From: an uncultured Nitrospirota bacterium
GTDB taxonomy: Bacteria > Nitrospirota > Nitrospiria > Nitrospirales > UBA8639
Direction: 5' to 3'
Assembly: GCA_937139405.1 (NCBI GenBank)
Contig: CAKZPV010000050.1
Coordinates: 1-64,000, forward strand
DNA length: 64,000 nt
In this document: positions 1-64,000 of the stretch, in pieces
Position numbering within the stretch: position 1 is the stretch's first letter
Layout of the letters: each line of letters begins with the position of its first letter
Notes under the pieces: generated by a model
What the model saw: only the letters and a program-made list of their open reading frames with translations
Databases searched by the model: none
What the model was told of the DNA's origin: nothing
Translations under genes and position numbers: made by a program

Positions 1-295
1 ATGGTACGAATGAGTATTGGCGTAGATTTAGCGTTGCTGATAGTAGGAATTTTATGGGGCGCTCATTTGGTGAGCAGGATAGTTATGGATCAATTAGTAG
101 AAACTCGTTTGATGGACATCAGGGGGGGGCATCATTTTTGATAAGCAGTTTCAAGATGCTACAGACCACGTAGACCTATGGGGTGGTTTTGATTGCATTC
201 GAGGTTGCTATTTCGATGGCTCGACTAAGATAATTGGACTCAGTGTAAAAACTATTTTTAGCGGGGCAGGTTTAATTTCAAACGCACCATTCTGA
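1..295 (+). pseudogene. small hypothetical protein, frameshifted at a G8 tract (may begin upstream)
   Basis: An ATG at base 1 opens a frame with a hydrophobic stretch (residues 9-22) that stops at 139-141. Just before that stop lies a run of eight G (122-129). Moving back one base there opens a second frame that runs to a TGA at 293-295, giving about 97 residues in all. I read this as one gene with a one-base slip in the homopolymer, caused by real phase variation, decay or sequencing error. The family is not recognised. The first ATG coincides with the window edge, so the true start may lie further left. Confidence 0.3.
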
Positions 296-317
296 CGTTT
301 TATATAACGCCAGAATG
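288..317 (+). terminator. 12-bp stem-loop between converging genes
   Basis: Arms 288-299 and 306-317 pair with a single A.C mismatch around a six-base loop. The hairpin overlaps the end of the frameshifted gene and is followed by a short T-rich stretch (321-326). It also lies just beyond the stop of the minus-strand gene at 344, so it may end transcription from either side. The T tract is weak. Confidence 0.35.
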
Positions 318-343
318 CTCATTTTTATAGGAGTAATAAATTA

Positions 344-604
344 TTACTGCTCGGTTTTTTTACGATGCTTCACCTCAAACCACAATGCCTGAATCGCTCC
401 ATCAAGAACTAGGTGCAGGCCATTGGCCGCATTATCGGTAAAGCGCTGTTCTTCCGATTCGGCAAGCAAATCGCAATCTTGTAAAAACTGTAAAAGATTC
501 GCGGTGTTTACTAAGGTATCAGCCTGAGTGTTGGCAATTAGTGGGTTAATGTTGGCGGGGTGTTGGTTTAATTGCTTGTCTGAAATAAAATCCATTTTAG
601 TCAT
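344..604 (-). CDS. small hypothetical protein (86 aa), possibly SOS-regulated
   Basis: No family is recognised. The protein is acidic in the middle and basic at the C terminus, with no signal peptide or membrane segment, so it is probably cytoplasmic. I chose the ATG at 604 rather than the in-frame TTG at 610, because AGGAAG sits about six bases upstream of the ATG and the TTG would crowd it. Upstream, a -10-like TATAAT (688-683) is overlapped on its promoter-distal side by a CTGT-N8-ACAG box. That suggests control by a LexA-type repressor. The gene stands alone at the left, accessory end of the window. Confidence 0.5.
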   Translation of the reverse strand: MTKMDFISDKQLNQHPANINPLIANTQADTLVNTANLLQFLQDCDLLAESEEQRFTDNAANGLHLVLDGAIQALWFEVKHRKKTEQ

Positions 605-682
605 GGTCAACTTCCTTTTAAATGTTGAGTTGGTTGTGATTAGCTGGCTTGAGGTGTTGGTCCACCTTAAGCCAGCGCCTTA

Positions 683-713
683 ATTATAGCGTTATATCTG
701 TGTATAAAAACAG
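683..713 (-). promoter_or_regulatory. promoter with LexA-like operator CTGT-N8-ACAG
   Basis: Bases 698-713 read CTGTGTATAAAAACAG, an exact CTGT-N8-ACAG palindrome of the gamma/betaproteobacterial SOS-box type. On the minus strand a perfect TATAAT (688-683) follows and points at the 86-residue gene. The box covers the expected -35 region, where a repressor would block polymerase. The match is seen in the sequence; LexA control is inferred. Confidence 0.45.
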
Positions 714-836
714 TGTTTTGTAAAAGTTCTGAAGGGAGAGTAGGGCTGTAATAACACAAGGACAAGTGCCCGCCGCTTGTTGGTTTATTAATAAATTGAT
801 TGATCAATAGCATAAGCCGTATGCAGAGGTTTCGCC

Positions 837-1040
837 TTGCCAGGCGAGATACCTTTCTTTGCGTGGCCAAAGAAAGGTATCCCAAAGAAAGGCCACTCCT
901 CGCACTCGCCCTTCGGGTACGCTTGTCAAATAAGCGCTGAACGGCCGCGAACAAAACTCGCTACGCTCAAACAGTGCGCGCCTTTTTCCCGGTGTCGGCT
1001 GCACTGCTCGGCCACACCACAAGGCCAGGGGAGACTTATG
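837..1040 (+). repeat. hairpin-bearing repeat element, copy A
   Basis: A perfect 14-bp inverted repeat (848-861 and 868-881) with a six-base loop is followed by a partly repeated CCAAAGAAAGG, a GC-rich stretch and the motif AACTCGCTACGCTCAAACA (955-973). The same layout, with an 18/19 match to that motif, recurs in opposite orientation at 3050-3310. Open frames across the element on both strands have no credible start signals and no recognisable domains. From memory, similar dispersed elements are common in proteobacterial genomes and often cause spurious gene calls. Confidence 0.6.
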
Positions 1041-1217
1041 AAAGCATTTCGATAAAACGGATAAAACAACTGAGATGACAAAAAATTTGGAAAATGTAAC
1101 TGAATAGCCCATTCATGTGACATGATCTTAGAAAAACAGTGGAGTAGTCTATTTCTAGTTATGTGTAAAGAAGAACCTCATAGAAGTTCAGTAGAACAAG
1201 AAATTCAGCAAATACAA

Positions 1218-2182
1218 ATGTCCAAGCCTCATGTTGTAATTTTAGGTGCTGGAGCCAGTTACGCCGCTTTCCCAAACGGGGACAAGAATGAGGTAAGACT
1301 TCCGCTTATGAATAATTTTGTGGATATTCTTGGTCTGAATGCTTGCTGGCAGTCACTGGCATTGATTCTAAAACCGAAAACTTCGAAGATATATACAGTC
1401 AACTTTATGAGGATAACGCTCATCGCGAAACCAGAGAAGAAATGGAAAAAGTAATCCATGACTACTTTTCTCGCCTAGAGATTATTAGTGAGCCCACCAT
1501 TTATGATCACTTATTGTTGTCGCTGCGAGAAAAGGACTATGTCGCAACCTTTAACTGGGATCCATTTTTGTTGCAAGCGTTCCACAGGAACGTACAAAGA
1601 TTTAGGTTGCCACGCTTACTCTTTCTTCACGGTAGTGTAGGTGCTGGGTATTGCGAAAAAGACAGAACATCAGGATTCATTGGCAATAGGTGTAGTAAGT
1701 GTGATTGTTTTTTTGCTCCAACAAAGCTTTTATATCCTGTTGCAAAGAAAAACTATCACTTAGATGGTTTCATTGATGGGCAGTGGAAAGAACTTAAAAA
1801 TCAATTGCGACATGCTTTTATGATTACTATCTTTGGCTACAGTGCGCCACAGTCAGATGTAAGTGCAATTGATTTAATGAAGTCTGCGTGGGGTAATGTA
1901 AACCAAAGAGATATGGAGCAAACGGAAATAATCGATATTAGAAGCGAAGATGATTTGTGCAGTACATGGGAACCATTTATTCACACTCACCACTACGAAA
2001 CACATTGTGATTTCTATGACTCATGGATTTCAAATCATCCTAGAAGAACTGGTGAGGCATACATAAATCAATATCTGATGACAAAGTTTATCGACAACAA
2101 TCCTATACCAAAAGAATTTGGATTTGAAAAATTATGGGGTTGGTATGATCAATTGAAGCAAGTCGAAGAGTCACAGCATTAA
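1218..2182 (+). pseudogene. SIR2-like domain protein, frameshifted
   Basis: The first frame (ATG 1218) carries an N-terminal nucleotide-binding signature, VVILGAGASYAAFPNG. It is lost near 1337-1345, and the protein continues in another frame to 2182 with TFNWD, LFLHGS and FGYSAP blocks typical of SIR2-like NADase-type domains. A CEKD...CSKCDC cluster suggests a zinc site. The intact product would be about 320 residues. One missing base explains the break; decay or a sequencing error are both possible. Stand-alone SIR2-like proteins often occur in anti-phage loci, but no partner effector is visible here. The upstream in-frame ATG at 1122 has no better ribosome site. Confidence 0.6.
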
Positions 2183-2324
2183 AATACATAACAGCGCTAA
2201 TTCATTCTGGCCGCAAAATCAACATTTTTTCGTTCCACTGCTTTTGGTGTTGAGATTTGGAAGTTAGGACAAAATGTGAACGACTACGTCATTCTGTTTC
2301 ATGAGACTTGAGGAAATCGATAAA

Positions 2325-2924
2325 ATGGCAAAAGAGAGATCTATGGAAACTGCAGAGACGATTTGTGCGCAAGGAGATTCTCTTTTCTCTCTTAACAAAT
2401 TTGAGGAGGCCGTTGATTGTTATACGAAAGCGTTAACAATTGAACCACAACACTATTTGGCAGTGTTCAATAGAGGCCTGGCATTTCTCAAGCTAGGCAG
2501 GCTTGAAGAGGCACTCATTGATTTTAAAACCGCCACGACTTTAAACCCGACTGATTCCAATGCGCAGGTCAATATCGGTCTTGCTTTGAATAGGCTCAAG
2601 CGATTTGAAGATGCTATTGGTGCATTCGATCAAGCCCTCGTTATAGAACCAACAAACACCTATGCCTTAATTAACAAAGCTGTGGCACTTGGAAATCTTC
2701 AAAAGCATGAGGAAGCAGGTCGCGTGTGCGATGATATGCTCAGTATCAACCCTGACGATGATATTGCGTGGACCTGCAAGGGCGCATCTCTTGGCTTTCT
2801 TGGAAAATACAATGAGGCGATTGAATGCTGTCAGAAGGCGCTCACCCTAAATCCAAATAATAGTATGGCAAAGACGAACCTTACATCATGGACAGAGCTG
2901 AAAGCTGAATCCAAACAGGACTAG
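2325..2924 (+). CDS. tetratricopeptide-repeat protein
   Basis: About 199 residues made of roughly five consecutive TPR units, each with the usual A-x3-[FY/L]...A...P pattern (EEAVDCYTKALTIEPQ, EEALIDFKTATTLNPT, EDAIGAFDQALVIEPT, EEAGRVCDDMLSINPD, NEAIECCQKALTLNPN). It has no signal peptide. Such proteins are protein-interaction scaffolds and the partner cannot be named. The ATG at 2325 has GAGG about 11 bases upstream; ATGs at 2301 and 2343 are alternatives. It lies downstream of the broken SIR2-like gene, within the same pair of inverted repeat elements. Confidence 0.75.
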   Translation: MAKERSMETAETICAQGDSLFSLNKFEEAVDCYTKALTIEPQHYLAVFNRGLAFLKLGRLEEALIDFKTATTLNPTDSNAQVNIGLALNRLKRFEDAIGAFDQALVIEPTNTYALINKAVALGNLQKHEEAGRVCDDMLSINPDDDIAWTCKGASLGFLGKYNEAIECCQKALTLNPNNSMAKTNLTSWTELKAESKQD

Positions 2925-3049
2925 ACAATGATTTGCCCTTTTTAGTGCTAGGTAACACAATACTTCATCTATAATTCATGAGTTGGTGAACGGAACCTTC
3001 CCTTCCCGCTTTTTAAACAAAGACGGAACTTTTTATTTGTTCGGCGTTT

Positions 3050-3310
3050 TTGGCATAGCGCAAGATGCGCAGACCTCAGGTTTACCAAGTTCTTCCCATT
3101 CTTAATCTCTGACGCCTGCTATCCGGTCCTTGGGACGGACGCTTTCATTTATCTAGCGGACCTTGTTTGAGCATAGCGAGTTGGTCCGTACTCCTAAGAT
3201 TTGGAGTTCATCCTATCGACTGTAGCCGGATTGGGCGTCAATGGTTTTGGGTCATTTTGCCGAAACAAAAGGGCCTCGCCTGCCGGGGCGAAACCCGGCA
3301 ACACAGAAAA
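3050..3310 (-). repeat. hairpin-bearing repeat element, copy B (inverted relative to copy A)
   Basis: Read on the minus strand, it starts with a 7-bp hairpin (TGCCGGG 3281-3287 / CCCGGCA 3294-3300, loop GCGAAA), continues through an AAAAGGG-type block and reaches AACTCGCTATGCTCAAACA (3182-3164). That motif differs from copy A at one base in 19. Most of the 2925-3468 gap is this element, and I see no convincing gene there. Confidence 0.5.
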
Positions 3311-3396
3311 ATACTAGGACATCGTTTATAGATGAATAAGGTAGAAATTTCTCTGCTTGTTTAAAGCGGTGTTGAGCATTGATAAAACTAAAGATG

Positions 3397-3469
3397 GATT
3401 CCCCAAATAATGGGAAAGGAGGTACCAATTTACGGTCGGTCTTTAGTGTGTATATTTCTTTGGGGAATC
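3397..3469. repeat. 11-bp inverted repeat at the 3' end of the polyprenyl synthase gene
   Basis: GATTCCCCAAA (3397-3407) and TTTGGGGAATC (3459-3469) are perfect inverted copies separated by 51 bases. The right arm touches the stop codon of the minus-strand gene. It could be a long-loop transcript end or processing structure, since no T tract follows. It could also be the edge of the accessory segment to its left. Confidence 0.4.
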
Positions 3470-4473
3470 TATTGGTCGCGGTTGACCATGTAGGTAGACA
3501 CAATGGCGAGTGATCGCTTGGCTGGGCTCTCAGGGAAGGAGACCAGATCTAACGCTGACGCTTCAACATATTCTCGGGCTCGCATGGTGGAATAGGCGAG
3601 CGAGCCTTGTTTTTTCATCATGTCAAGAATTCTTTCGAGTTCTTGGTCGTCAACGGAATGCGAGAGGATTTTTTCTTTTAACCAGGTTTGTTCATCGGCA
3701 GAACTGGTTTGGAGAAGATGAATGAGGGGAAGAGTAATCATTCCTTGACGAATATCTTGCCCCAGAGATTTCCCCAGTCTGGCATGATCTGCTGAATAAT
3801 CCAACCGATCATCCGCTAGTTGAAAGGCCATGCCGAGGTTATAGCCAAACCGATAGAGGGCCATCTGTTCTTCCATAGAGGCTCCTCCTACAATGGCTCC
3901 GACCTTACACGAGGCCGCGACGAGTGTTGCCGTTTTGTATTCGATTATTTTGAAGTAGGCCGCCTCAGTTAAATCGGGCTGACTATTGGCGCAGAGTTGC
4001 AGAACTTCGCCTTCGGCCATTTTTCGACAGGCATCGGCCATAATTTCGTTAATGTCATGGTTGTGAAACGAGGCAATGAGCGCCATGGCTTGAGAGTAGA
4101 GGTAGTCGCCAACCAGAATACTGGCATGGTTGCCCCAAACGCGTCGGGCGGTTTTTTCCCCTCGACGGATATCGGCTTCATCTAAGACGTCATCATGAAG
4201 TAATGTGGCGGTATGGATGAACTCAACAAGACTCCCCAGAAGAAGAAATTCCTTTTCGGGATAGCCGAAGAGTCTGGCAGAGAGGATTAAGAGGAGTGGC
4301 CGTATCCGTTTGCCTCCACTAGAGAGGATATGATCGGCGACCGTGTTGATGAGTGGGGCATGCGAATCCAGATGTTTTTCAATCTGAGCTTCAACCTCAT
4401 TCAATTCTGGCCGAAAGGCCTCCCATACTTCTTCCATGGAGTCCACGGCTTTAACGGCTGGATCGTTCGCCAT
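3469..4473 (-). CDS. ispB: polyprenyl (octaprenyl-type) diphosphate synthase
   Basis: All-trans polyprenyl diphosphate synthase of the IspB/farnesyl-synthase family. It condenses isopentenyl diphosphate units into the side chain of the respiratory quinone. Both aspartate-rich motifs are present: LLHDDVLDEADIRRG (DDxxD, first) and QLADDRLDY (second), with the GGKRIRP substrate-binding block near the N terminus. The product is about 334 residues, normal for the family, and cytoplasmic. The ATG at 4473 is preferred over a TTG at 4509, because that TTG is the first half of a TTGACA promoter element. The gene is divergent from gltB. Quinone supply fits the respiratory genes elsewhere in the window. 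Confidence 0.92.
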   Translation of the reverse strand: MANDPAVKAVDSMEEVWEAFRPELNEVEAQIEKHLDSHAPLINTVADHILSSGGKRIRPLLLILSARLFGYPEKEFLLLGSLVEFIHTATLLHDDVLDEADIRRGEKTARRVWGNHASILVGDYLYSQAMALIASFHNHDINEIMADACRKMAEGEVLQLCANSQPDLTEAAYFKIIEYKTATLVAASCKVGAIVGGASMEEQMALYRFGYNLGMAFQLADDRLDYSADHARLGKSLGQDIRQGMITLPLIHLLQTSSADEQTWLKEKILSHSVDDQELERILDMMKKQGSLAYSTMRAREYVEASALDLVSFPESPAKRSLAIVSTYMVNRDQ

Positions 4474-4480
4474 GGGCGCG

Positions 4481-4509
4481 ATACTATGGAGTATCCTGTG
4501 GATTGTCAA
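4481..4509 (-). promoter_or_regulatory. sigma-70 promoter of ispB predicting a leaderless mRNA
   Basis: On the minus strand a perfect TTGACA (4509-4504) is followed by exactly 17 bases and TAGTAT (4486-4481). Only seven bases separate the -10 element from the ATG at 4473. The expected start of transcription therefore falls at or next to the A of ATG, leaving no room for a ribosome-binding site. Confidence 0.6.
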
Positions 4510-4782
4510 GGATAGTGAGGCAGGTCAATCTCGCCTTAATCACAGGAAAAAACCCCTCTCGGTTCTACGAACTAATGCTGGAAATTCAACCAGTTGTCTT
4601 GACAGAATTTTTTACTTTGGATTACTGTGAGCGGAGACAATTCCAACTTGTTCTTCCCTTTATCTGGTGAAAATCTCCGAGACCAATCAGACAGTTCTGA
4701 TGCTCTTCGAGTGGTTAAGAGTGGTAGCCTGTCCGTTCTAATGTTAGTTTGGTGAGGTTTTCCAGTTCTAGTAGGTGAAATC

Positions 4783-7700
4783 GTGGAACGTACCAATAGA
4801 AATGAAGATGATTTTTCTCGCATGAATATTCCTGGTTTACCTCCTGCTCAAGGGCTCTATCATCCTCAGAATGAGCATGATGCCTGTGGAATTGGGTTTG
4901 TGGCTCACATTAAGGGTCACAAATCGCATGACATGATTGAAAAGGGGCTGTTGGTGTTAAAGAATCTTGAACACCGAGGGGCCGCAGGGTGTGATCCCTG
5001 CACTGGAGATGGCGCCGGGATCTTATGTCAGATCCCTCATGGATTTTTTCAGCGTGTCGCTGGGGAACTTGGCATTCATTTACCCTTGGCAGGTAGCTAT
5101 GGGGTGGGCATGGTATTTTTGCCCCAGGATCGTCAGGCGCGAGAGAAATGTGAGGCGTTATTTGAATCGATTGTTCGAGACGAAGGCCAGGAATTTTTGG
5201 GTTGGCGGGATGTACCAGCCAAGGAAGATCATATTGGAGTTGAAGCGCGAAAGACGATGCCGGCTATTCGGCAGTTCTTTATTGCGCGAGCCTCTCTCAA
5301 TCCGACGCAGTTTGAACGGAAGCTCTATGTGATTCGAAAATTGATGACTCGAGCCGTTCGAGAATCGGCGTTGAATGGCAAGGAATGGGTGTATATATCA
5401 AGTTTGTCCTGCAACACTATTGTGTATAAAGGCATGCTGCTTCCTGATCAAGTGGCCCTATTTTTCCCTGATCTTGCTGACCCAACGTTTGTGTCAGCCC
5501 TGGCGCTTGTTCATGCACGTTTTAGTACCAACACCTTTCCAACATGGTCTCTTGCCCATCCTTATCGCTATTCCGTGCATAATGGAGAAATCAACACCCT
5601 AAAAGGTAATGTCAATTGGATGCGAGCCAGGCAGGGACGGTTAGCCTCCGATCTTTTTGGCGATGATCTGAAAAAACTTTTTCCAATTGTTGATGATGCC
5701 ACCCAAAGCGATTCAGCCTGTTTAGACAATGCGATTGAATTTTTGGTGATGGCCGGTCGACCACTCCCCCATGCCATGATGATGTTGATTCCTGAGCCAT
5801 GGCAAGGGAACCCCCAAATGGATTTTGATCGTCGTGGATTTTATGAATACCATGCTGCGGTGATGGAACCATGGGACGGCCCGGCAGGCGTGTGTTTCAC
5901 CGATGGGAAATTGGTCGGCGCGACGTTGGATCGAAATGGACTCAGGCCTTGTCGTTATCAAGTGACGAAAGATGATGTTGTGGTGTTGGCCTCCGAAGCT
6001 GGAGTGTTGCCCACAGATCCGCAAAATATTCGAATGAAAGGGCGCCTTCAGCCAGGAAAGATGTTTGTCGTTGATACGATGGAAGGTCGGATCATTGACG
6101 ACGAAGAAATTAAAACAGATATCACCAAACGGAAACCCTATCGACAATGGCTGACGCAGCATCGGGTGTCCTTGGATGAGCTGCCGGAACCCATGAACCT
6201 GCCTCAACCTGATCATCCCACGCTTCGGCAGCGTCAACAGGCTTTTGGCTATACCGTGGAAGAATTGAAAATGGTGTTGATCCCCATGGGTGTGAATGGC
6301 GAGGAACCAACCTCTTCTATGGGAACAGATACACCTCTGGCAGTCTTGTCTCAACGGCCGCAACTGCTTTTTAAATATTTCAAGCAATTATTCGCGCAAG
6401 TCACAAATCCTCCCATTGATCCGATTCGTGAGCATTTGGTCATGTCTTTAGTGACAAACATCGGACCAAAACCCAACCTGATTGCTGAAATACCTGAAGC
6501 TTGTCGACGAATTAAACTTCAGCAGCCGATCCTGAGTAATGTGGATCTTCAAAAGATCCGTATGATCGGGGATCCTCATTTTAAAAGTAAAACGTTGTCG
6601 CTCCTTTTTAAAGTCTCTGAAGGGGCTGATGGCTTGGCGTCGGCTATTGAGGAACTTTGTTTGCAGGCTTCCAAGGCGATTAAGGACGGAGAGAAGTTTT
6701 TGATTTTGAGTGATCGCGGGGTCAATGAGGAATGGGCGCCGATTCCGAGTTTGTTGGGTGTGTCTGCCGTGCATCATCATTTGATTCGCGAGGAAACACG
6801 AACTGAAGTCGGACTGATTCTAGAAACCGGTGAGCCTCGGGATGTCCATCATTTTGCCTGTTTGATTGGGTATGGTGCAGGTGCGATTAACCCGTACTTA
6901 GTAGTGGAATCGCTTGTCGATATGGAGCGCGAAGGGTTTTTCCCTGAGACAGTCGATGCCGCGACAGCAGAGACACGTTATATCAAAGCCGTGAATAAAG
7001 GGTTGCTGAAAATTTTTTCCAAGATGGGGATATCGACCCTTCAATCCTATTGTGGGGGACAAATTTTTGAGGCCATCGGTCTTCGGGCAGATTTAATCGA
7101 TCGATATTTTACAGGGACTGCTTCACGCATTGAGGGAATCGGCATAAAAGAATTAGGTGAAGAAACATTACGACGTCATGCGTTGGCCTACCAACCGGTT
7201 CCCATTCGCCAGTTAGATTTTGGTGGTGAAATCCATTATCGCATTCAGGGCGAGCATCATAATTGGAATCCTGAAACTATCTTTAAGCTGCAGCATGCAA
7301 GCCATACGAATAATCCCAAAACGTACCAAGAATATGCCGCGTTGGTGAATGACGAGTACAAACAGCATTCGACTATTCGAGGGTTGCTTGATTTTAAATT
7401 TCTTTCCGAGCCCATTCCCTTAGAGGAAGTCGAGCCGGTCAGTGAAATCGTCAAGCGATTTACGACTGGAGCCATGTCGTTTGGCGCCATCAGCCAAGAA
7501 GCTCACGAAACGTTAGCCATTGCCATGAACCGCTTGGGTGCAAAGAGCAATACTGGAGAAGGTGGAGAGGATCCGGAGCGCTTTATTCCTTTACCAAATG
7601 GAGATTCTAAAAATTCCTACATTAAGCAAGTGGCATCTGGTCGGTTTGGGGTGACAGCACATTACCTGGTTAATGCCAAAGAATTGCAAATTAAAATGGC

Positions 7701-9375
7701 ACAGGGTGCAAAGCCTGGTGAGGGTGGGCAGTTGCCTGGACACAAAGTCGATGAAGGGATCGCTAAGCTTCGTTACTCGACACCGGGGGTTCAGCTTATC
7801 TCACCGCCACCTCATCATGATATTTACTCGATTGAAGATTTGGCCCAGTTGATATTTGACCTCAAAAATTCCAATCCGGAAGCAGCTGTTTCGGTCAAGC
7901 TCGTTTCTGAAGTGGGAGTGGGAACGGTGGCAGCAGGAGTCTCAAAAGCCCATGCCGATAAAGTCTTGATTAGTGGAGATTCAGGAGGAACGGGGGCGTC
8001 TCCGCTTTCTTCGATCAAATATGCCGGCATCCCCTGGGAATTAGGATTAGCGGAAACCCATCAGACATTAGTCGTGAACGATTTGCGTGGGCGCATTCGT
8101 GTGGAAACTGATGGTCAATTGAGAACCGGGCGGGATGTGGTGATTGCGACGTTGCTTGGTGCTGAGGAGTTTGGTTTTTCGACGGCCCCTCTCATTGTTG
8201 AGGGGTGCATCATGATGCGTAAATGCCATTTGAATACCTGCCCTGTTGGCGTGGCGACCCAAGACCCTGAATTGCGTAAAAGATTTGCCGGTAACCCCGA
8301 TCATGTCGTGAATTTTTTCCTGTTTGTTGCGGAAGAGATTCGCGGCCTCATGGCCCAATTGGGATTTCGCACAATGCGAGAGATGATTGGCCAAGTGGAC
8401 AAACTCAAAGTTCAGAAGGCGGTGGACCACTGGAAGGCCAAAGGACTGGATTTGTCCCTGTTGTTGACAAAGCCGCAGGTCGGTTCGGACGTGGCCACGT
8501 CTTGTGTGCAACCCCAGGATCATGGTCTGGCCGAAATATTAGACAATCAATTGGTTGAAAAATGTCAACCTGCGATTGAACGAGGAGAACCGGTCTCGTT
8601 GGAATTGCCTATTCGTAATTTAAACCGAACCACCGGCACGGTATTGTCCAGCCATATTGCCAGACGCTACGGAACGGAGGGACTTCCACCCGATACGATT
8701 CGTATAAAATTTACGGGGTCGGCCGGGCAATCCTTTGGGGCGTTTTTATCGAAAGGGATTACCCTGACACTTGAAGGCGAATCTAACGACTACTTGGGTA
8801 AAGGGTTGTCAGGTGGGAAAATCATTGTCGTGCCTCCGCCTAAAGTCACCTATTCTCCTGAGGAAACAATTCTGATTGGGAATACGTCACTCTATGGAGC
8901 CACCGCCGGTGAGGGATATTTCTACGGGACGGCTGGTGAGCGTTTTGCTGTTCGCAACAGTGGGGCTCGAGTGGTCATTGATGGCACTGGGGATCATGGG
9001 TGTGAATATATGACGGGCGGGGTCGTGGTTGTTCTAGGGAAAACCGGGCGTAACTTTGCGGCAGGAATGTCTGGTGGTGAAGCGTATGTGCTAGACGAAG
9101 AGGGAAAATTTCCCGAACGATGCAATATGGGGATGGTGGAACGAGAGAAAGTTGAGACATCCGAAGATATACATACGCTTCGCACGATGATTGAAGCGCA
9201 TTTTCGTTATACTAAGAGTGCCAATGCGAAACGAGTATTAGGTGCGTGGGAGGCCATGTTGCCCAAATTTGTCAAAGTCATGCCAAGCGACTACAAACGA
9301 GTGCTTCAAGACCGAAAAGCGGCTTTAGCTAAAAAACATGCGCAACGTGAGCGTGAGGTGGTGAATCGTGGCTGA
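4783..9375 (+). CDS. gltB: glutamate synthase (large subunit)
   Basis: Large chain of glutamate synthase, which transfers the glutamine amide to 2-oxoglutarate to make two glutamates. The 1530 residues match the family. Domain order: class-II glutamine amidotransferase with nucleophile Cys35 (HDACGIGF, after propeptide removal); central domain; FMN-binding synthase domain; [3Fe-4S] ligands Cys1142, Cys1148 and Cys1153 ([12 protein letters not shown]); and a C-terminal glycine-rich GXGXG beta-helix. The GTG at 4783 is chosen for an AGGTGA about five bases upstream; an ATG at 4822 is an alternative. The 273-base leader contains a TTGACA at 4599-4604 without a clear -10. It overlaps gltD by eight bases, so the two are translationally coupled. 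Confidence 0.97.
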
Positions 9376-10798
9376 TCCTCGGGGGTTTCTGAAGTTTACC
9401 CGTGAGGGACCGCAACGACGACCTGTGGAACTTCGCGTTAAGGACTACAAAGAGCTCTATAATCCTTTTGAGGATGAGAAACTCAAAGTGCAGGGAGCCC
9501 GGTGCATGGACTGCGGGGTTCCATTTTGCCAGAGTTCGACCGGTTGTCCGGTCGTCAATTTGATTCCGGAATGGAATGATTTGGTTCATCGTGGGCGCTG
9601 GAAAGATGCGCTCAAGGCCCTCCATACCACCAATAACTTTCCAGAATTTACGGGGCGCCTTTGTCCTGCGCCCTGTGAGTCGGCTTGTGTCTTGGGTATT
9701 AATAGCGATCCCGTGTCGATTCGAGTGATTGAGTGGAATATTATCGACAAAGGGTTCGAAGAAGGCTGGGTTGAGCCCGTCTTGCCAGTGGTCTCGACGG
9801 GGAAGAAAGTGGCTGTCGTAGGTTCAGGCCCCGCTGGATTAGCGGCAGCGCAACAATTAGCTCGTGTTGGACACCAGGTCACGGTCTTAGAAAAAGCTGA
9901 TCGAATCGGTGGTCTTCTCCGTTATGGCATTCCTGATTTTAAAATGGAGAAATGGGTGTTGGATCGACGTTTGGAGCAAATGCGTGAGGAAGGCGTGACA
10001 TTTGAAACCAGTGTGTGTGTGGGAGTCGATACGAACTTAGATGCATTGCGTCGTGATTTTGATGCCGTTCTGCTGGCCATGGGCGCTGAACAGGCTCGCG
10101 AACTTCCCGTCCCAGGTCGAGAGTTGAAAGGGGTTCATCTAGCGATGGACTATCTCACTCAACAAAATAAGCGAGTTGCTGGGGATGCGATTCACGAAGA
10201 AGAAATATCTGCCAAAGGTAAACGAGTCGTGGTGATTGGCGGAGGCGATACCGGCTCAGATTGTTTGGGGACGGCTCATCGGCAAGGTTGTGTGGAAGCG
10301 CACCAATTTGAGTTATTGCCAGAACCTCCACCGACCAGGGCTGGCTCTACTCCCTGGCCATTATGGCCGATGAGATTGCGGACGTCTCATGCTCATGAGG
10401 AAGGGTGCGACCGTGAGTGGAGTATTTCAACGACTAAATTCTCTGGAGAAAATGGGCATGTGACGAAGCTACATACGAATCGTGTCGTTTTTGAAGAAGG
10501 AAAAATTGTACCGGTTTCTGGATCTGAAATGGAGATGGATGCTGACCTTGTGCTATTAGCAATGGGCTTTGTGGGCCCGGTGAAAAATGGGCTTCTAGAT
10601 TCTCTCGGGCTGAATTACGATGCTAGGGGCAATGTCGGTGTCGATGAACATTTTATGACGAATATTGATGGAGTGTTTGCCTCAGGTGATACGAAGCGTG
10701 GGGCATCTCTCATTGTCTGGGCTATTGCGGAAGGTCGGAAGGCCGCACAGGGCGTTCACCGCTATTTGCAGGCTGGACAATCCCTTCGAACTCCCTAA
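9368..10798 (+). CDS. gltD: glutamate synthase (small subunit)
   Basis: NADPH-dependent FAD/Fe-S chain that feeds electrons to GltB for ammonium assimilation. Near the N terminus are cysteine clusters [10 protein letters not shown] and CPAPCESAC, which hold [4Fe-4S] centres. An FAD dinucleotide fold follows ([18 protein letters not shown], about residues 149-166), then an NADPH fold ([15 protein letters not shown]). The 476 residues are typical. The GTG start lies inside the end of gltB and its stop is followed by a converging gene. Confidence 0.96.
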
Positions 10799-10920
10799 GT
10801 TCTTCTCCTCAAAATTCAATAGGGGTTTTTCAATCCCTCTTTCCTGCCGTTGATATTGTCGAAACTCTCAAGTCGTTCTTGTTGCCGAATGTAAAAATTC
10901 TTTGCGTGGGTGATCTTTTC

Positions 10921-11718
10921 TCAGTTGAGGGTTTGATGGATTTCTTGAATGAGGCGCGATTCTATATCGGCAAGCTCTGTTTGTGGGGCGGCAAAAATAT
11001 GGCCGTTCCGAGAGAGTTTTTCAAATTCTGCTCGAACCCAAATAGTGGTGTGGTCAGCAGGGCCTTTTTCGATCATGGCAAGATATTGATTGCGAAACCC
11101 AGAGAGCTCTAAGGATGGTGGTAGAGACGTCTTTCTGTCCGTAATATACACAGCTTTTTGATCCGTTTGCATGCTGGTCAGAATCGTATAACCATTTTTT
11201 GTGAAAGCCTCTTCCATGATAGCGGCGACGGTGGAAAAGGTAAAAGGTAGCTCATGAGCTTGGCCCCCAATTTGTTGAATCACAAGAGATTTCCTCATGT
11301 GGTCCCGTTGACTTCGCAACCATTGGGCGTCTCGTTGGAGCTTGGTATTCTTTTTTTCTAAAGACTGTATCGTGGCGACATCTTTTTTCGGAACATTGGT
11401 CAGTTGTGTGATGTGGGTTTGGGCTTCTTGTAATTTGGCTCGGTATGACGCTTCTACCTCCCTCGCCTCATGATTCAGTCGGTCGATTTGTTGTTGTAAG
11501 ACTTTGTTGCCTTCCTGAAGAGATTGAATGACTGATTCCAACTTAGCCGTCTGTTTTTTTAGCTGAATGGTTTCGCTTTGGAGGGCGGTTTGATCTTGAG
11601 GACATGCCGTGAGGACCAGTAAGCCAAGCATGATCGTCAGAGCCATGGGCGCCTGAGTGAAAAGTGGGTGCATTTGGAATAGCTGTTGTGGAATTGTGCG
11701 GCGCTGTGATTCTGGCAT
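10921..11718 (-). CDS. putative lipoprotein with a coiled coil
   Basis: Starting at the ATG at 11673, or at the longer 11718 form, the N terminus carries a hydrophobic segment ending in the lipobox LTAC. That predicts lipid attachment on the outer face of a membrane. Residues 45-145 form a long heptad-rich coiled coil (Q/L/K/E rich), followed by a compact alpha/beta domain of about 120 residues with no recognised family. Neither start has a strong ribosome site. It converges with gltD and is divergent from the hydrolase at 11879. A cell-envelope spacer or assembly role is possible but not shown. Confidence 0.7.
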   Translation of the reverse strand: MPESQRRTIPQQLFQMHPLFTQAPMALTIMLGLLVLTACPQDQTALQSETIQLKKQTAKLESVIQSLQEGNKVLQQQIDRLNHEAREVEASYRAKLQEAQTHITQLTNVPKKDVATIQSLEKKNTKLQRDAQWLRSQRDHMRKSLVIQQIGGQAHELPFTFSTVAAIMEEAFTKNGYTILTSMQTDQKAVYITDRKTSLPPSLELSGFRNQYLAMIEKGPADHTTIWVRAEFEKLSRNGHIFAAPQTELADIESRLIQEIHQTLN

Positions 11719-11878
11719 GTTCAGCAGTTCAGCGCCTTGAGAAAGGATTCAATGAATGATGAATGGAGCATGGGTACCTTTTATTAGGTAGTCTATGCTT
11801 AATCATGTGTTATTTCAATTGGTGATAGATGGTATGCTCAAGTTTTGCAGAACAGAAGCCTACAATAAGGAGTCATTC

Positions 11879-12520
11879 ATGTCGTCATTAATCCGAAGGA
11901 CGTTTCCAGTCCCGCCCCTTTCTTGCAATTGCTCCATTATTGGGGATCTCGAGACGAAGCAAGCGATCGTGGTTGATCCTGGTGGAAACCCGGAACGCAT
12001 TCTTGAGGAAATTGAGTCATTAAGTTTGACGGTATGTGCCATTTTGCATACCCATGCCCATTTCGATCATTTTTTAGCTTCGGGACATATTAAAATGGCG
12101 ACTGGAGCCCCGCTATGTTTACATCCCAATGATAAAGACCTTTGGGATATGTTGGAGGTGCAATGCCAAATGTTTGGCGTTCCCTATGCACCTGTTCCCC
12201 CGCCTGATCAATGGATTGAAGATGAGGAAGAGGTGATGATGGGGCCGTATACTGCCACGGTACTGCATACGCCTGGCCATACTCCGGGTTCGGCTTGTTT
12301 TTATTTCCAAAGCGAAGGTTTGGTCTTTTCCGGAGATACCTTGTTTCGAGGAGGTATTGGGCGAACGGATTTATGGGGTGGAGATGGTACCGCGATTCTG
12401 AAATCCATTCGCGAACGGTTGTATTCGTTGAAGGAAGAGACGCTGGTCATTCCTGGTCATGGCGGCGAATCGTCAATTGGTTGGGAGCGTGAGCACAACA
12501 TGTTTGTCAATGCTGGATAA
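11879..12520 (+). CDS. metallo-beta-lactamase-fold hydrolase (glyoxalase II-like)
   Basis: A cytoplasmic hydrolase of about 213 residues in the YcbL/GloB-like branch. The first zinc motif THAHFDH is intact. The downstream ligands are also there: TPGHTPGS (His), FSGDTLF (bridging Asp) and IPGHGGES (His). Family members hydrolyse thioesters such as S-lactoylglutathione, or related compounds; the substrate is not shown here. The start is set at 11879 because AAGGAG lies seven bases upstream. The longer frame from 11795 lacks such a site. Confidence 0.85.
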   Translation: MSSLIRRTFPVPPLSCNCSIIGDLETKQAIVVDPGGNPERILEEIESLSLTVCAILHTHAHFDHFLASGHIKMATGAPLCLHPNDKDLWDMLEVQCQMFGVPYAPVPPPDQWIEDEEEVMMGPYTATVLHTPGHTPGSACFYFQSEGLVFSGDTLFRGGIGRTDLWGGDGTAILKSIRERLYSLKEETLVIPGHGGESSIGWEREHNMFVNAG

Positions 12521-12691
12521 CGAAATATTTGAAAAAATCCTACTCGAAAAAACGTCTTGGTCAGTCTATTGAAATTTTTTATTCGAAGGTTTCCTTTTTA
12601 TTAAAGAGAAAATATAGAATATGAGTTAGTGAGAATAACCTAGGGTAGTGAATAATTATTTGGAACAAGCCTTTGAATTTAGGAGCAATTC

Positions 12692-12793
12692 ATGAAATTT
12701 CATTATTCTTTTCAGTATTCTACGCGAAACATTCTTGCGTCAAGAAATGCCATATGCTATAACCAATTCCTCGTTTCTATGGAACATGCGTAA
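12692..12793 (+). CDS. possible 33-residue peptide
   Basis: In the 347-base gap before the cupredoxin gene, an ATG at 12692 has a good AGGAG seven bases upstream and reads 33 codons to TAA at 12791-12793. The peptide is basic and aromatic-rich, without a membrane segment. The rest of the gap is AT-rich, and I see nothing else firm in it. It could be a leader peptide or chance. Confidence 0.2.
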   Translation: MKFHYSFQYSTRNILASRNAICYNQFLVSMEHA

Positions 12794-12867
12794 TAAACTA
12801 ACAATATTGACTTGCGGTTTAAAGTAAATTCTTCATTATCAACAAGCTTCTCATGAGGAGGTAGGCG

Positions 12868-13362
12868 ATGCACAGAGTGCTTCTATCCGTCCTTTTAAGT
12901 GCGGTGTTAATTGCAGCGGGTTCTTCAAGTGTTTGGGCATTACAGTCAGGTGGTGTGGAAATCGGTGATCTAGAAACCGGTTCTGTTGTTGGACAACACT
13001 TTAAGCACATGAATGTTGATCTTGAGTTTAACATCATGGAACTTGGGGGAAAAAAGGTCATTTATCCTCCGACCGCAATTTTGAATTTGATCAGCTCCGG
13101 TACAGGTGGTCGTGCGCAAGCTCCGGTGCTTATTAAGGTGACCAACAACTTAAGCGGAGATCATGGATTTCAACTTGGCTCTGACACAAAAAGAGACGAC
13201 CCATGGGCCATGGACATCAAACTCGTCCTGAAGCCAGGAGAAACCAAGTATATTGGTATTCCCATGAGTGATCTTACCTATGTGACCACGAATGGTGTCT
13301 TAGATTATAGCTGCCAATTGCATGGTGCACATTTAGGTGGAACACTTGTAATTTTGAAATAG
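12868..13362 (+). CDS. secreted cupredoxin-like protein
   Basis: The 164-residue precursor has a signal peptide (residues 1-24, SVWA cleavage region) and a single beta-sandwich. The candidate copper ligands are His99 (SGDHGFQ) and the loop Cys149-x2-His152-x2-His155 near the C terminus. In classical blue copper proteins the last position is Met; here it is His. It would be a small periplasmic electron carrier or copper sensor. GAGGAGG lies seven bases before ATG. It is transcribed alone, with a strong terminator directly after it, and opens the copper-protein region. Confidence 0.75.
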   Translation: MHRVLLSVLLSAVLIAAGSSSVWALQSGGVEIGDLETGSVVGQHFKHMNVDLEFNIMELGGKKVIYPPTAILNLISSGTGGRAQAPVLIKVTNNLSGDHGFQLGSDTKRDDPWAMDIKLVLKPGETKYIGIPMSDLTYVTTNGVLDYSCQLHGAHLGGTLVILK

Positions 13363-13399
13363 AAAATAATTTCTAGATTCTGTTTTTTAGGGTCAATGT

Positions 13400-13440
13400 A
13401 AAAAGCCCCGTTCCTTTTTCATAGGAACGGGGCTTTTTTT
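13400..13440 (+). terminator. strong bidirectional intrinsic terminator
   Basis: A 15-bp perfect stem (13400-13414 / 13424-13438) with a nine-base loop and A/T tracts on both sides. It ends the cupredoxin transcript and can also stop the converging gene at 13484. Confidence 0.9.
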
Positions 13441-13483
13441 GAGTTATTTTGACAGGGTGTTATGTTTTGTGTTTGAAAACTTA

Positions 13484-13819
13484 TTAAATTTCCTTCTCAT
13501 CGCTGTGACATTCTACCTTTGCTCCTAGAGGAATGCGTTGAACTCCAACCAGTTTTCCTTCAATCAGAAGAAGTAAAAATCTGTGAGGCTGAGCATCTTT
13601 TTTTGGATTGACGTGAAGGAAAGTGTTGATGTCCACAATGATTTCATTTGAAAAATCTGATGTTGTATCATTGATCACCCAATAATATCGACTTTTTTGT
13701 GGATAAACCTGGGAGACAAATTGGTCAATAGCAGAGCTAATTTCAGGGTATGCTGATTCGCTGGCCGTAGGTGCAAAAACGAGCAAGAAGAAAAAAGCAG
13801 TGATTGGGAGGTAGCGCAT
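13484..13819 (-). CDS. exported hypothetical protein (111 aa)
   Basis: Not recognised. It has an N-terminal signal peptide (residues 1-22) and a mature part of about 90 residues rich in aromatic and acidic residues, so it is probably periplasmic. The ATG at 13819 is supported by GGAGG six bases upstream. The gene is single and converges on the shared terminator after the cupredoxin gene. Confidence 0.65.
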   Translation of the reverse strand: MRYLPITAFFFLLVFAPTASESAYPEISSAIDQFVSQVYPQKSRYYWVINDTTSDFSNEIIVDINTFLHVNPKKDAQPHRFLLLLIEGKLVGVQRIPLGAKVECHSDEKEI

Positions 13820-14042
13820 GTAGATCCTCCATGGTAAGAAGTTATTAGGGTATGACCTTCACGTTTATTTTTCCATTAAAGCCTTTTTCGGGTACAAAGC
13901 CATTAGTCTATAATCATAACACACCTTGAATTGGCTTTTAGATAAATATTTAAGCATTTATAGCTAGGTTTTTATGACTGAGAAAATAATGGTCGTTTTG
14001 TCTTTTGGTTCAATCTTTGTAATAAAGTCTTGAAAGATAGAA

Positions 14043-14540
14043 ATGCTGTCATTTTTGAAATTACAGGATGGGACTAACAAAAAACGCATATTTTTTCTAG
14101 TGCTCATGGCGTTGCTGCTTATTTCTGGTTCGTTGTTGTTTAATTCGCCCGGGCAAACACAACTCATCAATGTGAAGTTTCCTAGTGGGGCCTTCCTAAA
14201 ATCTGAGGTGGCGGATACACCAGAAAAACTGCTATTTGGATTGGCGTTTAGGCCTTCGATTCCCCAAGATGAAGCCATGCTCTATATATTCGGAGAATCA
14301 GGCTTGCATCGAGTATGGACAAAGGAATTTCAATTCCCGGTGGATATCATTTGGGTAGATGAAAGTAAGATAATTGTGCATCTGGAAAAAGATGTTCCTC
14401 CATGTTCCGAAAATCCCTGTCCGTGGTATGGCCCACCGCCGAATGACGCACGATACGTGCTTGAAGCCAATTCGGGATTTATTGATCGTGAAAAAGTGGC
14501 TGTAGGCAACCCCCTCAAATTTGCCTTGATTGTTCCTTGA
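14043..14540 (+). CDS. DUF192 family protein
   Basis: A 165-residue protein with one N-terminal membrane anchor or signal (residues 16-33) and an extracytoplasmic DUF192 domain. Diagnostic blocks are KLLFGLAFR (usually GLM.R), MLYIF...HRVWTKEFQFPVDIIWVDE and the C-terminal YVLEANSGF...VGN. The family's biochemical role is unknown. No strong ribosome site is seen. It begins a short co-directional run with the Rieske, chagasin-like and aminotransferase genes. Confidence 0.8.
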   Translation: MLSFLKLQDGTNKKRIFFLVLMALLLISGSLLFNSPGQTQLINVKFPSGAFLKSEVADTPEKLLFGLAFRPSIPQDEAMLYIFGESGLHRVWTKEFQFPVDIIWVDESKIIVHLEKDVPPCSENPCPWYGPPPNDARYVLEANSGFIDREKVAVGNPLKFALIVP

Positions 14541-14572
14541 TCTGTCATTGAGTGTGAGTAAGTTTCTGAAAT

Positions 14573-14938
14573 ATGGATAGTAAACAATGTCAGCCGGTAA
14601 GCCCTAAGGAGGGATATGTATTTGTGGCAAATCTTGAAGATCTGCCTCAAGGCAAAGGGCGGGTCTTTAAAATAGAAGGCAAGACCTTGGCTGTGTTTCG
14701 TATTGATGATCGCTGTTTTGCCATTAACGATATCTGTCCACATCAAGGAGCTTCATTAGGCAAAGGCCGACTCAAAGGTTTTGTCGTGTCGTGTCCATGG
14801 CATTATCAGAAATTTGATATTCGAACAGGGTTTGGACCAGATGGGGGTGGATATTGTGTGGTAAATTATGATGTTCATGTGGCTAAAGGCCAAGTGTTTG
14901 TCTGCCTCAAGAAGCGCGATTGGTTAACAGGTGAATAG
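14573..14938 (+). CDS. Rieske [2Fe-2S] ferredoxin (NirD-like)
   Basis: A soluble 121-residue Rieske domain. The cluster ligands are CPHQG and, 17 residues later, CPWHY (C-x-H-x17-C-x2-H). It has no signal peptide or membrane anchor, so it is a cytoplasmic electron carrier of the NirD/ferredoxin type, not the Rieske subunit of a bc1 complex. It is 32 bases downstream of the DUF192 gene. The partner oxidoreductase is not evident. Confidence 0.88.
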   Translation: MDSKQCQPVSPKEGYVFVANLEDLPQGKGRVFKIEGKTLAVFRIDDRCFAINDICPHQGASLGKGRLKGFVVSCPWHYQKFDIRTGFGPDGGGYCVVNYDVHVAKGQVFVCLKKRDWLTGE

Positions 14939-14986
14939 GCATTTTTCTCTTGATAGAAAAAAATATGTGGAATAAGGAATAAGGGT

Positions 14987-15304
14987 ATGGATACCAGCCA
15001 AATTGAATACAAACCGATTCAGACGTCTCAATCTGAAACGTTTCTCATTCATTTATGGGAAGACCGGACGCGTGGAGAACAATGGGTTCCCACCTACGAC
15101 CCCAAGGCCTTGGCTTTGGTGGAAGATGATTTCCTTCGTACTGTGAGTAATAATGCAGTGGATTCTGGGCGTCGCTCCTTTGAGTTTCAAGCGTTGGTGA
15201 CAGGAACGCACCGTTTGGAATTTAGCAAGCGCATGGCGTGGAAATTCACGGCTGAAGATCGGCGAGTGTTTGAGGTGACTGTCCTTCATTCTCCTACCAC
15301 GTAA
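14987..15304 (+). CDS. chagasin-like (I42-type) protein
   Basis: A 105-residue protein whose second half (SFEFQALVTGTHRLEF...MAWKF...FEVTV) resembles the inhibitor-I42/chagasin immunoglobulin-like fold, which blocks cysteine peptidases. The usual NPTTG loop is not preserved: TRGEQWVP stands at that place, so inhibition is uncertain. It has no signal peptide. The stop is six bases before the aminotransferase start, which points to co-transcription. Confidence 0.5.
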   Translation: MDTSQIEYKPIQTSQSETFLIHLWEDRTRGEQWVPTYDPKALALVEDDFLRTVSNNAVDSGRRSFEFQALVTGTHRLEFSKRMAWKFTAEDRRVFEVTVLHSPTT

Positions 15305-15310
15305 CCTCCT

Positions 15311-16156
15311 ATGCCGGATATCGGGTACCTCAATGGTCGATTTTCCCCGCTAGTAGAGATTGCTATTTCCCCTGATGATCGAGGATTCCTATTTGGTGAC
15401 GGCATTTATGAAGTTGTGCGCGCTTACCATGGCGTACCTGCTTTTTGGGAAGAGCATTATACTCGCCTTGTCCGAAGCGCCAAAGAAATTCGGCTTCCCT
15501 TTCCTATCGAACCACAAGATTTTCATAGTCTTCTGCTGACTGGGCTTCAGCAGAGTGGGTATGCCGAAGGCAAAATCTATATTCAATTAACCCGAGGGGT
15601 GGCCCCTCGTGAGCATGGGTTTCCTCTCAATATTGAGCCGACTGTTTTCTTCTCATTTCGAGAAATGAACGCTCTTCCGATTGAGAAGATGAAGCAGGGT
15701 GTCAAGGTCATCACTGTGCCTGATATTCGCTGGGATCGGTGCGATATTAAAAGTTTAAACCTTCTTCCTAATGTGTTGGCGAAGCAAGAGGCGCAAGAGG
15801 CGAACGTCTTCGAAGCCATTTTTCTCAGGGGTGGTTTGGTCATTGAAGGGGCGACCAGCAATATTTTCATTGTGAAAAATGGACAGCTTCAAACCCCTGA
15901 ACGAAATAATTTTGTGTTGTCAGGGGTGACGCAGCAACAGGTCATCAATTTAGCTCAAGAAAAGGGCAAAGAAGTTAGATTTGCCGAATTAACTCTTGAT
16001 GCTCTGCTTCAAGCCGAAGAGGTTTTTTTGGTTGGAACTACCATTGAAGTTCTTCCTGTGGTGAAGGTTGATGGGCAAACTATCCACAATGGGAACCCTG
16101 GCCCTGAGACTTGTGCTTTACAACAAGGCTTTGCGGATTTAGTGGCTCAGCTTTAG
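15311..16156 (+). CDS. class-IV aminotransferase, D-amino-acid transaminase-like
   Basis: A PLP enzyme of 281 residues. The pyridoxal lysine is in CDIKSLNLLPNVLAK, with the upstream RGVAPREHGFP block and FLFGDGIYEVVR at the N terminus. The REHxFP segment favours D-amino-acid transaminase, which makes D-glutamate or D-alanine for the wall. Branched-chain aminotransferase (IlvE) and aminodeoxychorismate lyase (PabC) are relatives that cannot be excluded. It is the last gene of the 14.0-16.2 kb run and cytoplasmic. Confidence 0.82.
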   Translation: MPDIGYLNGRFSPLVEIAISPDDRGFLFGDGIYEVVRAYHGVPAFWEEHYTRLVRSAKEIRLPFPIEPQDFHSLLLTGLQQSGYAEGKIYIQLTRGVAPREHGFPLNIEPTVFFSFREMNALPIEKMKQGVKVITVPDIRWDRCDIKSLNLLPNVLAKQEAQEANVFEAIFLRGGLVIEGATSNIFIVKNGQLQTPERNNFVLSGVTQQQVINLAQEKGKEVRFAELTLDALLQAEEVFLVGTTIEVLPVVKVDGQTIHNGNPGPETCALQQGFADLVAQL

Positions 16157-16305
16157 AACGATGAAATATAAAAAAGGAAAATGTGAACAGTTAAGAAAGA
16201 AGAACAGACTTCTGTGAATTGATCCACGCCATTTTCTGCCGACAGCTGTTCCCCTACTCCTGCTCCTACGGCCGGTCAAGATCTATGAAATCATGAGACC
16301 TGGAC

Positions 16306-16334
16306 TTGACAGGATGAATCGTTTTGGCTACCTT
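16306..16334 (+). promoter_or_regulatory. probable promoter of the giant multicopper oxidase gene
   Basis: TTGACA (16306-16311), a 17-base spacer and TACCTT (16329-16334), about 100 bases before the ATG at 16433. The -35 is perfect and the -10 is weak. Confidence 0.45.
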
Positions 16335-16432
16335 TTCGGTTCCCCGATTTACGTGGTGAAACGCCTATTTTACGATTGATTTGAAAAAATACAGGTAATT
16401 CTCAGGTTATTTTTTTTTAAGGAGGCCGGTCC

Positions 16433-19400
16433 ATGTTTTACGTGAAAACTCGGAATGCCGTCACATCCCTTTCCCTCGGGTTATTCCTGGGAGGGATATC
16501 TCTGTTTTCGGCTGGGAATCTCTTAGCTGGAGAATCTCATGACACCATGATGCACAAGGCTGGAATGACGTCACAATCCCCTGGTTGGGCAGAAAAGTTG
16601 AAAGGCCAGACCATCGTGGAAGATGCCATGGAGGGTCGTGCCGAGCGGGCGGCGCTGGTTGAGCAACAACATGAGCGCATGATGCAGCAAATGCAACAAG
16701 ACATGGAACATAATGGCGAAAATACCGGTGCATTCAATGGGATGTCCATGATTCATCAATATGGCGGTGGACCTGCGAATGGCTTACTGGCCAGTAATAT
16801 GGGTGTGGAACCTGTCTCCATGAATGGGGGGCTCTGCCCAAAAACGGCAGCGGTACGGAACTATGATATTTCAGCCATTAATGTTGAAATTACCTTGAAT
16901 CAATGGTTGGATTACTATCCTGGCTATATGTATACCCTCACTGAAAATATTGAAAAAATTCGAGAAGAAGAAGCAAAAAATGCTGAGGCTCGCGAATCAG
17001 AGGGGCATCATGATCCGGGTGCCGTCACAAACGGAATTCAAGATCAATGGATTCAGCCCTTAGTCATTCGTGGAAATCAAGGGGATTGCGTGAAAATCAC
17101 GCTTCGAAACTCATTAGAATTTGGGGAAGAAGTTAGCCTGCACATTAATGGGTCGGATATGGTCATGAGTGAAACAGGCCATCCTGCTGCCACCACTAAT
17201 GGCGATTCAGTAGCGGAAGAAGGCCAAACGATTAATATGGAATGGTATATTCATCCCGATACCCAAGAAGGGGGTCGGCAATTTCATACTTACAGTAATG
17301 ACCGGGAATTGACCGTCATGGGTATGTTTGGAGTGTTTGTCGTGGAGCCTCGAGGGTCAAATTATTATGAACCCCTTGGAACGGGCCCAGCCACTGAAGC
17401 CACGAGCGGTTGGCAGGTCATGATTGATAATGGAGACGGGCCGGATTTCCGGGAATTTGTGCTCATCTATCATGAAGTGGGTGATGAAGCCTTTCGTCCG
17501 GTGAACAAGCATGGAGACTTTTTGCCTCAACGCGACCCTTTAACTGATACCTACCGTCCTGGGGCAAGGGCTATCAATTACCGGAGCGAACCGTTTGGCA
17601 TCAATAATATGCATGTGCAACATGAATACTTTGGGTTTGAAGATGAGTCGATGGGTTATAGCTCTTATACCTTTGGTGATGCAGCCCCCACGATTCCTCG
17701 TAGTTACTTGGGGGATCCGGCCAAATTTCGCCTCGTTCATGGCGGATCGGAAGTCTTCCATTCTCATCATCCTCATGGTGGGTCTATCCGATGGCAGCGT
17801 AGCCCACGGGCTACGCAAATGCCGGTGTGGAATATGGGGCAAAATGGTCCTGTGAAATATCCCGTGATCCGAACCAAGTCCGACCGGGTTGACGTAGAAG
17901 GTATTGGGCCTTCAGAAGCCTTAGATCTGGAAACGGAATGTGGATCGGGGTTGTGCCAATGGTTGGCGGGAGATTTTCTCTTCCATTGCCATGTAGCCCA
18001 TCATTATGTATCTGGGATGTGGGGTTACTGGCGTGTCTATAACACGATGCAAGTCCCTGGGGTGAAAAATGATGTGATGGCGCCATTGCGCGAATTGCCA
18101 GATCGTTTAGGGCGGATTCATAAGCCTGTATCTTCTGATCAATTGATTGGGAAAACCGTCAATTGGTTTGGAAAGAAGTTCAAGATTGTGGCCGAAGGTA
18201 AGAGCAATTGGAAGGCCGAGACTGCTGTTGTCAATATTAAAGATTGGGTGGAAATGCAGCTCTCGAACCAAGGTCAACCTGGGAATACTGCTGATGAAGA
18301 GGGGCAGCTGAAGGCGTATGATGCTAGTGTCATCGATTGGGTATGGCAGGGCAATAAAGCGATGAGTGAAAAAGAAGCCTCGATTGGAGAAAACCCCAAA
18401 TACAATCCAGAATGGCAAGGGTATAAGCCTGGTGAGCGCAGGCAGATATGGTTTGAGCCCACAACGGGGAAAGTGGCATGGCCATGGCTCACCCCACATT
18501 TTGGGAAACGGGTGCCATTCTCCAACGATCATAATCCTGCTCCATGGTTGGAAATGATTCGGTTGAACCCCGATGGGACACGGTCCGTTGAACCGGCGAA
18601 GCCTGGAGAAAACGGGCCTTGGAGTTTGTGCCCGGTTCGAGCAGGCTCTGAGAAGTACACAGTGCATTTCATTAAATTGCCGATTGAATTGTCGGCTGCT
18701 CAGGGTGATGAACCGCCGATTGTGGATCCACATGGGCTACTCTATGTCGTGCATGATGAAGAGGAAGAGGTTCGTGCGAATAATGACAAGAGGTTTCCTC
18801 TAGTAGTGAGAGCCAATGTCTATGATTGTGTTGACTGGACGTTGACGAGTGAATGGTTGGATGATGACGTGACCAATTTTCAATCATCCAAAATCAATAC
18901 TCATTTCCATTTTTTCCAGTTTGACAATCAAGCTTCAGATGGTGTGATTTCAGGATTTTCTTACGATCAATCAATGCGGCCCTTTACACAGTTTGAAAAG
19001 ACAACCAAAAAGGGCTTGCCGATTCCCATGAATGCGAAAGTGACGACGGCATCAAAAAAAGGCGATAGGACAATTCAGATAACGAATGCCAAACAATATC
19101 ATGTCGGCATTCCCATCCTTATTGGCGCTGATAACGTTGAAGGACAGGAGATTCGGAGAATTGTCGCCATTGGTGGAAGTGGTGGCTCCGCAGCTTCTGC
19201 AAACGGCGCTTCGGATTACACGGTGACCCCTGGTGATTCACTAGGAAAAATCGCCAGTTCCTTTGGTACCTCTGTCGGTACCTTACGTGACTTGAATGGG
19301 TTGGAAGATGCAAATGTGATCGTAGTTGGACAAAAGTTAAAAGTTCCTGGACTTGGAGCAAGTGATTCTGCCCCTGCGGCTTCAGGAGAAAATACTCTGA

Positions 19401-21529
19401 CATTTGATCAACCATTGAAGAATGATCACCCTGTTGGAGATATCTTGACGGTGGAATATGTCCGTCAACGGTTTTGGGTTGATGCAGACGTAGGCAGTGT
19501 GTTTTGGCATGATCATGCTTTTGGTGGAACCACTTGGCCTCATGGTGCGGTTGGGACTATCGTTGCTGAACCATTCAATTCAACCTGGCATGATCCAAAG
19601 ACTGGAGAGCCAATCCGTACCGGTCCTGTGGCCGACATTTATGCCACTGAACGGGTAGGGCATGACGTCGCAGGTAGTTTCCGAGAGCTCGTTGTTCATA
19701 TCATGGATACGGTCCCTCATACCGTCAATGTCGTCACGGCAGGAAATCCTCCAGGACAACCTATTGATGTCGCTTTGGAAGCAGGCCGGACCGTATCATT
19801 CATTATGCCGCCAAATGATAAGATTAAAATGACTCCCATGCCATTTTTGAACGGGGGAACACACACGACAGGTGGGGCGTTGAATTTCCGAGCGGAGCCT
19901 TTTGCTCAACGCTTGGTTAACAACCCTGAGCCGTCACAAATTTTCAGCAGTAAGGTGCATGGCGATCCGAGTACGGCTATGTTACGGGCCTATCTTGGTG
20001 ACGCCATTGTCTTTCGTTTAGTTGATGTGACGATGAATGAAAGTAATGTGTTCACGGTCTCAGGACATACCTTCTGGACGGAACGGTATGCGCAAGAAGC
20101 CAACCGAAAAAATTCCATTCATATTAGCATTGCGGAACGATATGATTTAGTCGTTCCGGAAGCAGGTGGTCCCAGGCATCAGCCTGGTGACTACATGTTC
20201 TTTAATGGACGGAGTTCGAAGTTTTCGGAAGGAGCTTGGGGGATCATTCGAGTGCTTGATAAGCCAACAGATGACCTTAAGGTTTTGCCCACCAAGGCTT
20301 ATGGTAAGCCAGGAATGCCGGAGAAGCTCCCGGTATGTCCAAGTGATGCACCAGTTAAAAGTTTCAATGTTGTGGCGATGGATCACCCTGGGATGAGCTT
20401 TAATTCTAATGCCGAAGAATCCATTGAAGTAGATTTCGAACGAACGATTGAGCTTCGGAATCCTGAAGCCAAAATTTATGTTTTGGAAGATGAAGTGCAG
20501 AAAGTGTCTGGAGATGTTCAGCCCATGCCGTTAACGCTTCGGGCCAATGTGGGTGATTGTCTCAAAATCAATCTAACGAATAAACTGAAAGAAGGCCGGG
20601 CTTCCTTTTCGGCCTTTAGTTTGGTGTTCGATCCCATGGATTCACAAGGGGTCAATCTAGGGAATAATCCAGGTGACCAAACGATAGCTCCCGGTGAATC
20701 GCGGACCTATACCTATTATGCTGACCCATTCAATGGGGAAACGCAGTCTTTGGTATGGGATTTTGGTAATGCCGCCATGAATCCTCGTAATGGGTTATTC
20801 GGGGGTGTCGTGATTGGACCAAGGGGGTCAACCTATCGTGATCCACAGACAGGTGAAGACATTTCCCTTAAAAATAGCTGGAAGGCAGACGTGATTATCG
20901 ATCGTTCGATTCAGGGGAATGAATTGCGTGCCAATTATCGTGATGTGGCCTTGTATTTCCAAGATGAGGACAACATCATTGGAACGAGCTTCATGCCCTA
21001 TGTACAAAATGTGGCTGGTTTGTTAGGTGTGAATTATCGCGCGGAGCCCTATTTGTACCGCGAAGAAGCAGGTTGCTCTTTAGGACGGATGTTCCAACCC
21101 TGTGAAGTGGATAATCCACAGGACCCAGTCACTCCAACGATTGAAGCCCATGCCGGTGACAAAGTTCGTATTCATGTCTTTGGTGCCAGCAGCGAGCAAA
21201 ATGGGATGTTCACGGTGGAAAAACATGAATGGCCCATCGAACCCTTCCTTCCTGGTGCGGATATGATTAGCACTGTGGAGTTTTCGGGTTCTGAAGGCTT
21301 AGATGTTTTTCTCCCATCTGCCGGTGGGACATGGGCATTGGCTGGAGACTATGTGTGGAGTAATGGCCGATTACCCTATTCCCAATCAGGGCAATGGGGT
21401 TTATTTCGAGTGTTGCCGAATACAGATCAACGGATTCTGCCGTTATCTGGTTCTGTTTCTTCAAACAAGCAAGCTGCCCTTGAGAATGAATTAGGTAAAG
21501 CTAGAATCATTCCAACTGTGGCGAAGTAA
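16433..21529 (+). CDS. giant secreted multicopper oxidase with LysM insert
   Basis: The 1698-residue precursor has a signal peptide (1-32), a Met/His/Gln-rich linker (about 33-110) and many cupredoxin-type domains. All four copper motifs are present but out of the usual order: H443xxH446xH448, then H518-C-H520-x3-H524-x4-M529, then H824xH826, then H1026xH1028. Together they can build one type-1 site and the trinuclear cluster. A LysM domain (about 928-973) sits between the last two motifs. The final 400 residues form further cupredoxin-like domains without obvious ligands. Size and layout recall the MnxG/MofA manganese oxidases more than laccases. AGGAGG precedes the ATG. It is transcribed alone, ended by the terminator at 21555, with copper-protein genes following. 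The substrate is unknown. Confidence 0.88.
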   Translation: MFYVKTRNAVTSLSLGLFLGGISLFSAGNLLAGESHDTMMHKAGMTSQSPGWAEKLKGQTIVEDAMEGRAERAALVEQQHERMMQQMQQDMEHNGENTGAFNGMSMIHQYGGGPANGLLASNMGVEPVSMNGGLCPKTAAVRNYDISAINVEITLNQWLDYYPGYMYTLTENIEKIREEEAKNAEARESEGHHDPGAVTNGIQDQWIQPLVIRGNQGDCVKITLRNSLEFGEEVSLHINGSDMVMSETGHPAATTNGDSVAEEGQTINMEWYIHPDTQEGGRQFHTYSNDRELTVMGMFGVFVVEPRGSNYYEPLGTGPATEATSGWQVMIDNGDGPDFREFVLIYHEVGDEAFRPVNKHGDFLPQRDPLTDTYRPGARAINYRSEPFGINNMHVQHEYFGFEDESMGYSSYTFGDAAPTIPRSYLGDPAKFRLVHGGSEVFHSHHPHGGSIRWQRSPRATQMPVWNMGQNGPVKYPVIRTKSDRVDVEGIGPSEALDLETECGSGLCQWLAGDFLFHCHVAHHYVSGMWGYWRVYNTMQVPGVKNDVMAPLRELPDRLGRIHKPVSSDQLIGKTVNWFGKKFKIVAEGKSNWKAETAVVNIKDWVEMQLSNQGQPGNTADEEGQLKAYDASVIDWVWQGNKAMSEKEASIGENPKYNPEWQGYKPGERRQIWFEPTTGKVAWPWLTPHFGKRVPFSNDHNPAPWLEMIRLNPDGTRSVEPAKPGENGPWSLCPVRAGSEKYTVHFIKLPIELSAAQGDEPPIVDPHGLLYVVHDEEEEVRANNDKRFPLVVRANVYDCVDWTLTSEWLDDDVTNFQSSKINTHFHFFQFDNQASDGVISGFSYDQSMRPFTQFEKTTKKGLPIPMNAKVTTASKKGDRTIQITNAKQYHVGIPILIGADNVEGQEIRRIVAIGGSGGSAASANGASDYTVTPGDSLGKIASSFGTSVGTLRDLNGLEDANVIVVGQKLKVPGLGASDSAPAASGENTLTFDQPLKNDHPVGDILTVEYVRQRFWVDADVGSVFWHDHAFGGTTWPHGAVGTIVAEPFNSTWHDPKTGEPIRTGPVADIYATERVGHDVAGSFRELVVHIMDTVPHTVNVVTAGNPPGQPIDVALEAGRTVSFIMPPNDKIKMTPMPFLNGGTHTTGGALNFRAEPFAQRLVNNPEPSQIFSSKVHGDPSTAMLRAYLGDAIVFRLVDVTMNESNVFTVSGHTFWTERYAQEANRKNSIHISIAERYDLVVPEAGGPRHQPGDYMFFNGRSSKFSEGAWGIIRVLDKPTDDLKVLPTKAYGKPGMPEKLPVCPSDAPVKSFNVVAMDHPGMSFNSNAEESIEVDFERTIELRNPEAKIYVLEDEVQKVSGDVQPMPLTLRANVGDCLKINLTNKLKEGRASFSAFSLVFDPMDSQGVNLGNNPGDQTIAPGESRTYTYYADPFNGETQSLVWDFGNAAMNPRNGLFGGVVIGPRGSTYRDPQTGEDISLKNSWKADVIIDRSIQGNELRANYRDVALYFQDEDNIIGTSFMPYVQNVAGLLGVNYRAEPYLYREEAGCSLGRMFQPCEVDNPQDPVTPTIEAHAGDKVRIHVFGASSEQNGMFTVEKHEWPIEPFLPGADMISTVEFSGSEGLDVFLPSAGGTWALAGDYVWSNGRLPYSQSGQWGLFRVLPNTDQRILPLSGSVSSNKQAALENELGKARIIPTVAK

Positions 21530-21554
21530 GTTTTTAGAATTAAGAGAAAGAACG

Positions 21555-21590
21555 AAGCGGGGGAGTCGAAAGGCTTCCCCGCTTTTTTTT
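21555..21590 (+). terminator. intrinsic terminator after the multicopper oxidase gene
   Basis: A GC-rich stem, AAGCGGGG/CCCCGCTT with a one-base bulge and a short loop, followed by an uninterrupted run of T. Confidence 0.85.
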
Positions 21591-21678
21591 TACGGGGACT
21601 GTCATGGTATCGTATACTATACTGTGTTTTCGCGGCCGGGCTTCTTATTAATTCTGCATTAATCAAAGGATATTTTGA

Positions 21679-22614
21679 TTGAAGGAGGGTAGGAACATGT
21701 TTGCTTGGGTTTTGTTTGTGGTGTCTTGGGGAATGCTCACTATCACGCCCGCCTGGTCGTACACCGAAATTTCAGTGGTTGAAGGAGGAACATTAAAAGG
21801 GACAGTAACTCTGGTAGGGGAAAAGCCTCGACCCATGGCCATGAACTTGGTCACGATTCCTGATGCTGTCTATTGTGGGAGAATTTCTACTGGCACGGGT
21901 TGGCGAATTGTTGAAGATTTCCTCATTGGGTCCGGTGGGACCTTAAAAGATGCTGTTGTCATGTTGAAGAATGTGGAAAAAGGCAAGGCATTTGATATTC
22001 CCAAAGTTGAGGTCGAAGCTATTGACTGCGACTTTTCACCTTTTGTAAATGTTATTAAAGATCGTGAAGAGCTTACGGTTATTAATATGGATCCGATCGA
22101 ACATGATATTCAAGGGTATGAAACCGCTAGGGAACGAGGAGCGAGAATCTTATTCAACCGCCCTTTGCCAATGAACCCGTTCCATAAGGTTGTTCAGATG
22201 TTCGGAGAAAACTCTCATACGCATATGCCTGGCAAGCCAATGGTAGAAGAAATTCACCTTCGAAAAAACCGAAATATTTTCGTGATGCAATGTGGCTTTC
22301 ATCCGTATATGTTTTCATGGGGGGTCGTTTTGGATAATCCGTACTATTTCATTACGAAAGAAGATGGAGCCTTTCAAATATCGGATATTCCACAGGGAAA
22401 ATATGAAGTCGTTGCCTGGCATCCTGGTATGAAGGCGTATTTAAAGCAAACGATTCAGATTGAACCAGGCAAAATTTCCAATGTGAACTTCCAATACGAA
22501 TCGCCAAAGGGGCGGCGTAGTGCCCATGAAATGCACGATAACCCACGATTTGGTGAAGAATTACTCGATGAGGGTGAGAAAATCGTTCCATCGCTTCGTC
22601 AACAAATTCCGTAA
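21679..22614 (+). CDS. secreted type-1 copper protein with beta-sandwich domain (paralog 1)
   Basis: A 311-residue protein with a signal peptide (1-21). The N-terminal block GGTLKGTVTLVGEKPRP is of the carboxypeptidase-regulatory (CnaB-like) type. A cupredoxin-like core follows with His136 (EHDIQ) and the loop Cys199-x2-His202-x2-Met205, the exact type-1 copper pattern. A C-terminal Gly/Val-rich strand domain (GAFQISDIPQGKYEVVAWHPG) closes it. Extra cysteines (60, 111) may form a disulfide. AAGGAGGG precedes the ATG. It lies five bases before its paralog and right after the giant oxidase, so it may be that enzyme's electron acceptor. It is best described as a new cupredoxin-fusion family. Confidence 0.75.
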   Translation: MKEGRNMFAWVLFVVSWGMLTITPAWSYTEISVVEGGTLKGTVTLVGEKPRPMAMNLVTIPDAVYCGRISTGTGWRIVEDFLIGSGGTLKDAVVMLKNVEKGKAFDIPKVEVEAIDCDFSPFVNVIKDREELTVINMDPIEHDIQGYETARERGARILFNRPLPMNPFHKVVQMFGENSHTHMPGKPMVEEIHLRKNRNIFVMQCGFHPYMFSWGVVLDNPYYFITKEDGAFQISDIPQGKYEVVAWHPGMKAYLKQTIQIEPGKISNVNFQYESPKGRRSAHEMHDNPRFGEELLDEGEKIVPSLRQQIP

Positions 22615-22619
22615 TTGTT

Positions 22620-23537
22620 ATGAACCTGCTATTTCTCACTGTTCTTGTTCAGGTGCTTTTGATGAATGACCCGGCTTCAGGTTTAGCCTATGAGGTGCGG
22701 AATGTGGAAGCGGGAGGGACAATCAAGGGAACCGTGACTCTGAAGGGGGATGCTCCTTCACCAAAAGCCTATAACCTCATTACTTTTCCTGATCCTGAAT
22801 ATTGTGGTCGTATTTCTGATGGAAATGGGTGGCGATTATTGAAAGATTTTGTGGTGAATAATCGTAATGAAATGCAAGGTGTGGTGGTTGTGGTTGAAGG
22901 AGTGGCTGCTGGAAAACCCTTTACGATTTCTATTCCAAAGGTTGAAGCAAGGGATTGCCAATTTCTCCCATTTACCACAGTCGTTCGCAGCGACCACGGT
23001 ATCGAAGTCGTTAATATGGATCCCGTTATGCACGATATTCAGGCCTATGAAACTTCAGTGGCCCATGGAACGCGTGTATTGTTTAATTCCCCGCTTCCCT
23101 TTAATCAGAAACATCATCGGGAGAACATTCATGCTATGCATGACCATGTTCCGGGTAAATCCATGGTACATCAGTTTCAACTCAGCAAAGGCAGAAAAAC
23201 TTTTGTGATGCAATGTGGATTTCATGCTTATATGGAAAGTTGGGCCATTGCCGTTGATAATCCCTATTTTATGTTCACAAGTGAAACAGGGAGTTATGAA
23301 ATTTCTGGTATTCCTCAAGGAACCTATCGTTTGCGAGCCTGGCATCCCAGCGTGAAACGTGAAGAAACGCAAATGGTGACTGTTGAGTCATCACAAGCGA
23401 CTCATGTCGATTTTTCCTTGAATTCTCCAGTCAGGCGATGGACTGCGCATACCCGTCAAACGCCACCACGGTTCACACCAGCAGCATTGGGACGCCCGAT
23501 CAATATTGAGCCTCTTGTTGAACTTCAAAGGCCATGA
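22620..23537 (+). CDS. secreted type-1 copper protein with beta-sandwich domain (paralog 2)
   Basis: 305 residues, collinear with its upstream neighbour: signal peptide, GGTIKGTVTLKGDAPSP, PEYCGRISDGNGWR, then His138 (MHDIQ) and Cys199-x2-His202-x2-Met205, then GSYEISGIPQGTYRLRAWHP. Ligand spacing is identical in both, so this is a tandem duplication that kept the copper site. It has an additional histidine-rich stretch (KHHRENIHAMHDH, about 164-176). Its end overlaps the next ATG by four bases, and the whole set is probably one operon from 21679. Confidence 0.75.
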   Translation: MNLLFLTVLVQVLLMNDPASGLAYEVRNVEAGGTIKGTVTLKGDAPSPKAYNLITFPDPEYCGRISDGNGWRLLKDFVVNNRNEMQGVVVVVEGVAAGKPFTISIPKVEARDCQFLPFTTVVRSDHGIEVVNMDPVMHDIQAYETSVAHGTRVLFNSPLPFNQKHHRENIHAMHDHVPGKSMVHQFQLSKGRKTFVMQCGFHAYMESWAIAVDNPYFMFTSETGSYEISGIPQGTYRLRAWHPSVKREETQMVTVESSQATHVDFSLNSPVRRWTAHTRQTPPRFTPAALGRPINIEPLVELQRP

Positions 23538-24205
23538 GATGGGTTGTTACCGTTTTTATTCTGACCAGTAATTCTACAAGATGGGTTAGGATTCTTTTGC
23601 TGTCTGGCCTTGCGCTAGGAGGGGAACTCTTTCCAAAAGCAGCAGTAGGGGCAGAGTCGGTGGAGCTAGGTTCACGCACTGCAGAATTTTCGGCAAGACT
23701 GATATGGAAACATGATGGACATAAGTCCAAAGCCCAATTATTTGTCAAACAGAATCGGTATCGAATCGAACATTTTGGCGGCGTCAAAACCGAACTGGGG
23801 TATGCCGGCGTCACGATTGTGCGTTTAGATGAGCAAAAGGTTTGGTATGTTATTTCTCAGCGTCGAATGGTGGTGAGCGTCCCGTTAACCTCAGAGTATT
23901 TATTGCCATTCTCAGTTACGTTGGATGGTGAAGTGAAGCGGACCTTGATAGGCGATTCCATGGTGAATGACCAATTTTCAGTCCTTTATGATGTGGAAGT
24001 AGTGGATCGATTTGGCAAAACTGAGAGATTTTACGAGTGGATTGACCCTGACCGAAATGTGTTGTTGAAACTTGTCAGTCAAGATCGAGATTGGTTTGTG
24101 GAATACGAGCATGTCGTTCTATCCACTCAACCTGAGTATTATTTTGAAACGCCCTTGGGGTATAGAATTATTGAAGCCCAAGAGGCACAAAGCCCTAGAG
24201 GTTAA
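23534..24205 (+). CDS. exported protein, LolA/DUF4412-like fold (uncertain)
   Basis: 223 residues with a signal segment ending near residue 40 and a mature, mostly beta-stranded domain (FSARLIWKHDGHKSKAQLFVKQNRYRIE...). The pattern of a repeatedly tested 'residue, modulus, output' sheet resembles the DUF4412/LolA-like outer-membrane lipoprotein-carrier fold, but I cannot assign it securely. It is translationally coupled to the copper protein upstream (ATGA overlap), and the HEAT-repeat gene follows 10 bases later. Confidence 0.6.
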   Translation: MRWVVTVFILTSNSTRWVRILLLSGLALGGELFPKAAVGAESVELGSRTAEFSARLIWKHDGHKSKAQLFVKQNRYRIEHFGGVKTELGYAGVTIVRLDEQKVWYVISQRRMVVSVPLTSEYLLPFSVTLDGEVKRTLIGDSMVNDQFSVLYDVEVVDRFGKTERFYEWIDPDRNVLLKLVSQDRDWFVEYEHVVLSTQPEYYFETPLGYRIIEAQEAQSPRG

Positions 24206-24215
24206 GGGGGTCTGA

Positions 24216-25589
24216 GTGAAGCCACGTATGTATTTTCCTCATCATGTATTGAAAAAAGCGGTCTGTGTCTTGGTGTTTGTTGTCGGTGGGCTGCCTATCC
24301 AGGTTTGGTCAGAACTTTCTGAAAGTCCGATTCTTGAGAAAGCCAACGCCGCTTTTCACAAGGGCGATTTTCAAAAAGTCGTGGAATTGGTAGAGCCCGT
24401 TCTTCAGGAAGCCCCCCCCTCGGCTCAAATGTATCGACTTCATATTCTCTCATTAGCCAGAACAGGGAATGCTCTAGGTGCTATGGATTCTTATGAAGAG
24501 TTGATTCAAGCCACGAAACGTGAAGATGAAAATATTCTACGGCAGACAGCCCTTGCGATGATTTTGGCAAAGCAAGCAGATATGCGAGAGCAAATGCGGG
24601 GGGCAGTCTATACGGCCTTAAAGGAAATTGATTCTGATGAGATGGTTGGATTCTTGGAAGAGGGTTTAACTGATGGGTCGGGAATGATCCGAGCATTGGT
24701 TGCCGAAGCATTAGGTAAGCGAAAGGTTGGGCAGCAATCTAAGCGATTGCGGGAGGCGTTGAAAGATTCGGCAGGGCTCGTTCGTGCGATGGCCGTCAAA
24801 AGTATTGGGAACTCCAGGGATAAAGATGTCATTCCCTTGATTGAAAAAGCACTTCAGGATGAACAGGCTTTGGTCCAAATAGCTGCAGCTCGTGTGCTTT
24901 ATAAATTGGGGCAGAAGCAATTGTGGACACGTTTGGAAAAGGGAGCACAAAGTGAGGAAGGATATGAGCGAGGAGGAGCGATACGTGCGTTTGGAGAATT
25001 AAAGGATCCTCGTGCCTTGTCTTTGTTAGAAAAATCCTCGCAGGATACACAGCCCTCCATCCGAGCGGCAGCCATTGTTTCGTTGGGGAAATTGCAAATA
25101 TCGGAAGCCCTTCCTATTCTCAAATCGGCGTTGCTTGATCGAATTCCGGCAGTGCGAAGTGTCGCTGCCTATAGTATGGGGTATTTTAAGCTTCGAGAAG
25201 TGTTATCACCCTTAACCAGAGCGCTTGCCGATCAGAATCATGGTGTTCAAGCGGCGGCTTGTGCATCGTTGTTGCGGGCTGGTGCCTCGTTTTCCGTGGT
25301 GGAGGAGACACTTCATGCGTTGTTGCAAAATGAAAATCCGGCCGTACGATCTGGAGCTGCCAAGGCATTAAGCAATGGGAAGGGTGGAAAAGTCATTGCG
25401 ACGCTCAAGCTCATGTTGAATGATCCCACTCCGCGGCCACGGATTGTTGCCATTCGTGCCTTAGGTCGAATGGGAGAACGCAATTTGCTTCCAGTCCTCA
25501 AACGCACACTACGAGATACGGATGATGCGGTGAGAGTTACGGCTGCTGCTGGGATTGTGAAAGTTCTTGATGCCAAAGTTGGCATCTAA
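24216..25589 (+). CDS. exported HEAT/PBS-lyase-repeat protein with TPR-like N terminus
   Basis: A 457-residue protein with a signal peptide (about 1-30). A helical TPR-like segment (40-130) is followed by about nine HEAT-type repeats of 30-31 residues. Each has the D-x-x-x-x-V-R-x-x-A-x-x-x-L-G motif (for example SIRAAAIVSLGKLQ, AVRSVAAYSMGYFK, AVRSGAAKALSNG). These solenoids bind other proteins; in the periplasm it may be an assembly scaffold for the copper proteins encoded upstream. A GTG start is chosen because AAGGGGG lies five bases upstream. It closes the 21.7-25.6 kb operon. Confidence 0.8.
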   Translation: MKPRMYFPHHVLKKAVCVLVFVVGGLPIQVWSELSESPILEKANAAFHKGDFQKVVELVEPVLQEAPPSAQMYRLHILSLARTGNALGAMDSYEELIQATKREDENILRQTALAMILAKQADMREQMRGAVYTALKEIDSDEMVGFLEEGLTDGSGMIRALVAEALGKRKVGQQSKRLREALKDSAGLVRAMAVKSIGNSRDKDVIPLIEKALQDEQALVQIAAARVLYKLGQKQLWTRLEKGAQSEEGYERGGAIRAFGELKDPRALSLLEKSSQDTQPSIRAAAIVSLGKLQISEALPILKSALLDRIPAVRSVAAYSMGYFKLREVLSPLTRALADQNHGVQAAACASLLRAGASFSVVEETLHALLQNENPAVRSGAAKALSNGKGGKVIATLKLMLNDPTPRPRIVAIRALGRMGERNLLPVLKRTLRDTDDAVRVTAAAGIVKVLDAKVGI

Positions 25590-25695
25590 TCCATCAGTGA
25601 TCTGGCCATAAATTTGGCCGGCTTGAAGTTTCACGGTTTCTTAACGGCCCGCTTATGGATTCACATTTTTCCTATTCGTTCTTATTTCATATGAT

Positions 25696-27576
25696 ATGAC
25701 AAAAATCGCTCTCATGTTCTGCTTGGTGTTTCCCTTGGTCCTACACGGACAACAAGCGGCCTTTTCGCACCAGCTAAATCCAAGTCATCAATCCAGCCTG
25801 GAGTGGTATGAATGGGGAGGGGAGGCTTTTGATCGCGCGGAAGCTGAAGATAAACTTATTCTTCTCGATCTGACGGCTGTGTGGTGTCATGCCTGTCATA
25901 TCATGGATCAAACGACTTATGCCGACCCGCGAGTTCTTGCATTACTTCAGGAGAACTTTATTGCTGTGCGGGTCGACACCGATCAACGGCCGGACCTAGA
26001 GGCTCGATATCGAACAGGCGGATGGCCAACGACGAGCCTTCTTTTGCCAACGGGAGAAATTCTTTTTCAAGCCAACTCACTGGAGCCAGAGGTCATGATC
26101 GAACTTCTTCAAGAGGCTAAGGTCATGTATGAAGAAGAGAAAGATGATCTTCGCGAGCAAGCTTCCCTTTTATGGAATCGCGTAAAAGAAAATATCCAAA
26201 CGGATCAATCTTCAAATGTGGCGCTTCGTCCATCCATGGCAAGTCATAGCGTGGATATGATGAAAAAAGAGTTTGATGTGGTCAATGGGGGTTTTCGGGA
26301 CCATCCAAAATTTTTTGAGCCCGAAGCGATTCAGATGGCCTTGACCCATGGATTCTTTGAGAATGATGTCGAATTGATCAACATGGGTCTAACCACATTA
26401 GAGAAGCAACTGGCATTACTTGATCCTGTGTGGGGCGGGTTTTACCGCTACGCAGAACAAGCCGATTGGAGTCAGCCGCATTTTGAAAAGATGCTGACTA
26501 TTCAAGCTCAGAATCTTCACAATTATGTGAAGGCCTACCAGTTCACGGGAAATACAGAATTTAAACATATAGCATGGCGTATTGTTGGTTTTGTGGAGCA
26601 GTTTTTGACCGATCCTCAAACAGGCCAGTTTTTTGAGAGTCAAGATGCGGATGTACGAGATCGGAGCGGAAAGACTCTTATCTCAGGAGGAGAGTATTTT
26701 TCTTGGGGTGCGATCCAACGGAAGGCTAGGGGAATGCCGCTGGTGGATCGGAGAATCTATACAGGAAGCAATGCCGATATGACATTGGCATACTTTCATG
26801 CGTCGCAGCTGCTTGAAAGGCCTGCGTTAAAGGAGAGGGCCATCCATGTTCTGAAGCAGATTGTTCATGAACGGTTTGATCTGGAGAAAGGATTGGCGCA
26901 TGGCACCGTTCATGATTCGTTAAAGCTTCATGGAATCTTATCGGATCACATTCGGTTGGGCGTAGCCTTGCTTGAGGCTTTTAGAGAGACCGAAGATCTT
27001 GAGTTTTTGGAGAAAACTGAAGCTCTTGCCAATAATACTCAAGTGTTATTGGAAGATGTCAAAGGTGGTGGATTTTATGATCGTCCACGTTCCACCGATG
27101 GCTTTGGGTTATTGAAAATTCCCACGAAACCGGCACGCGAAAATATTCAGGCGATCAGGTTTTATTTAGATCTCTATCATCTCACCAAGAAAGATGCCTA
27201 TCGATTGACGGCTGAACGCGCGTTAAAGTCTGTTGTAAATACACCTCAACCACTTCCTATTGCGTTAATCGGCTTAGCGGTTGATGAATGGTTTCGACCA
27301 CCGGTGCATATTGCGATTATAGGCAAGCCAGATGATAGAGAAACCAAGGTGTTGTTGAGAAGAGCCCGTCGGCTGTATTGCCCAGGAAAGATGCTCAAAG
27401 TATTTGATCCACAGCAAGGGCCAATGAAATGGGGAGAGATTACCTTTCCGTATAACGGGACTTCCTCAGCCTTTTTTTGTACAGATAAGATGTGCTTGCC
27501 TCCTGTAACTCAAGCGGAAGAGATGCATGAGCGCTTGAATGAATTATTGCAGGATCTGAGAGAATCCATTATTTAA
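25696..27576 (+). CDS. DUF255 thioredoxin-fold protein with (alpha/alpha)6 barrel (YyaL/SPATA20-like)
   Basis: 626 residues. After a signal peptide (about 1-23) comes a thioredoxin-like domain with the active pair Cys64-His-Ala-Cys67 (VWCHACH), then a long alpha-helical six-hairpin domain (about 170-520) with GGFRDHPKFFEP, WGGFYRYA and HFEKMLTIQAQ blocks. YyaL/SPATA20 proteins are often cytoplasmic; this one appears exported, so a role in periplasmic disulfide or metal-protein handling is more likely. The two terminal cysteines (FFCTDKMCLPP) are also typical. No ribosome site is obvious. The gene stands alone. Confidence 0.82.
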   Translation: MTKIALMFCLVFPLVLHGQQAAFSHQLNPSHQSSLEWYEWGGEAFDRAEAEDKLILLDLTAVWCHACHIMDQTTYADPRVLALLQENFIAVRVDTDQRPDLEARYRTGGWPTTSLLLPTGEILFQANSLEPEVMIELLQEAKVMYEEEKDDLREQASLLWNRVKENIQTDQSSNVALRPSMASHSVDMMKKEFDVVNGGFRDHPKFFEPEAIQMALTHGFFENDVELINMGLTTLEKQLALLDPVWGGFYRYAEQADWSQPHFEKMLTIQAQNLHNYVKAYQFTGNTEFKHIAWRIVGFVEQFLTDPQTGQFFESQDADVRDRSGKTLISGGEYFSWGAIQRKARGMPLVDRRIYTGSNADMTLAYFHASQLLERPALKERAIHVLKQIVHERFDLEKGLAHGTVHDSLKLHGILSDHIRLGVALLEAFRETEDLEFLEKTEALANNTQVLLEDVKGGGFYDRPRSTDGFGLLKIPTKPARENIQAIRFYLDLYHLTKKDAYRLTAERALKSVVNTPQPLPIALIGLAVDEWFRPPVHIAIIGKPDDRETKVLLRRARRLYCPGKMLKVFDPQQGPMKWGEITFPYNGTSSAFFCTDKMCLPPVTQAEEMHERLNELLQDLRESII

Positions 27577-27712
27577 CAATTGAGGTATTCTTAGGATTAA
27601 GTCTTTTCATTTTTGATGAGCAATTTGTATAACATTCTCGAAATAACTAGCAAATGCGTCTAACTAATAGGCCTAAGACATGGTCCAAATGGCCTAAAAG
27701 GCTCATCTTTTC

Positions 27713-27742
27713 TTGACAGGTTTTTTTTATTCCTGATATATA
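27713..27742 (+). promoter_or_regulatory. promoter of the third type-1 copper protein gene
   Basis: TTGACA (27713-27718), an 18-base T-rich spacer and TATATA (27737-27742), about 145 bases before the ATG at 27889. It lies in the 312-base gap after the DUF255 gene. The long leader has no clear riboswitch fold that I can see. Confidence 0.5.
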
Positions 27743-27888
27743 CGGAAGTGGGTGCTGTAACTCGATCATACCAAGGTTGTCTATCTGAATCTGGCCGGGA
27801 CCAAGAAGGCAGCCTGATTTCACTCACATCATATTTGTTCATTAACCCTCGTCGACAAAACGAATTTTCTTAACTAGGAGGAAGAATC

Positions 27889-28704
27889 ATGAGAAAACGT
27901 CAGTCCCTAACTCTGTCTTTATTGATGGGTGGTCTGCTCATTGCCGCCCCTCTCGTCGCCCAAGCGGGTGGAACCATTAAAGGAAAAGTCACGTTTGCGG
28001 GGAAAGTGCCTCCCCCGAAAGAATTTGCATTTTCCAAATTTCCCAACGTCGACTTCTGTAAAAAGAATGAAAGTAAAAGTGCTGATGGTGAAACGCGCCT
28101 ATTAAAAGAAGTTCAAGTTGATGGTGGAGGTGGATTAAAGGATGCGGTTGTTGCGATCACTAGCATTACCGATAAAGATTGGATGAAAGGTTTTGCCAAA
28201 GAACCAGCACAAAAAGTGATGGCAGATCTTTGTGAATTCTCACCGTTTACTGGTGTGGCTGTGAGCAAAGGCACTTTTTACGTAGAAAATAATGATGCCG
28301 ATCCAGATGATCCCAAGTCTGCCGAAGGTGTGTTGCACAATCCACATAGTTTTGATCAATTAGGCGCCAAATCCAGCACGGAATTCAATATTGGGTTGGC
28401 CAAAAAAGGTTCGTCGTTGCAAAAGAAGGTCAAATTAAAAATGGCCAAAAAGGGTTCTGTTCTTCGGTTGCAATGTGACCAACATGAATTCATGCAAGGC
28501 TGGTATATGCCTGTGACGAATCCACATTATGGGACATCAGGTGCTGATGGGACATTTGAAATTAAAGATGTGCCAGCTGGAAAACATACCCTTGCCGTAT
28601 TCCATCCTTCGGTGGCCAAATTTGCGCGTGGGAAAAAGGCCATGACCGTGGAAGTTGAAGTGGCCGACGGTGGGACAGCCGAAGCCAATTTCGACATTAA
28701 ATAA
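27889..28704 (+). CDS. secreted type-1 copper protein with beta-sandwich domain (paralog 3)
   Basis: 271 residues with a signal peptide (1-26, AQA). It has the same architecture as the pair at 21679-23537: GGTIKGKVTFAGKVPPP, a cupredoxin core with a candidate His150 or His153, and the loop Cys196-x2-His199-x2-Met202 (LQCDQHEFMQGW). A C-terminal GTFEIKDVPAGKHTLAVFHPS domain follows. It is more lysine-rich and basic than the other two. AGGAGG precedes the ATG. It has its own promoter and terminator, so expression is independent and probably high. It is a candidate soluble electron carrier. Confidence 0.78.
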   Translation: MRKRQSLTLSLLMGGLLIAAPLVAQAGGTIKGKVTFAGKVPPPKEFAFSKFPNVDFCKKNESKSADGETRLLKEVQVDGGGGLKDAVVAITSITDKDWMKGFAKEPAQKVMADLCEFSPFTGVAVSKGTFYVENNDADPDDPKSAEGVLHNPHSFDQLGAKSSTEFNIGLAKKGSSLQKKVKLKMAKKGSVLRLQCDQHEFMQGWYMPVTNPHYGTSGADGTFEIKDVPAGKHTLAVFHPSVAKFARGKKAMTVEVEVADGGTAEANFDIK

Positions 28705-28736
28705 GGGCTGTATTTCATAGGAAAACCTCAAGATTT

Positions 28737-28776
28737 CGAGGGCAACTAGCAAGCTGCTAGTTGCCCTCGTTTTTTT
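28737..28776 (+). terminator. strong intrinsic terminator
   Basis: A 15-bp perfect stem (28737-28751 / 28755-28769) with an AGC loop, followed by seven T (28770-28776). It ends the single-gene copper-protein transcript. Confidence 0.93.
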
Positions 28777-28860
28777 ATATGTTCCTTTGACGGGGTTCCT
28801 TGCCATGGAACAATTATCCCCGTTAAGATCGACAACTAATGCCAATATTTATGCACCATT

Positions 28861-29856
28861 TTGAGTTTGAGGCCTAGTGTGCCACGTGAACTGTCCCTCG
28901 CTGATATTTTCCAAATAGGCTACTACTGGGAAACAAAAATTCTTCTCACCGCTATTCAGCTTGATCTGTTCTCCATTCTCAAGGGGGCTTCTTTAACAAT
29001 TAATCAGATGGCTGAAATCCGAGGGTTGAATTCCCGCGCCTTAGAGTTGGTCATGAATGCTTTAGTCGCAATGAGAATAGTGAGAAAAGAGGAGAAGGTG
29101 TATGCCAATACAGTTGTGGCGGAACGATATCTGGTTCAATCCAGCCCCGAATATGTAGGGCATTTGCTGACCTTACATGATGCTGAATGGAAAAATTGGG
29201 GGTTCTTAGAGCAGGCGGTTAAAACGGGCGAGTCTCCCGTCAAACATCATGTCTTTGAGACTGATCCGGAGTTAGGGGCCCAGGTCCTTACGGTCTTAGA
29301 TCGAATTGGTCGAGGGAGTGGCCCTGCTTTGGCTCAACGTCTGAAACTCAATGGAGCGAAACGGATGTTGGATATTGGAGGTGGAGCCGGTACCAATGCC
29401 ATCGCGTTTTGTCGAGAATATTCAGAACTGACGGCGACAGTATTTGACCTTCCGGAAACCTTAAAAGTGACGAAGAAAAATGTGGAGGAGGCAGATTTAA
29501 CGGATCGTATTCAATTGCAGCCAGGAAATTTCCATGAAGATGCATTCCAGGGCTCCTATGATGTCGCCCTCATGTCCGATATTTTGCATTACCAAAATGG
29601 ACAGACCAATGCGGCATTAGTTGAAAAAGTATACGACTGTTTGAAGGAAGAGGGACGTTTGCTTATTAAAGACCGTTTTTTAGATCCTGCGCGAACCAGT
29701 CCGGCTTGGACAACGGCCTTTGCGGTTCATATTTTGGTGAATACCGAAAAAGGCGAATGTTTTACGATTGAAGAATCTCGGCAATGGATGCAGCAGGCAG
29801 GTTTTCAGGGAATTGAAGAATTAGAGCCTTGTGCCATGGTTCAAGGTACGAAATAA
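28861..29856 (+). CDS. SAM-dependent methyltransferase (O-methyltransferase type)
   Basis: 331 residues: an N-terminal winged-helix dimerisation domain (ELSLADIFQIGYYWETKILLTAIQLDLF, about 10-90) and a C-terminal Rossmann SAM domain with MLDIGGGAGTNAIAF (motif I, about 170-185) and DLPETLK. The family includes small-molecule O- and C-methyltransferases; the substrate is unknown. The start is weakly supported: TTG 28861, TTG 28867 and GTG 28879 are all possible and none has a clear ribosome site. It heads the run leading to the first bd-like oxidase. Confidence 0.8.
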   Translation: MSLRPSVPRELSLADIFQIGYYWETKILLTAIQLDLFSILKGASLTINQMAEIRGLNSRALELVMNALVAMRIVRKEEKVYANTVVAERYLVQSSPEYVGHLLTLHDAEWKNWGFLEQAVKTGESPVKHHVFETDPELGAQVLTVLDRIGRGSGPALAQRLKLNGAKRMLDIGGGAGTNAIAFCREYSELTATVFDLPETLKVTKKNVEEADLTDRIQLQPGNFHEDAFQGSYDVALMSDILHYQNGQTNAALVEKVYDCLKEEGRLLIKDRFLDPARTSPAWTTAFAVHILVNTEKGECFTIEESRQWMQQAGFQGIEELEPCAMVQGTK

Positions 29857-29877
29857 GAAGGGATCTGCACACGGATT

Positions 29878-30603
29878 ATGTATGAACTAGCGGAATGGCT
29901 TCGAGAGCCAGGGTTTCTTGGGACTCACGCGACCATGGGGGCGGATGTCAGTCAATTCATGGCGACATTCTTTACGCTGTTGTTTATCGTTGGATGGGTT
30001 CAAGCTCGAAAGAACAAAGCCGATCACCATCACTGGCTGATGCTAGGTGGAATGATTGCCATGTTAGCCTTTTTTACCAGTTATTATCTTTTTCGTAATT
30101 TAGGGGTCTTAGCGTTTGAGGGGAAGGAAGGATTTGGTGGGTCTCAGGCTTTGTATGACAATGTTTTTATTCCTCTTCTGACTGTTCACATTCTTCTTGT
30201 GGTGATTGGGCTCGTGATGGCTATATATATGATGGTCTTGGGATTTCGATCCCAAACATTTACAGAAGGACGACGTGTGTTAAAAGATGCACTCTTACAG
30301 ACTTCTGGACGTCGGATTGCCACGATCTTGGGAGGCATCACTGCGTTAGTAGTGGTGTTTTTTCTTTCTCGTGTGATGACGTCGGGTTTTTCGCTTGGAA
30401 AGTTGAGTGTGTATATCGGGTTGGGTCTTATTATCGCGATGGTGTTTGGAATTGAAATTTTAATTCAACGGGTTTGGCCGAACGGGGCGAGGCGTCATCG
30501 AGTATTAGGAAAATTTACGATGATGATTTATTGCGTCTTGTTTGTGACGGGAACAGTGACGTACACGATGTTGTATATTCTCTATCCTGGGAAAATAGGG
30601 TAA
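29878..30603 (+). CDS. DUF420 membrane protein
   Basis: 241 residues with about six membrane helices. The DUF420 pattern shows conserved helix-end histidines (GTHATMGAD, ADHHHWLMLGGM, LTVHILLVV) and a C-terminal RRHRVLGKFTMMIYCVLFVTG helix. DUF420 relatives (YozB/CtaM) help mature heme-copper oxidases in Firmicutes. Here no heme-copper oxidase is nearby, and the neighbour is a bd-like oxidase, so a heme delivery or assembly role for that enzyme is the reasonable inference. Confidence 0.75.
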   Translation: MYELAEWLREPGFLGTHATMGADVSQFMATFFTLLFIVGWVQARKNKADHHHWLMLGGMIAMLAFFTSYYLFRNLGVLAFEGKEGFGGSQALYDNVFIPLLTVHILLVVIGLVMAIYMMVLGFRSQTFTEGRRVLKDALLQTSGRRIATILGGITALVVVFFLSRVMTSGFSLGKLSVYIGLGLIIAMVFGIEILIQRVWPNGARRHRVLGKFTMMIYCVLFVTGTVTYTMLYILYPGKIG

Positions 30604-30611
30604 TTCTATCT

Positions 30612-31091
30612 GTGCAATGTAGCTGCCTACAGACGTTGTGTATTGCGGACGTTCAAGAGCTAGATTCTGATGAAGTATTTGTCCGATTCAATTGTGAGTC
30701 TTGTGGATGGGCCGTAGGCGCAGAAGGGTCACTCAAGGAAATTGATCCTCTTGTTCCTTCGGTCATATGGAGCGATGAGGCGAGCTATGATCTTTCACGG
30801 CTGCAACCATACATAGAATTTTTAGTTCGTGATGAGGTTGAGACTTTTGCCTACGATCAGCATTATAAAATTGTGACGTCTTCTCGTGTCACCACAGCTC
30901 GAAACAAGGGAATGATCGCGTGGAGTGCTGACGCTGAACGCCGTTTGGCTAATGTGCCTTCTGGTATCCGCACGATGGCGAAGACTGAATTAGAACGCAC
31001 TGCCCTTGATCGTGGAATGCCAGAGGTGACGGTTACTCTGATGGAAGAAGTGAAAACGCGATATTTTGGTATGGCGACTGGACGGTCGTAG
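30612..31091 (+). CDS. four-cysteine protein with PCP_red domain
   Basis: About 160 residues from a GTG at 30612. The N terminus holds CSC...C and CESC motifs, a likely zinc or Fe-S site. The C-terminal 50 residues (WSADAERRLANVPSGIRTMAKTE...) match the PCP_red domain found at the end of the light-independent protochlorophyllide reductase B chain and in many stand-alone redox-linked proteins. An ATG at 30474 in this frame would overlap the DUF420 gene by 130 bases, and I reject it. It lies nine bases after the DUF420 gene, within the oxidase run. Confidence 0.7.
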   Translation: MQCSCLQTLCIADVQELDSDEVFVRFNCESCGWAVGAEGSLKEIDPLVPSVIWSDEASYDLSRLQPYIEFLVRDEVETFAYDQHYKIVTSSRVTTARNKGMIAWSADAERRLANVPSGIRTMAKTELERTALDRGMPEVTVTLMEEVKTRYFGMATGRS

Positions 31092-31155
31092 GATTCTGAT
31101 CCTCGATGGCTCTCACTTCATGTCTGCCAAGTGACGGTACGAAACATTTTCGTCA

Positions 31156-32217
31156 ATGATACATCGACTTTCTCTACGTGTCCTTCCGCAATTGAATCTT
31201 CTTGTGACAGATTTACCTGTCCGCAAGCGCAAGCGCTTAGTGATGTTGGCTCCTGGGCTTGTGGCGTTTGGGATTTATCACCTGCTTAAAGATGTCTTGC
31301 CTCTCTCTGAGCCTTTGGTGTTATTAGGGTTGAGTGGGTGTGTGTCGGCGTTAACCGCAATGTGGTCGTATCGACAGGGTCGAGGCATTACTCTTCAAGA
31401 GTCTTTTCGTCAGGATGGATTTCAGCGGTGGGTTTGGCTCGTCGGTTGGGTCGGAGTTTTCTATGGGATGCAGCTCTCCCTTTTAGTGTTAGCCATCTTG
31501 CAGGTGTTTGTTGGTTATGATTTTCTCCTTCATCCTGAAGGGCCTGCCATGATGGCGATGATCATTCCCTGCACCTCAGTCACTCGAGATGCGTTCGAGA
31601 TTGGCCTCGTGCAGCGTTTGTCTCATGAAGGTACCGTCGTGCCAACCTTTCCCAATGGGGAGGCGTTGCGAGAATGGATTCCGCAACAGTCAGCCGCTGT
31701 GATCAAATGGGGAGGGTTAGGTATTGTTGGAAGCATCATCAGTTCATGGATTGTATTTGACTTGGGTTCTGCCTCTTGGCAGCCTATTCTGCAATCCGTT
31801 GTCGTCCCTTTAGTTGTGGGGTCTCTCAGCTTGCTCGCGTTCTTTGCCGGAGAGGCCGTTTTTGAACAGAGAGACGGGCAACGTAAGTCTCATACATGGA
31901 CGTCATGTTTATGGTTTTGGTTCTGGCCGAGCGTGACGTTTGCGCTGACATATTTTCTGGTCTTGATGGGGACAGCATCCTATGTCTTCCGAGTGGAAGA
32001 GATTTCGCAGCTGGGGTTTGTGGCGATAGCGGCTAGTACCGGTTTGATCATGACGGTCTATTCCGTCTACCTGGGGTGGCGAAGATCTTATGAAGCTCGG
32101 GTCGTCACCATTCCTGAAAATATTCAACGATGTCCATTTGTCATGGGGATGTTGCAACAAGCAAAATCTCCTGAATCGGTTCCTCCCTTGGTTTCACACG
32201 GCGATTTGGTGAAATAG
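31156..32217 (+). CDS. multi-pass membrane protein, unknown
   Basis: 353 residues with about seven predicted helices (around 30-48, 53-70, 92-118, 185-205, 215-232, 252-275, 287-307) and a soluble loop between helices three and four. No family is recognised. The stop overlaps the oxidase start by one base (TAGTG), so it is co-translated with the first bd-like oxidase and may be an assembly factor or extra subunit. Confidence 0.6.
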   Translation: MIHRLSLRVLPQLNLLVTDLPVRKRKRLVMLAPGLVAFGIYHLLKDVLPLSEPLVLLGLSGCVSALTAMWSYRQGRGITLQESFRQDGFQRWVWLVGWVGVFYGMQLSLLVLAILQVFVGYDFLLHPEGPAMMAMIIPCTSVTRDAFEIGLVQRLSHEGTVVPTFPNGEALREWIPQQSAAVIKWGGLGIVGSIISSWIVFDLGSASWQPILQSVVVPLVVGSLSLLAFFAGEAVFEQRDGQRKSHTWTSCLWFWFWPSVTFALTYFLVLMGTASYVFRVEEISQLGFVAIAASTGLIMTVYSVYLGWRRSYEARVVTIPENIQRCPFVMGMLQQAKSPESVPPLVSHGDLVK

Positions 32218-34079
32218 TGCGGATAGGCCAATCATTCTTAATTCTGTTGATTCTTCTTCTCGTTTCAACTGGTTTCGTGTGGGCTGTTGAGCCGGGACAA
32301 CCTCCCGCTGGTGAAGAAGCGCAGGATATGTTTTATAAAACCACCGGCACTATCAATGGTCCTGCAGCTGCGGAAAGCCCTCGGAGCTATTCCACTATTC
32401 CCTTTGTGAACAATCGCTTAATTGTGTGGTTTGTCACTCAACAACATACATATTTTGGCGGATTTGTCTTAGCTCTCCCCTTATTTAGCCTTCTTCTGGA
32501 GTTCTTAGGAGTGACTCGGAAGCAGGGAATAGCAAGACAGCAATTTGATGGCTTAGCTCATGACATTTTACGGGTAGGCTTGTTGTCTCTTTCAATTACG
32601 GCGGTGTTGGGTTCTGTGATGCTGGGTTTATTTCTCTCCCTCTATCCGGGGTTTATGAGTTATATGGGGGAAACCTTTAAATCCTTGATGCCCGTGTATG
32701 CAGCTGTGTTTGTGGCCGAAGCTTTGTTGCTCGCTCTCTATTATTATACCTGGGAGCGGCTAAAGACGCCGTCGGCTAAGTGGCTTCATATGACTATTGG
32801 TGTGCTGGTCAATGCAACTGGTGTAATTCTCTTAGTGTCTGCCAATGCCTGGGCTTCCTTTATGATGGCTCCATCTGGTGTGGATGCTGAGGGGCATTTT
32901 TTAGGAAACATCTGGCATTTGTTACATTCACCCTTATGGAACCCCCTCAATGCGCATCGATTTTTAGCGGATATTATGTCCGGAGGAGCAGTTGTGGTCG
33001 CCTATGCCGCGTATCGTTTCTTTATGGCCAAAACTTCAGAAGATCGCGCGTATTATGACTGGGTAGGCTATGTGTTTATGGTGGTGATGGTATGTGCATT
33101 GTTGCCTATGCCGATTGCGGGCTATTGGTTGATGCGAGCGGTCTTTGAATTCAGACAGCAAATGGGTATCACCATGATGGGCGGGATGTTGTCGTGGTTG
33201 TTTGTTCTCCAGGCTATTACGGTAGGTGTGTTGTTCTTGGGGATCAATTATTATATTTGGCAATCCTTGGCTCGCTTGCAGGGAGGTGAACGCTTTCATC
33301 CATATTTCAAAGCCATCGTCTTTGCCTTGATGGCCTGTTTCATGGTGTGGTTTACCCCTCATACGTTAGCCATGAGTGCGAGCGAAATGAAGGCAATGGG
33401 AGCTGCCCAGCATCCGGTTATCGGACAATTTGGGGTCATGTCGGCAAAAAACGGTGCCATTAATGTCATGATTTGTTTGACGGCTCTGAGTTTTATTCTC
33501 TATCGCCGCGCGAATAAAATTGTGACAGTCTCATGGGCATCCTGGGGGAATATTCTTTTGGGCCTGTTGTTTGTCTCGGGTATTGGGACGATTGTGGGAA
33601 TAGCCATTTATGGATTTTATATTCCGGCGAATGTGCGTGTCGGCCTGTCTGCCCAGCAAGGCGCCACAACCGCGACGGTGGTGATTGGTGGGCTCCTCCT
33701 GAATTACTTGCTGCTGCGAGGCTCAAAAGTCATCGGTCCTATCCGATGGGGACACATTACCCCGCGTGGTATGGTGGCGCTGCTTATTGTGGCGGCGGCT
33801 TTTTCTTGGGTGATGGGACTCATGGGATATATTCGGTCGGCTGGGCGATTGGAATGGCACGTCAATGAATTGCTGCAAGATGAGTCTCCATGGGCCTTCA
33901 CGCCTTCAATCGGATTTGCTGCGAAGATGGTGACGATTAATATGCTGGCTTTTTGGTCGGCGGTGTTTTTCGTCTTTTGGCTCAGCCAGTGGGATCATCG
34001 AGTAAGTGAGCAGCGAACCGCTCAAGCCGTTCGGACCGCTCCAGTTGTTCAAGTCCTTTCACAAGAGGAATCAGTATGA
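32217..34079 (+). CDS. cytochrome bd-like terminal oxidase, single-subunit type (copy 1)
   Basis: 620 residues with a signal-like first helix and about 14 membrane helices. The CydA-like heme region is visible: NRLIVWFVTQQHTYFGGF (His77), WLHMTIG (His191), SANAWASFMMAPSGVD (the counterpart of NGWMQxPVG in CydA), NIWHLLHSPLWNPLNAHR (His234, 237, 247) and SAGRLEWHVNE near the C terminus. There is no CydB partner. This matches the bd-like oxidases proposed as terminal oxidases in Nitrospira, whose chemistry is unproven. The GTG start overlaps the preceding gene and the end overlaps the DUF3047 gene by four bases. Confidence 0.82.
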   Translation: MRIGQSFLILLILLLVSTGFVWAVEPGQPPAGEEAQDMFYKTTGTINGPAAAESPRSYSTIPFVNNRLIVWFVTQQHTYFGGFVLALPLFSLLLEFLGVTRKQGIARQQFDGLAHDILRVGLLSLSITAVLGSVMLGLFLSLYPGFMSYMGETFKSLMPVYAAVFVAEALLLALYYYTWERLKTPSAKWLHMTIGVLVNATGVILLVSANAWASFMMAPSGVDAEGHFLGNIWHLLHSPLWNPLNAHRFLADIMSGGAVVVAYAAYRFFMAKTSEDRAYYDWVGYVFMVVMVCALLPMPIAGYWLMRAVFEFRQQMGITMMGGMLSWLFVLQAITVGVLFLGINYYIWQSLARLQGGERFHPYFKAIVFALMACFMVWFTPHTLAMSASEMKAMGAAQHPVIGQFGVMSAKNGAINVMICLTALSFILYRRANKIVTVSWASWGNILLGLLFVSGIGTIVGIAIYGFYIPANVRVGLSAQQGATTATVVIGGLLLNYLLLRGSKVIGPIRWGHITPRGMVALLIVAAAFSWVMGLMGYIRSAGRLEWHVNELLQDESPWAFTPSIGFAAKMVTINMLAFWSAVFFVFWLSQWDHRVSEQRTAQAVRTAPVVQVLSQEESV

Positions 34080-34783
34080 CCCAAGTTGTCAATGTACAGA
34101 GACATCATGGTTTTGGATTTTTGATTTCTATGGTGTGTTTCTTTCTTTTGAGCTTTATTTTAGTAACGGGCGTGAATAGTAATGGTCTTGTTTGGGCGGA
34201 AGAATCCGTTCCCCAGGAATCTTCAGGTGATTCAATTCTCATTGAAGACTTTAGAAGTCCAGATGAACGAGGGTTCCCCCAAGGTTGGGGCGCGCAACGG
34301 AGTGTCGTGACGGCTCATGAAACGTACATGATTCAGGAAGAAGATGGCGTCTCATTTCTCAGAGCTAAGCAGGCTAGTCAGCGTGTGTACACCAAGAAGA
34401 TGAAATGGGATCCCAAAACGCATCCGATGTTGGTTTGGCGGTGGCGGCTTCAAGCAGTTCCAGAGGGGGAGGAATTTATCGCAGCCATTTATCCTTCATT
34501 AGATACGGACATGATGTTTATTCCAGTGAATACCAAATATGTGTGGAGTGCAACGTTGCCAGTCGGTTCGATCAAAGAGGGTGGAATGTTCAGTTCGACA
34601 GAAATAGTGATCCGGTCTGGTCCAGAGCCTGTTGGCGAGTGGGTAGAAGAACGGATCAATGTCTATAAGGATTTTTTGAAGATTCATAATCATGAGCCAG
34701 CTGCCTTAGCTTGGGGAATTTCGCTACTGGGCGGTTCAGCGGTAGAGATTGATTTTGGTTCGCTCCGAGTTGAGGCTGAATAA
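34076..34783 (+). CDS. DUF3047 family exported protein
   Basis: 235 residues with an N-terminal hydrophobic segment (about 14-40). The mature domain has the DUF3047 blocks ILIEDFRS...GFPQGWG and HPMLVWRWRLQAVPEG, with the C-terminal AWGISLLGGSAVEIDFGSLRVE. The fold is lectin-like beta-sandwich and the function is unknown. The four-base overlap with the oxidase gene shows it belongs to that operon and is presumably periplasmic. Confidence 0.75.
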   Translation: MTQVVNVQRHHGFGFLISMVCFFLLSFILVTGVNSNGLVWAEESVPQESSGDSILIEDFRSPDERGFPQGWGAQRSVVTAHETYMIQEEDGVSFLRAKQASQRVYTKKMKWDPKTHPMLVWRWRLQAVPEGEEFIAAIYPSLDTDMMFIPVNTKYVWSATLPVGSIKEGGMFSSTEIVIRSGPEPVGEWVEERINVYKDFLKIHNHEPAALAWGISLLGGSAVEIDFGSLRVEAE

Positions 34784-34820
34784 CGTGGCGATATTTTCAT
34801 ATGCTTTGTGAGAGAATCTA

Positions 34821-35186
34821 ATGTCTGCATCAAAAATATTTGATATTGTTTTTGGAGGCGTAGTGTTGGGGGCCGTTGGGGTCATGACTGGTCTCTCCAT
34901 GGGAGTGGGGTTTCTCCCAGCAGCCTTGTTGATTGGAATGTGTTTGGGAGCGGGGGTCGGGTTTTTTGGAGGGCGTCGATTCTTTTTGAGTATCTTTGTG
35001 GGCACAATTTTCGGGGGATTATTAGCGTGGTATTTAGGCGGCGTGGATGCTGTTACTGTTGGGGCTTCTTCCGGAGCTGCGATGGGGGGATTCTTGGGAG
35101 TGTGGGTTTCAATGTTGATTGATCTTTTGCAACAACGAAAAGAATCTATACCGACTTCTTCTGTTGAGAAATCAACTAATTTGTAA
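34821..35186 (+). CDS. small glycine-rich membrane protein
   Basis: 121 residues with three or four hydrophobic helices packed with GxxxG motifs (FGGVVLGAVGVMTG, GMCLGAGVGFFGG, GASSGAAMGGFLGV) and a short hydrophilic C-terminal tail. No family is recognised. It lies between the oxidase/DUF3047 pair and the sulfatase-modifying-factor-like genes, all in one direction. A helper or subunit role is possible. Confidence 0.55.
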   Translation: MSASKIFDIVFGGVVLGAVGVMTGLSMGVGFLPAALLIGMCLGAGVGFFGGRRFFLSIFVGTIFGGLLAWYLGGVDAVTVGASSGAAMGGFLGVWVSMLIDLLQQRKESIPTSSVEKSTNL

Positions 35187-35248
35187 TCTTGAACATGCGG
35201 AATATTCTACGAATGAGCTTGCAATAGCATAAGGGATAGGGCCGGTGG

Positions 35249-36166
35249 ATGGAAAGTAATAAGGTTCTCATGGGTTCGATCATTTTTGTTTTTGCTTCGT
35301 TTATTGGGATGATGGTGCTCTTTGTGTATGAGACCTCGAAGAGTAAGCGAGAGTTGGAGGCATTCTCGGCTGGTCGTCCTGCTAAAGCGCGTGTGCTTCA
35401 GCCCATGCCCACCCAAGATTTTTCGATGTATAAAATGCTTGTGGGAGATGATAATCGAGAGATGATCGAAATTCCGGAAGGACCGTTTACGATGGGGGTG
35501 AGCGATGGAGATCCTGATGAGGGCCCAGCTCATCCCGTCTATTTGCAAACATTTTATATGGATTTAAAAGAAGTGACCCAAGCGGACTATGAGCGATATG
35601 TGAAAATGACGAAACGGGAAAAACCCAAAGTGCCGGTATTTGAAGATAAGATTGAAAAACTGATGAGTCCAGATTTTCCTGTCGTGGGATTAACCTGGAA
35701 TGATGCCTTCGGTTATTGTCGGTGGGCGAGTAAACGGCTGCCGACTGAAGCCGAGTGGGAAAAAGCGGCTCGTGGTGAAGGGAAGCGACGCTATCCTTGG
35801 GGGAATAAGTTTGAATATACCTTTGCGAACGTGGATGGCTTAGACGATGGGTTTCAATACTTGGCTCCTGTTGGATCGTACGAAGTCGGGCGAAGTCCGT
35901 TCGGGCTTTATGACGCGACAGGCAATGTCGCAGAATGGGTGATGGACGATTATACGCCAGACTACTATCAGGAAGCCCCGTACCGTGATCCGCCTGGCCC
36001 TAAGACGGATGATGTGTTTAAAGTGATTCGTGGAGGATCCTGGCGTGAATCTCGTTTGGGTGCGCGCGTGACCAAGCGGTTTTCAGCTAAGATGTGGCGA
36101 ACTGATGCAACGGTGGGATTTCGCTGCGCAAAAGATTCGCCAACTGACAATGCGCCTTCGACTTAG
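35249..36166 (+). CDS. membrane-anchored sulfatase-modifying-factor-like protein 1
   Basis: 305 residues: one N-terminal anchor helix (about 7-27), a linker, then a complete FGE-sulfatase (SUMF1) fold from MIEIPEGPFTMG to VGFRCAKD. It includes WNDAFGYCRWASKRLPTEAEWEKAARG and the Ca-site block GNVAEWVMD. The paired active-site cysteines of true formylglycine-generating enzyme, normally in the strand after GGSW, are absent (RLGARVTKRF). So this is not a sulfatase activator. NirV, PvdO and EgtB-like relatives act in copper, pyoverdine or sulfur chemistry. The domain faces the periplasm. Confidence 0.78.
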   Translation: MESNKVLMGSIIFVFASFIGMMVLFVYETSKSKRELEAFSAGRPAKARVLQPMPTQDFSMYKMLVGDDNREMIEIPEGPFTMGVSDGDPDEGPAHPVYLQTFYMDLKEVTQADYERYVKMTKREKPKVPVFEDKIEKLMSPDFPVVGLTWNDAFGYCRWASKRLPTEAEWEKAARGEGKRRYPWGNKFEYTFANVDGLDDGFQYLAPVGSYEVGRSPFGLYDATGNVAEWVMDDYTPDYYQEAPYRDPPGPKTDDVFKVIRGGSWRESRLGARVTKRFSAKMWRTDATVGFRCAKDSPTDNAPST

Positions 36167-36247
36167 GTAGGGCTCTTCGGCTTTCTCAATGCTAGCCGAA
36201 GTGTTTATAAAGTTGCCCAAAGGTTCTCATCTCAGTGAAGGCATTGA

Positions 36248-37180
36248 ATGGATACTCGCTTTAAAGTAGTTTTTCTCATTGCTGTTTTGGTGATGTGTAG
36301 TTTGCCTATTATGGGAATATTGAAGGGGCCACCCCTTCCAATCGATGAGTCTGACCCACCATTTTCTCCATCCTCCAACGCGTCTATGCCAACGAAAACA
36401 AACGTTCAACCTTCAAGCGATGCCATGGTCGAAATTCCTGCAGGGGAATTTATTCTTGGAAGCAATCAAGGTGGATATAATGAAAAGCCCCAGCATGTCT
36501 CTATGTTGGATACCTATTGGATTGATCAGTATGAAGTCACGTACCAGCAATATATGGAGTTTGTTGAAGCCACTGGGCATCGACTGCCAGGACCGCCATC
36601 ACGTTACGCCAGAAAGCTTGAGGCTCTGCGTGGATTCAATCAACCGGTGACGTATGTTTCTTGGAATGATGCTGCGCTTTATTGCGAATGGAAAGGGAAG
36701 CGTCTACCTACAGAAAAGGAATGGGAAAAAGCTATTCGTGGGTCCGATGGTCGGACATGGCCTTGGGGTGAAGGGCGTGAGGGTTTCCCTGCAAACTTTG
36801 ATGGAGTAGACGATGGCTATGAAGTGACGGCACCTGTAGGGACGTTTTCACAAGATAAAAGTATGTACGGAGTATATGATGGTGCTGGGAACGTCATGGA
36901 ATGGGTAGATGATTGGTATGTCGAAAATATATACAGTAGCGCGGTGAAGCCAAATGCTACTCGGCCTCAATCTGTTTCAACATATAAGACCATGCGTGGG
37001 GGGGGGTATACTAGTCAAGGTATTGATTTGCGCATTACCAATCGAAGCTTTATTGTTCCAGATTTCCGTGATGAAACGATTGGGTTTCGGTGTGCCAGGT
37101 CAAATCAGGACGAGGCACCAATAACTCTGTCTTCTGGATTGCACGATGTCATCCAAGAAAATCAAAATAGTAGAGAATAA
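36248..37180 (+). CDS. membrane-anchored sulfatase-modifying-factor-like protein 2
   Basis: 310 residues, paralog of the upstream gene: an N-terminal anchor (about 7-27), a Pro/Ser-rich linker, then the fold from MVEIPAGEFILG to IGFRCARS. WNDAALYCEWKGKRLPTEKEWEKA and GNVMEWVDDW are present. It also lacks the FGE cysteine pair (DLRITNRSF after the GGGY turn). A run of eight G at about 37000 lies inside the frame, which stays open. The pair brackets the two oxidase genes, which suggests a role in maturing periplasmic redox proteins. Its 3' end overlaps a 35-codon gene on the other strand by 32 bases. Confidence 0.76.
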   Translation: MDTRFKVVFLIAVLVMCSLPIMGILKGPPLPIDESDPPFSPSSNASMPTKTNVQPSSDAMVEIPAGEFILGSNQGGYNEKPQHVSMLDTYWIDQYEVTYQQYMEFVEATGHRLPGPPSRYARKLEALRGFNQPVTYVSWNDAALYCEWKGKRLPTEKEWEKAIRGSDGRTWPWGEGREGFPANFDGVDDGYEVTAPVGTFSQDKSMYGVYDGAGNVMEWVDDWYVENIYSSAVKPNATRPQSVSTYKTMRGGGYTSQGIDLRITNRSFIVPDFRDETIGFRCARSNQDEAPITLSSGLHDVIQENQNSRE

Positions 37181-37256
37181 GAAACACGGCTAACAGAATA
37201 TTGACAACCATTCCGGCCAAAACTATAATGTCGAACACTTTTGCATTGCTACGCAT
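37149..37256 (-). CDS. 35-residue single-helix membrane microprotein
   Basis: ATG 37256, stop TGA at 37149-37151. AGAGGA lies six bases upstream of the ATG. The peptide is a basic N terminus (MRSNAK) followed by one hydrophobic helix (VFDIIVLAGMVVNILLAVFLILYY split over residues 7-30) and a short tail. It is divergent from the next microprotein and overlaps the tail of the sulfatase-modifying-factor-like gene antisense by 32 bases. A subunit or regulator of the adjacent oxidase is possible. Its short length means it could be chance, though the ribosome site and helix argue for a real gene. Confidence 0.45.
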   Translation of the reverse strand: MRSNAKVFDIIVLAGMVVNILLAVFLILYYFDFLG

Positions 37257-37383
37257 AGGGTTTTCCTCTTTTTATGAAAGCAATAATCATATGGAATACC
37301 ATGGATTTTAAGAATCTGTCAATGAAATAATTTAGGTGTATATATCTAAATATAAACATGTATTAACGAAGAGGTGATGAAAA

Positions 37384-37515
37384 ATGGCTGAGGCGGGACC
37401 AGTAAGAGAAGCAACTGTGCGAGAGACGCAAATTGGGAAGGCAATTTTTTATCTCACATGTGCCGTGAGTTTGTGGTTTTTTTATTGGTTTGCCGGTATT
37501 CAATGTCCCTGTTAA
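37384..37515 (+). CDS. 43-residue single-helix membrane microprotein
   Basis: ATG 37384, TAA 37513-37515, with GAGGTGATG upstream. A polar N terminus of about 19 residues leads into a helix (AIFYLTCAVSLWFFYWFAG) and ends in a two-cysteine tail (CPC). It lies 64 bases upstream of another microprotein and about 290 bases upstream of the second bd-like oxidase, in the same direction. CydX/CbdX of ordinary cytochrome bd are similar in size and topology but not in sequence. The C-terminal CPC could bind metal or heme. Confidence 0.55.
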   Translation: MAEAGPVREATVRETQIGKAIFYLTCAVSLWFFYWFAGIQCPC

Positions 37516-37579
37516 GTTGCATGTTTTCCTATCAAGAAAAAATATCATTTAAACTTTCCATAAGCCAAGGAGGCGTTCA

Positions 37580-37693
37580 ATGACTGTTGTCTATGTCATA
37601 GTTTCCCTTTTGATTTGTTTTGGTTATTTTCAGTTCATAGATTGGGTGCTCATGGACGCGCAGGGCTTAGATTATTTTTATATGTTCAGGTAG
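37580..37693 (+). CDS. 37-residue single-helix membrane microprotein
   Basis: ATG 37580, TAG 37691-37693, with a strong AAGGAGG seven bases upstream, one of the best ribosome sites in the window. The peptide starts with a helix (VVYVIVSLLICFGYFQFI), followed by a short acidic/aromatic tail. At 37 residues it equals E. coli CydX in length. It stands between the 43-residue gene and the oxidase, all on the plus strand. I infer a small oxidase subunit; there is no sequence match to CydX. Confidence 0.6.
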   Translation: MTVVYVIVSLLICFGYFQFIDWVLMDAQGLDYFYMFR

Positions 37694-37745
37694 TAGCCTC
37701 TAGTTTTATTTGAGTAAGGTTAGCGCATCTAGCAAAACGAAAAAC

Positions 37746-37773
37746 TTGTAAAGAAAAATTGAATGGTTATACA
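37746..37773 (+). promoter_or_regulatory. possible promoter of the second bd-like oxidase
   Basis: TTGTAA (37746-37751), a 16-base spacer and TATACA (37768-37773), about 30 bases before the ATG at 37803. Confidence 0.35.
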
Positions 37774-37802
37774 AACAACACGTTTTCAAAGGAGGTAGGT
37801 CC

Positions 37803-39809
37803 ATGGGCCGCCTGTTCACTCCAATGACCCGAGGTAAAAAGAAGTTTTTTGCTCTTACCGCATTATTTGTGGCCGGGGTATTTTTGACGCTCCCCATAAT
37901 TTTGTCGGTCACGGCTCTGGCCGGTGGTGGTGGTGGTTCTGCTGGAGGCCCACCTCCTGAAGTTTTAGAGCAGCGGAAAGCTGCAGCCGCTGCAGCCGCT
38001 GAGGCGGGAGAAAGCGTAGAGGGAGAAGAAAATAAGATAGAAACGGGCCGGGATGTCTATTACAAGACAGAAGGTCCAGCTATTGGTATGCCTGCACCGG
38101 TTACCGCGGATAATGAAACGTTTTATCCTCGGTATAACTTTGAGAGTCGGGTGCTTCTCTGGGTCGCGAATCAACAGCATCTCTATTACGGCAGTTTCGT
38201 CCTGGCGGTACCTATCTTTTGTATGTGTATCGAATTTGCCGGGATGGTCAGTAAAGATAAAGCCATGGCCAAGAAATATGATCAATTGGCCTATGATTTT
38301 ATTAAAATCAGTTTGACGGCCTATTCTCTCACTGCCGTTTTAGGCGGAATTCTCATCTTTACCTTCCTCACTCTCTACCCTGCTTTCTTTGGCTACCTGT
38401 CTGGAATTTTCCGCCCTGTCATGCATATCTATGCATTAACATTCGTGGCGGAAAGTGCAACCCTCTATATCTATTATTATGGTTGGGACAAAATGCGGGA
38501 AGGCGTGATGAAGTGGGTTCACTTGAGCATGTGTGTGATTCTGAATGTGATCGGAACCGTGCTGATGTTCTTGGCAAATTCCTGGATTGCATTCATGATG
38601 TCCCCGGCTGGCGTGGATGAGCAAGGTCGCTATTTGGGGAATATTTGGCATGTGTTGCATACAGCACTTTGGAATCCTTTGAATGTCCATAGAATTTTAG
38701 GAAATATGGCATTTGGTGGTGGTGTTGTGGCGGCTTATGCTGCCTATCGCTTCCTTTCTTCGAAGACTGATGAAGAGCGTGCTCATTATGACTGGATGGG
38801 TTATATCGCCATGAGTTTAGGCGTGGCATTCCTTATTCCTCTACCGTTTGCAGGCTACTGGTTAATGCGAGAAGTATATGCCTATAGGCAGCAAATGGGC
38901 ATCACTTTGATGGGTGGGTTGTTAGCTTGGTTGTTTATCATTCAAGCCACCATGATTGGAATTTTATTCCTTACAACTAATTACTACTTGTGGCAGGCCC
39001 TGGGTAGGATGACAGGGGGGGAAAGATTCCAAAAATATATTAAGTATCTCGTATTTATTTTAGTGGTAGGGCTTCTTGTATTTATTACGCCACATACGAT
39101 TGTAATGTCCCCTGCAGAGTTGAAAGCCATGGGTGGACAACAACATCCTGTGCTAGGGAACTATGGTGTGATGTCTGCTAAGAACGGTGGAATTAACGCC
39201 ATCATCATGACGACCATTTTGAGTTTTATTTGGTATCAGCGAGGTAATAAAGTTCCCACAGTCAGTTGGTCAAAATTCGGAAATATATTCATGGGTTGTT
39301 TTTTCGTCATAGCACAGCTAAACAATATTTGGTTGGCATGCTATGGATATTTTATTCCTGCAAACGTGCGAATTGGGTTGTCTGTGCCTCAGGTAGCAGG
39401 AACCTTGTCGTGTCTCTTACTCATGACTCCGCTAAATTTAGCAATGTTGAAAGGTGGAAGGGAGCTTGGGCCAATTAAATGGGGCCAAATTCCTCCCCGT
39501 TCCCAATATGCGATTATCATGTTGGCTACGGCGTTCACCTGGATGATGGGTTTAATGGGCTATATTCGTTCTTCGGTTCGATTGTTCTGGCATGTGAATG
39601 AAGTGATGCGTGATAATTCGCCTTGGGCCTATACGCATACTATTGGATTTGCAGCCAACGTGATTTCGTTTAACGTGCTCTTTTTCTGGATCAGTATTAT
39701 GTTTGTATTCTGGCTGGGAACGTTGGGTGCTAAGAAGGTTCCAGTGAAAGGTCCTGTTACGGATGCTATTCCTGGCGGAGCTGCGGCTCAGCCTGCAGCT
39801 GGTCATTAA
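37803..39809 (+). CDS. cytochrome bd-like terminal oxidase, single-subunit type (copy 2)
   Basis: 668 residues, a paralog of the oxidase at 32217. An N-terminal helix and an Ala/Glu/Gly-rich low-complexity linker (about 40-85) come first, then 13-14 membrane helices. Shared candidate ligands are QQHLYYGSF (His126), WVHLSMC, NIWHVLHTALWNPLNVHR, ITPHTIVMS, GGQQHPVLG and RLFWHVNEV, with ANSWIAFMMSPAGVD as the CydA-like signature. AGGAGG precedes the ATG. It is followed directly by membrane cytochromes c, so the natural electron donor may be cytochrome c rather than quinol. The Nitrospira literature treats such proteins as the putative terminal oxidase. Confidence 0.85.
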   Translation: MGRLFTPMTRGKKKFFALTALFVAGVFLTLPIILSVTALAGGGGGSAGGPPPEVLEQRKAAAAAAAEAGESVEGEENKIETGRDVYYKTEGPAIGMPAPVTADNETFYPRYNFESRVLLWVANQQHLYYGSFVLAVPIFCMCIEFAGMVSKDKAMAKKYDQLAYDFIKISLTAYSLTAVLGGILIFTFLTLYPAFFGYLSGIFRPVMHIYALTFVAESATLYIYYYGWDKMREGVMKWVHLSMCVILNVIGTVLMFLANSWIAFMMSPAGVDEQGRYLGNIWHVLHTALWNPLNVHRILGNMAFGGGVVAAYAAYRFLSSKTDEERAHYDWMGYIAMSLGVAFLIPLPFAGYWLMREVYAYRQQMGITLMGGLLAWLFIIQATMIGILFLTTNYYLWQALGRMTGGERFQKYIKYLVFILVVGLLVFITPHTIVMSPAELKAMGGQQHPVLGNYGVMSAKNGGINAIIMTTILSFIWYQRGNKVPTVSWSKFGNIFMGCFFVIAQLNNIWLACYGYFIPANVRIGLSVPQVAGTLSCLLLMTPLNLAMLKGGRELGPIKWGQIPPRSQYAIIMLATAFTWMMGLMGYIRSSVRLFWHVNEVMRDNSPWAYTHTIGFAANVISFNVLFFWISIMFVFWLGTLGAKKVPVKGPVTDAIPGGAAAQPAAGH

Positions 39810-39875
39810 CGAAAAAAGGTTTTAATCAATAATTATAGGGCTATCTCTGGTGGCCCGAAGTTGGAGGAGTGAACT

Positions 39876-41186
39876 GTGGTTGATTTAATAGGAAGAGCAT
39901 GGGATTTGGGTTGGCCGATTCTCGTTATGCTTGTTGGCCTCCTAGTCTACTTTCAAGCGACCATTAAGGATCCAGATCGAAAGAAGCGTGCAACGTTCCA
40001 AACAATGATTGGAATTTTGTGCATGTTTTTAGTGCTCATTGCCGTCTCGAATTATACCCATAATTTTGAAAATAACCCCGGGATGCTTCCTGTATCTTTG
40101 GTCATGATTACAAGCATGGCATTTATTATGGGTTTGTATTTTGTCAACATCAGTGCCTTGATGAAAATCGGGGGATTTATGTTTTTCGTGGCGGCCGCCC
40201 TTTCAGGCTATGGAAATTGGCTTCCTCAAGTCGAGGGTGGATTTCCACCTCCGGTTGTAAAGTTGGACTTCCAGAGTATGTCACCTCAGCAATTGGGTGA
40301 TGAAGGGGAAAAAATCATTTTCGGAGGTATTGGTCAAAGTAAAACTCAAGGAGCTATTGGAAAAGGGCAATGCCCTTTGTGCCATGGTTTCCAAAAGGGA
40401 TTTTTGAGTGAAAGAGCACCAAACCTTTTTGGTATTCCTGCTCGCTCTGAAGAGCAATTAAAGGCCCCGACTTATCATATGAATGATGCTGCCTCTCGTA
40501 CGACAGAACAGAAGGAAGCGTTCGAGGGTTCTGGAACGGCGACAAATGCCCAGGAATATATCGCAGAATCTCATGCATGCCCAAGTTGTTTTGTTGTTCC
40601 AGGGTTTGGGGTGAAAGGTTCTAATGATACGGTAAGCCCAATGCCTAAGATTCATAAGCCACCTATTTCACTGCAATTGGGTGAATTGGCAGCTGTTGAT
40701 ACATGGATGTACACTCGGGAAGGGGTGGAGTCCCCTGGCTATGATGCAATTGTTGCTTCCTACGAAAAGTTTATTCCTGAAGCTGATCGACCAAAGGCAA
40801 GTGAAGGTGATGAAGAAGGAAAGGGAGGGAACATGTTGGTGGATGGAAGCGAATCCCATGACGATCTCTTTATGGGAGCTGGCTGTCCTGCATGTCATAC
40901 GATCCCTGGCATTGAAGGAGCTACTGGCAAAGTGGGGCCTGAGCTTTGGGAGGGTTCTAATGCTCCAAAGCGAATAAAAGAGGCCGGGTATGCTGGAAAA
41001 GCTAAAACAACAAAAGAATATATTACTGAATCAATTTTAGACCCAAGTGTCTATGTGGTTTCAGATTACCCTGATAACCAAATGCCAAAAGACTTTGGTT
41101 TAAAGTTAACCGGTGGAGCGCTTACCAAAATTGTGGATTATTTAGCTGCATTGGAAGAGGGTAAACCCTTACCCGCTAAAGAATAG
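39876..41186 (+). CDS. membrane-anchored diheme cytochrome c
   Basis: 436 residues from a GTG with GGAGGAG upstream. Four N-terminal helices (about 12-28, 43-61, 70-90, 95-112) are followed by two cytochrome-c domains. Heme 1 is Cys166-x2-Cys169-His170 (CPLCHG), with Met256 as likely distal ligand. Heme 2 is Cys337-x2-Cys340-His341 (CPACHT), with Met403 (NQMP). A third CxxC (235-238, CPSCF) lacks histidine. It aligns with the PSVYV strand of domain 2, so it is not a heme site. The protein probably hands electrons to the bd-like oxidase encoded 66 bases upstream. Confidence 0.88.
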   Translation: MVDLIGRAWDLGWPILVMLVGLLVYFQATIKDPDRKKRATFQTMIGILCMFLVLIAVSNYTHNFENNPGMLPVSLVMITSMAFIMGLYFVNISALMKIGGFMFFVAAALSGYGNWLPQVEGGFPPPVVKLDFQSMSPQQLGDEGEKIIFGGIGQSKTQGAIGKGQCPLCHGFQKGFLSERAPNLFGIPARSEEQLKAPTYHMNDAASRTTEQKEAFEGSGTATNAQEYIAESHACPSCFVVPGFGVKGSNDTVSPMPKIHKPPISLQLGELAAVDTWMYTREGVESPGYDAIVASYEKFIPEADRPKASEGDEEGKGGNMLVDGSESHDDLFMGAGCPACHTIPGIEGATGKVGPELWEGSNAPKRIKEAGYAGKAKTTKEYITESILDPSVYVVSDYPDNQMPKDFGLKLTGGALTKIVDYLAALEEGKPLPAKE

Positions 41187-41231
41187 TATTTGATTTACAG
41201 GTGTAAACCTCGAATATAGGAGTACGGAAGA

Positions 41232-42200
41232 ATGACGTGGCTAAAACTGGTAGAAGGCTACATGCCGATGCAGATGATCACGGAGCTGGCCGTCTGTATC
41301 CTGTTCTTTTCGATTTGTAACTATCTGCTCAAGAAAGCTGGCATTGGGGTGCCGAAGTTTTGGGCGGGAATCCTGGTTTGGTGTTTTGTTAACTTGTTCT
41401 ATCTGAAGTATCGGATCTATCCCCCGATTCCGTTCAGCGTGCGAGCCATTTATGGTACCGTCTCAGCTTGCGGCATCTTTATGTGGGTGTCGGGGTCGCA
41501 AGAGGAATGGTTGGAATTTAAGCGCCCCATTATCAATGTGCTTGATGGCAATAACTTCTTCACCAAATCGATCCGGACGGTGTTGCTCTTGCTCTTGCCG
41601 ATTGGGTTAGGCGCCTTCGCGTATAACTCGCTCCTACCTAGCTTTGAAGAACCTATTGAGCTTCGCACCGTGCATCCCGCGCCCCCGGCCACCACCAAAG
41701 TGCATGGCAAGACGTATGTGTTGCAAACCGCGCAACAACCGTATCGGATTGATACCGACGGTAAATACGATCCCGCCTATTCGAACGCGCATATCGTTGA
41801 CCAATCCATGGGTCGGCTCATGAAAGATGTGAATAGCGCGGAAGATAATCCGTGGGATCCCAATGCCAAAGGCTATATCAAGCATGTGCGGGAAGGCGGG
41901 GAGATCTTCTTTCAAAACTGCCACTTCTGTCATGGCGATAACTTAAACGGTCGTGGGCTTTGGGCGTTTGCCTTTAACCCCATTCCGGCCAACTTTACCG
42001 ATGCGGGCACGATCGCGCAGCTCCAAGAAACCTTCGTCTTTTGGCGGGTAGCCAAAGGGGGCATCGGGCTACCAGGAGAAGGCTTCCCCTGGGCCTCCGT
42101 CATGCCCCCTTGGGAGCAACATCTCACGGTTGATGAAATCTGGAAAGTCATCATGTTCGAATATTGGCACACGGGCTACTACCCCCGGACCTGGGATTAA
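41232..42200 (+). CDS. membrane-anchored monoheme cytochrome c
   Basis: 322 residues. Four N-terminal helices (about 15-33, 42-58, 69-87, 115-131) are followed by a periplasmic domain with one heme site, Cys230-x2-Cys233-His234 (CHFCHG), and Met291 (SVMPPW) as distal ligand. It resembles the membrane cytochromes encoded near NXR and oxidase genes in Nitrospira. Base composition changes abruptly at this gene: C-rich third positions appear, with 37 of 60 bases G+C in one sampled line against 24 of 60 in the gene before. It probably forms a complex with the diheme protein that follows 15 bases later. Confidence 0.86.
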   Translation: MTWLKLVEGYMPMQMITELAVCILFFSICNYLLKKAGIGVPKFWAGILVWCFVNLFYLKYRIYPPIPFSVRAIYGTVSACGIFMWVSGSQEEWLEFKRPIINVLDGNNFFTKSIRTVLLLLLPIGLGAFAYNSLLPSFEEPIELRTVHPAPPATTKVHGKTYVLQTAQQPYRIDTDGKYDPAYSNAHIVDQSMGRLMKDVNSAEDNPWDPNAKGYIKHVREGGEIFFQNCHFCHGDNLNGRGLWAFAFNPIPANFTDAGTIAQLQETFVFWRVAKGGIGLPGEGFPWASVMPPWEQHLTVDEIWKVIMFEYWHTGYYPRTWD

Positions 42201-42215
42201 GGGGGGCCTGAGCCA

Positions 42216-44120
42216 ATGAACAAGATGCAACCAACTAATACTGAGTATTTAGGAACAACGAGGGAACTCATGAACAGACAGCAACTGACTCATCAACGGC
42301 GTCCAGGCATGACCGCGAGCCTGCTGGCCGTCGGGGTCCTCCTGGTCGGGTTGGGCGTCAGTAGCCCGGCCTTGGCACAAGAGGCCGAAGGCTTTGTCAC
42401 GGGCACATTGCCCGCCCCCGCTCCCGCCGAACAAGTGGAAGCCGGCAAACGAGTGTATTTCACCAAATGTGTGTGGTGCCATGGTGTCAACGGTTCTGGT
42501 GATGGCCCTGGGGCGGACCGCCTTTGGCCGCGCCCTCGTAATTTTAACGCTGGGACCTTTAAGATTCGCCATACCGCCAGTGGTGAACTCCCCCTCATTG
42601 ATGTCGACCTGCTGCAAACGGTGACGCACGGCCTCCCGGGCTCGGCCATGCCCTCGTGGGAAGGTATCCTCAATGAACAACAACGCAAAGATGTCTTAGC
42701 CTTTGTCACCACGGAACTGGTGCAAGATCGCTCCTGGCAGGATGAAGAGTTTGAAGAATTGCATATCTTAGAGCTTGAGAAGTTATCGGGAGCCGCCGTG
42801 CCCCCCTCCGCCGAGTCCATCAAGCGTGGCTCGGAATTGGTCGTCGAGAATAAATGTATTGAATGCCATGGCCTCGAAGGTCGCGGCGATGGGAACGCCT
42901 TCAATTTGAAAGATGACTGGGGCTTCTCCATTCAACCAGCAGACTGGCACAAATGCTGGAACTTCCGGGGCAGCCGTCAAGATGCTTACAACGTCAAGAA
43001 CATCTTTCGGACGTTTTCCACCGGCATCAATGGCACGCCGATGCCGTCTTTTGCGGATAACACCAGCATTGAAGATCGGTGGCATATTGCCAACTATGTC
43101 CAGTCCCTTTGTGAACGGGATAAAGACGTGGACATTGCCGGAGGCCAAGTCACCGATGAAATTGCCGCTGAACTGTTGGCAGCGAAACCTCGTGGGATTG
43201 ATCCTTTGACGGACAAACCCAAAGTGAACTTTGTGATCCCCTCTAAGTTCGCCGAAGGGGAGCTCCCCAAAGATGAACATGACCCCCGCTGGTATGATGA
43301 GCGGTGGGAAAAAGAAGGCCGGCGTATTGTGGCCATCGGTGGGCAGATCACCCATAAACCCCGCAACTTCGTCAACCGTATTGATGATATCTGGGTGCAA
43401 TCGATGTATAACGAGACTCATGTCACCATGATGTTCCGTTGGGATGATCGGACTAAGAGCATCCAAGAAGATGAGGTGGATTGGGATCCATACGAAGTGA
43501 ATCTGGCCGATTACGGTATTGTCGAACAAGAACCCGGTGGCAGTCAGTTTGATGATGATACAACCCATCCAGACTCCATTGCCGCGAAACAAACCAGCTA
43601 TCAAGTATTCAACGATGGGCTGGCCTTTCAAATGCCTATTAAGTTTCAAGAGTTACCCGCCCCCAGGAAACCCCGATACTTCTGGGGTGATGAGGGTTTC
43701 CCGGTGGATATTGCCAAATGGACGGCCGATGGAAATTTGATGGCCTATGAAGGCACCGGTTGGGATCAAGACCTCGAAGACCGGGATGACTTCACCGAGC
43801 AACTCACGCTGGATAAAGCGGAATGGAAAGATGGCCGATGGACGGTTATTATTTCACGCCCGCTCAAAGCAGACTATGAAGCCGATACTTATATTGAGCT
43901 CGGCAAATATATACCCATTAACTTCTTTGTGTGGGATGGCCATAACGGCGACGTTGGTAGGAAGATGGGTGTGTCGGCCTTCTACTATCTCGTCTTAGAG
44001 CCCCCGATTCCATCGGAAGCCAAATGGTATGCGGGCTTGGCCGCGGTGGGGTTGGTGATCGTTGAAGGGTGGATTTTGACTCGGCGTTCGAACCGACGCA
44101 AAGAGCAGGGAGCCAGCTAA
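42216..44120 (+). CDS. diheme NxrC-like protein (cytochrome c plus ethylbenzene-dehydrogenase-type heme b domain)
   Basis: 634 residues with a signal peptide ending ALA-QE (about 54). Two cytochrome-c domains come first: Cys85/Cys88/His89 (CVWCHG, Met145) and Cys214/Cys217/His218 (CIECHG, Met276). A C-terminal domain of the DMSO-reductase-family gamma-subunit type (PF09459-like, about 330-600) follows, which binds a b heme with Met/Lys axial ligands. A final membrane helix (about 602-620) closes it. NxrC candidates in Nitrospira have this gamma fold. An ATG at 42270 with GAGGGA upstream gives a more standard signal peptide and may be the true start. The same high G+C as the preceding gene; a terminator follows. 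Confidence 0.83.
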   Translation: MNKMQPTNTEYLGTTRELMNRQQLTHQRRPGMTASLLAVGVLLVGLGVSSPALAQEAEGFVTGTLPAPAPAEQVEAGKRVYFTKCVWCHGVNGSGDGPGADRLWPRPRNFNAGTFKIRHTASGELPLIDVDLLQTVTHGLPGSAMPSWEGILNEQQRKDVLAFVTTELVQDRSWQDEEFEELHILELEKLSGAAVPPSAESIKRGSELVVENKCIECHGLEGRGDGNAFNLKDDWGFSIQPADWHKCWNFRGSRQDAYNVKNIFRTFSTGINGTPMPSFADNTSIEDRWHIANYVQSLCERDKDVDIAGGQVTDEIAAELLAAKPRGIDPLTDKPKVNFVIPSKFAEGELPKDEHDPRWYDERWEKEGRRIVAIGGQITHKPRNFVNRIDDIWVQSMYNETHVTMMFRWDDRTKSIQEDEVDWDPYEVNLADYGIVEQEPGGSQFDDDTTHPDSIAAKQTSYQVFNDGLAFQMPIKFQELPAPRKPRYFWGDEGFPVDIAKWTADGNLMAYEGTGWDQDLEDRDDFTEQLTLDKAEWKDGRWTVIISRPLKADYEADTYIELGKYIPINFFVWDGHNGDVGRKMGVSAFYYLVLEPPIPSEAKWYAGLAAVGLVIVEGWILTRRSNRRKEQGAS

Positions 44121-44159
44121 GCTCCTAGCTAGTTTCAATAAAGAGACAACTATGGAGAA

Positions 44160-44190
44160 GGGGGTGGGAGCAATCCCACCCTCTTTTTTT
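44160..44190 (+). terminator. intrinsic terminator with GNRA loop, end of the oxidase/cytochrome cluster
   Basis: A stem 44160-44169 / 44174-44183, all pairs Watson-Crick but one G-T, closed by the tetraloop GCAA and followed by seven T (44184-44190). It ends transcription of the respiratory genes. The next gene's plausible ATG (44191) follows the T tract immediately. Confidence 0.92.
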
Positions 44191-44820
44191 ATGGGACATC
44201 AACCAAAAATTTCTAATATAACTGGGGTTATTCTAGCCGGTGGACTCAGCCGGCGCATGGGACAAGATAAGCGAAGGCTTCATTGGCAAGGGGAATATTT
44301 CTTAGACTTGGTGTGTCGGGTAATGGACAGTTTATTTGAAGAAGTTCTCGTAGTCACTGCACAAGAAGATTATGATTGTTCGCATCTTCCTGTTCGCTTA
44401 GTGACTGATAAAATTCCAAAAAAAGGTTCATTGGGAGGGTTGTACACAGGCTTGATTGAGGCGAAACATTCTTTAATATTTGTTGTTGCCTGTGATATGC
44501 CTTTTTTAAGTAAAGAAAGTATTACTCGTTTATGCATGGAACCAGAGAGCGACGTTTTGGTCGTGAAGCTTTCTACTGGGATGCAGCCCTTACATGCACG
44601 TTATTCCAAGCGGTGTGTCTTGACTATCGAAAAAATGATCCATGATGGGGATTTGAAAATTAAAAATTTGCCTGCTCAATCTAGTCTATCTGTAAGGCAT
44701 ATAGAAGAAACTCTGTTTGATGATATTGATCCTCATCGACGATCATTTATGAATATTAATACTCCTGCCGACTTGGAATTTGCTCGCAAGATGTCTTCGG
44801 ATCCTACATTCTCTCAATGA
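44191..44820 (+). CDS. mobA: molybdenum cofactor guanylyltransferase
   Basis: About 209 residues of the MobA nucleotidyltransferase family, which joins GMP to molybdopterin. The signature VILAGGLSRRMGQDKRRL, the VACDMPFL metal-binding block and QPLHARY are present. The longer frame from 44152 runs through the terminator hairpin, so the ATG at 44191 or a later start is preferred; neither has a strong ribosome site. NXR and other molybdenum enzymes need this cofactor, which fits the organism. Confidence 0.85.
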   Translation: MGHQPKISNITGVILAGGLSRRMGQDKRRLHWQGEYFLDLVCRVMDSLFEEVLVVTAQEDYDCSHLPVRLVTDKIPKKGSLGGLYTGLIEAKHSLIFVVACDMPFLSKESITRLCMEPESDVLVVKLSTGMQPLHARYSKRCVLTIEKMIHDGDLKIKNLPAQSSLSVRHIEETLFDDIDPHRRSFMNINTPADLEFARKMSSDPTFSQ

Positions 44821-44922
44821 TTCCGTTTCCTTTTAGTATGGAACTTGAGAGACCGTCTTCTGACTTTGAATGCAGATAACTCTTTGACGCCTAGCTGGTA
44901 CAACCGTAGATATTGCAAATCC

Positions 44923-44951
44923 TTGCCTTGTCAAAAACCCTATGCTACATT
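44923..44951 (+). promoter_or_regulatory. probable promoter of argS
   Basis: TTGCCT (44923-44928), a 17-base spacer and TACATT (44946-44951), about 50 bases before the argS start. Confidence 0.4.
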
Positions 44952-45000
44952 CGCCACGTGGTAAAAACCCTTTAAATTTGCGTAGATAGGAAGAATTTGC

Positions 45001-46782
45001 GTGGAGACATTACTCCAAAATCAGGTGACTGAGGCTATCGCGATGACCTTGGAAAAGGTCAGTGAAACTGGACAATTACCCATTGGCACGATTCCTTCTC
45101 CAATGGTGGAGCCTCCTAAACGTCCTGAATGGGGAGATTTTTCCTGCAATATAGCCATGACGTTGGCTTCTATCGTTCGCCAATCTCCCTTGAAAGTGGC
45201 TGAGGTATTGGCCTCAAATCTTCGTGAACAATTCCCCAAGCTATTTGAACGAATTGATATTGCTCCGCCTGGATTTTTGAATCTCACTTTGCATCCCATG
45301 CGTTGGATAGAAGTGCTGCGAACAATTGAGCATCATGGAGCTTCCTATGGGACTAGTCACATAGGAAAAGGGAAACGCATTGTTTTGGAATTTGTGAGTG
45401 CGAATCCCACAGGACCGTTGCATGTAGGACATGGACGGGGAGCTGCATTAGGCCAGGCAATGGCCTCCCTATTGACTGCTTCGGGATTCACGGTTTCTCG
45501 GGAATTTTATATTAATGATGCAGGTCGACAATTACAGTTACTAGGACGGTCTGTGAATGCACGTTATCGAGAATTGTTGGGGAAGGAATCATCATTTCCC
45601 GAAGATGGATATCACGGGGATTATATTAAAACTTTAGCTGAAACTGTTGTCCAAACTCATAGTGAGAGATTGTTGGAGAGGCTGCCTGAAGAGGCTGAAG
45701 CCGTTTGTGCGCAAGTAGCCAGTCAGATTTTGTTAGATCGTATTAAAGAGGATTTAGCAAGCTTTGGGGTGAATTTCGAGACGTGGTTTTCAGAAGCGAC
45801 TCTCCATTCGAAAGGACTGGTTCAGTTAACATTGGAGGAATTACAGGAGCGAGATCTTGTGAAAGAAGAAGATGGCGCCTTGTGGTTTCGTGCTACACAA
45901 TTTGGTGATGAAAAAAATCGAGTTGTTAAGAAACAGGACGGAACTTATACCTATTTGGCTGCTGATATGGCTTATCACCGGGATAAACTTGCCAGGGGTT
46001 TTGATACTCTCATTAATATTTGGGGTGCTGACCATCACGGATATATTCCACGAATGGTTGCAACAGTACAGGCTTTTGGCCATGCCAAAGAGTCCCTACG
46101 TGTGGTGTTAGTGCAAATGGTGAGTTTGTTACGAGGGACTCAGAAGATTGAAATGTCTAAACGTGCTGGTGAATTTGTGACGCTTCGAGAGGTCGTAGAA
46201 GAAGTCGGATCTGATGCAGCCAAGTTTTTCTTTCTCATGCGGCGAGCCGATACCCATTTGGATTTTGATCTTGAATTGGCGAAACAACAGTCTTCGGATA
46301 ACCCTGTTTATTATGTGCAATATGCACATGCTCGCTTAGCTAGTATGTTCCGTGTTGCTCAAGAACGGCACGTGCCTCTCCCAGCTATTCAAGATGTGGA
46401 TCCATCATTATTGCTTGCTGCAGAAGAGTTGGGATTGATCAAATCGCTGGCGCAATATCCATTTATTCTTGAGGGTAGTGCGACCTCTCTTGAGCCTCAT
46501 CGTATGACGTTTTATCTTCAAGAGCTTGCCGCACAATTGCATGCCTATTACAACAAACATCGAGTGCTTCCTCTATCCGACAATGTGATGGATGCTGCAA
46601 CTGGCTCCCAAGATAGACTAGTAGAGACAAACGGAAATGGGCTAAATCCTGGAAATAGATCGAACAATGACTCTCTCACGCCGGCTGTGACGGCCGCCCG
46701 CTTAGCCCTCTTGCGTCAAGTTCAGACGGTCCTTCGTAATGGTCTTACCTTGCTCGGCATTTCTTCTCCCGAGAAAATGTAA
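45001..46782 (+). CDS. argS: arginyl-tRNA synthetase
   Basis: 593 residues of a class-I synthetase charging tRNA-Arg in the cytoplasm. The N-terminal additional domain is followed by the HIGH-equivalent HVGHG (SANPTGPLHVGHGRG, about 133-147), the KMSKS-equivalent EMSKR (about 384-388) and the C-terminal DALR anticodon-binding domain. The GTG start at 45001 has AGGAAG about eight bases upstream. An insert rich in Asn/Gly near the end (about 540-565) is unremarkable. tgt follows 22 bases after the stop. Confidence 0.96.
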   Translation: METLLQNQVTEAIAMTLEKVSETGQLPIGTIPSPMVEPPKRPEWGDFSCNIAMTLASIVRQSPLKVAEVLASNLREQFPKLFERIDIAPPGFLNLTLHPMRWIEVLRTIEHHGASYGTSHIGKGKRIVLEFVSANPTGPLHVGHGRGAALGQAMASLLTASGFTVSREFYINDAGRQLQLLGRSVNARYRELLGKESSFPEDGYHGDYIKTLAETVVQTHSERLLERLPEEAEAVCAQVASQILLDRIKEDLASFGVNFETWFSEATLHSKGLVQLTLEELQERDLVKEEDGALWFRATQFGDEKNRVVKKQDGTYTYLAADMAYHRDKLARGFDTLINIWGADHHGYIPRMVATVQAFGHAKESLRVVLVQMVSLLRGTQKIEMSKRAGEFVTLREVVEEVGSDAAKFFFLMRRADTHLDFDLELAKQQSSDNPVYYVQYAHARLASMFRVAQERHVPLPAIQDVDPSLLLAAEELGLIKSLAQYPFILEGSATSLEPHRMTFYLQELAAQLHAYYNKHRVLPLSDNVMDAATGSQDRLVETNGNGLNPGNRSNNDSLTPAVTAARLALLRQVQTVLRNGLTLLGISSPEKM

Positions 46783-46804
46783 CGAATCGACAGATCAAAC
46801 AAGA

Positions 46805-47983
46805 ATGACGTTCTCAGAATCGCAATCGATAGCCACTTCAGGCACAAATAGTTTTTCCGTCTACCAAACTTCCGCATCTGGAGCCCGAGTCGGTCTCCTT
46901 TCGACTTCACATGGAGAAATTGAAACTCCGGCCTTTATGCCGGTGGGGTCACAAGGGACGGTCAAAGGCTTACATCCGGAGGAAGTTCGTGACGCTGGTT
47001 TTCGCATGATTTTGGCTAACGCCTATCATCTATTTCTTCGACCCGGTCATGAGTTGATTGAATCTCAGGGAGGGTTGCATACGTTTATGCAATGGTCTGG
47101 AGCTATCTTAACTGATAGTGGTGGATATCAAATGGTTAGCCTGGCGGATCTCTGCAAGATCACTGAAGAGGGTGTAAATTTTCGTTCCCATATCAATGGA
47201 GAATGGCATATGCTTTCGCCAGAGAAAAGTATGAGCATTCAAGTGGCTCTTGGTTCAGATATTATGATGGTGTTGGATCATTGCCCAACCTTTCCCTGTA
47301 CAAAACTTCAAGCCCAGGAAGCGGTCAAGCGCACAACTCGATGGGCTAAGCGCTGTGTTGACGTCCCCAAAAAGGCTCATCAATGGATGTTTGGCATTAT
47401 TCAGGGTGGTGTATTCCCAGACTTGAGGAAGGAATCAACGAAGGAGTTGGCCGCTCTCGACATGGATGGGTATGCCTTGGGAGGGTTATCGTTAGGTGAA
47501 GAAAAGCCTGCCATGTTTGAGATGATTGAAACAGTTGTGGCTCTTCTTCCCACTAACCGTCCTCGGTATCTCATGGGTGTTGGGTTCCCTGAAGATCTTG
47601 TGGAAGGCGTGGCTCGGGGATTAGATTTGTTCGACTGCGTGATCCCTACTCGTCATGGACGAACTGGGTGGCTTTTTACATCCACAGGACGAGTTCTGAT
47701 CAAGCAGGCACGTTATAAACAAGATCCAAATCCTATTGATCCTGACTGTACATGCCCTGTGTGCCAACGATTTTCCCTGGCCTATTTACGGCATTTATTT
47801 ATTTCTCGTGAAATGTTAGGTGTTCGACTGAATACTGTACATAATCTTTGGTATTATGGAAGGCTTATGGCCGAATTGCGCCAAGCAATCAGGGATAATC
47901 GCTTTGAAGACTATCGCAAAGATTTTTATCGACGGCGTGAATCAGCAACTCATGCGCCACCGGTTCAGGACGCGGTCAATTGA
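46805..47983 (+). CDS. tgt: tRNA-guanine transglycosylase
   Basis: 392 residues from the ATG at 46805, placed just after argS; a longer GTG frame from 46739 would overlap argS by 44 bases. It exchanges guanine 34 for preQ1 in tRNAs for queuosine. The catalytic aspartates are in LTDSGGYQ and DCVIPTRHGRTGWL, GLSLGEEK is present, and the zinc site is CTCPVC plus a later Cys/His (YLRHLF). Family length is normal. yajC, secD and secF follow, a common bacterial order. Confidence 0.96.
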   Translation: MTFSESQSIATSGTNSFSVYQTSASGARVGLLSTSHGEIETPAFMPVGSQGTVKGLHPEEVRDAGFRMILANAYHLFLRPGHELIESQGGLHTFMQWSGAILTDSGGYQMVSLADLCKITEEGVNFRSHINGEWHMLSPEKSMSIQVALGSDIMMVLDHCPTFPCTKLQAQEAVKRTTRWAKRCVDVPKKAHQWMFGIIQGGVFPDLRKESTKELAALDMDGYALGGLSLGEEKPAMFEMIETVVALLPTNRPRYLMGVGFPEDLVEGVARGLDLFDCVIPTRHGRTGWLFTSTGRVLIKQARYKQDPNPIDPDCTCPVCQRFSLAYLRHLFISREMLGVRLNTVHNLWYYGRLMAELRQAIRDNRFEDYRKDFYRRRESATHAPPVQDAVN

Positions 47984-48021
47984 TTGTGCCATGTTAAACC
48001 ATTTGTAATGTTGAGGTAAGT

Positions 48022-48348
48022 ATGGATTTCGTCTCGCAGGCCTGGGCTCAAGCAGATGGAGGGGCATCACCTGATGCATCTGCAGGGTTGTTGTCCCTCA
48101 TCCCGTTTGTGTTGATTTTTATTGTCTTTTATTTCTTGCTTATTTTGCCGCAACAGCGGCGCCAGAAAAAGCAACGAGAACTGTTGGAGGCCATTAAAAA
48201 AGGGGACAAGGTGATCACCTCCTCGGGGATCTGGGGAACGGTGACGAATTTGGATAAAGAAACGGTTACCTTGCAGGTCGCCGATAATACGAAAATACGG
48301 TTGCAGCGGGATCATATTTCCAGCATTCGTACATTGAGTGAATCATGA
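48022..48348 (+). CDS. yajC: preprotein translocase accessory subunit YajC
   Basis: 108 residues with one membrane helix (about 28-47, LIPFVLIFIVFYFLLILPQ) followed by a basic QQRRQKKQRE stretch and the small cytoplasmic domain (KGDKVITSSGIWGTV). It joins SecD and SecF at the translocon. GAGG precedes the ATG, and secD starts 19 bases after its stop. Confidence 0.95.
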   Translation: MDFVSQAWAQADGGASPDASAGLLSLIPFVLIFIVFYFLLILPQQRRQKKQRELLEAIKKGDKVITSSGIWGTVTNLDKETVTLQVADNTKIRLQRDHISSIRTLSES

Positions 48349-48367
48349 TGGATCAAGAGGTTAATGC

Positions 48368-50002
48368 ATGAAAAAACTTCGTGGGAGATTTCTTCTCCTC
48401 ATTGTTGTCACCGTAGTGTCTTGTATTCTGGCGCTGCCTTCTTTTCCAGGGCTGTACCAAGCGTTACCCGAGGACGTGAGAAATATATTGAGTCATCAGG
48501 GGTTGTCGTTGGGTTTAGACCTTCAGGGTGGCATTCATCTTGTGTTGGAAGTGGAAGAAGAGCGAGCCGTGGAGATCGCGGTCGATCGTTTGGGGAAAGC
48601 TGTAGCAGACCTTTTTGTTGAAAAAACGATCGCGTTTGATGACGTGAGTCGAGAGGGTTCGAATGGCCTCTCGATTGCTTTGGAAAATGAATCAGATGTG
48701 GATGAAGTTCAGACATTGTTGAGTGCTTCGTTTCCAAGTTTTGTCTTACAAAATAATTCTGGGGCTCGCTTAGAATATGAACTCAGCCCGGATGATGTAG
48801 AGCGGATCAAAACTTCCGCCATCAATCAAGCCTTAGAGACAATTCGGAATCGTATCGATCAATTTGGTGTTGCTGAACCGCTTATTCAGCGATTGGGGCT
48901 CAATCAAATTGCGATTCAATTGCCAGGTGTCCAAGATCCGCAACGAGCCAAAGATCTTATTCAAAAAACGGCTTTGCTGGAATTTAAGATGTTGCATGAA
49001 TCGAAGGTGGCCTTAGATTTACCGGCGCAGGTAGAAAGAGGTCAAGAAGATAAAGTTCGGCAAGAGTTTGCTGAGAAAATTCCTGAAGAAGCGGAAATTT
49101 TATTTGAAACAATTACAGAAGAGCTTGATGGTACGACATATAGTCGACCCTACCTGATCAAAAAAAATGCGGATTTAATTGGCGATCTTCTTCAAGATGC
49201 GCGAGTGTCAATTGGGGAATTTAATGAACCGAATGTGAGTGTGACGTTTGATAGCAAAGGCGCGCGTGAATTTGACTTGGTTACTGCAGCCAATGTAGGA
49301 AAACGAATGGCTATTGTGTTGGATGGAAAGGTCTATTCCGCTCCTACGATTAATGAACGTATCAGTGGTGGTCGTGCTGTGATTAGTGGGACCTTTACGA
49401 CGAATGAAGCCAATGATCTAGCGGTTGTGCTTAGGGCTGGAGCCCTACCTGCCCCGCTTAAGACCCTACAGGATTTAACGGTGGGGCCTTCCTTGGGTAA
49501 AGATTCCATTGAAAAAGGATTGCGCACAACGGTGATTGCTGGTTCGTTGGTATTGATTTTTATGATTGTGTATTACCGTCTTTCCGGCTTGATTGCCAAT
49601 ATGGCTTTGTTTTTGAATTTAATTGGGTTACTAGGCGCTCTTTCTGGACTGAATGCTACGTTAACCTTGCCTGGTATTGCGGGAATCATTTTGACTATGG
49701 GGATGGGGGTTGATTCGAATGTGCTCATCTTCGAACGTATACGAGAGGAATTGCGAAATGGTCGGCCGGTTCGTCTAGCTGTGGATGCTGGATTTGAAAA
49801 GGCATTTCTCACGATTGTGGATGCGCATGTGACAACCCTGATTACAGGATTGGCGTTGTTTTTATTTGGAACGGGTCCGATTAAAGGATTCGCAGTCACT
49901 CTTTGTTTAGGTATAGGTATTAATTTGTTTACCGCATTTGTGGGAACGAAAGTGGTCTTTGATTTTCTGAATCGTCAGAAATTAGAAGCACTCAGTATTT
50001 AA
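48368..50002 (+). CDS. secD: protein-export membrane protein SecD
   Basis: 544 residues with helix 1 (about 7-25), the LGLDLQGGIHLVLEV signature of the first periplasmic domain, a large P1 region, and five C-terminal helices. It uses the proton gradient to pull proteins through SecYEG. The blocks GMGVDSNVLIFERIREELR and TLITGLALFLFGTGPIKGFA are diagnostic. The size is normal, and it is the middle gene of the yajC-secD-secF operon. Confidence 0.96.
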   Translation: MKKLRGRFLLLIVVTVVSCILALPSFPGLYQALPEDVRNILSHQGLSLGLDLQGGIHLVLEVEEERAVEIAVDRLGKAVADLFVEKTIAFDDVSREGSNGLSIALENESDVDEVQTLLSASFPSFVLQNNSGARLEYELSPDDVERIKTSAINQALETIRNRIDQFGVAEPLIQRLGLNQIAIQLPGVQDPQRAKDLIQKTALLEFKMLHESKVALDLPAQVERGQEDKVRQEFAEKIPEEAEILFETITEELDGTTYSRPYLIKKNADLIGDLLQDARVSIGEFNEPNVSVTFDSKGAREFDLVTAANVGKRMAIVLDGKVYSAPTINERISGGRAVISGTFTTNEANDLAVVLRAGALPAPLKTLQDLTVGPSLGKDSIEKGLRTTVIAGSLVLIFMIVYYRLSGLIANMALFLNLIGLLGALSGLNATLTLPGIAGIILTMGMGVDSNVLIFERIREELRNGRPVRLAVDAGFEKAFLTIVDAHVTTLITGLALFLFGTGPIKGFAVTLCLGIGINLFTAFVGTKVVFDFLNRQKLEALSI

Positions 50003-50039
50003 ATGGAGAAAGCAAATTGTATAGGAGCATGATTCGGCC

Positions 50040-50960
50040 ATGATGGAAATTGTGGGAAAAACCTCTGTGGACTTTATGGGGAAGCGGAACATAGCCTTTG
50101 CCATATCTGGTGTTCTGGTGTTTCTCGGCGTATTGGCTGTTGTTGGGATTCTTGTCGGGTGGGCCAACTTGGGGATTGATTTTGCTGGAGGGACGGCGGT
50201 TCAGCTCAAATTTGATCAAGCGCTAGGTATTGAGGATGCAAGAAAGGCGCTACAGAAACATGAGCTGGCCGAAGCCGAGCTGCAAGAATTTCCTCAGGAC
50301 CAAAAGCTACTCATTCGAGTGAAAACTGAAACCACGATTGAAGATGAAATCAGCAAGCAGATCATTCAAGCGTTTCAAGCCGAGTTCCCGAAGCATGGCT
50401 TTGTGGTGGATTCCAGTACATCCATTGGTCCGACTATTGGGAAAAAACTTCAAGAAGATGCCTTGATTGCGATCGTCCTTTCGTTGGTTGGAATTATTCT
50501 TTATATCGCAGTTCGTTTCGAGTTTCGTTTTGGCGTGGCTGCAGCGATTGCCACCTTTCATGATGTGTTGGTGGTGTTAGGTATTTACTTCCTCTTGGAT
50601 AAGGAAATTACCTTGCTTGTTGTCACAGCGTTACTCACATTGGCTGGATATTCTTTAACCGATACCGTGATCGTCTTCGATAGAATTCGTGAAAATCTTC
50701 GCCGTCGCCGACGTGAAACGGTCGCGGATATTATTAACAGTGGTATTAATCAGGTCCTCAGCCGAACATTAGTGACGACGTTGACTGTGGTATTAGTGCT
50801 CGTGCCGTTGACGTTATGGGGAGGGGAAGTTCTGCATGACTTTTCTTTGGCTCTGCTTTTGGGTGTGATGGTGGGGACCTACTCATCTATCTTTGTCGCG
50901 AGTCCACTTCTCCTTTTGTGGCCTGGCGCTGAAGGAAAATTATTAAGTCGTGGAAAATAA
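50040..50960 (+). CDS. secF: protein-export membrane protein SecF
   Basis: 306 residues with six helices. The signature GIDFAGGTAVQLKF lies near residue 40 and TDTVIVFDRIRENLRRRRRE near 205-225. It partners SecD. Two adjacent ATGs (50040, 50043) are equally possible; AGGAG lies 12 bases upstream. It closes the export operon. Confidence 0.95.
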   Translation: MMEIVGKTSVDFMGKRNIAFAISGVLVFLGVLAVVGILVGWANLGIDFAGGTAVQLKFDQALGIEDARKALQKHELAEAELQEFPQDQKLLIRVKTETTIEDEISKQIIQAFQAEFPKHGFVVDSSTSIGPTIGKKLQEDALIAIVLSLVGIILYIAVRFEFRFGVAAAIATFHDVLVVLGIYFLLDKEITLLVVTALLTLAGYSLTDTVIVFDRIRENLRRRRRETVADIINSGINQVLSRTLVTTLTVVLVLVPLTLWGGEVLHDFSLALLLGVMVGTYSSIFVASPLLLLWPGAEGKLLSRGK

Positions 50961-51052
50961 ATCCTCTTGTTCTGTTTCTTGACAGTTCAGAGAAAGGTTT
51001 CCCCAAATGTAAACCATCCTAGGGAGTCTGTTCTTTTTATGGGTATGGTGAT

Positions 51053-54000
51053 GTGACCAAAGTGAAACGCTTTGGGTTTCCCCTCCAATTAAAGGGGAAG
51101 ACCATTCTCGCCGTCGTGCTGGTTGGTCTTCTACCCCTTATCCTCTCTCTCCTCCTCACGTATTTCGAAGAAAAACGAGCCCTTCGGGAAGCTGCTGGGA
51201 TCACCATGAAGGGGATCGCCGTTGAAGTTGCTCGCAAAGTCGAGACTCAAATTATTCGGAGTATTAATGAAGCGCAGCAATTGGCGACCATTCCCTTTAT
51301 TCGGAGTGCAGTGATTAACTCAAATCACAGCTATGTGTATAAAAGCGCAGAGGAAATTCAGGCTCTTATTCAACAATGGCAAGACACGTGGCGGGCTGAA
51401 TCCAGTCAGGATGAGTTTCCTGCATTTATCAATAAATATGCGACGGATTATCTCACCCAGTGGCATGCTATTCGAAAATCGGATTATTTAGCGATTGTGG
51501 TGGTGGATAATAAAGGGGCCTTGGTTTTGAGCTCTTTTCCTCAGGTCGGGTTTTTCCACGGGAACAGTCTATGGTGGCAATCGGTCATGCAAGCGGGGGA
51601 GACGCAGGCTTTTGTGAGTGAATTATCTTTTGATCCTGGATTTGGAACCCATGTGCTCAATGTGGGTGTGCCTATTTGGGATGATGCCCGCACGAAGATT
51701 GTGGGAGCCATTAGTATCCTTTTGCGGAGGGATTCGTTGTTCCGTTCGATTTCCGAAGTCTCGGCGGGAAAGACTGGCCATGCCATGTTAGTGACGACGG
51801 ATGGAATTCCTATTCTTTGCCCAACGCTTTCTTTAGAAGAACATGCTTTGTCTGCCAGGATGGTCGAAGCTTTTCAGCAAAATATCCCAGGTTGGTTAGT
51901 GGCGGATCCTGATTCTCATGGCGCACAACATGCGATTGTGGGATATGCACCTTTGTATTTAGGAGTACCGTTAGCGAGTCAAAGTTTTGGGGGGAAGTCT
52001 TGGCAAATGTTAGCCAGTCAAGACCCATCTGAGACCTATGCACCTTTGGATCAATTGTTAATTAAAGTTTTGTCGTATGGGATAGCTGTATTCGTGATCC
52101 TATGGGTTGCAGGAATAATCGTGGCTGGTCGAATCGTTAAACCCATTCAAGCTCTCTCAAAAGGAGTTGAACAATTCGGCAGCGGAAATTTAGTTGAACA
52201 TATTGATATTCGTACGGGTGATGAAATCGAGCGTTTGGCAGAGACATTTAATGGTATGGCCGGAAACCTCCAGCGCTCGTTTTCTCAGTTGAAACAAAAA
52301 GTGGAAGAAGTTGGGAGTTTGGAAGAAAAATATCGAGATCTGATTGAAAACGCTCCAGAAATGATTCATCAATTAAATCCTGCTGGTCATTTTGTGCATG
52401 TGAATAGCACTGAATTACAAAAGCTGGGATATACATTATCCGATATGCTTGAAATGTCGTTATGGGATATTGTGCCAGACGAACATCAAGAGAATGTGAG
52501 AGCCTATGTGCGGGGGTTAGCATTAGATGGATCGAGAATAATTGAAACAGTGTTTCGTACGAAATCTCAAGAAGAGATAGAAGTAGAAATTCATTCCACG
52601 ACCTTAGTGGATCCCGATACGCAGTCCATCGTGTTTTCCCGAGGGTTTGTTAGGGATATTACGGATAGAAAGGTCTTGCAGGGGGAAGTTGCGCGCTATA
52701 CCAACCGACTAGAGGATTTAGTTACCGAGAGAACACAACAGTTGTCGGATTCGGAAGCGGGGTATAAAGCCCTCTTTAATTTGGCTGCAGATTCTATTGT
52801 GGTCGTCGATCTGGAAGGGCGGGTGGTCGATGGCAATGCCAGGGCGCGAGATATTTTAGGACATGCCTCTTCGGATTTTTCAGGTGCATCCTTTGTGAAT
52901 TTGGTTTCGCCAGATTTTCAAACGATGAGTCAAAACTTGTTAGAACGTGTCAGCCAAGGGGAACCAACCGTTCCGACCACCGAAATTGAAGCTCTTGATC
53001 GCGATGGCAAGATCAAGTCGATGGAGATGGATTTGGTTCGAATTGATATGGGCCCTCGATCATCTATCATGGTGCAATTGCGGGATATTACTGAACACAA
53101 AAATCTGGAAGTGACCTTGCAACGATATAACGATGCGTTGGAAGAAAAAGTGGTTGAGCGGACACGCGAGATCGAACAAGCCAAAGTGTATATTGAAAGT
53201 TTGCTAGAAAATGCGAATGATGTGATTTATACCTTGGATGTTGATCTGCGGTTCACGTATTTGAATGGCAAGGTTGAAGCTTGGGGGTATCGAAAAGAAG
53301 ATTTAATTGGTAAGCCCTATTTATCTCTGCTCTCTAAGCGATTTCGAAGTCGGTATTTGCAGGAAACATTGGATATGAGTGCCAAGCAAGTCTATGAAGT
53401 AGAAATTATGAGTAAACATGGAGAACTACGGTCTGTGTTGGTAAGTGTTGCTCCGCTCATGAATAATGCTGGGGGGCAACAGGGTGTTTTAGGAATCGCT
53501 CGAGACATTACGGAGCGTAAGCAATTGGAACGGCAGGTTCAAAATTCTGAACGGTTGGCCTCAATTGGTCAATTAGCCGCTGGTGTGGCTCATGAAATTA
53601 ATAATCCGTTAGGGGGTATTTTGAATTGTCTGTACAATATCCGAAAAGGTACGTTGACGCCTGAGCGTTCTCAAGAATATTTTCATTTTATGGAAGATGG
53701 GTTACAGCGGGTGCAACGCATTGTGCGCCAGCTTTTAGATTTTTCTCAACAACGGGAGCTAGAGCTATCCTTAGCTGATCTTCACCCGATTTTGGATCGT
53801 GTCGCGATCTTAACCGAGCATGTCTTTGTTGAGCATCAGGCGGTGCTTAAGAAACAATACGACGAGACGCTCCCTCAGCTATTGGTCGATGCCCCAATGA
53901 TTGAGCAAGTGATCATGAATCTGGTACTCAATGCCGTGCAGTCGCTTCAAAAAAATGGATATGTCAATCTTGAAACTCGAAAATATGAAGATGCCTGTGA

Positions 54001-54247
54001 AATAATCGTCGAAGATAATGGCTGCGGGATTGCCTCAAAGGTGCGCCCTCATATTTTTGATCCGTTTTTTACAACCAAAGGCACAGGTGAAGGGACGGGT
54101 TTGGGATTGTCAGTGAGTTTAGGAATTGTGCAACGCCATGGAGGTGAAATGCTGGTAGAGAGTGAGGAGGGGAAAGGGACTCGTTTTGTGGTTCGTTTGC
54201 CATTGACTCGATCACGTATGCCCTCCATGGTGAAGGTGGGTTCATGA
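51053..54247 (+). CDS. membrane histidine kinase with Cache, HAMP and three PAS domains
   Basis: A 1064-residue sensor. Helix 1 (about 17-36), a periplasmic double-Cache-type domain (40-335), helix 2 (340-360), HAMP (360-412), a coiled coil, then PAS 1 (about 425-540), PAS 2 (565-690) and PAS 3 (712-825). The HisKA phosphoacceptor is His847 in VAHEINNPLGG. The ATPase has its N box (NLVLNAVQ), G1 (DNGCGI, 988-993) and G2 (GTGLGLS, 1014-1020). No PAS carries an obvious CxxCH or heme motif. The GTG start has no clear ribosome site. Its stop overlaps the NtrC-type regulator start by four bases, forming a two-component pair. Confidence 0.93.
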   Translation: MTKVKRFGFPLQLKGKTILAVVLVGLLPLILSLLLTYFEEKRALREAAGITMKGIAVEVARKVETQIIRSINEAQQLATIPFIRSAVINSNHSYVYKSAEEIQALIQQWQDTWRAESSQDEFPAFINKYATDYLTQWHAIRKSDYLAIVVVDNKGALVLSSFPQVGFFHGNSLWWQSVMQAGETQAFVSELSFDPGFGTHVLNVGVPIWDDARTKIVGAISILLRRDSLFRSISEVSAGKTGHAMLVTTDGIPILCPTLSLEEHALSARMVEAFQQNIPGWLVADPDSHGAQHAIVGYAPLYLGVPLASQSFGGKSWQMLASQDPSETYAPLDQLLIKVLSYGIAVFVILWVAGIIVAGRIVKPIQALSKGVEQFGSGNLVEHIDIRTGDEIERLAETFNGMAGNLQRSFSQLKQKVEEVGSLEEKYRDLIENAPEMIHQLNPAGHFVHVNSTELQKLGYTLSDMLEMSLWDIVPDEHQENVRAYVRGLALDGSRIIETVFRTKSQEEIEVEIHSTTLVDPDTQSIVFSRGFVRDITDRKVLQGEVARYTNRLEDLVTERTQQLSDSEAGYKALFNLAADSIVVVDLEGRVVDGNARARDILGHASSDFSGASFVNLVSPDFQTMSQNLLERVSQGEPTVPTTEIEALDRDGKIKSMEMDLVRIDMGPRSSIMVQLRDITEHKNLEVTLQRYNDALEEKVVERTREIEQAKVYIESLLENANDVIYTLDVDLRFTYLNGKVEAWGYRKEDLIGKPYLSLLSKRFRSRYLQETLDMSAKQVYEVEIMSKHGELRSVLVSVAPLMNNAGGQQGVLGIARDITERKQLERQVQNSERLASIGQLAAGVAHEINNPLGGILNCLYNIRKGTLTPERSQEYFHFMEDGLQRVQRIVRQLLDFSQQRELELSLADLHPILDRVAILTEHVFVEHQAVLKKQYDETLPQLLVDAPMIEQVIMNLVLNAVQSLQKNGYVNLETRKYEDACEIIVEDNGCGIASKVRPHIFDPFFTTKGTGEGTGLGLSVSLGIVQRHGGEMLVESEEGKGTRFVVRLPLTRSRMPSMVKVGS

Positions 54248-55704
54248 ATTTTGGATCGATTCTGATCATTGATGATGAACCGCTCATGCGAGTGTCCATG
54301 GTGGATGCGCTCATGGCTGTTGGTTACGAGGTTCAGGAAGCGAGTACAGGGACTGAAGGATTGGATCGATTGCAGACATCAGAATTTAATTTGGTTATTA
54401 CCGACTTACGATTGCCGGGAGCGGATGGGCTTAAGATTGTCTCGCAATGCAAAGAGCAGTGGCCGAATACCGAAGTTATTGTGATTACGGCTCATGGCTC
54501 GGTTGATACGGCTGTTCATGCCATGAAGGGAGGGGCATACGACTATATTACCAAGCCATTTTCAATGGATGAATTATTACTGAGTGTGGAGCGGGTCTGT
54601 GGGATGGTTGCGTTGCGTGAAGAAAACCGTGTCCTACGTGAAGAACTCGAACATAAATTTAGTTTTCAGGGGATCGTGGGGAAAAACGAACGGATGCATC
54701 AGGTGCTGGAAAAGATCAAGCTTGTTTCTCACACCGACTCCACTGTGTTGGTCGTTGGAGAAAGTGGGACTGGCAAAGAATTGATTGCGAATGCTATCCA
54801 CGCGAATAGTGCGAGGCACAAGCATGCATTGGTGAAAGTCAGTTGCGCGGCACTTCCTGAAACTCTGCTAGAAGCAGAATTATTCGGTCATGAAAAAGGG
54901 GCTTTTACCGGTGCGCTTCGACAGCGTCGTGGACGATTTGAATTAGCGCACCAAGGGACATTATTTTTGGATGAAATTGGTGAAATTTCACCGGTCGTCC
55001 AGATTAAATTATTACGAGTCTTGCAGGAACGTCAGTTTGAGAGAGTTGGAGGGAACGAGACTATTGAAGTTGATGTGCGGTTGGTTTGTGCGACGCAAAA
55101 GGATCTCAAGAAAGAAGTCGCTCACGGACGATTTCGTGAGGATCTCTATTACCGTTTGAATGTCGTGCCGGTTCAGCTTCCACCGCTTCGTGAGAGGCGT
55201 GAGGATATCTTGACGCTCGCGCAACATTTTTTGCAGACAATGGCCACCCGAAATCAACAACAGCCTCAGGCTTTGTCTCGCCAAGCTCGGGAAGTGCTGT
55301 TTCGATATGGGTTTCCTGGAAATGTACGTGAATTAGAAAATACGATTGAGCGGGCCGTAGCACTGGCACAACAGTCTCAAGAAATTCAAGTAGTAGATTT
55401 GTGTGGGCAAAGCCGCTGCCCCTATTCAGGGGGGGAGCCACAAAAGGATTGTGGTTTTTGCGGGGAACAGGATCAAAAAACAGGGATGAAAAGTGGCACC
55501 ATAGAAACTCTCGCCCTGGCTCGTGAACAATTTGAACGAACTCATATTCTTGAAATACTTCAGCGAACTGGATGGAGTCGGACTACTGCCGCTCAAGTGT
55601 TGGGCTTGTCTCGAAAGGGCCTGTGGGAAAAGTGTAAACGCTATGACATTGTTCGCTCTGGAGAAGATGCTAGTGCTGATCGCGATGACGGTCTTGAAGG
55701 GTAA
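54244..55704 (+). CDS. NtrC-family sigma-54 response regulator with a four-cysteine linker
   Basis: 486 residues. The receiver (1-120) has phosphoacceptor Asp54 (VITDLRLPG) and Lys104. The AAA+ domain (about 142-380) has Walker A GESGTGKE and the sigma-54 contact GAFTGA (219-224). The Fis-type helix-turn-helix is at the C terminus (about 425-470). Between AAA+ and DNA-binding domains lies Cys387-x4-Cys392-x10-Cys403-x2-Cys406, a spacing fit for a zinc or iron-sulfur site, which is unusual for the family. It would combine kinase input with redox or metal sensing. Its stop is followed by a converging gene. Target promoters are not visible nearby. Confidence 0.93.
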   Translation: MNFGSILIIDDEPLMRVSMVDALMAVGYEVQEASTGTEGLDRLQTSEFNLVITDLRLPGADGLKIVSQCKEQWPNTEVIVITAHGSVDTAVHAMKGGAYDYITKPFSMDELLLSVERVCGMVALREENRVLREELEHKFSFQGIVGKNERMHQVLEKIKLVSHTDSTVLVVGESGTGKELIANAIHANSARHKHALVKVSCAALPETLLEAELFGHEKGAFTGALRQRRGRFELAHQGTLFLDEIGEISPVVQIKLLRVLQERQFERVGGNETIEVDVRLVCATQKDLKKEVAHGRFREDLYYRLNVVPVQLPPLRERREDILTLAQHFLQTMATRNQQQPQALSRQAREVLFRYGFPGNVRELENTIERAVALAQQSQEIQVVDLCGQSRCPYSGGEPQKDCGFCGEQDQKTGMKSGTIETLALAREQFERTHILEILQRTGWSRTTAAQVLGLSRKGLWEKCKRYDIVRSGEDASADRDDGLEG

Positions 55705-55738
55705 GCGAATCTGAAGTCTGATTTGCCTTATGGGAAAA

Positions 55739-56830
55739 TTATTCCCCACCTTCCCATAGGGTGATAATTCGATCATTTCCTGCTGTAGCCAAATACTTCC
55801 CGTCAGTAGAGAATGCAATACCTCGTACAGGGCCTTCATGGGATTTGATAGTTCGAAATTGGCGGCCAGTCTCGATATCCCACATTTTTACGGTGCCATC
55901 ATCGCTCGCACTGACCAAGACCTTCCCGTCTTGACTGACCAGAAGATTTCTGACCCATTCGGAATGTCCTTTCAACGTGCGGCGTTCTTCAAGGTTGGGC
56001 ATATCCCAAAATTTAATAGAACAATCGCGGCTGCCGGAAATCATGGTTGAGCCATCTGGCGTAAATGTCAGCGCTCCAATCCAATATTCCATAGGTTTTT
56101 GAAATCCCCCATGGTCATCGACATAGAAGCCCCGATTTTCTGTTTCTTCGTCGTCGGCCTCATCTCGCCAGTGTCCCTCATGTGAGATTTTTTCCTCTCC
56201 GCTGGGCAAGACTTCGTATAACTTTATTTTTCCGATATCACTGCCTGCAACGAGATGAAGGCCATCTGGAGAAAAGGCTGTACAGACGCTCCAATTATGG
56301 TCAAATTGATCTTTTCCCAGCAGAGACATGAGTTCAGTACCCGTAGTGACTTCCCAAATTTTAATATCTTTATTTTGGCCGCAACGGGCGAGCATTAATC
56401 CATCAGGAGAAAAGGAAATACTTGTGACGGCATGATCATACCGGGTAAAGAGCATGCGCAGCGATTCCCCGGTTTGAGGGTTCCATAAACGAATAGTTCG
56501 ATCCTCGCTGCCCGTGGCTAACATTTGTCCATCAGGACTATATTGGACTTGTCGCACAACCGCTGTATGACCACGAAGTGATCGAAGGAGTCGGCCAGTT
56601 TCAATATCCCAAATACGCACAAAACGGTCATTACCTCCACTGGCAAGGGTTAACCCATCTGGGGAAAAAGCGACAGACCAAATTTCCTGTGAATGCCCTC
56701 GAAACGACTTCAGTTCTTTAATTCCGCTTTTCCAATACGGTAAGGAATCTAGGATGGGGGCAGCTTCCATTTCGTGAGGTGGTAAGCCCGTTTGGGGTGT
56801 CAGGGTATCGGAGCTGGTTGTTTGTGTCAT
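55739..56830 (-). CDS. WD40-repeat protein
   Basis: About 363 residues with roughly seven WD/kelch-like beta-propeller blades, each ending in a W/Y-D or similar strand (VRIWDIETG, IRLWNPQTG, IKIWEVTTG, IKLYEVLPSG, IKFWDMPN, VKMWDIETG, ITLWEGGE). A His/Asp/Glu-rich insert (HEGHWRDEADDEETENRGFYVDD) breaks the fourth to fifth blade. It has no signal peptide, so it is a cytoplasmic scaffold. Start ATG 56830 is set by GAGGAC upstream; a TTG nine codons earlier is rejected. It converges with the regulator and is divergent from the HExxH gene. Confidence 0.88.
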   Translation of the reverse strand: MTQTTSSDTLTPQTGLPPHEMEAAPILDSLPYWKSGIKELKSFRGHSQEIWSVAFSPDGLTLASGGNDRFVRIWDIETGRLLRSLRGHTAVVRQVQYSPDGQMLATGSEDRTIRLWNPQTGESLRMLFTRYDHAVTSISFSPDGLMLARCGQNKDIKIWEVTTGTELMSLLGKDQFDHNWSVCTAFSPDGLHLVAGSDIGKIKLYEVLPSGEEKISHEGHWRDEADDEETENRGFYVDDHGGFQKPMEYWIGALTFTPDGSTMISGSRDCSIKFWDMPNLEERRTLKGHSEWVRNLLVSQDGKVLVSASDDGTVKMWDIETGRQFRTIKSHEGPVRGIAFSTDGKYLATAGNDRIITLWEGGE

Positions 56831-57080
56831 GAAAGTCCTCGTTTCGAAGGCCAATAATCAATGTATGAGTTTCGTGAATAAACGCATAAAAATAGAGAAA
56901 GGTGCGTTTCCCTTGCCAAATAGGAAAACCCATTTCTATAATCCATTCACCTTTGATAGTAAACGTCGCTTTTGAAGGGAGTCAAGACACATCTGTCTGA
57001 TGTTATTCACGTATTGTTAAGTATTCATTGCCCTAACAAGAACTTTTCAAGGTGATGAGAACGTAAACGGAGGCTCGTTC

Positions 57081-58079
57081 ATGGAAATCCGCTTTCAGCC
57101 CGCCCTTCTTCAAGAAGTTATCGACTCGTTTGCCGAGAAGACTGAACGGGAGGGCGATCCAACCTATTACAATGAGTTTCATGAATTGGCTGATCCGATT
57201 TATGAGAAGTATGCGCTCGATGATCGCGAGCCAGAGTTTAAGCGACTTTATCAACATTTATTTGCGAAGTGGGGGTTTGCCGATATTCTCCGAGACGGGT
57301 TTGATGATTTCCCAGCCCTTCGAGACAAAACCGGCATTGTGCTTGTGCGTGGTGTGTTGAAAGAAGACCAAGAAGGGGTTGATGTTCTTCGGAAATGGGG
57401 AGTAGTGGAAGAGAAGCTGGCTCGGCAGTTTGAAGAGGCTGGTAAGAAAGGCGTGGGGATTAAGCTCATTCCGCGGCGATTTTACGATCCTGCGATTCCG
57501 CGGTATTTGCGCCATGAACTGACGCATATTTCAGATATGCTTGATGATGATTTTGGATATGATCCGGACACGAAAGTGGGATTAAATCCTGGTGAAGAAC
57601 ATTTGATCTTGAATCGCTATCGTGTGTTGTGGAGTCTGCATGTTGATAGTCGGATTGCTCGGTCTGGGAAAGAGCCGATGTTTTCTCGGGAATATCGGTT
57701 TCGAGAATTTCGTTCATGGTATCGAAAGATTCTCCCAGGCCAAGTTGAGTCGGTGTTTGAAGGCATTTGGCAGACGGATTACCTCAGTCATGCGGAGCTT
57801 GTTGAAATGGCCTCGGATACAACTCGGGTCATTGAGCGAGCCGTAGAAGTTGAAGAAAGTGAAGTGCCCGATGTTCCGACGAAACCGATGTTACTCCCTG
57901 GTTTTCCTTGTCCTCTCTGTCGATTCCCAACCTATACGTGGGTAGAAAATATGGAGGAAAATTTAGAAGAGTTCGTCCTAGATTTTATTCGTGAAAATCA
58001 TCCGGGCTGGGATACGGAATATGGTGCCTGTGACCGATGTATCGAAGTCTATAAATTGCGAGCATCAGGCGTCGTCTAG
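57081..58079 (+). CDS. predicted zinc metallopeptidase-like protein with C-terminal zinc ribbon
   Basis: 332 residues, no signal peptide. A HExxH motif is at His145-Glu146-...-His149 (RHELTHISD), in an alpha-helical protein of no recognised family. A C-terminal pair Cys277-x2-Cys280 and Cys317-x2-Cys320 would form a zinc ribbon. GGAGG lies seven bases before the ATG. It is 9 bases upstream of the ferredoxin gene and in the same direction as the NXR chaperone and NxrC, so a role in maturing that enzyme is plausible. Proteolysis is not shown. Confidence 0.65.
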   Translation: MEIRFQPALLQEVIDSFAEKTEREGDPTYYNEFHELADPIYEKYALDDREPEFKRLYQHLFAKWGFADILRDGFDDFPALRDKTGIVLVRGVLKEDQEGVDVLRKWGVVEEKLARQFEEAGKKGVGIKLIPRRFYDPAIPRYLRHELTHISDMLDDDFGYDPDTKVGLNPGEEHLILNRYRVLWSLHVDSRIARSGKEPMFSREYRFREFRSWYRKILPGQVESVFEGIWQTDYLSHAELVEMASDTTRVIERAVEVEESEVPDVPTKPMLLPGFPCPLCRFPTYTWVENMEENLEEFVLDFIRENHPGWDTEYGACDRCIEVYKLRASGVV

Positions 58080-58088
58080 GTCTCATTT

Positions 58089-58715
58089 ATGACAGAATCT
58101 GATTCATCTGAGAACACCACAAGTGATCCGGCGTTGGGACGACGGACCTTCCTTCGACATTCAATGGTTTCCATTGGGGCAACAGTCCAAGAGTTTGTGA
58201 AGCATCGCGATGCTTCGGCAGTTGAGAACCCAGAGAAGACACAGGTTCTAGAAAAGGCTGGGTGGCTTCGCCCGCCTGGCGCTGTGCAGGAGGACCTTTT
58301 TTTAGAGCGTTGCACGAAATGTGGTGATTGTATTGAGGCTTGTCCTCATGACGCCATTGAACCGTTGCTGGTTCAGGAAACTCCGGCCATTTATCCAGGT
58401 GAAACACCCTGCCAATTATGTGAAGATTTTCCCTGCGTCAATGTTTGTGAGACTGAGGCCTTGATGCCTCTTAATAACTATTCTGAGGTGCGGATGGGAT
58501 TAGCCAAGGTTTCACGAAATGTTTGTACCGCTGGGAACGGGTGTAATGCCTGTGTATCGAAATGTCCAACCGAGGCAATTTCCATGGATTTTGGGTCATT
58601 TCTTGTGGTCGTGGATGAAAGTCTTTGTGTGGGGTGTGGGATGTGTCAATACATCTGTGGGACCGTCAATGACCGTGCAGCCATTCGAGTGGCAGCTCAT
58701 GCTGTATTGGGATAA
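58089..58715 (+). CDS. NapG/MauM-type ferredoxin with four [4Fe-4S] motifs
   Basis: 208 residues with sixteen cysteines in four sets: 75/78/81/85 (CTKCGDCIEACP), 108/111/116/120 (CQLC...CVNVC), 146/152/155/159 and 180/183/186/190 (CVGCGMCQYIC). An N-terminal RRTFLRHSM (from Arg18) looks like a twin-arginine signal without a long hydrophobic core, so location is uncertain. Family members pass electrons between quinols or a molybdenum enzyme and its partners. Together with the chaperone and NxrC this suggests an assembly or electron-entry role for nitrite oxidoreductase. Confidence 0.84.
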   Translation: MTESDSSENTTSDPALGRRTFLRHSMVSIGATVQEFVKHRDASAVENPEKTQVLEKAGWLRPPGAVQEDLFLERCTKCGDCIEACPHDAIEPLLVQETPAIYPGETPCQLCEDFPCVNVCETEALMPLNNYSEVRMGLAKVSRNVCTAGNGCNACVSKCPTEAISMDFGSFLVVVDESLCVGCGMCQYICGTVNDRAAIRVAAHAVLG

Positions 58716-58761
58716 TCTGGTACCGTTGAATGAAAGTTTCTAAGACCGCCACAATATAATT

Positions 58762-58795
58762 ATTCAAATAGTATTAATACGTATTTTGTTTGAAT
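58762..58795. promoter_or_regulatory. palindromic AT-rich site, possible operator
   Basis: ATTCAAA (58762-58768) and TTTGAAT (58789-58795) are inverted arms, and GTATTAATAC (58771-58780) is a perfect inner palindrome. It is in the 332-base gap upstream of the chaperone gene, about 130 bases before the promoter at 58926. The arms and the inner palindrome are not concentric. No known repressor match. Confidence 0.25.
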
Positions 58796-58925
58796 GGTGG
58801 TATGGTAAAGCTTTAGAATAAAAAGAAAAAAGTATCAATGCATCAATGATTCTATGGGAAAAAGGGCTGTAGAATGTCTTGTAAAATTATAGATGGAGAA
58901 AGGCTATTTGGAATGTATTCACGTC

Positions 58926-58954
58926 TTGACTTCATAGGTCTGTTGTCCTATGAT
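58926..58954 (+). promoter_or_regulatory. promoter of the NXR chaperone/NxrC pair
   Basis: TTGACT (58926-58931), exactly 17 bases, then TATGAT (58949-58954). The transcript would begin near 58961, giving a leader of about 87 bases before the ATG at 59048. This is one of the better promoter matches in the window. Confidence 0.6.
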
Positions 58955-59047
58955 CTGGTCCCCTTTTCGTGAATTTATATTGGCGTATTAATCGGTATTT
59001 ATAAGAAACGCGAATCGAGATTCTTACTACTTTTATTAGGTGAATAT

Positions 59048-60019
59048 ATGGCAGCAGTAGTTAAAGAAAAGAAAAATATCAGTGCAAATGGCTCGTCCGT
59101 ACCAACCGAACAAAAGGTTGTGAAAATTTCTCCTAAAGATGCTCCTGCTGTTGATCGTGCGTTATGCAGAAGCAAGCTCTACTTACTCGTTTCATGGGGT
59201 TATTTATATCCGGAAGATGAAGAATTTTTAGATTATCTTCAAAGTGGAGAGTTTGTTGAGGATGGAAGAACAGCATTAGAAGGATTAAGAAAAGAGCTTA
59301 AAAATGTCGGTGGACAAGAAACCGAAGATCGTTTAGCGGCAGTTGACGCCCATTTTGATTCAATCGAAGCATGGATTTCTTCCGAAGGAGAAAATTGGAA
59401 TATACAAGATTTGCGTGATGAACATCGGCGAGTCTTTAGTAACGTGATTGCTTTGGATTGCCCACCTTACGAAACCCTGTTTGGAAACGATCATGTGTTT
59501 GGCCAATCATATGTCATGGGGGACATTGCAGGTTTTTACAGTGCTTTTGGTCTTCAATTATCTCCTGATATTCATGAGCGTTTAGATCATTTGAGTGTCG
59601 AGTTGGAATTCATGCATTATTTGTCTTATAAAGAATCCTATGCGATTCTCCATGATGGAGCAGAAAAGCTGAAAACTGTCGTTGAGGCAGAAAAGAAATT
59701 TGTTAAAGAGCATATTGGTCGATGGGTTCCGTTGTTTTCAGGAATGTTAAAGCGAAAGGCTGATTACGGTTTTTATAAAATCCTCGCCGATTTTACGACT
59801 GACTGGATGGCCTTCGATATCGCTTTTCTTGGTGTGACTCCACAGCCTTACTCGGAAACAGATTATCGTCCGGCTCAGTATATGAACCCTGAAGGCCAAA
59901 CGTTTGAATGTGGAGCTCAGGATAAGGGTAACGAATTAAGTCTGCTTATGAACGAAGTTGGTGCTGATGCGTTTATTGATAAAGAAAGCGGAGCAACTGA
60001 GCAATCTGGTAATGCCTAG
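59048..60019 (+). CDS. TorD/NarJ-type molybdoenzyme chaperone
   Basis: 323 residues, longer than usual by an N-terminal Lys-rich tail of about 40 residues and a C-terminal extension. The all-helical chaperone core has the motif LDHLSVELEFMHYL (family DHLxxELEFM), CPPYET and EHRRVFS. It would bind the twin-arginine leader of the NXR catalytic subunit and control cofactor insertion. It is cytoplasmic. The NxrC gene follows 102 bases downstream with a strong AAAGGAGG, and both probably come from the promoter at 58926. Confidence 0.85.
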   Translation: MAAVVKEKKNISANGSSVPTEQKVVKISPKDAPAVDRALCRSKLYLLVSWGYLYPEDEEFLDYLQSGEFVEDGRTALEGLRKELKNVGGQETEDRLAAVDAHFDSIEAWISSEGENWNIQDLRDEHRRVFSNVIALDCPPYETLFGNDHVFGQSYVMGDIAGFYSAFGLQLSPDIHERLDHLSVELEFMHYLSYKESYAILHDGAEKLKTVVEAEKKFVKEHIGRWVPLFSGMLKRKADYGFYKILADFTTDWMAFDIAFLGVTPQPYSETDYRPAQYMNPEGQTFECGAQDKGNELSLLMNEVGADAFIDKESGATEQSGNA

Positions 60020-60121
60020 AATTTCTGAATTAAATATTTTGAACTGTTTATTCGGTTTCAAGAGACAGGTTTTTAGCAGTCCTTTCGGTTTTAATCTTTT
60101 ATCAAAGGAGGATGCGTCATT

Positions 60122-61075
60122 ATGAGATTGGTGCAGACGCGTAACAAACGACTGGTGTTTGGCGTTCTTCTATCTGTCTTGGTGGTTTGCGTAGGGTTAA
60201 CCCTCGGACAGATTCCGCTGGCCGTCTCCCAACCGGTGACAATCCCGGTCGGCAAAATTTCTGGCCCAATTCCAATGGATGCGGCCAATCCAGTATGGGA
60301 GTCAGTTCCTGGTATTGTGGCCCCGTTAAGTGGGCAAACCATTACTACTCCTATGCACCCCAACATTTCTGTCAAAACCGTCATGATCAAAATGGCCACC
60401 AATGGCAAAGAGATTGGCGTATGGGCGAATTGGGGAGATCAAACCTTGAATAACACCACCATTGGTCCTCAAGATTTTAGAGATCAAGTGGCGGTGCAAT
60501 TCCCTGTGCAAACAGCTGGGGCGCCACCGTTCCAATGTATGGGACAATCAGGCGGAACCGTGAATATTTGGCGTTGGAATGCTGAATGGCAAAAAGATCA
60601 AGGCCGTGGCGTTGCTGGGATGTGGGATGTCGACAACCAATATCCTTCGATTGCCTGGGATTACTACTATGAAGAGCCAGCAGGCGGTGTGACTTATCCA
60701 GACCGGATTGGTCGTAGCTTAGGGCCCTTTAATCCTGGTATTTGGTCCGGTAACATCATGTCTGATCCGAACATGCGTGTGAGTTCGGTTGAAGATTTGA
60801 ATGCCAATGGGTTCAGCACATTGACCACACAAGCTTCGCAAGACGTGATGGGCAATGGCTTATGGGAACCATATGGTGCGCTGAAGGGCGGCTGCTGTAG
60901 TGGTCCTACCTGGCGCGTGGTGATGAAGCGGAGCCTAGCAACGAATGATCCTAACGATGTGCAGTTCAAAGCCGGTGCGAGCTTCCCAGTGGCCTTTGCC
61001 GTATGGGATGGCTCAAACGTTGAACGGAACGGCATGAAAGGAATTTCGACTTGGTTCACGGCTCAAATGCCATAA
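60122..61075 (+). CDS. nxrC: nitrite oxidoreductase gamma subunit candidate
   Basis: 317 residues with an N-terminal signal (about 1-35) and a mature ethylbenzene-dehydrogenase-type gamma domain, which binds one b heme. The mature part has beta strands with IGVWANWGDQT, WRWNAEWQ and AVWDGSNVERNGMKG near the end, where Met and Lys axial ligands usually lie. It is very close in size to the NxrC proteins described for Nitrospira. NxrA and NxrB are absent from the window, so it is a detached copy. The strong AAAGGAGG and the terminator after it suggest high expression. Confidence 0.88.
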   Translation: MRLVQTRNKRLVFGVLLSVLVVCVGLTLGQIPLAVSQPVTIPVGKISGPIPMDAANPVWESVPGIVAPLSGQTITTPMHPNISVKTVMIKMATNGKEIGVWANWGDQTLNNTTIGPQDFRDQVAVQFPVQTAGAPPFQCMGQSGGTVNIWRWNAEWQKDQGRGVAGMWDVDNQYPSIAWDYYYEEPAGGVTYPDRIGRSLGPFNPGIWSGNIMSDPNMRVSSVEDLNANGFSTLTTQASQDVMGNGLWEPYGALKGGCCSGPTWRVVMKRSLATNDPNDVQFKAGASFPVAFAVWDGSNVERNGMKGISTWFTAQMP

Positions 61076-61132
61076 GCAGAGTGCTAGATTGTTTTTAGAG
61101 TCATTCTAAAGAAAGACTCTCAATAAAAATGA

Positions 61133-61185
61133 AACCTCCGGTGATTTACCTCGATTAATGGGGGAGTTGCCGGGGGTTTTTTTTT
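61133..61185 (+). terminator. intrinsic terminator after nxrC
   Basis: AACCTCCGG (61133-61141) pairs with CCGGGGGTT (61170-61178) with one G-T wobble across a long loop, followed by a run of T (61177-61185). A smaller hairpin (61097-61120) precedes it. Confidence 0.8.
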
Positions 61186-61369
61186 AATTGTGAAAAATTT
61201 GTTTCAGGTGTTTAACACTAAATAGATCAAGCACCGTCAAGGGTTTGTTTTTAATTTCACCACAAAATGTCTTTCCTAGTTGCATTGAGAAGAATGTGAC
61301 GTGTATAAATTTAAAGTAGACTGGAAATACTTGTCTTTTTATCTTCCTATATAGACTGGGAGCTTCGCT

Positions 61370-63142
61370 GTGAATATTTCTCTTTTATTTCCTCCAAGCT
61401 GGCATCCTTCTCAGCCATACTTGAGTATTCCATGTCTTTCAGCATTTCTTGAACAATCTGGAGTTCCAGTTCGTGAGCAAAGAGATTTGAATATTGAATT
61501 ATTGGATAGGATGCTAACGAAAAGTTTTGGGCTCGATATTCATCAGCAGCTCATAGACTTAGTGCGAAAGCTTGAGCAATCAGTTGATGGAGAGACCGGA
61601 CCTGGCAGTAAGGAGCATTACGCCAAAGCTGTTGAGTCATTAGATCGTTTCCCTCATTTAATCGACGAAGTGGAGCGGGCTAAAACCTCATTGCGTAGCC
61701 AAGAGTTTTTTGACGAAGACCGGTATCGAGAATCGCTGTTTGTGATTGATCGATGGTTAGATGTGGTGTCTTCACTCTATTTCCCAACACGAATGACTGT
61801 GGTTGATAACCAACTTTCTTACTCTATCTATTCTTCACGGGATATCCTTAAAGCCATTCATGATGAATCACAAAATCCTTACGTTGATCTTTACCGGCGA
61901 TTCTTTTTGCCTGGCTTTACTCAAGACACTCCGGATTTTGTGGGTGTTTCGATCACGGCTACTTCTCAGATTATCCCTGGTCTTACTCTCTGTCGGCTCA
62001 TCAAGGAGCAATTTCCTCAAGTTCATGTCACTGTTGGAGGAAGTATTTTTACGCGATTGGTCGATAATCTGAGGCGTTGTGACCGCTTATTCGAAGTCAC
62101 CGACGATTTTATTGTATTTGAAGGTGAAACTGCTCTTTTGGAAATGATTAATCAATTGGAGGGGAGAAAAGATTTCAGTAAGGTTCCTAATCTTATTTGG
62201 CGAAATGAAGGGAAAATTACTGTGAATCAACCTTTTTATTCTGAGAATCTCACCGAGCATCCAGCTCCTAATTATAAAGGATTTCCGTTAGACCAATATT
62301 TGGCACCTTACACCGTTTTGCCTGTTCAATTCTCACGAGGATGTTATTACAAGGATTGTGCATTTTGTGCTCTGACGTTGGATCACCAAAATTTTCGGCA
62401 AAAAGATCCGATGAAAGTGGTAGATGAATTAGAGGCGTTATCGAAGCTACATGACACGCCCTATTTCTTTTTTACGGACGAATGTCTTGCCCTTTCACCT
62501 ACAAAGCGACTCTGCAAAGAATTAATCGCACGAGGCTTAGATTTGCAATGGACAGCCGAGTTCCGGTTTGAAAAAAATCTGTCTCGTGAATTATTGAGCT
62601 CTCTGCGCGAGGCGGGATGCCAAAAAATTGTGTTTGGGTTAGAGACGTATAATGCCCGGCTAATGGACTTTATGGTCAAGGGTATTACGCAGGAAAATGT
62701 GGCGAGGATTTGTTCGGATTGTGTGGATCTAGGAATAGCAGTCCATTGTTATGTCATTGTTGGGTTCCCAACGGAAACGGAAGAAGAGTCACTCGAAACA
62801 ATGAATTTCATTGTGGACAACACTAAACTGAATTCTTCCTACGGATTTTCATGTCAGCCTTGTCTCTTTGATTTGGAAAAAGAAGCTCCGATTATGAGTG
62901 ATCCTGGATCCTATGGGGTTCAGCGAATTATGCGGCCGGCTTCTGAAGACTTAAGTCTTGGATTCTTTTATGAGGTAAAATCTGGAATGACCCCGGATCA
63001 AGCTGAAAAAGTCTATCAATATGTCTATGAGAAGATTAGCGAAGTCGTCTGTGAACTGCCGTTTAATTATTCCATGGCAGATGGATTGTTATACATAGCT
63101 CGTCATAATAAAGAGCGAGAAGCACAGCTTTCTGGAGTATAG
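61370..63142 (+). CDS. B12-binding-type radical SAM protein
   Basis: 590 residues. The N-terminal 260 residues form a B12-binding-like region with DFVGVSITATSQIIPG and HVTVGGSIFTRL. A radical SAM barrel follows with cluster cysteines Cys325-x4-Cys330-x2-Cys333 (RGCYYKDCAFC), a variant spacing also seen in RiPP-maturation enzymes, and then FFTDECLALSP and FGLETYNARLMDFMVKG. It could be a methyltransferase, cyclase or peptide-modifying enzyme; no precursor peptide gene is evident in the 60 bases after it. A GTG start is used because GGGAG lies seven bases upstream. It is separated from nxrC by a terminator and 295 bases without a gene. Confidence 0.87.
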   Translation: MNISLLFPPSWHPSQPYLSIPCLSAFLEQSGVPVREQRDLNIELLDRMLTKSFGLDIHQQLIDLVRKLEQSVDGETGPGSKEHYAKAVESLDRFPHLIDEVERAKTSLRSQEFFDEDRYRESLFVIDRWLDVVSSLYFPTRMTVVDNQLSYSIYSSRDILKAIHDESQNPYVDLYRRFFLPGFTQDTPDFVGVSITATSQIIPGLTLCRLIKEQFPQVHVTVGGSIFTRLVDNLRRCDRLFEVTDDFIVFEGETALLEMINQLEGRKDFSKVPNLIWRNEGKITVNQPFYSENLTEHPAPNYKGFPLDQYLAPYTVLPVQFSRGCYYKDCAFCALTLDHQNFRQKDPMKVVDELEALSKLHDTPYFFFTDECLALSPTKRLCKELIARGLDLQWTAEFRFEKNLSRELLSSLREAGCQKIVFGLETYNARLMDFMVKGITQENVARICSDCVDLGIAVHCYVIVGFPTETEEESLETMNFIVDNTKLNSSYGFSCQPCLFDLEKEAPIMSDPGSYGVQRIMRPASEDLSLGFFYEVKSGMTPDQAEKVYQYVYEKISEVVCELPFNYSMADGLLYIARHNKEREAQLSGV

Positions 63143-63210
63143 ACCATGTATTCTTTCATATGTAGTGACAGTCAAGAACATAGGATGGTTGCTGGTTCAA
63201 AGGTTTCACG

Positions 63211-64000
63211 ATGATTGCCGCGACAGAAAAAATCTCGGAGAAATTAGAAAATCCTGGTCTATTGTTCGAGTGGGGTCTTAAGAGTCTGCTTTTTGCAGCA
63301 TTTTTTGAGTTGGTGTTGTATCGGTTGGTTTCTCGCTTAGGAATGCATCTAGGGAAATTGGCGGAAAAATATGAAGCGGTACGAATTGGATTCCGGACCT
63401 TGTCGTCGTTAGGGTTTGTTCTGCTAAATATGACTGCGATTCTTGTCTTTCTAATTTTGGGTATTTTGATCGTCCAGAAATTACGAACGAAGATTTGGGT
63501 CGGGCAGTGGGACAAGGTAGTTATTCCTTTGGCGGCTCTCTTGGTTGTATGCACAGTAGGCTATCTATTTTACCCTCCGGCCATGTTGGGGTCGGTTGTC
63601 TATAACATTTTGGCCTTGTGCCTGCTGATCTTTCTCTTGGTGGAATATTGGGGGACCCATCGTTTGTTGAGTCAACGATTGATGGTGGGGACTTTTTTCC
63701 TAGGAATTACTGGGTGGCTCTACTATCAAACGATGTCAACTTCGTATGGGTTGTTGAATATTCTTGATGCCCCCCCGTTGGTTCATGAAGTGAATCGGTT
63801 AGGGGAGGCCTTGATGGTACTGTCCAGTATTTTGGTACTTTGGGCGTATGGCAGTACCTCATTTTTGTCGAAAAACAAATCGCAACGTAAGTGGGGGTTG
63901 TCCCTTTTAATCAGTGGAGGAAGCGTCTTTCTCATCCTCTTATTTATGGACTATTTTCTGACCTTGTGGAGTCCTGAAACCGCCCTAGAGGTTAGAAAGG
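63211..64000 (+). CDS. multi-pass membrane protein, truncated at the window edge
   Basis: An ATG at 63211 with AAAGG eight bases upstream opens a frame that is still open at base 64000 (263 codons). It has about seven hydrophobic helices (around 21-37, 65-88, 100-120, 125-142, 153-168, 191-206, 221-245) and basic loops. No family is recognised. It lies 68 bases after the radical SAM gene on the same strand, so co-transcription is likely. The real end lies beyond the window. Confidence 0.7.
   Translation, partial: MIAATEKISEKLENPGLLFEWGLKSLLFAAFFELVLYRLVSRLGMHLGKLAEKYEAVRIGFRTLSSLGFVLLNMTAILVFLILGILIVQKLRTKIWVGQWDKVVIPLAALLVVCTVGYLFYPPAMLGSVVYNILALCLLIFLLVEYWGTHRLLSQRLMVGTFFLGITGWLYYQTMSTSYGLLNILDAPPLVHEVNRLGEALMVLSSILVLWAYGSTSFLSKNKSQRKWGLSLLISGGSVFLILLFMDYFLTLWSPETALEVRK

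Follow-up and report, generated by a model that had tools for sequence, protein, structure and literature searches.

An MnxG-type multicopper oxidase of Nitrospiria with a LysM domain between its type 3 copper motifs

The window, i.e., the whole stretch of 64,000 nucleotides analyzed here, encodes a multicopper oxidase of 1,698 residues (16433 to 21529, + strand) that is a variant of the MnxG type, ordinary in its family and in the order of its copper motifs. What makes it unusual is a LysM domain predicted to be nested within another insertion, the near-universal conservation of the enzyme in its class, and a history that probably included gene conversion. New here are the predicted insertion of a LysM domain and its host beta domain between the type 3 copper motifs, the confinement of the LysM form to one family, the presence of cupredoxin-like partner genes beside the oxidase across the class, and the likely origin of the gene as a gene-conversion mosaic with the LysM-less paralog of the same genome. 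We favor, with a probability of about 0.55, a Sec-exported periplasmic enzyme of six cupredoxin domains, tethered by LysM, that acts on a metal substrate (Mn(II) being the first candidate) with the neighboring CupA and CupB proteins as partners. Members of Nitrospira are suspected of Mn oxidation in drinking-water filters, for which the oxidase is a concrete candidate gene. The order sister to that of Nitrospira contains known Mn chemolithoautotrophs.

The oxidase gene and its copper ligands

The reading frame is open throughout. A Shine-Dalgarno sequence (AAGGAGG, 16419 to 16425) lies 7 nucleotides ahead of the ATG, and an intrinsic-terminator-like hairpin of 14 pairs with a T run (21554 to 21585) follows the gene on the same strand. 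The protein starts with a Sec-type signal peptide (residues ~1 to 33; 16433 to 16531) whose sequence is that of the LysM-bearing lineage. Cupredoxin domain 1 (residues ~138 to 310; 16844 to 17362), recognized by a Pfam Cu-oxidase_3 match at residues 201 to 307 and by alignment to the MnxG structure 9bxa, is devoid of copper ligands. Domain 2 carries motif C, HSHHPH (residues 443 to 448; 17759 to 17776), and motif D, HCHVAHHYVSGM (residues 518 to 529; 17984 to 18019), the latter with the type 1 Cys, His, and Met and a type 3 His. Domain 3 carries motif A, HFH (residues 824 to 826; 18902 to 18910), and motif B, HDH (residues 1026 to 1028; 19508 to 19516), which align with HIH and HDH of MnxG. 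No copper ligands were seen in domain 4 (residues ~1080 to 1285; 19670 to 20287), identified by its sequence match to 9bxa, or in domains 5 and 6 (residues ~1325 to 1665; 20405 to 21427), identified by phmmer stretches to the same structure and with approximate boundaries. All 12 copper ligands were invariant in the alignment of 61 full-length homologs (61/61), and the motifs are therefore not a product of chance. The frame and the intact ligands had been reported in a preliminary description made from the sequence alone, and they stand.

Family placement and motif order

The closest relative in the PDB by sequence was MnxG of Bacillus sp. PL-12/SG-1 (9bxa, the Mnx complex with the H340A mutation of the type 1 His), both in a search with the single sequence (E = 2.9e−79) and with a 30-sequence profile (E = 1.9e−185), at an identity of about 25%. 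The runner-up families in the profile search were two-domain laccases, with E values of only about 1e−8 (622 bits for MnxG versus 36 for the best laccase). By these search scores, on which the placement relative to oxidases of the CotA and MofA kind rests, the protein does not group with laccases, a grouping that the preliminary description had named as contrary to its view. The NCBIfam model of MnxG (NF041487; 1,894 positions) produced five partial matches (E = 3.1e−37; 127.2 bits), and the equivalog cutoff of 3,100 bits is not reached by the oxidase.

The motifs follow one another along the chain in the order C-D-A-B, and MnxG shares this order together with the type 1 and trinuclear ligand set: in the alignment to 9bxa, HxxHxH falls at about position 283 of MnxG, HCH at about 336, HIH at about 530, and HDH at about 580. 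The order had been correctly read earlier as HxxHxH, HCHxxxHxxxxM, HxH, HxH and called permuted. This is true with respect to laccases but not as a peculiarity of this protein, since MnxG has the same reversed order, while MofA has the ordinary order of laccases (PMC3618234). We thus rejected a novel permutation: the arrangement is the hallmark of a known type. Of the MnxG and MofA metal oxidases, whose scale had earlier been ascribed to the protein, MnxG has this order as well, but MofA does not. The latter, from Leptothrix discophora, is likewise a large putative Mn oxidase, but it has motifs A and B at its N terminus (PMC3618234), and its A-B-C-D order is absent from the oxidase.

Several features set the Nitrospiria proteins apart from MnxG. 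A beta domain is added between their motifs A and B, and their linker from domain 2 to domain 3 is longer; the oxidase of the window additionally has the LysM domain and is adjoined by the CupA/B cupredoxin-like genes. The Bacillus enzyme works as the MnxEFG complex, with the small genes mnxE and mnxF in tandem upstream, and an MnxG-like plasmid locus of Priestia also has two small genes directly upstream. Directly upstream of the window oxidase are genes for an aminotransferase, an I42 inhibitor, and a Rieske protein; reading the neighboring genes in passing brought no small gene resembling mnxE or mnxF to notice.

Predicted fold

Residues 138 to 1298 were folded with a 30-row alignment, which gave a model of moderate quality (pLDDT, 68.8; pTM, 0.71). 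Its top Foldseek match was again 9bxa (E = 6.5e−54), and VIA-align superposed the two over 734 residues (Z = 35.5; 2.9 Å), with residues 3 to 1152 of the model colinear with residues 1 to 798 of MnxG. The cupredoxin folds are thus colinear over domains 1 to 4, and domains 5 and 6 correspond by sequence only. In the model, the motif-bearing domains 2 and 3 stand as they do in MnxG, and the four motifs are therefore expected to meet at a single trinuclear site. The earlier concern that the motifs might lie in separate domains unable to form such a cluster is answered, as far as the prediction goes, by the superposition on MnxG over precisely these domains. The second fold match was ceruloplasmin (2j5w/1kcw; VIA Z = 23.1), which has the six-cupredoxin fold in common with the oxidase but differs by a circularly shifted order and by three domains of type 1 instead of one. 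The trinuclear site of ceruloplasmin lies between its domains 1 and 6; that of the oxidase would lie between domains 2 and 3.

The LysM domain and its host

The LysM domain (residues 929 to 972; 19217 to 19348; Pfam PF01476, E = 4.4e−15) is located between the type 3 motifs A and B, which makes more precise the position between motifs given in the preliminary description. The model gives it a beta-alpha-alpha-beta fold, which matches the LysM of Thermus thermophilus (4uz2; Z = 8.8; 0.9 Å; 49% identity), and flanks it with low-confidence linkers, probably flexible. It appears to interrupt a small beta domain at one of its hairpins. The first half of this domain (residues ~867 to 914; 19031 to 19174) was delimited by the model and a fold search and the second half (residues ~987 to 1008; 19391 to 19456) by the alignment and the model. 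This beta domain is without counterpart in MnxG: profile positions 713 to 798, in the interval between motifs A and B, correspond to a gap at a single residue of 9bxa. Since the LysM occupies a hairpin of the beta domain and the beta domain occupies the gap of MnxG, the model describes a nested insertion, with LysM in the beta domain and the latter in cupredoxin domain 3.

The small beta domain is present in homologs across the class Nitrospiria, and the most distant members of the phylum differ in the alignment. No Pfam family scored above its cutoff for this LysM-hosting domain (window positions 18956 to 19474; residues 842 to 1014). Modeled alone, it is similar in fold to beta domains from phage tail and tailspike proteins, with Z values of 8 to 10 and a maximum of 9.9 (9n71; 78 residues; 2.7 Å), a likeness that is suggestive only. 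A phage origin was considered and set aside; it had a single weak match, over residues 875 to 988, i.e., LysM plus part of its host domain.

The preliminary description had placed the enzyme outside the cell. The sequence has only a Sec signal and the cell is Gram negative, because of which we read the tether as periplasmic: LysM would hold the oxidase on the peptidoglycan of the periplasm, and the extracellular location is not retained.

Distribution in Nitrospiria

The oxidase was found in 96 of the 98 nearest genomes. In a sample of 296 genomes of the phylum, 126 had a match, all but three of them inside the class Nitrospiria, and a match was obtained for each class member listed from outside the order. 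Nitrite oxidoreductase (NXR) was undetected in 13 of these class members outside the order that carry the oxidase, using a TIGR03479-type match at E = 1e−30, a test that was positive in G000, G066, and G049, three genomes of the order that have NXR. Because of these 13 genomes, we rejected a gene specific to nitrite oxidizers and conclude that the oxidase belongs to the core genes of the class, as an MnxG-type enzyme present in nearly every genome with or without NXR. The LysM form is far more restricted. Unsplit matches over the LysM region occurred in the window's own family only, and this region measures about 35 residues or fewer, instead of 83 to 99, in all rows of the alignment from outside that family.

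Oxidases of this kind have been met before. Those of Nitrospira (“Candidatus Nitrospira defluvii”) and Nitrospina (N. gracilis) were called MnxG-like and similar to the SG-1 enzyme, and a defense against reactive oxygen species based on Mn(III) was proposed (Luecker 2013, PMC3578206). The oxidase of “Ca. Nitrospira defluvii” is 66% identical to ours and has the same gene order but lacks LysM. A 2025 proposal drawn from filter MAGs has Nitrospira oxidizing Mn by means of MnxG (PMC12070406), and the core genes of Manganitrophaceae include two unspecified “novel MCOs” (PMC9040806). Four Nitrospiria oxidases (L117, L146, L166, and L181) were on contigs labeled Opitutales, Nitrosospira, and Nitrosomonas, probably mis-binned MAG contigs. 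One of them, L166, labeled uncultured Nitrosospira, was the only one among the homologs seen with a changed ligand column, where the first His of motif C aligns with Pro.

Gene neighborhood

Three paralogous cupredoxin-like genes lie downstream on the same strand: cupA (21697 to 22614), with the motif CGFHPYM and a CarboxypepD_reg domain, cupB (22620 to 23537; CGFHAYM), and cupC (27889 to 28704; CDQHEFM), all recognized by Pfam and by their motifs. The start of cupA was listed as a TTG at 21679; the likely start is the ATG at 21697, preceded by GAAGGAGGG. The C-x2-H-x2-M motif common to the three proteins is typical of blue-copper sites and suggests that they bind copper. The gene order is oxidase, CupA, CupB, a 223-residue protein, a HEAT protein, (Trx), CupC, a methyltransferase, DUF420, a 353-residue protein, and a bd-like oxidase, with cytochromes further on. 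It is colinear with that of “Ca. Nitrospira defluvii” (FP929003) and, as far as it was read, of Nitrospira moscoviensis, and the cluster appears to be the one drawn by Luecker 2013 (PMC3578206). CupA/B-like genes adjoin the oxidase in both species, as well as in 11 of the 13 whole loci that come from the class but not from the order (L201 to L212 and L217). Given the strong terminator-like hairpin between the oxidase and cupA, cotranscription of these genes is not required. We did not find nxrA in the window; the single nxrA-like match of the genome is on contig C43. At 42216 to 44120, the window encodes cytochrome c domains and a heme domain of the ethylbenzene dehydrogenase type, resembling putative NXR gamma subunits.

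Proposed function

In multicopper oxidases, the type 1 site takes up single electrons, a His-Cys-His bridge relays them, and four electrons reduce O2. In the mechanism that we propose, motifs C and D of domain 2 would provide the type 1 ligands together with one half of the trinuclear cluster, whose other half would come from motifs A and B of domain 3. As these domains are adjacent in the chain, their interface would hold one type 1 site and one trinuclear site, the arrangement of MnxG. Electrons would enter singly at the type 1 site and travel over the bridge; at the trinuclear cluster, they would reduce O2 to water. The enzyme would reside in the periplasm, held on the peptidoglycan by the LysM of the A-B insert, its substrate would most likely be a metal ion, and the neighboring CxxHxxM proteins CupA and CupB may serve as copper or electron partners. 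The architecture, the ligands, the motif order, the LysM domain, and the conservation across the class form the basis of this explanation. Mn(II) is the leading candidate substrate in our analysis, in agreement with Mn-linked observations on Nitrospira (PMC12070406). Against the explanation as a whole stand the low identity to MnxG, the score far under its equivalog cutoff, the moderate quality of the model, the failure to notice mnxE/mnxF-like neighbors, and the fact that almost the whole class has the oxidase, although most of its members are not known to oxidize Mn.

Among the alternatives, the one that fares best, while still unlikely, is a role as electron sink, in which the oxidase would consume O2 with electrons from CupA, CupB, and CupC instead of from free metal, within a periplasmic electron-transfer system that includes the downstream bd-like oxidases and c-type cytochromes. 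It would fit with the Cup genes being the most conserved neighbors, even in class members devoid of NXR, and with the colinearity of the whole series from the oxidase to the cytochromes in “Ca. N. defluvii.” Nevertheless, no energy would be conserved by such an oxidation, the CarboxypepD_reg domains of the Cup proteins are unlike known small electron carriers, and the hairpin separates the oxidase from cupA. A somewhat less probable reading is that of a cuprous or ferrous oxidase for periplasmic metal detoxification, in the manner of CueO or ceruloplasmin. The six-domain ceruloplasmin-like fold, the axial Met at the type 1 site, the neighbors resembling copper proteins, and a conservation independent of nitrite oxidation would agree with it, but the nearest relative is an Mn oxidase rather than CueO, no counterpart of the Met-rich CueO insert was seen in the oxidase, and nitrifiers are reported to have separate copies of CueO/PcoA (PMC13374858). 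That the protein is a laccase oxidizing phenols or other organic compounds is very improbable: it shares the chemistry of the three copper types and has weak profile matches to two-domain laccases, but the MnxG score in that search exceeds theirs by over 580 bits, and the motif order and size are unlike those of laccases.

Extending the preferred reading of a tethered metal oxidase, we tentatively speculate that MnxG and CupA/B might form a periplasmic metal-oxidation system common to all Nitrospiria, one that would be older than nitrite oxidation in this group and that the Mn-oxidizing Manganitrophaceae may use, and that in one family the enzyme might be anchored to the wall by a LysM domain kept or erased through gene conversion between paralogs. 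This remains a doubtful proposal.

The LysM-less paralog and the mosaic history of the gene

The genome of the window (G000) also encodes a LysM-less paralog (contig C4, 122512 to 127359; locus L044, 8513 to 13390, − strand), 87 to 88% identical to the window oxidase outside residues 915 to 987 and followed downstream by one CupA/B-like gene. The LysM insert is therefore a natural tether variant for which the same genome provides an untethered control. In trees built without the LysM columns, the window protein clusters with LysM-less paralogs, away from those proteins of its own genus that bear LysM and occupy the same gene neighborhood. An AU test run on the columns outside LysM rejected a single clade of LysM-bearing proteins (P = 1.8e−10 without the window row; P = 8e−49 with it). 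This scatter is explained by loss of LysM in the paralog clade together with gene conversion.

The sites separating the two types differ along the protein. Ten of the first twelve (residues 7 to 43) are of the LysM-bearing type and none of the LysM-less type; those at residues 51 to 875 are mostly LysM-less, those at residues 876 to 1003 lean to LysM-bearing, and those from residue 1009 to the end are again mostly LysM-less. The window gene is thus a mosaic in which the signal peptide (residues 1 to 45) and the LysM region (residues ~876 to 1003) come from the LysM-bearing type and the remainder is paralog-like. The pattern of sites is best explained by gene conversion from the paralog, which would have left both of these regions untouched.

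L161, from another MAG, shares the signal peptide but is without LysM. L050 (G010:C1:2632000-2650000) belongs to the genus of the window gene and occupies the same slot, but it is LysM-less, 72 to 74% identical, and outside the LysM clade, which we interpret as gene replacement or transfer. Genome G010 has at least four copies of the oxidase, and its locus L049 (G010:C1:406000-425000) contains two full oxidase genes close together and in the same direction. Finally, contig C31 of G000 (L045, 5304 to 5954, + strand) has a short open reading frame of 216 residues that covers the motif A part of the oxidase only, with 59% identity; a CupA-like gene at 70% comes next. The frame is probably a gene remnant.
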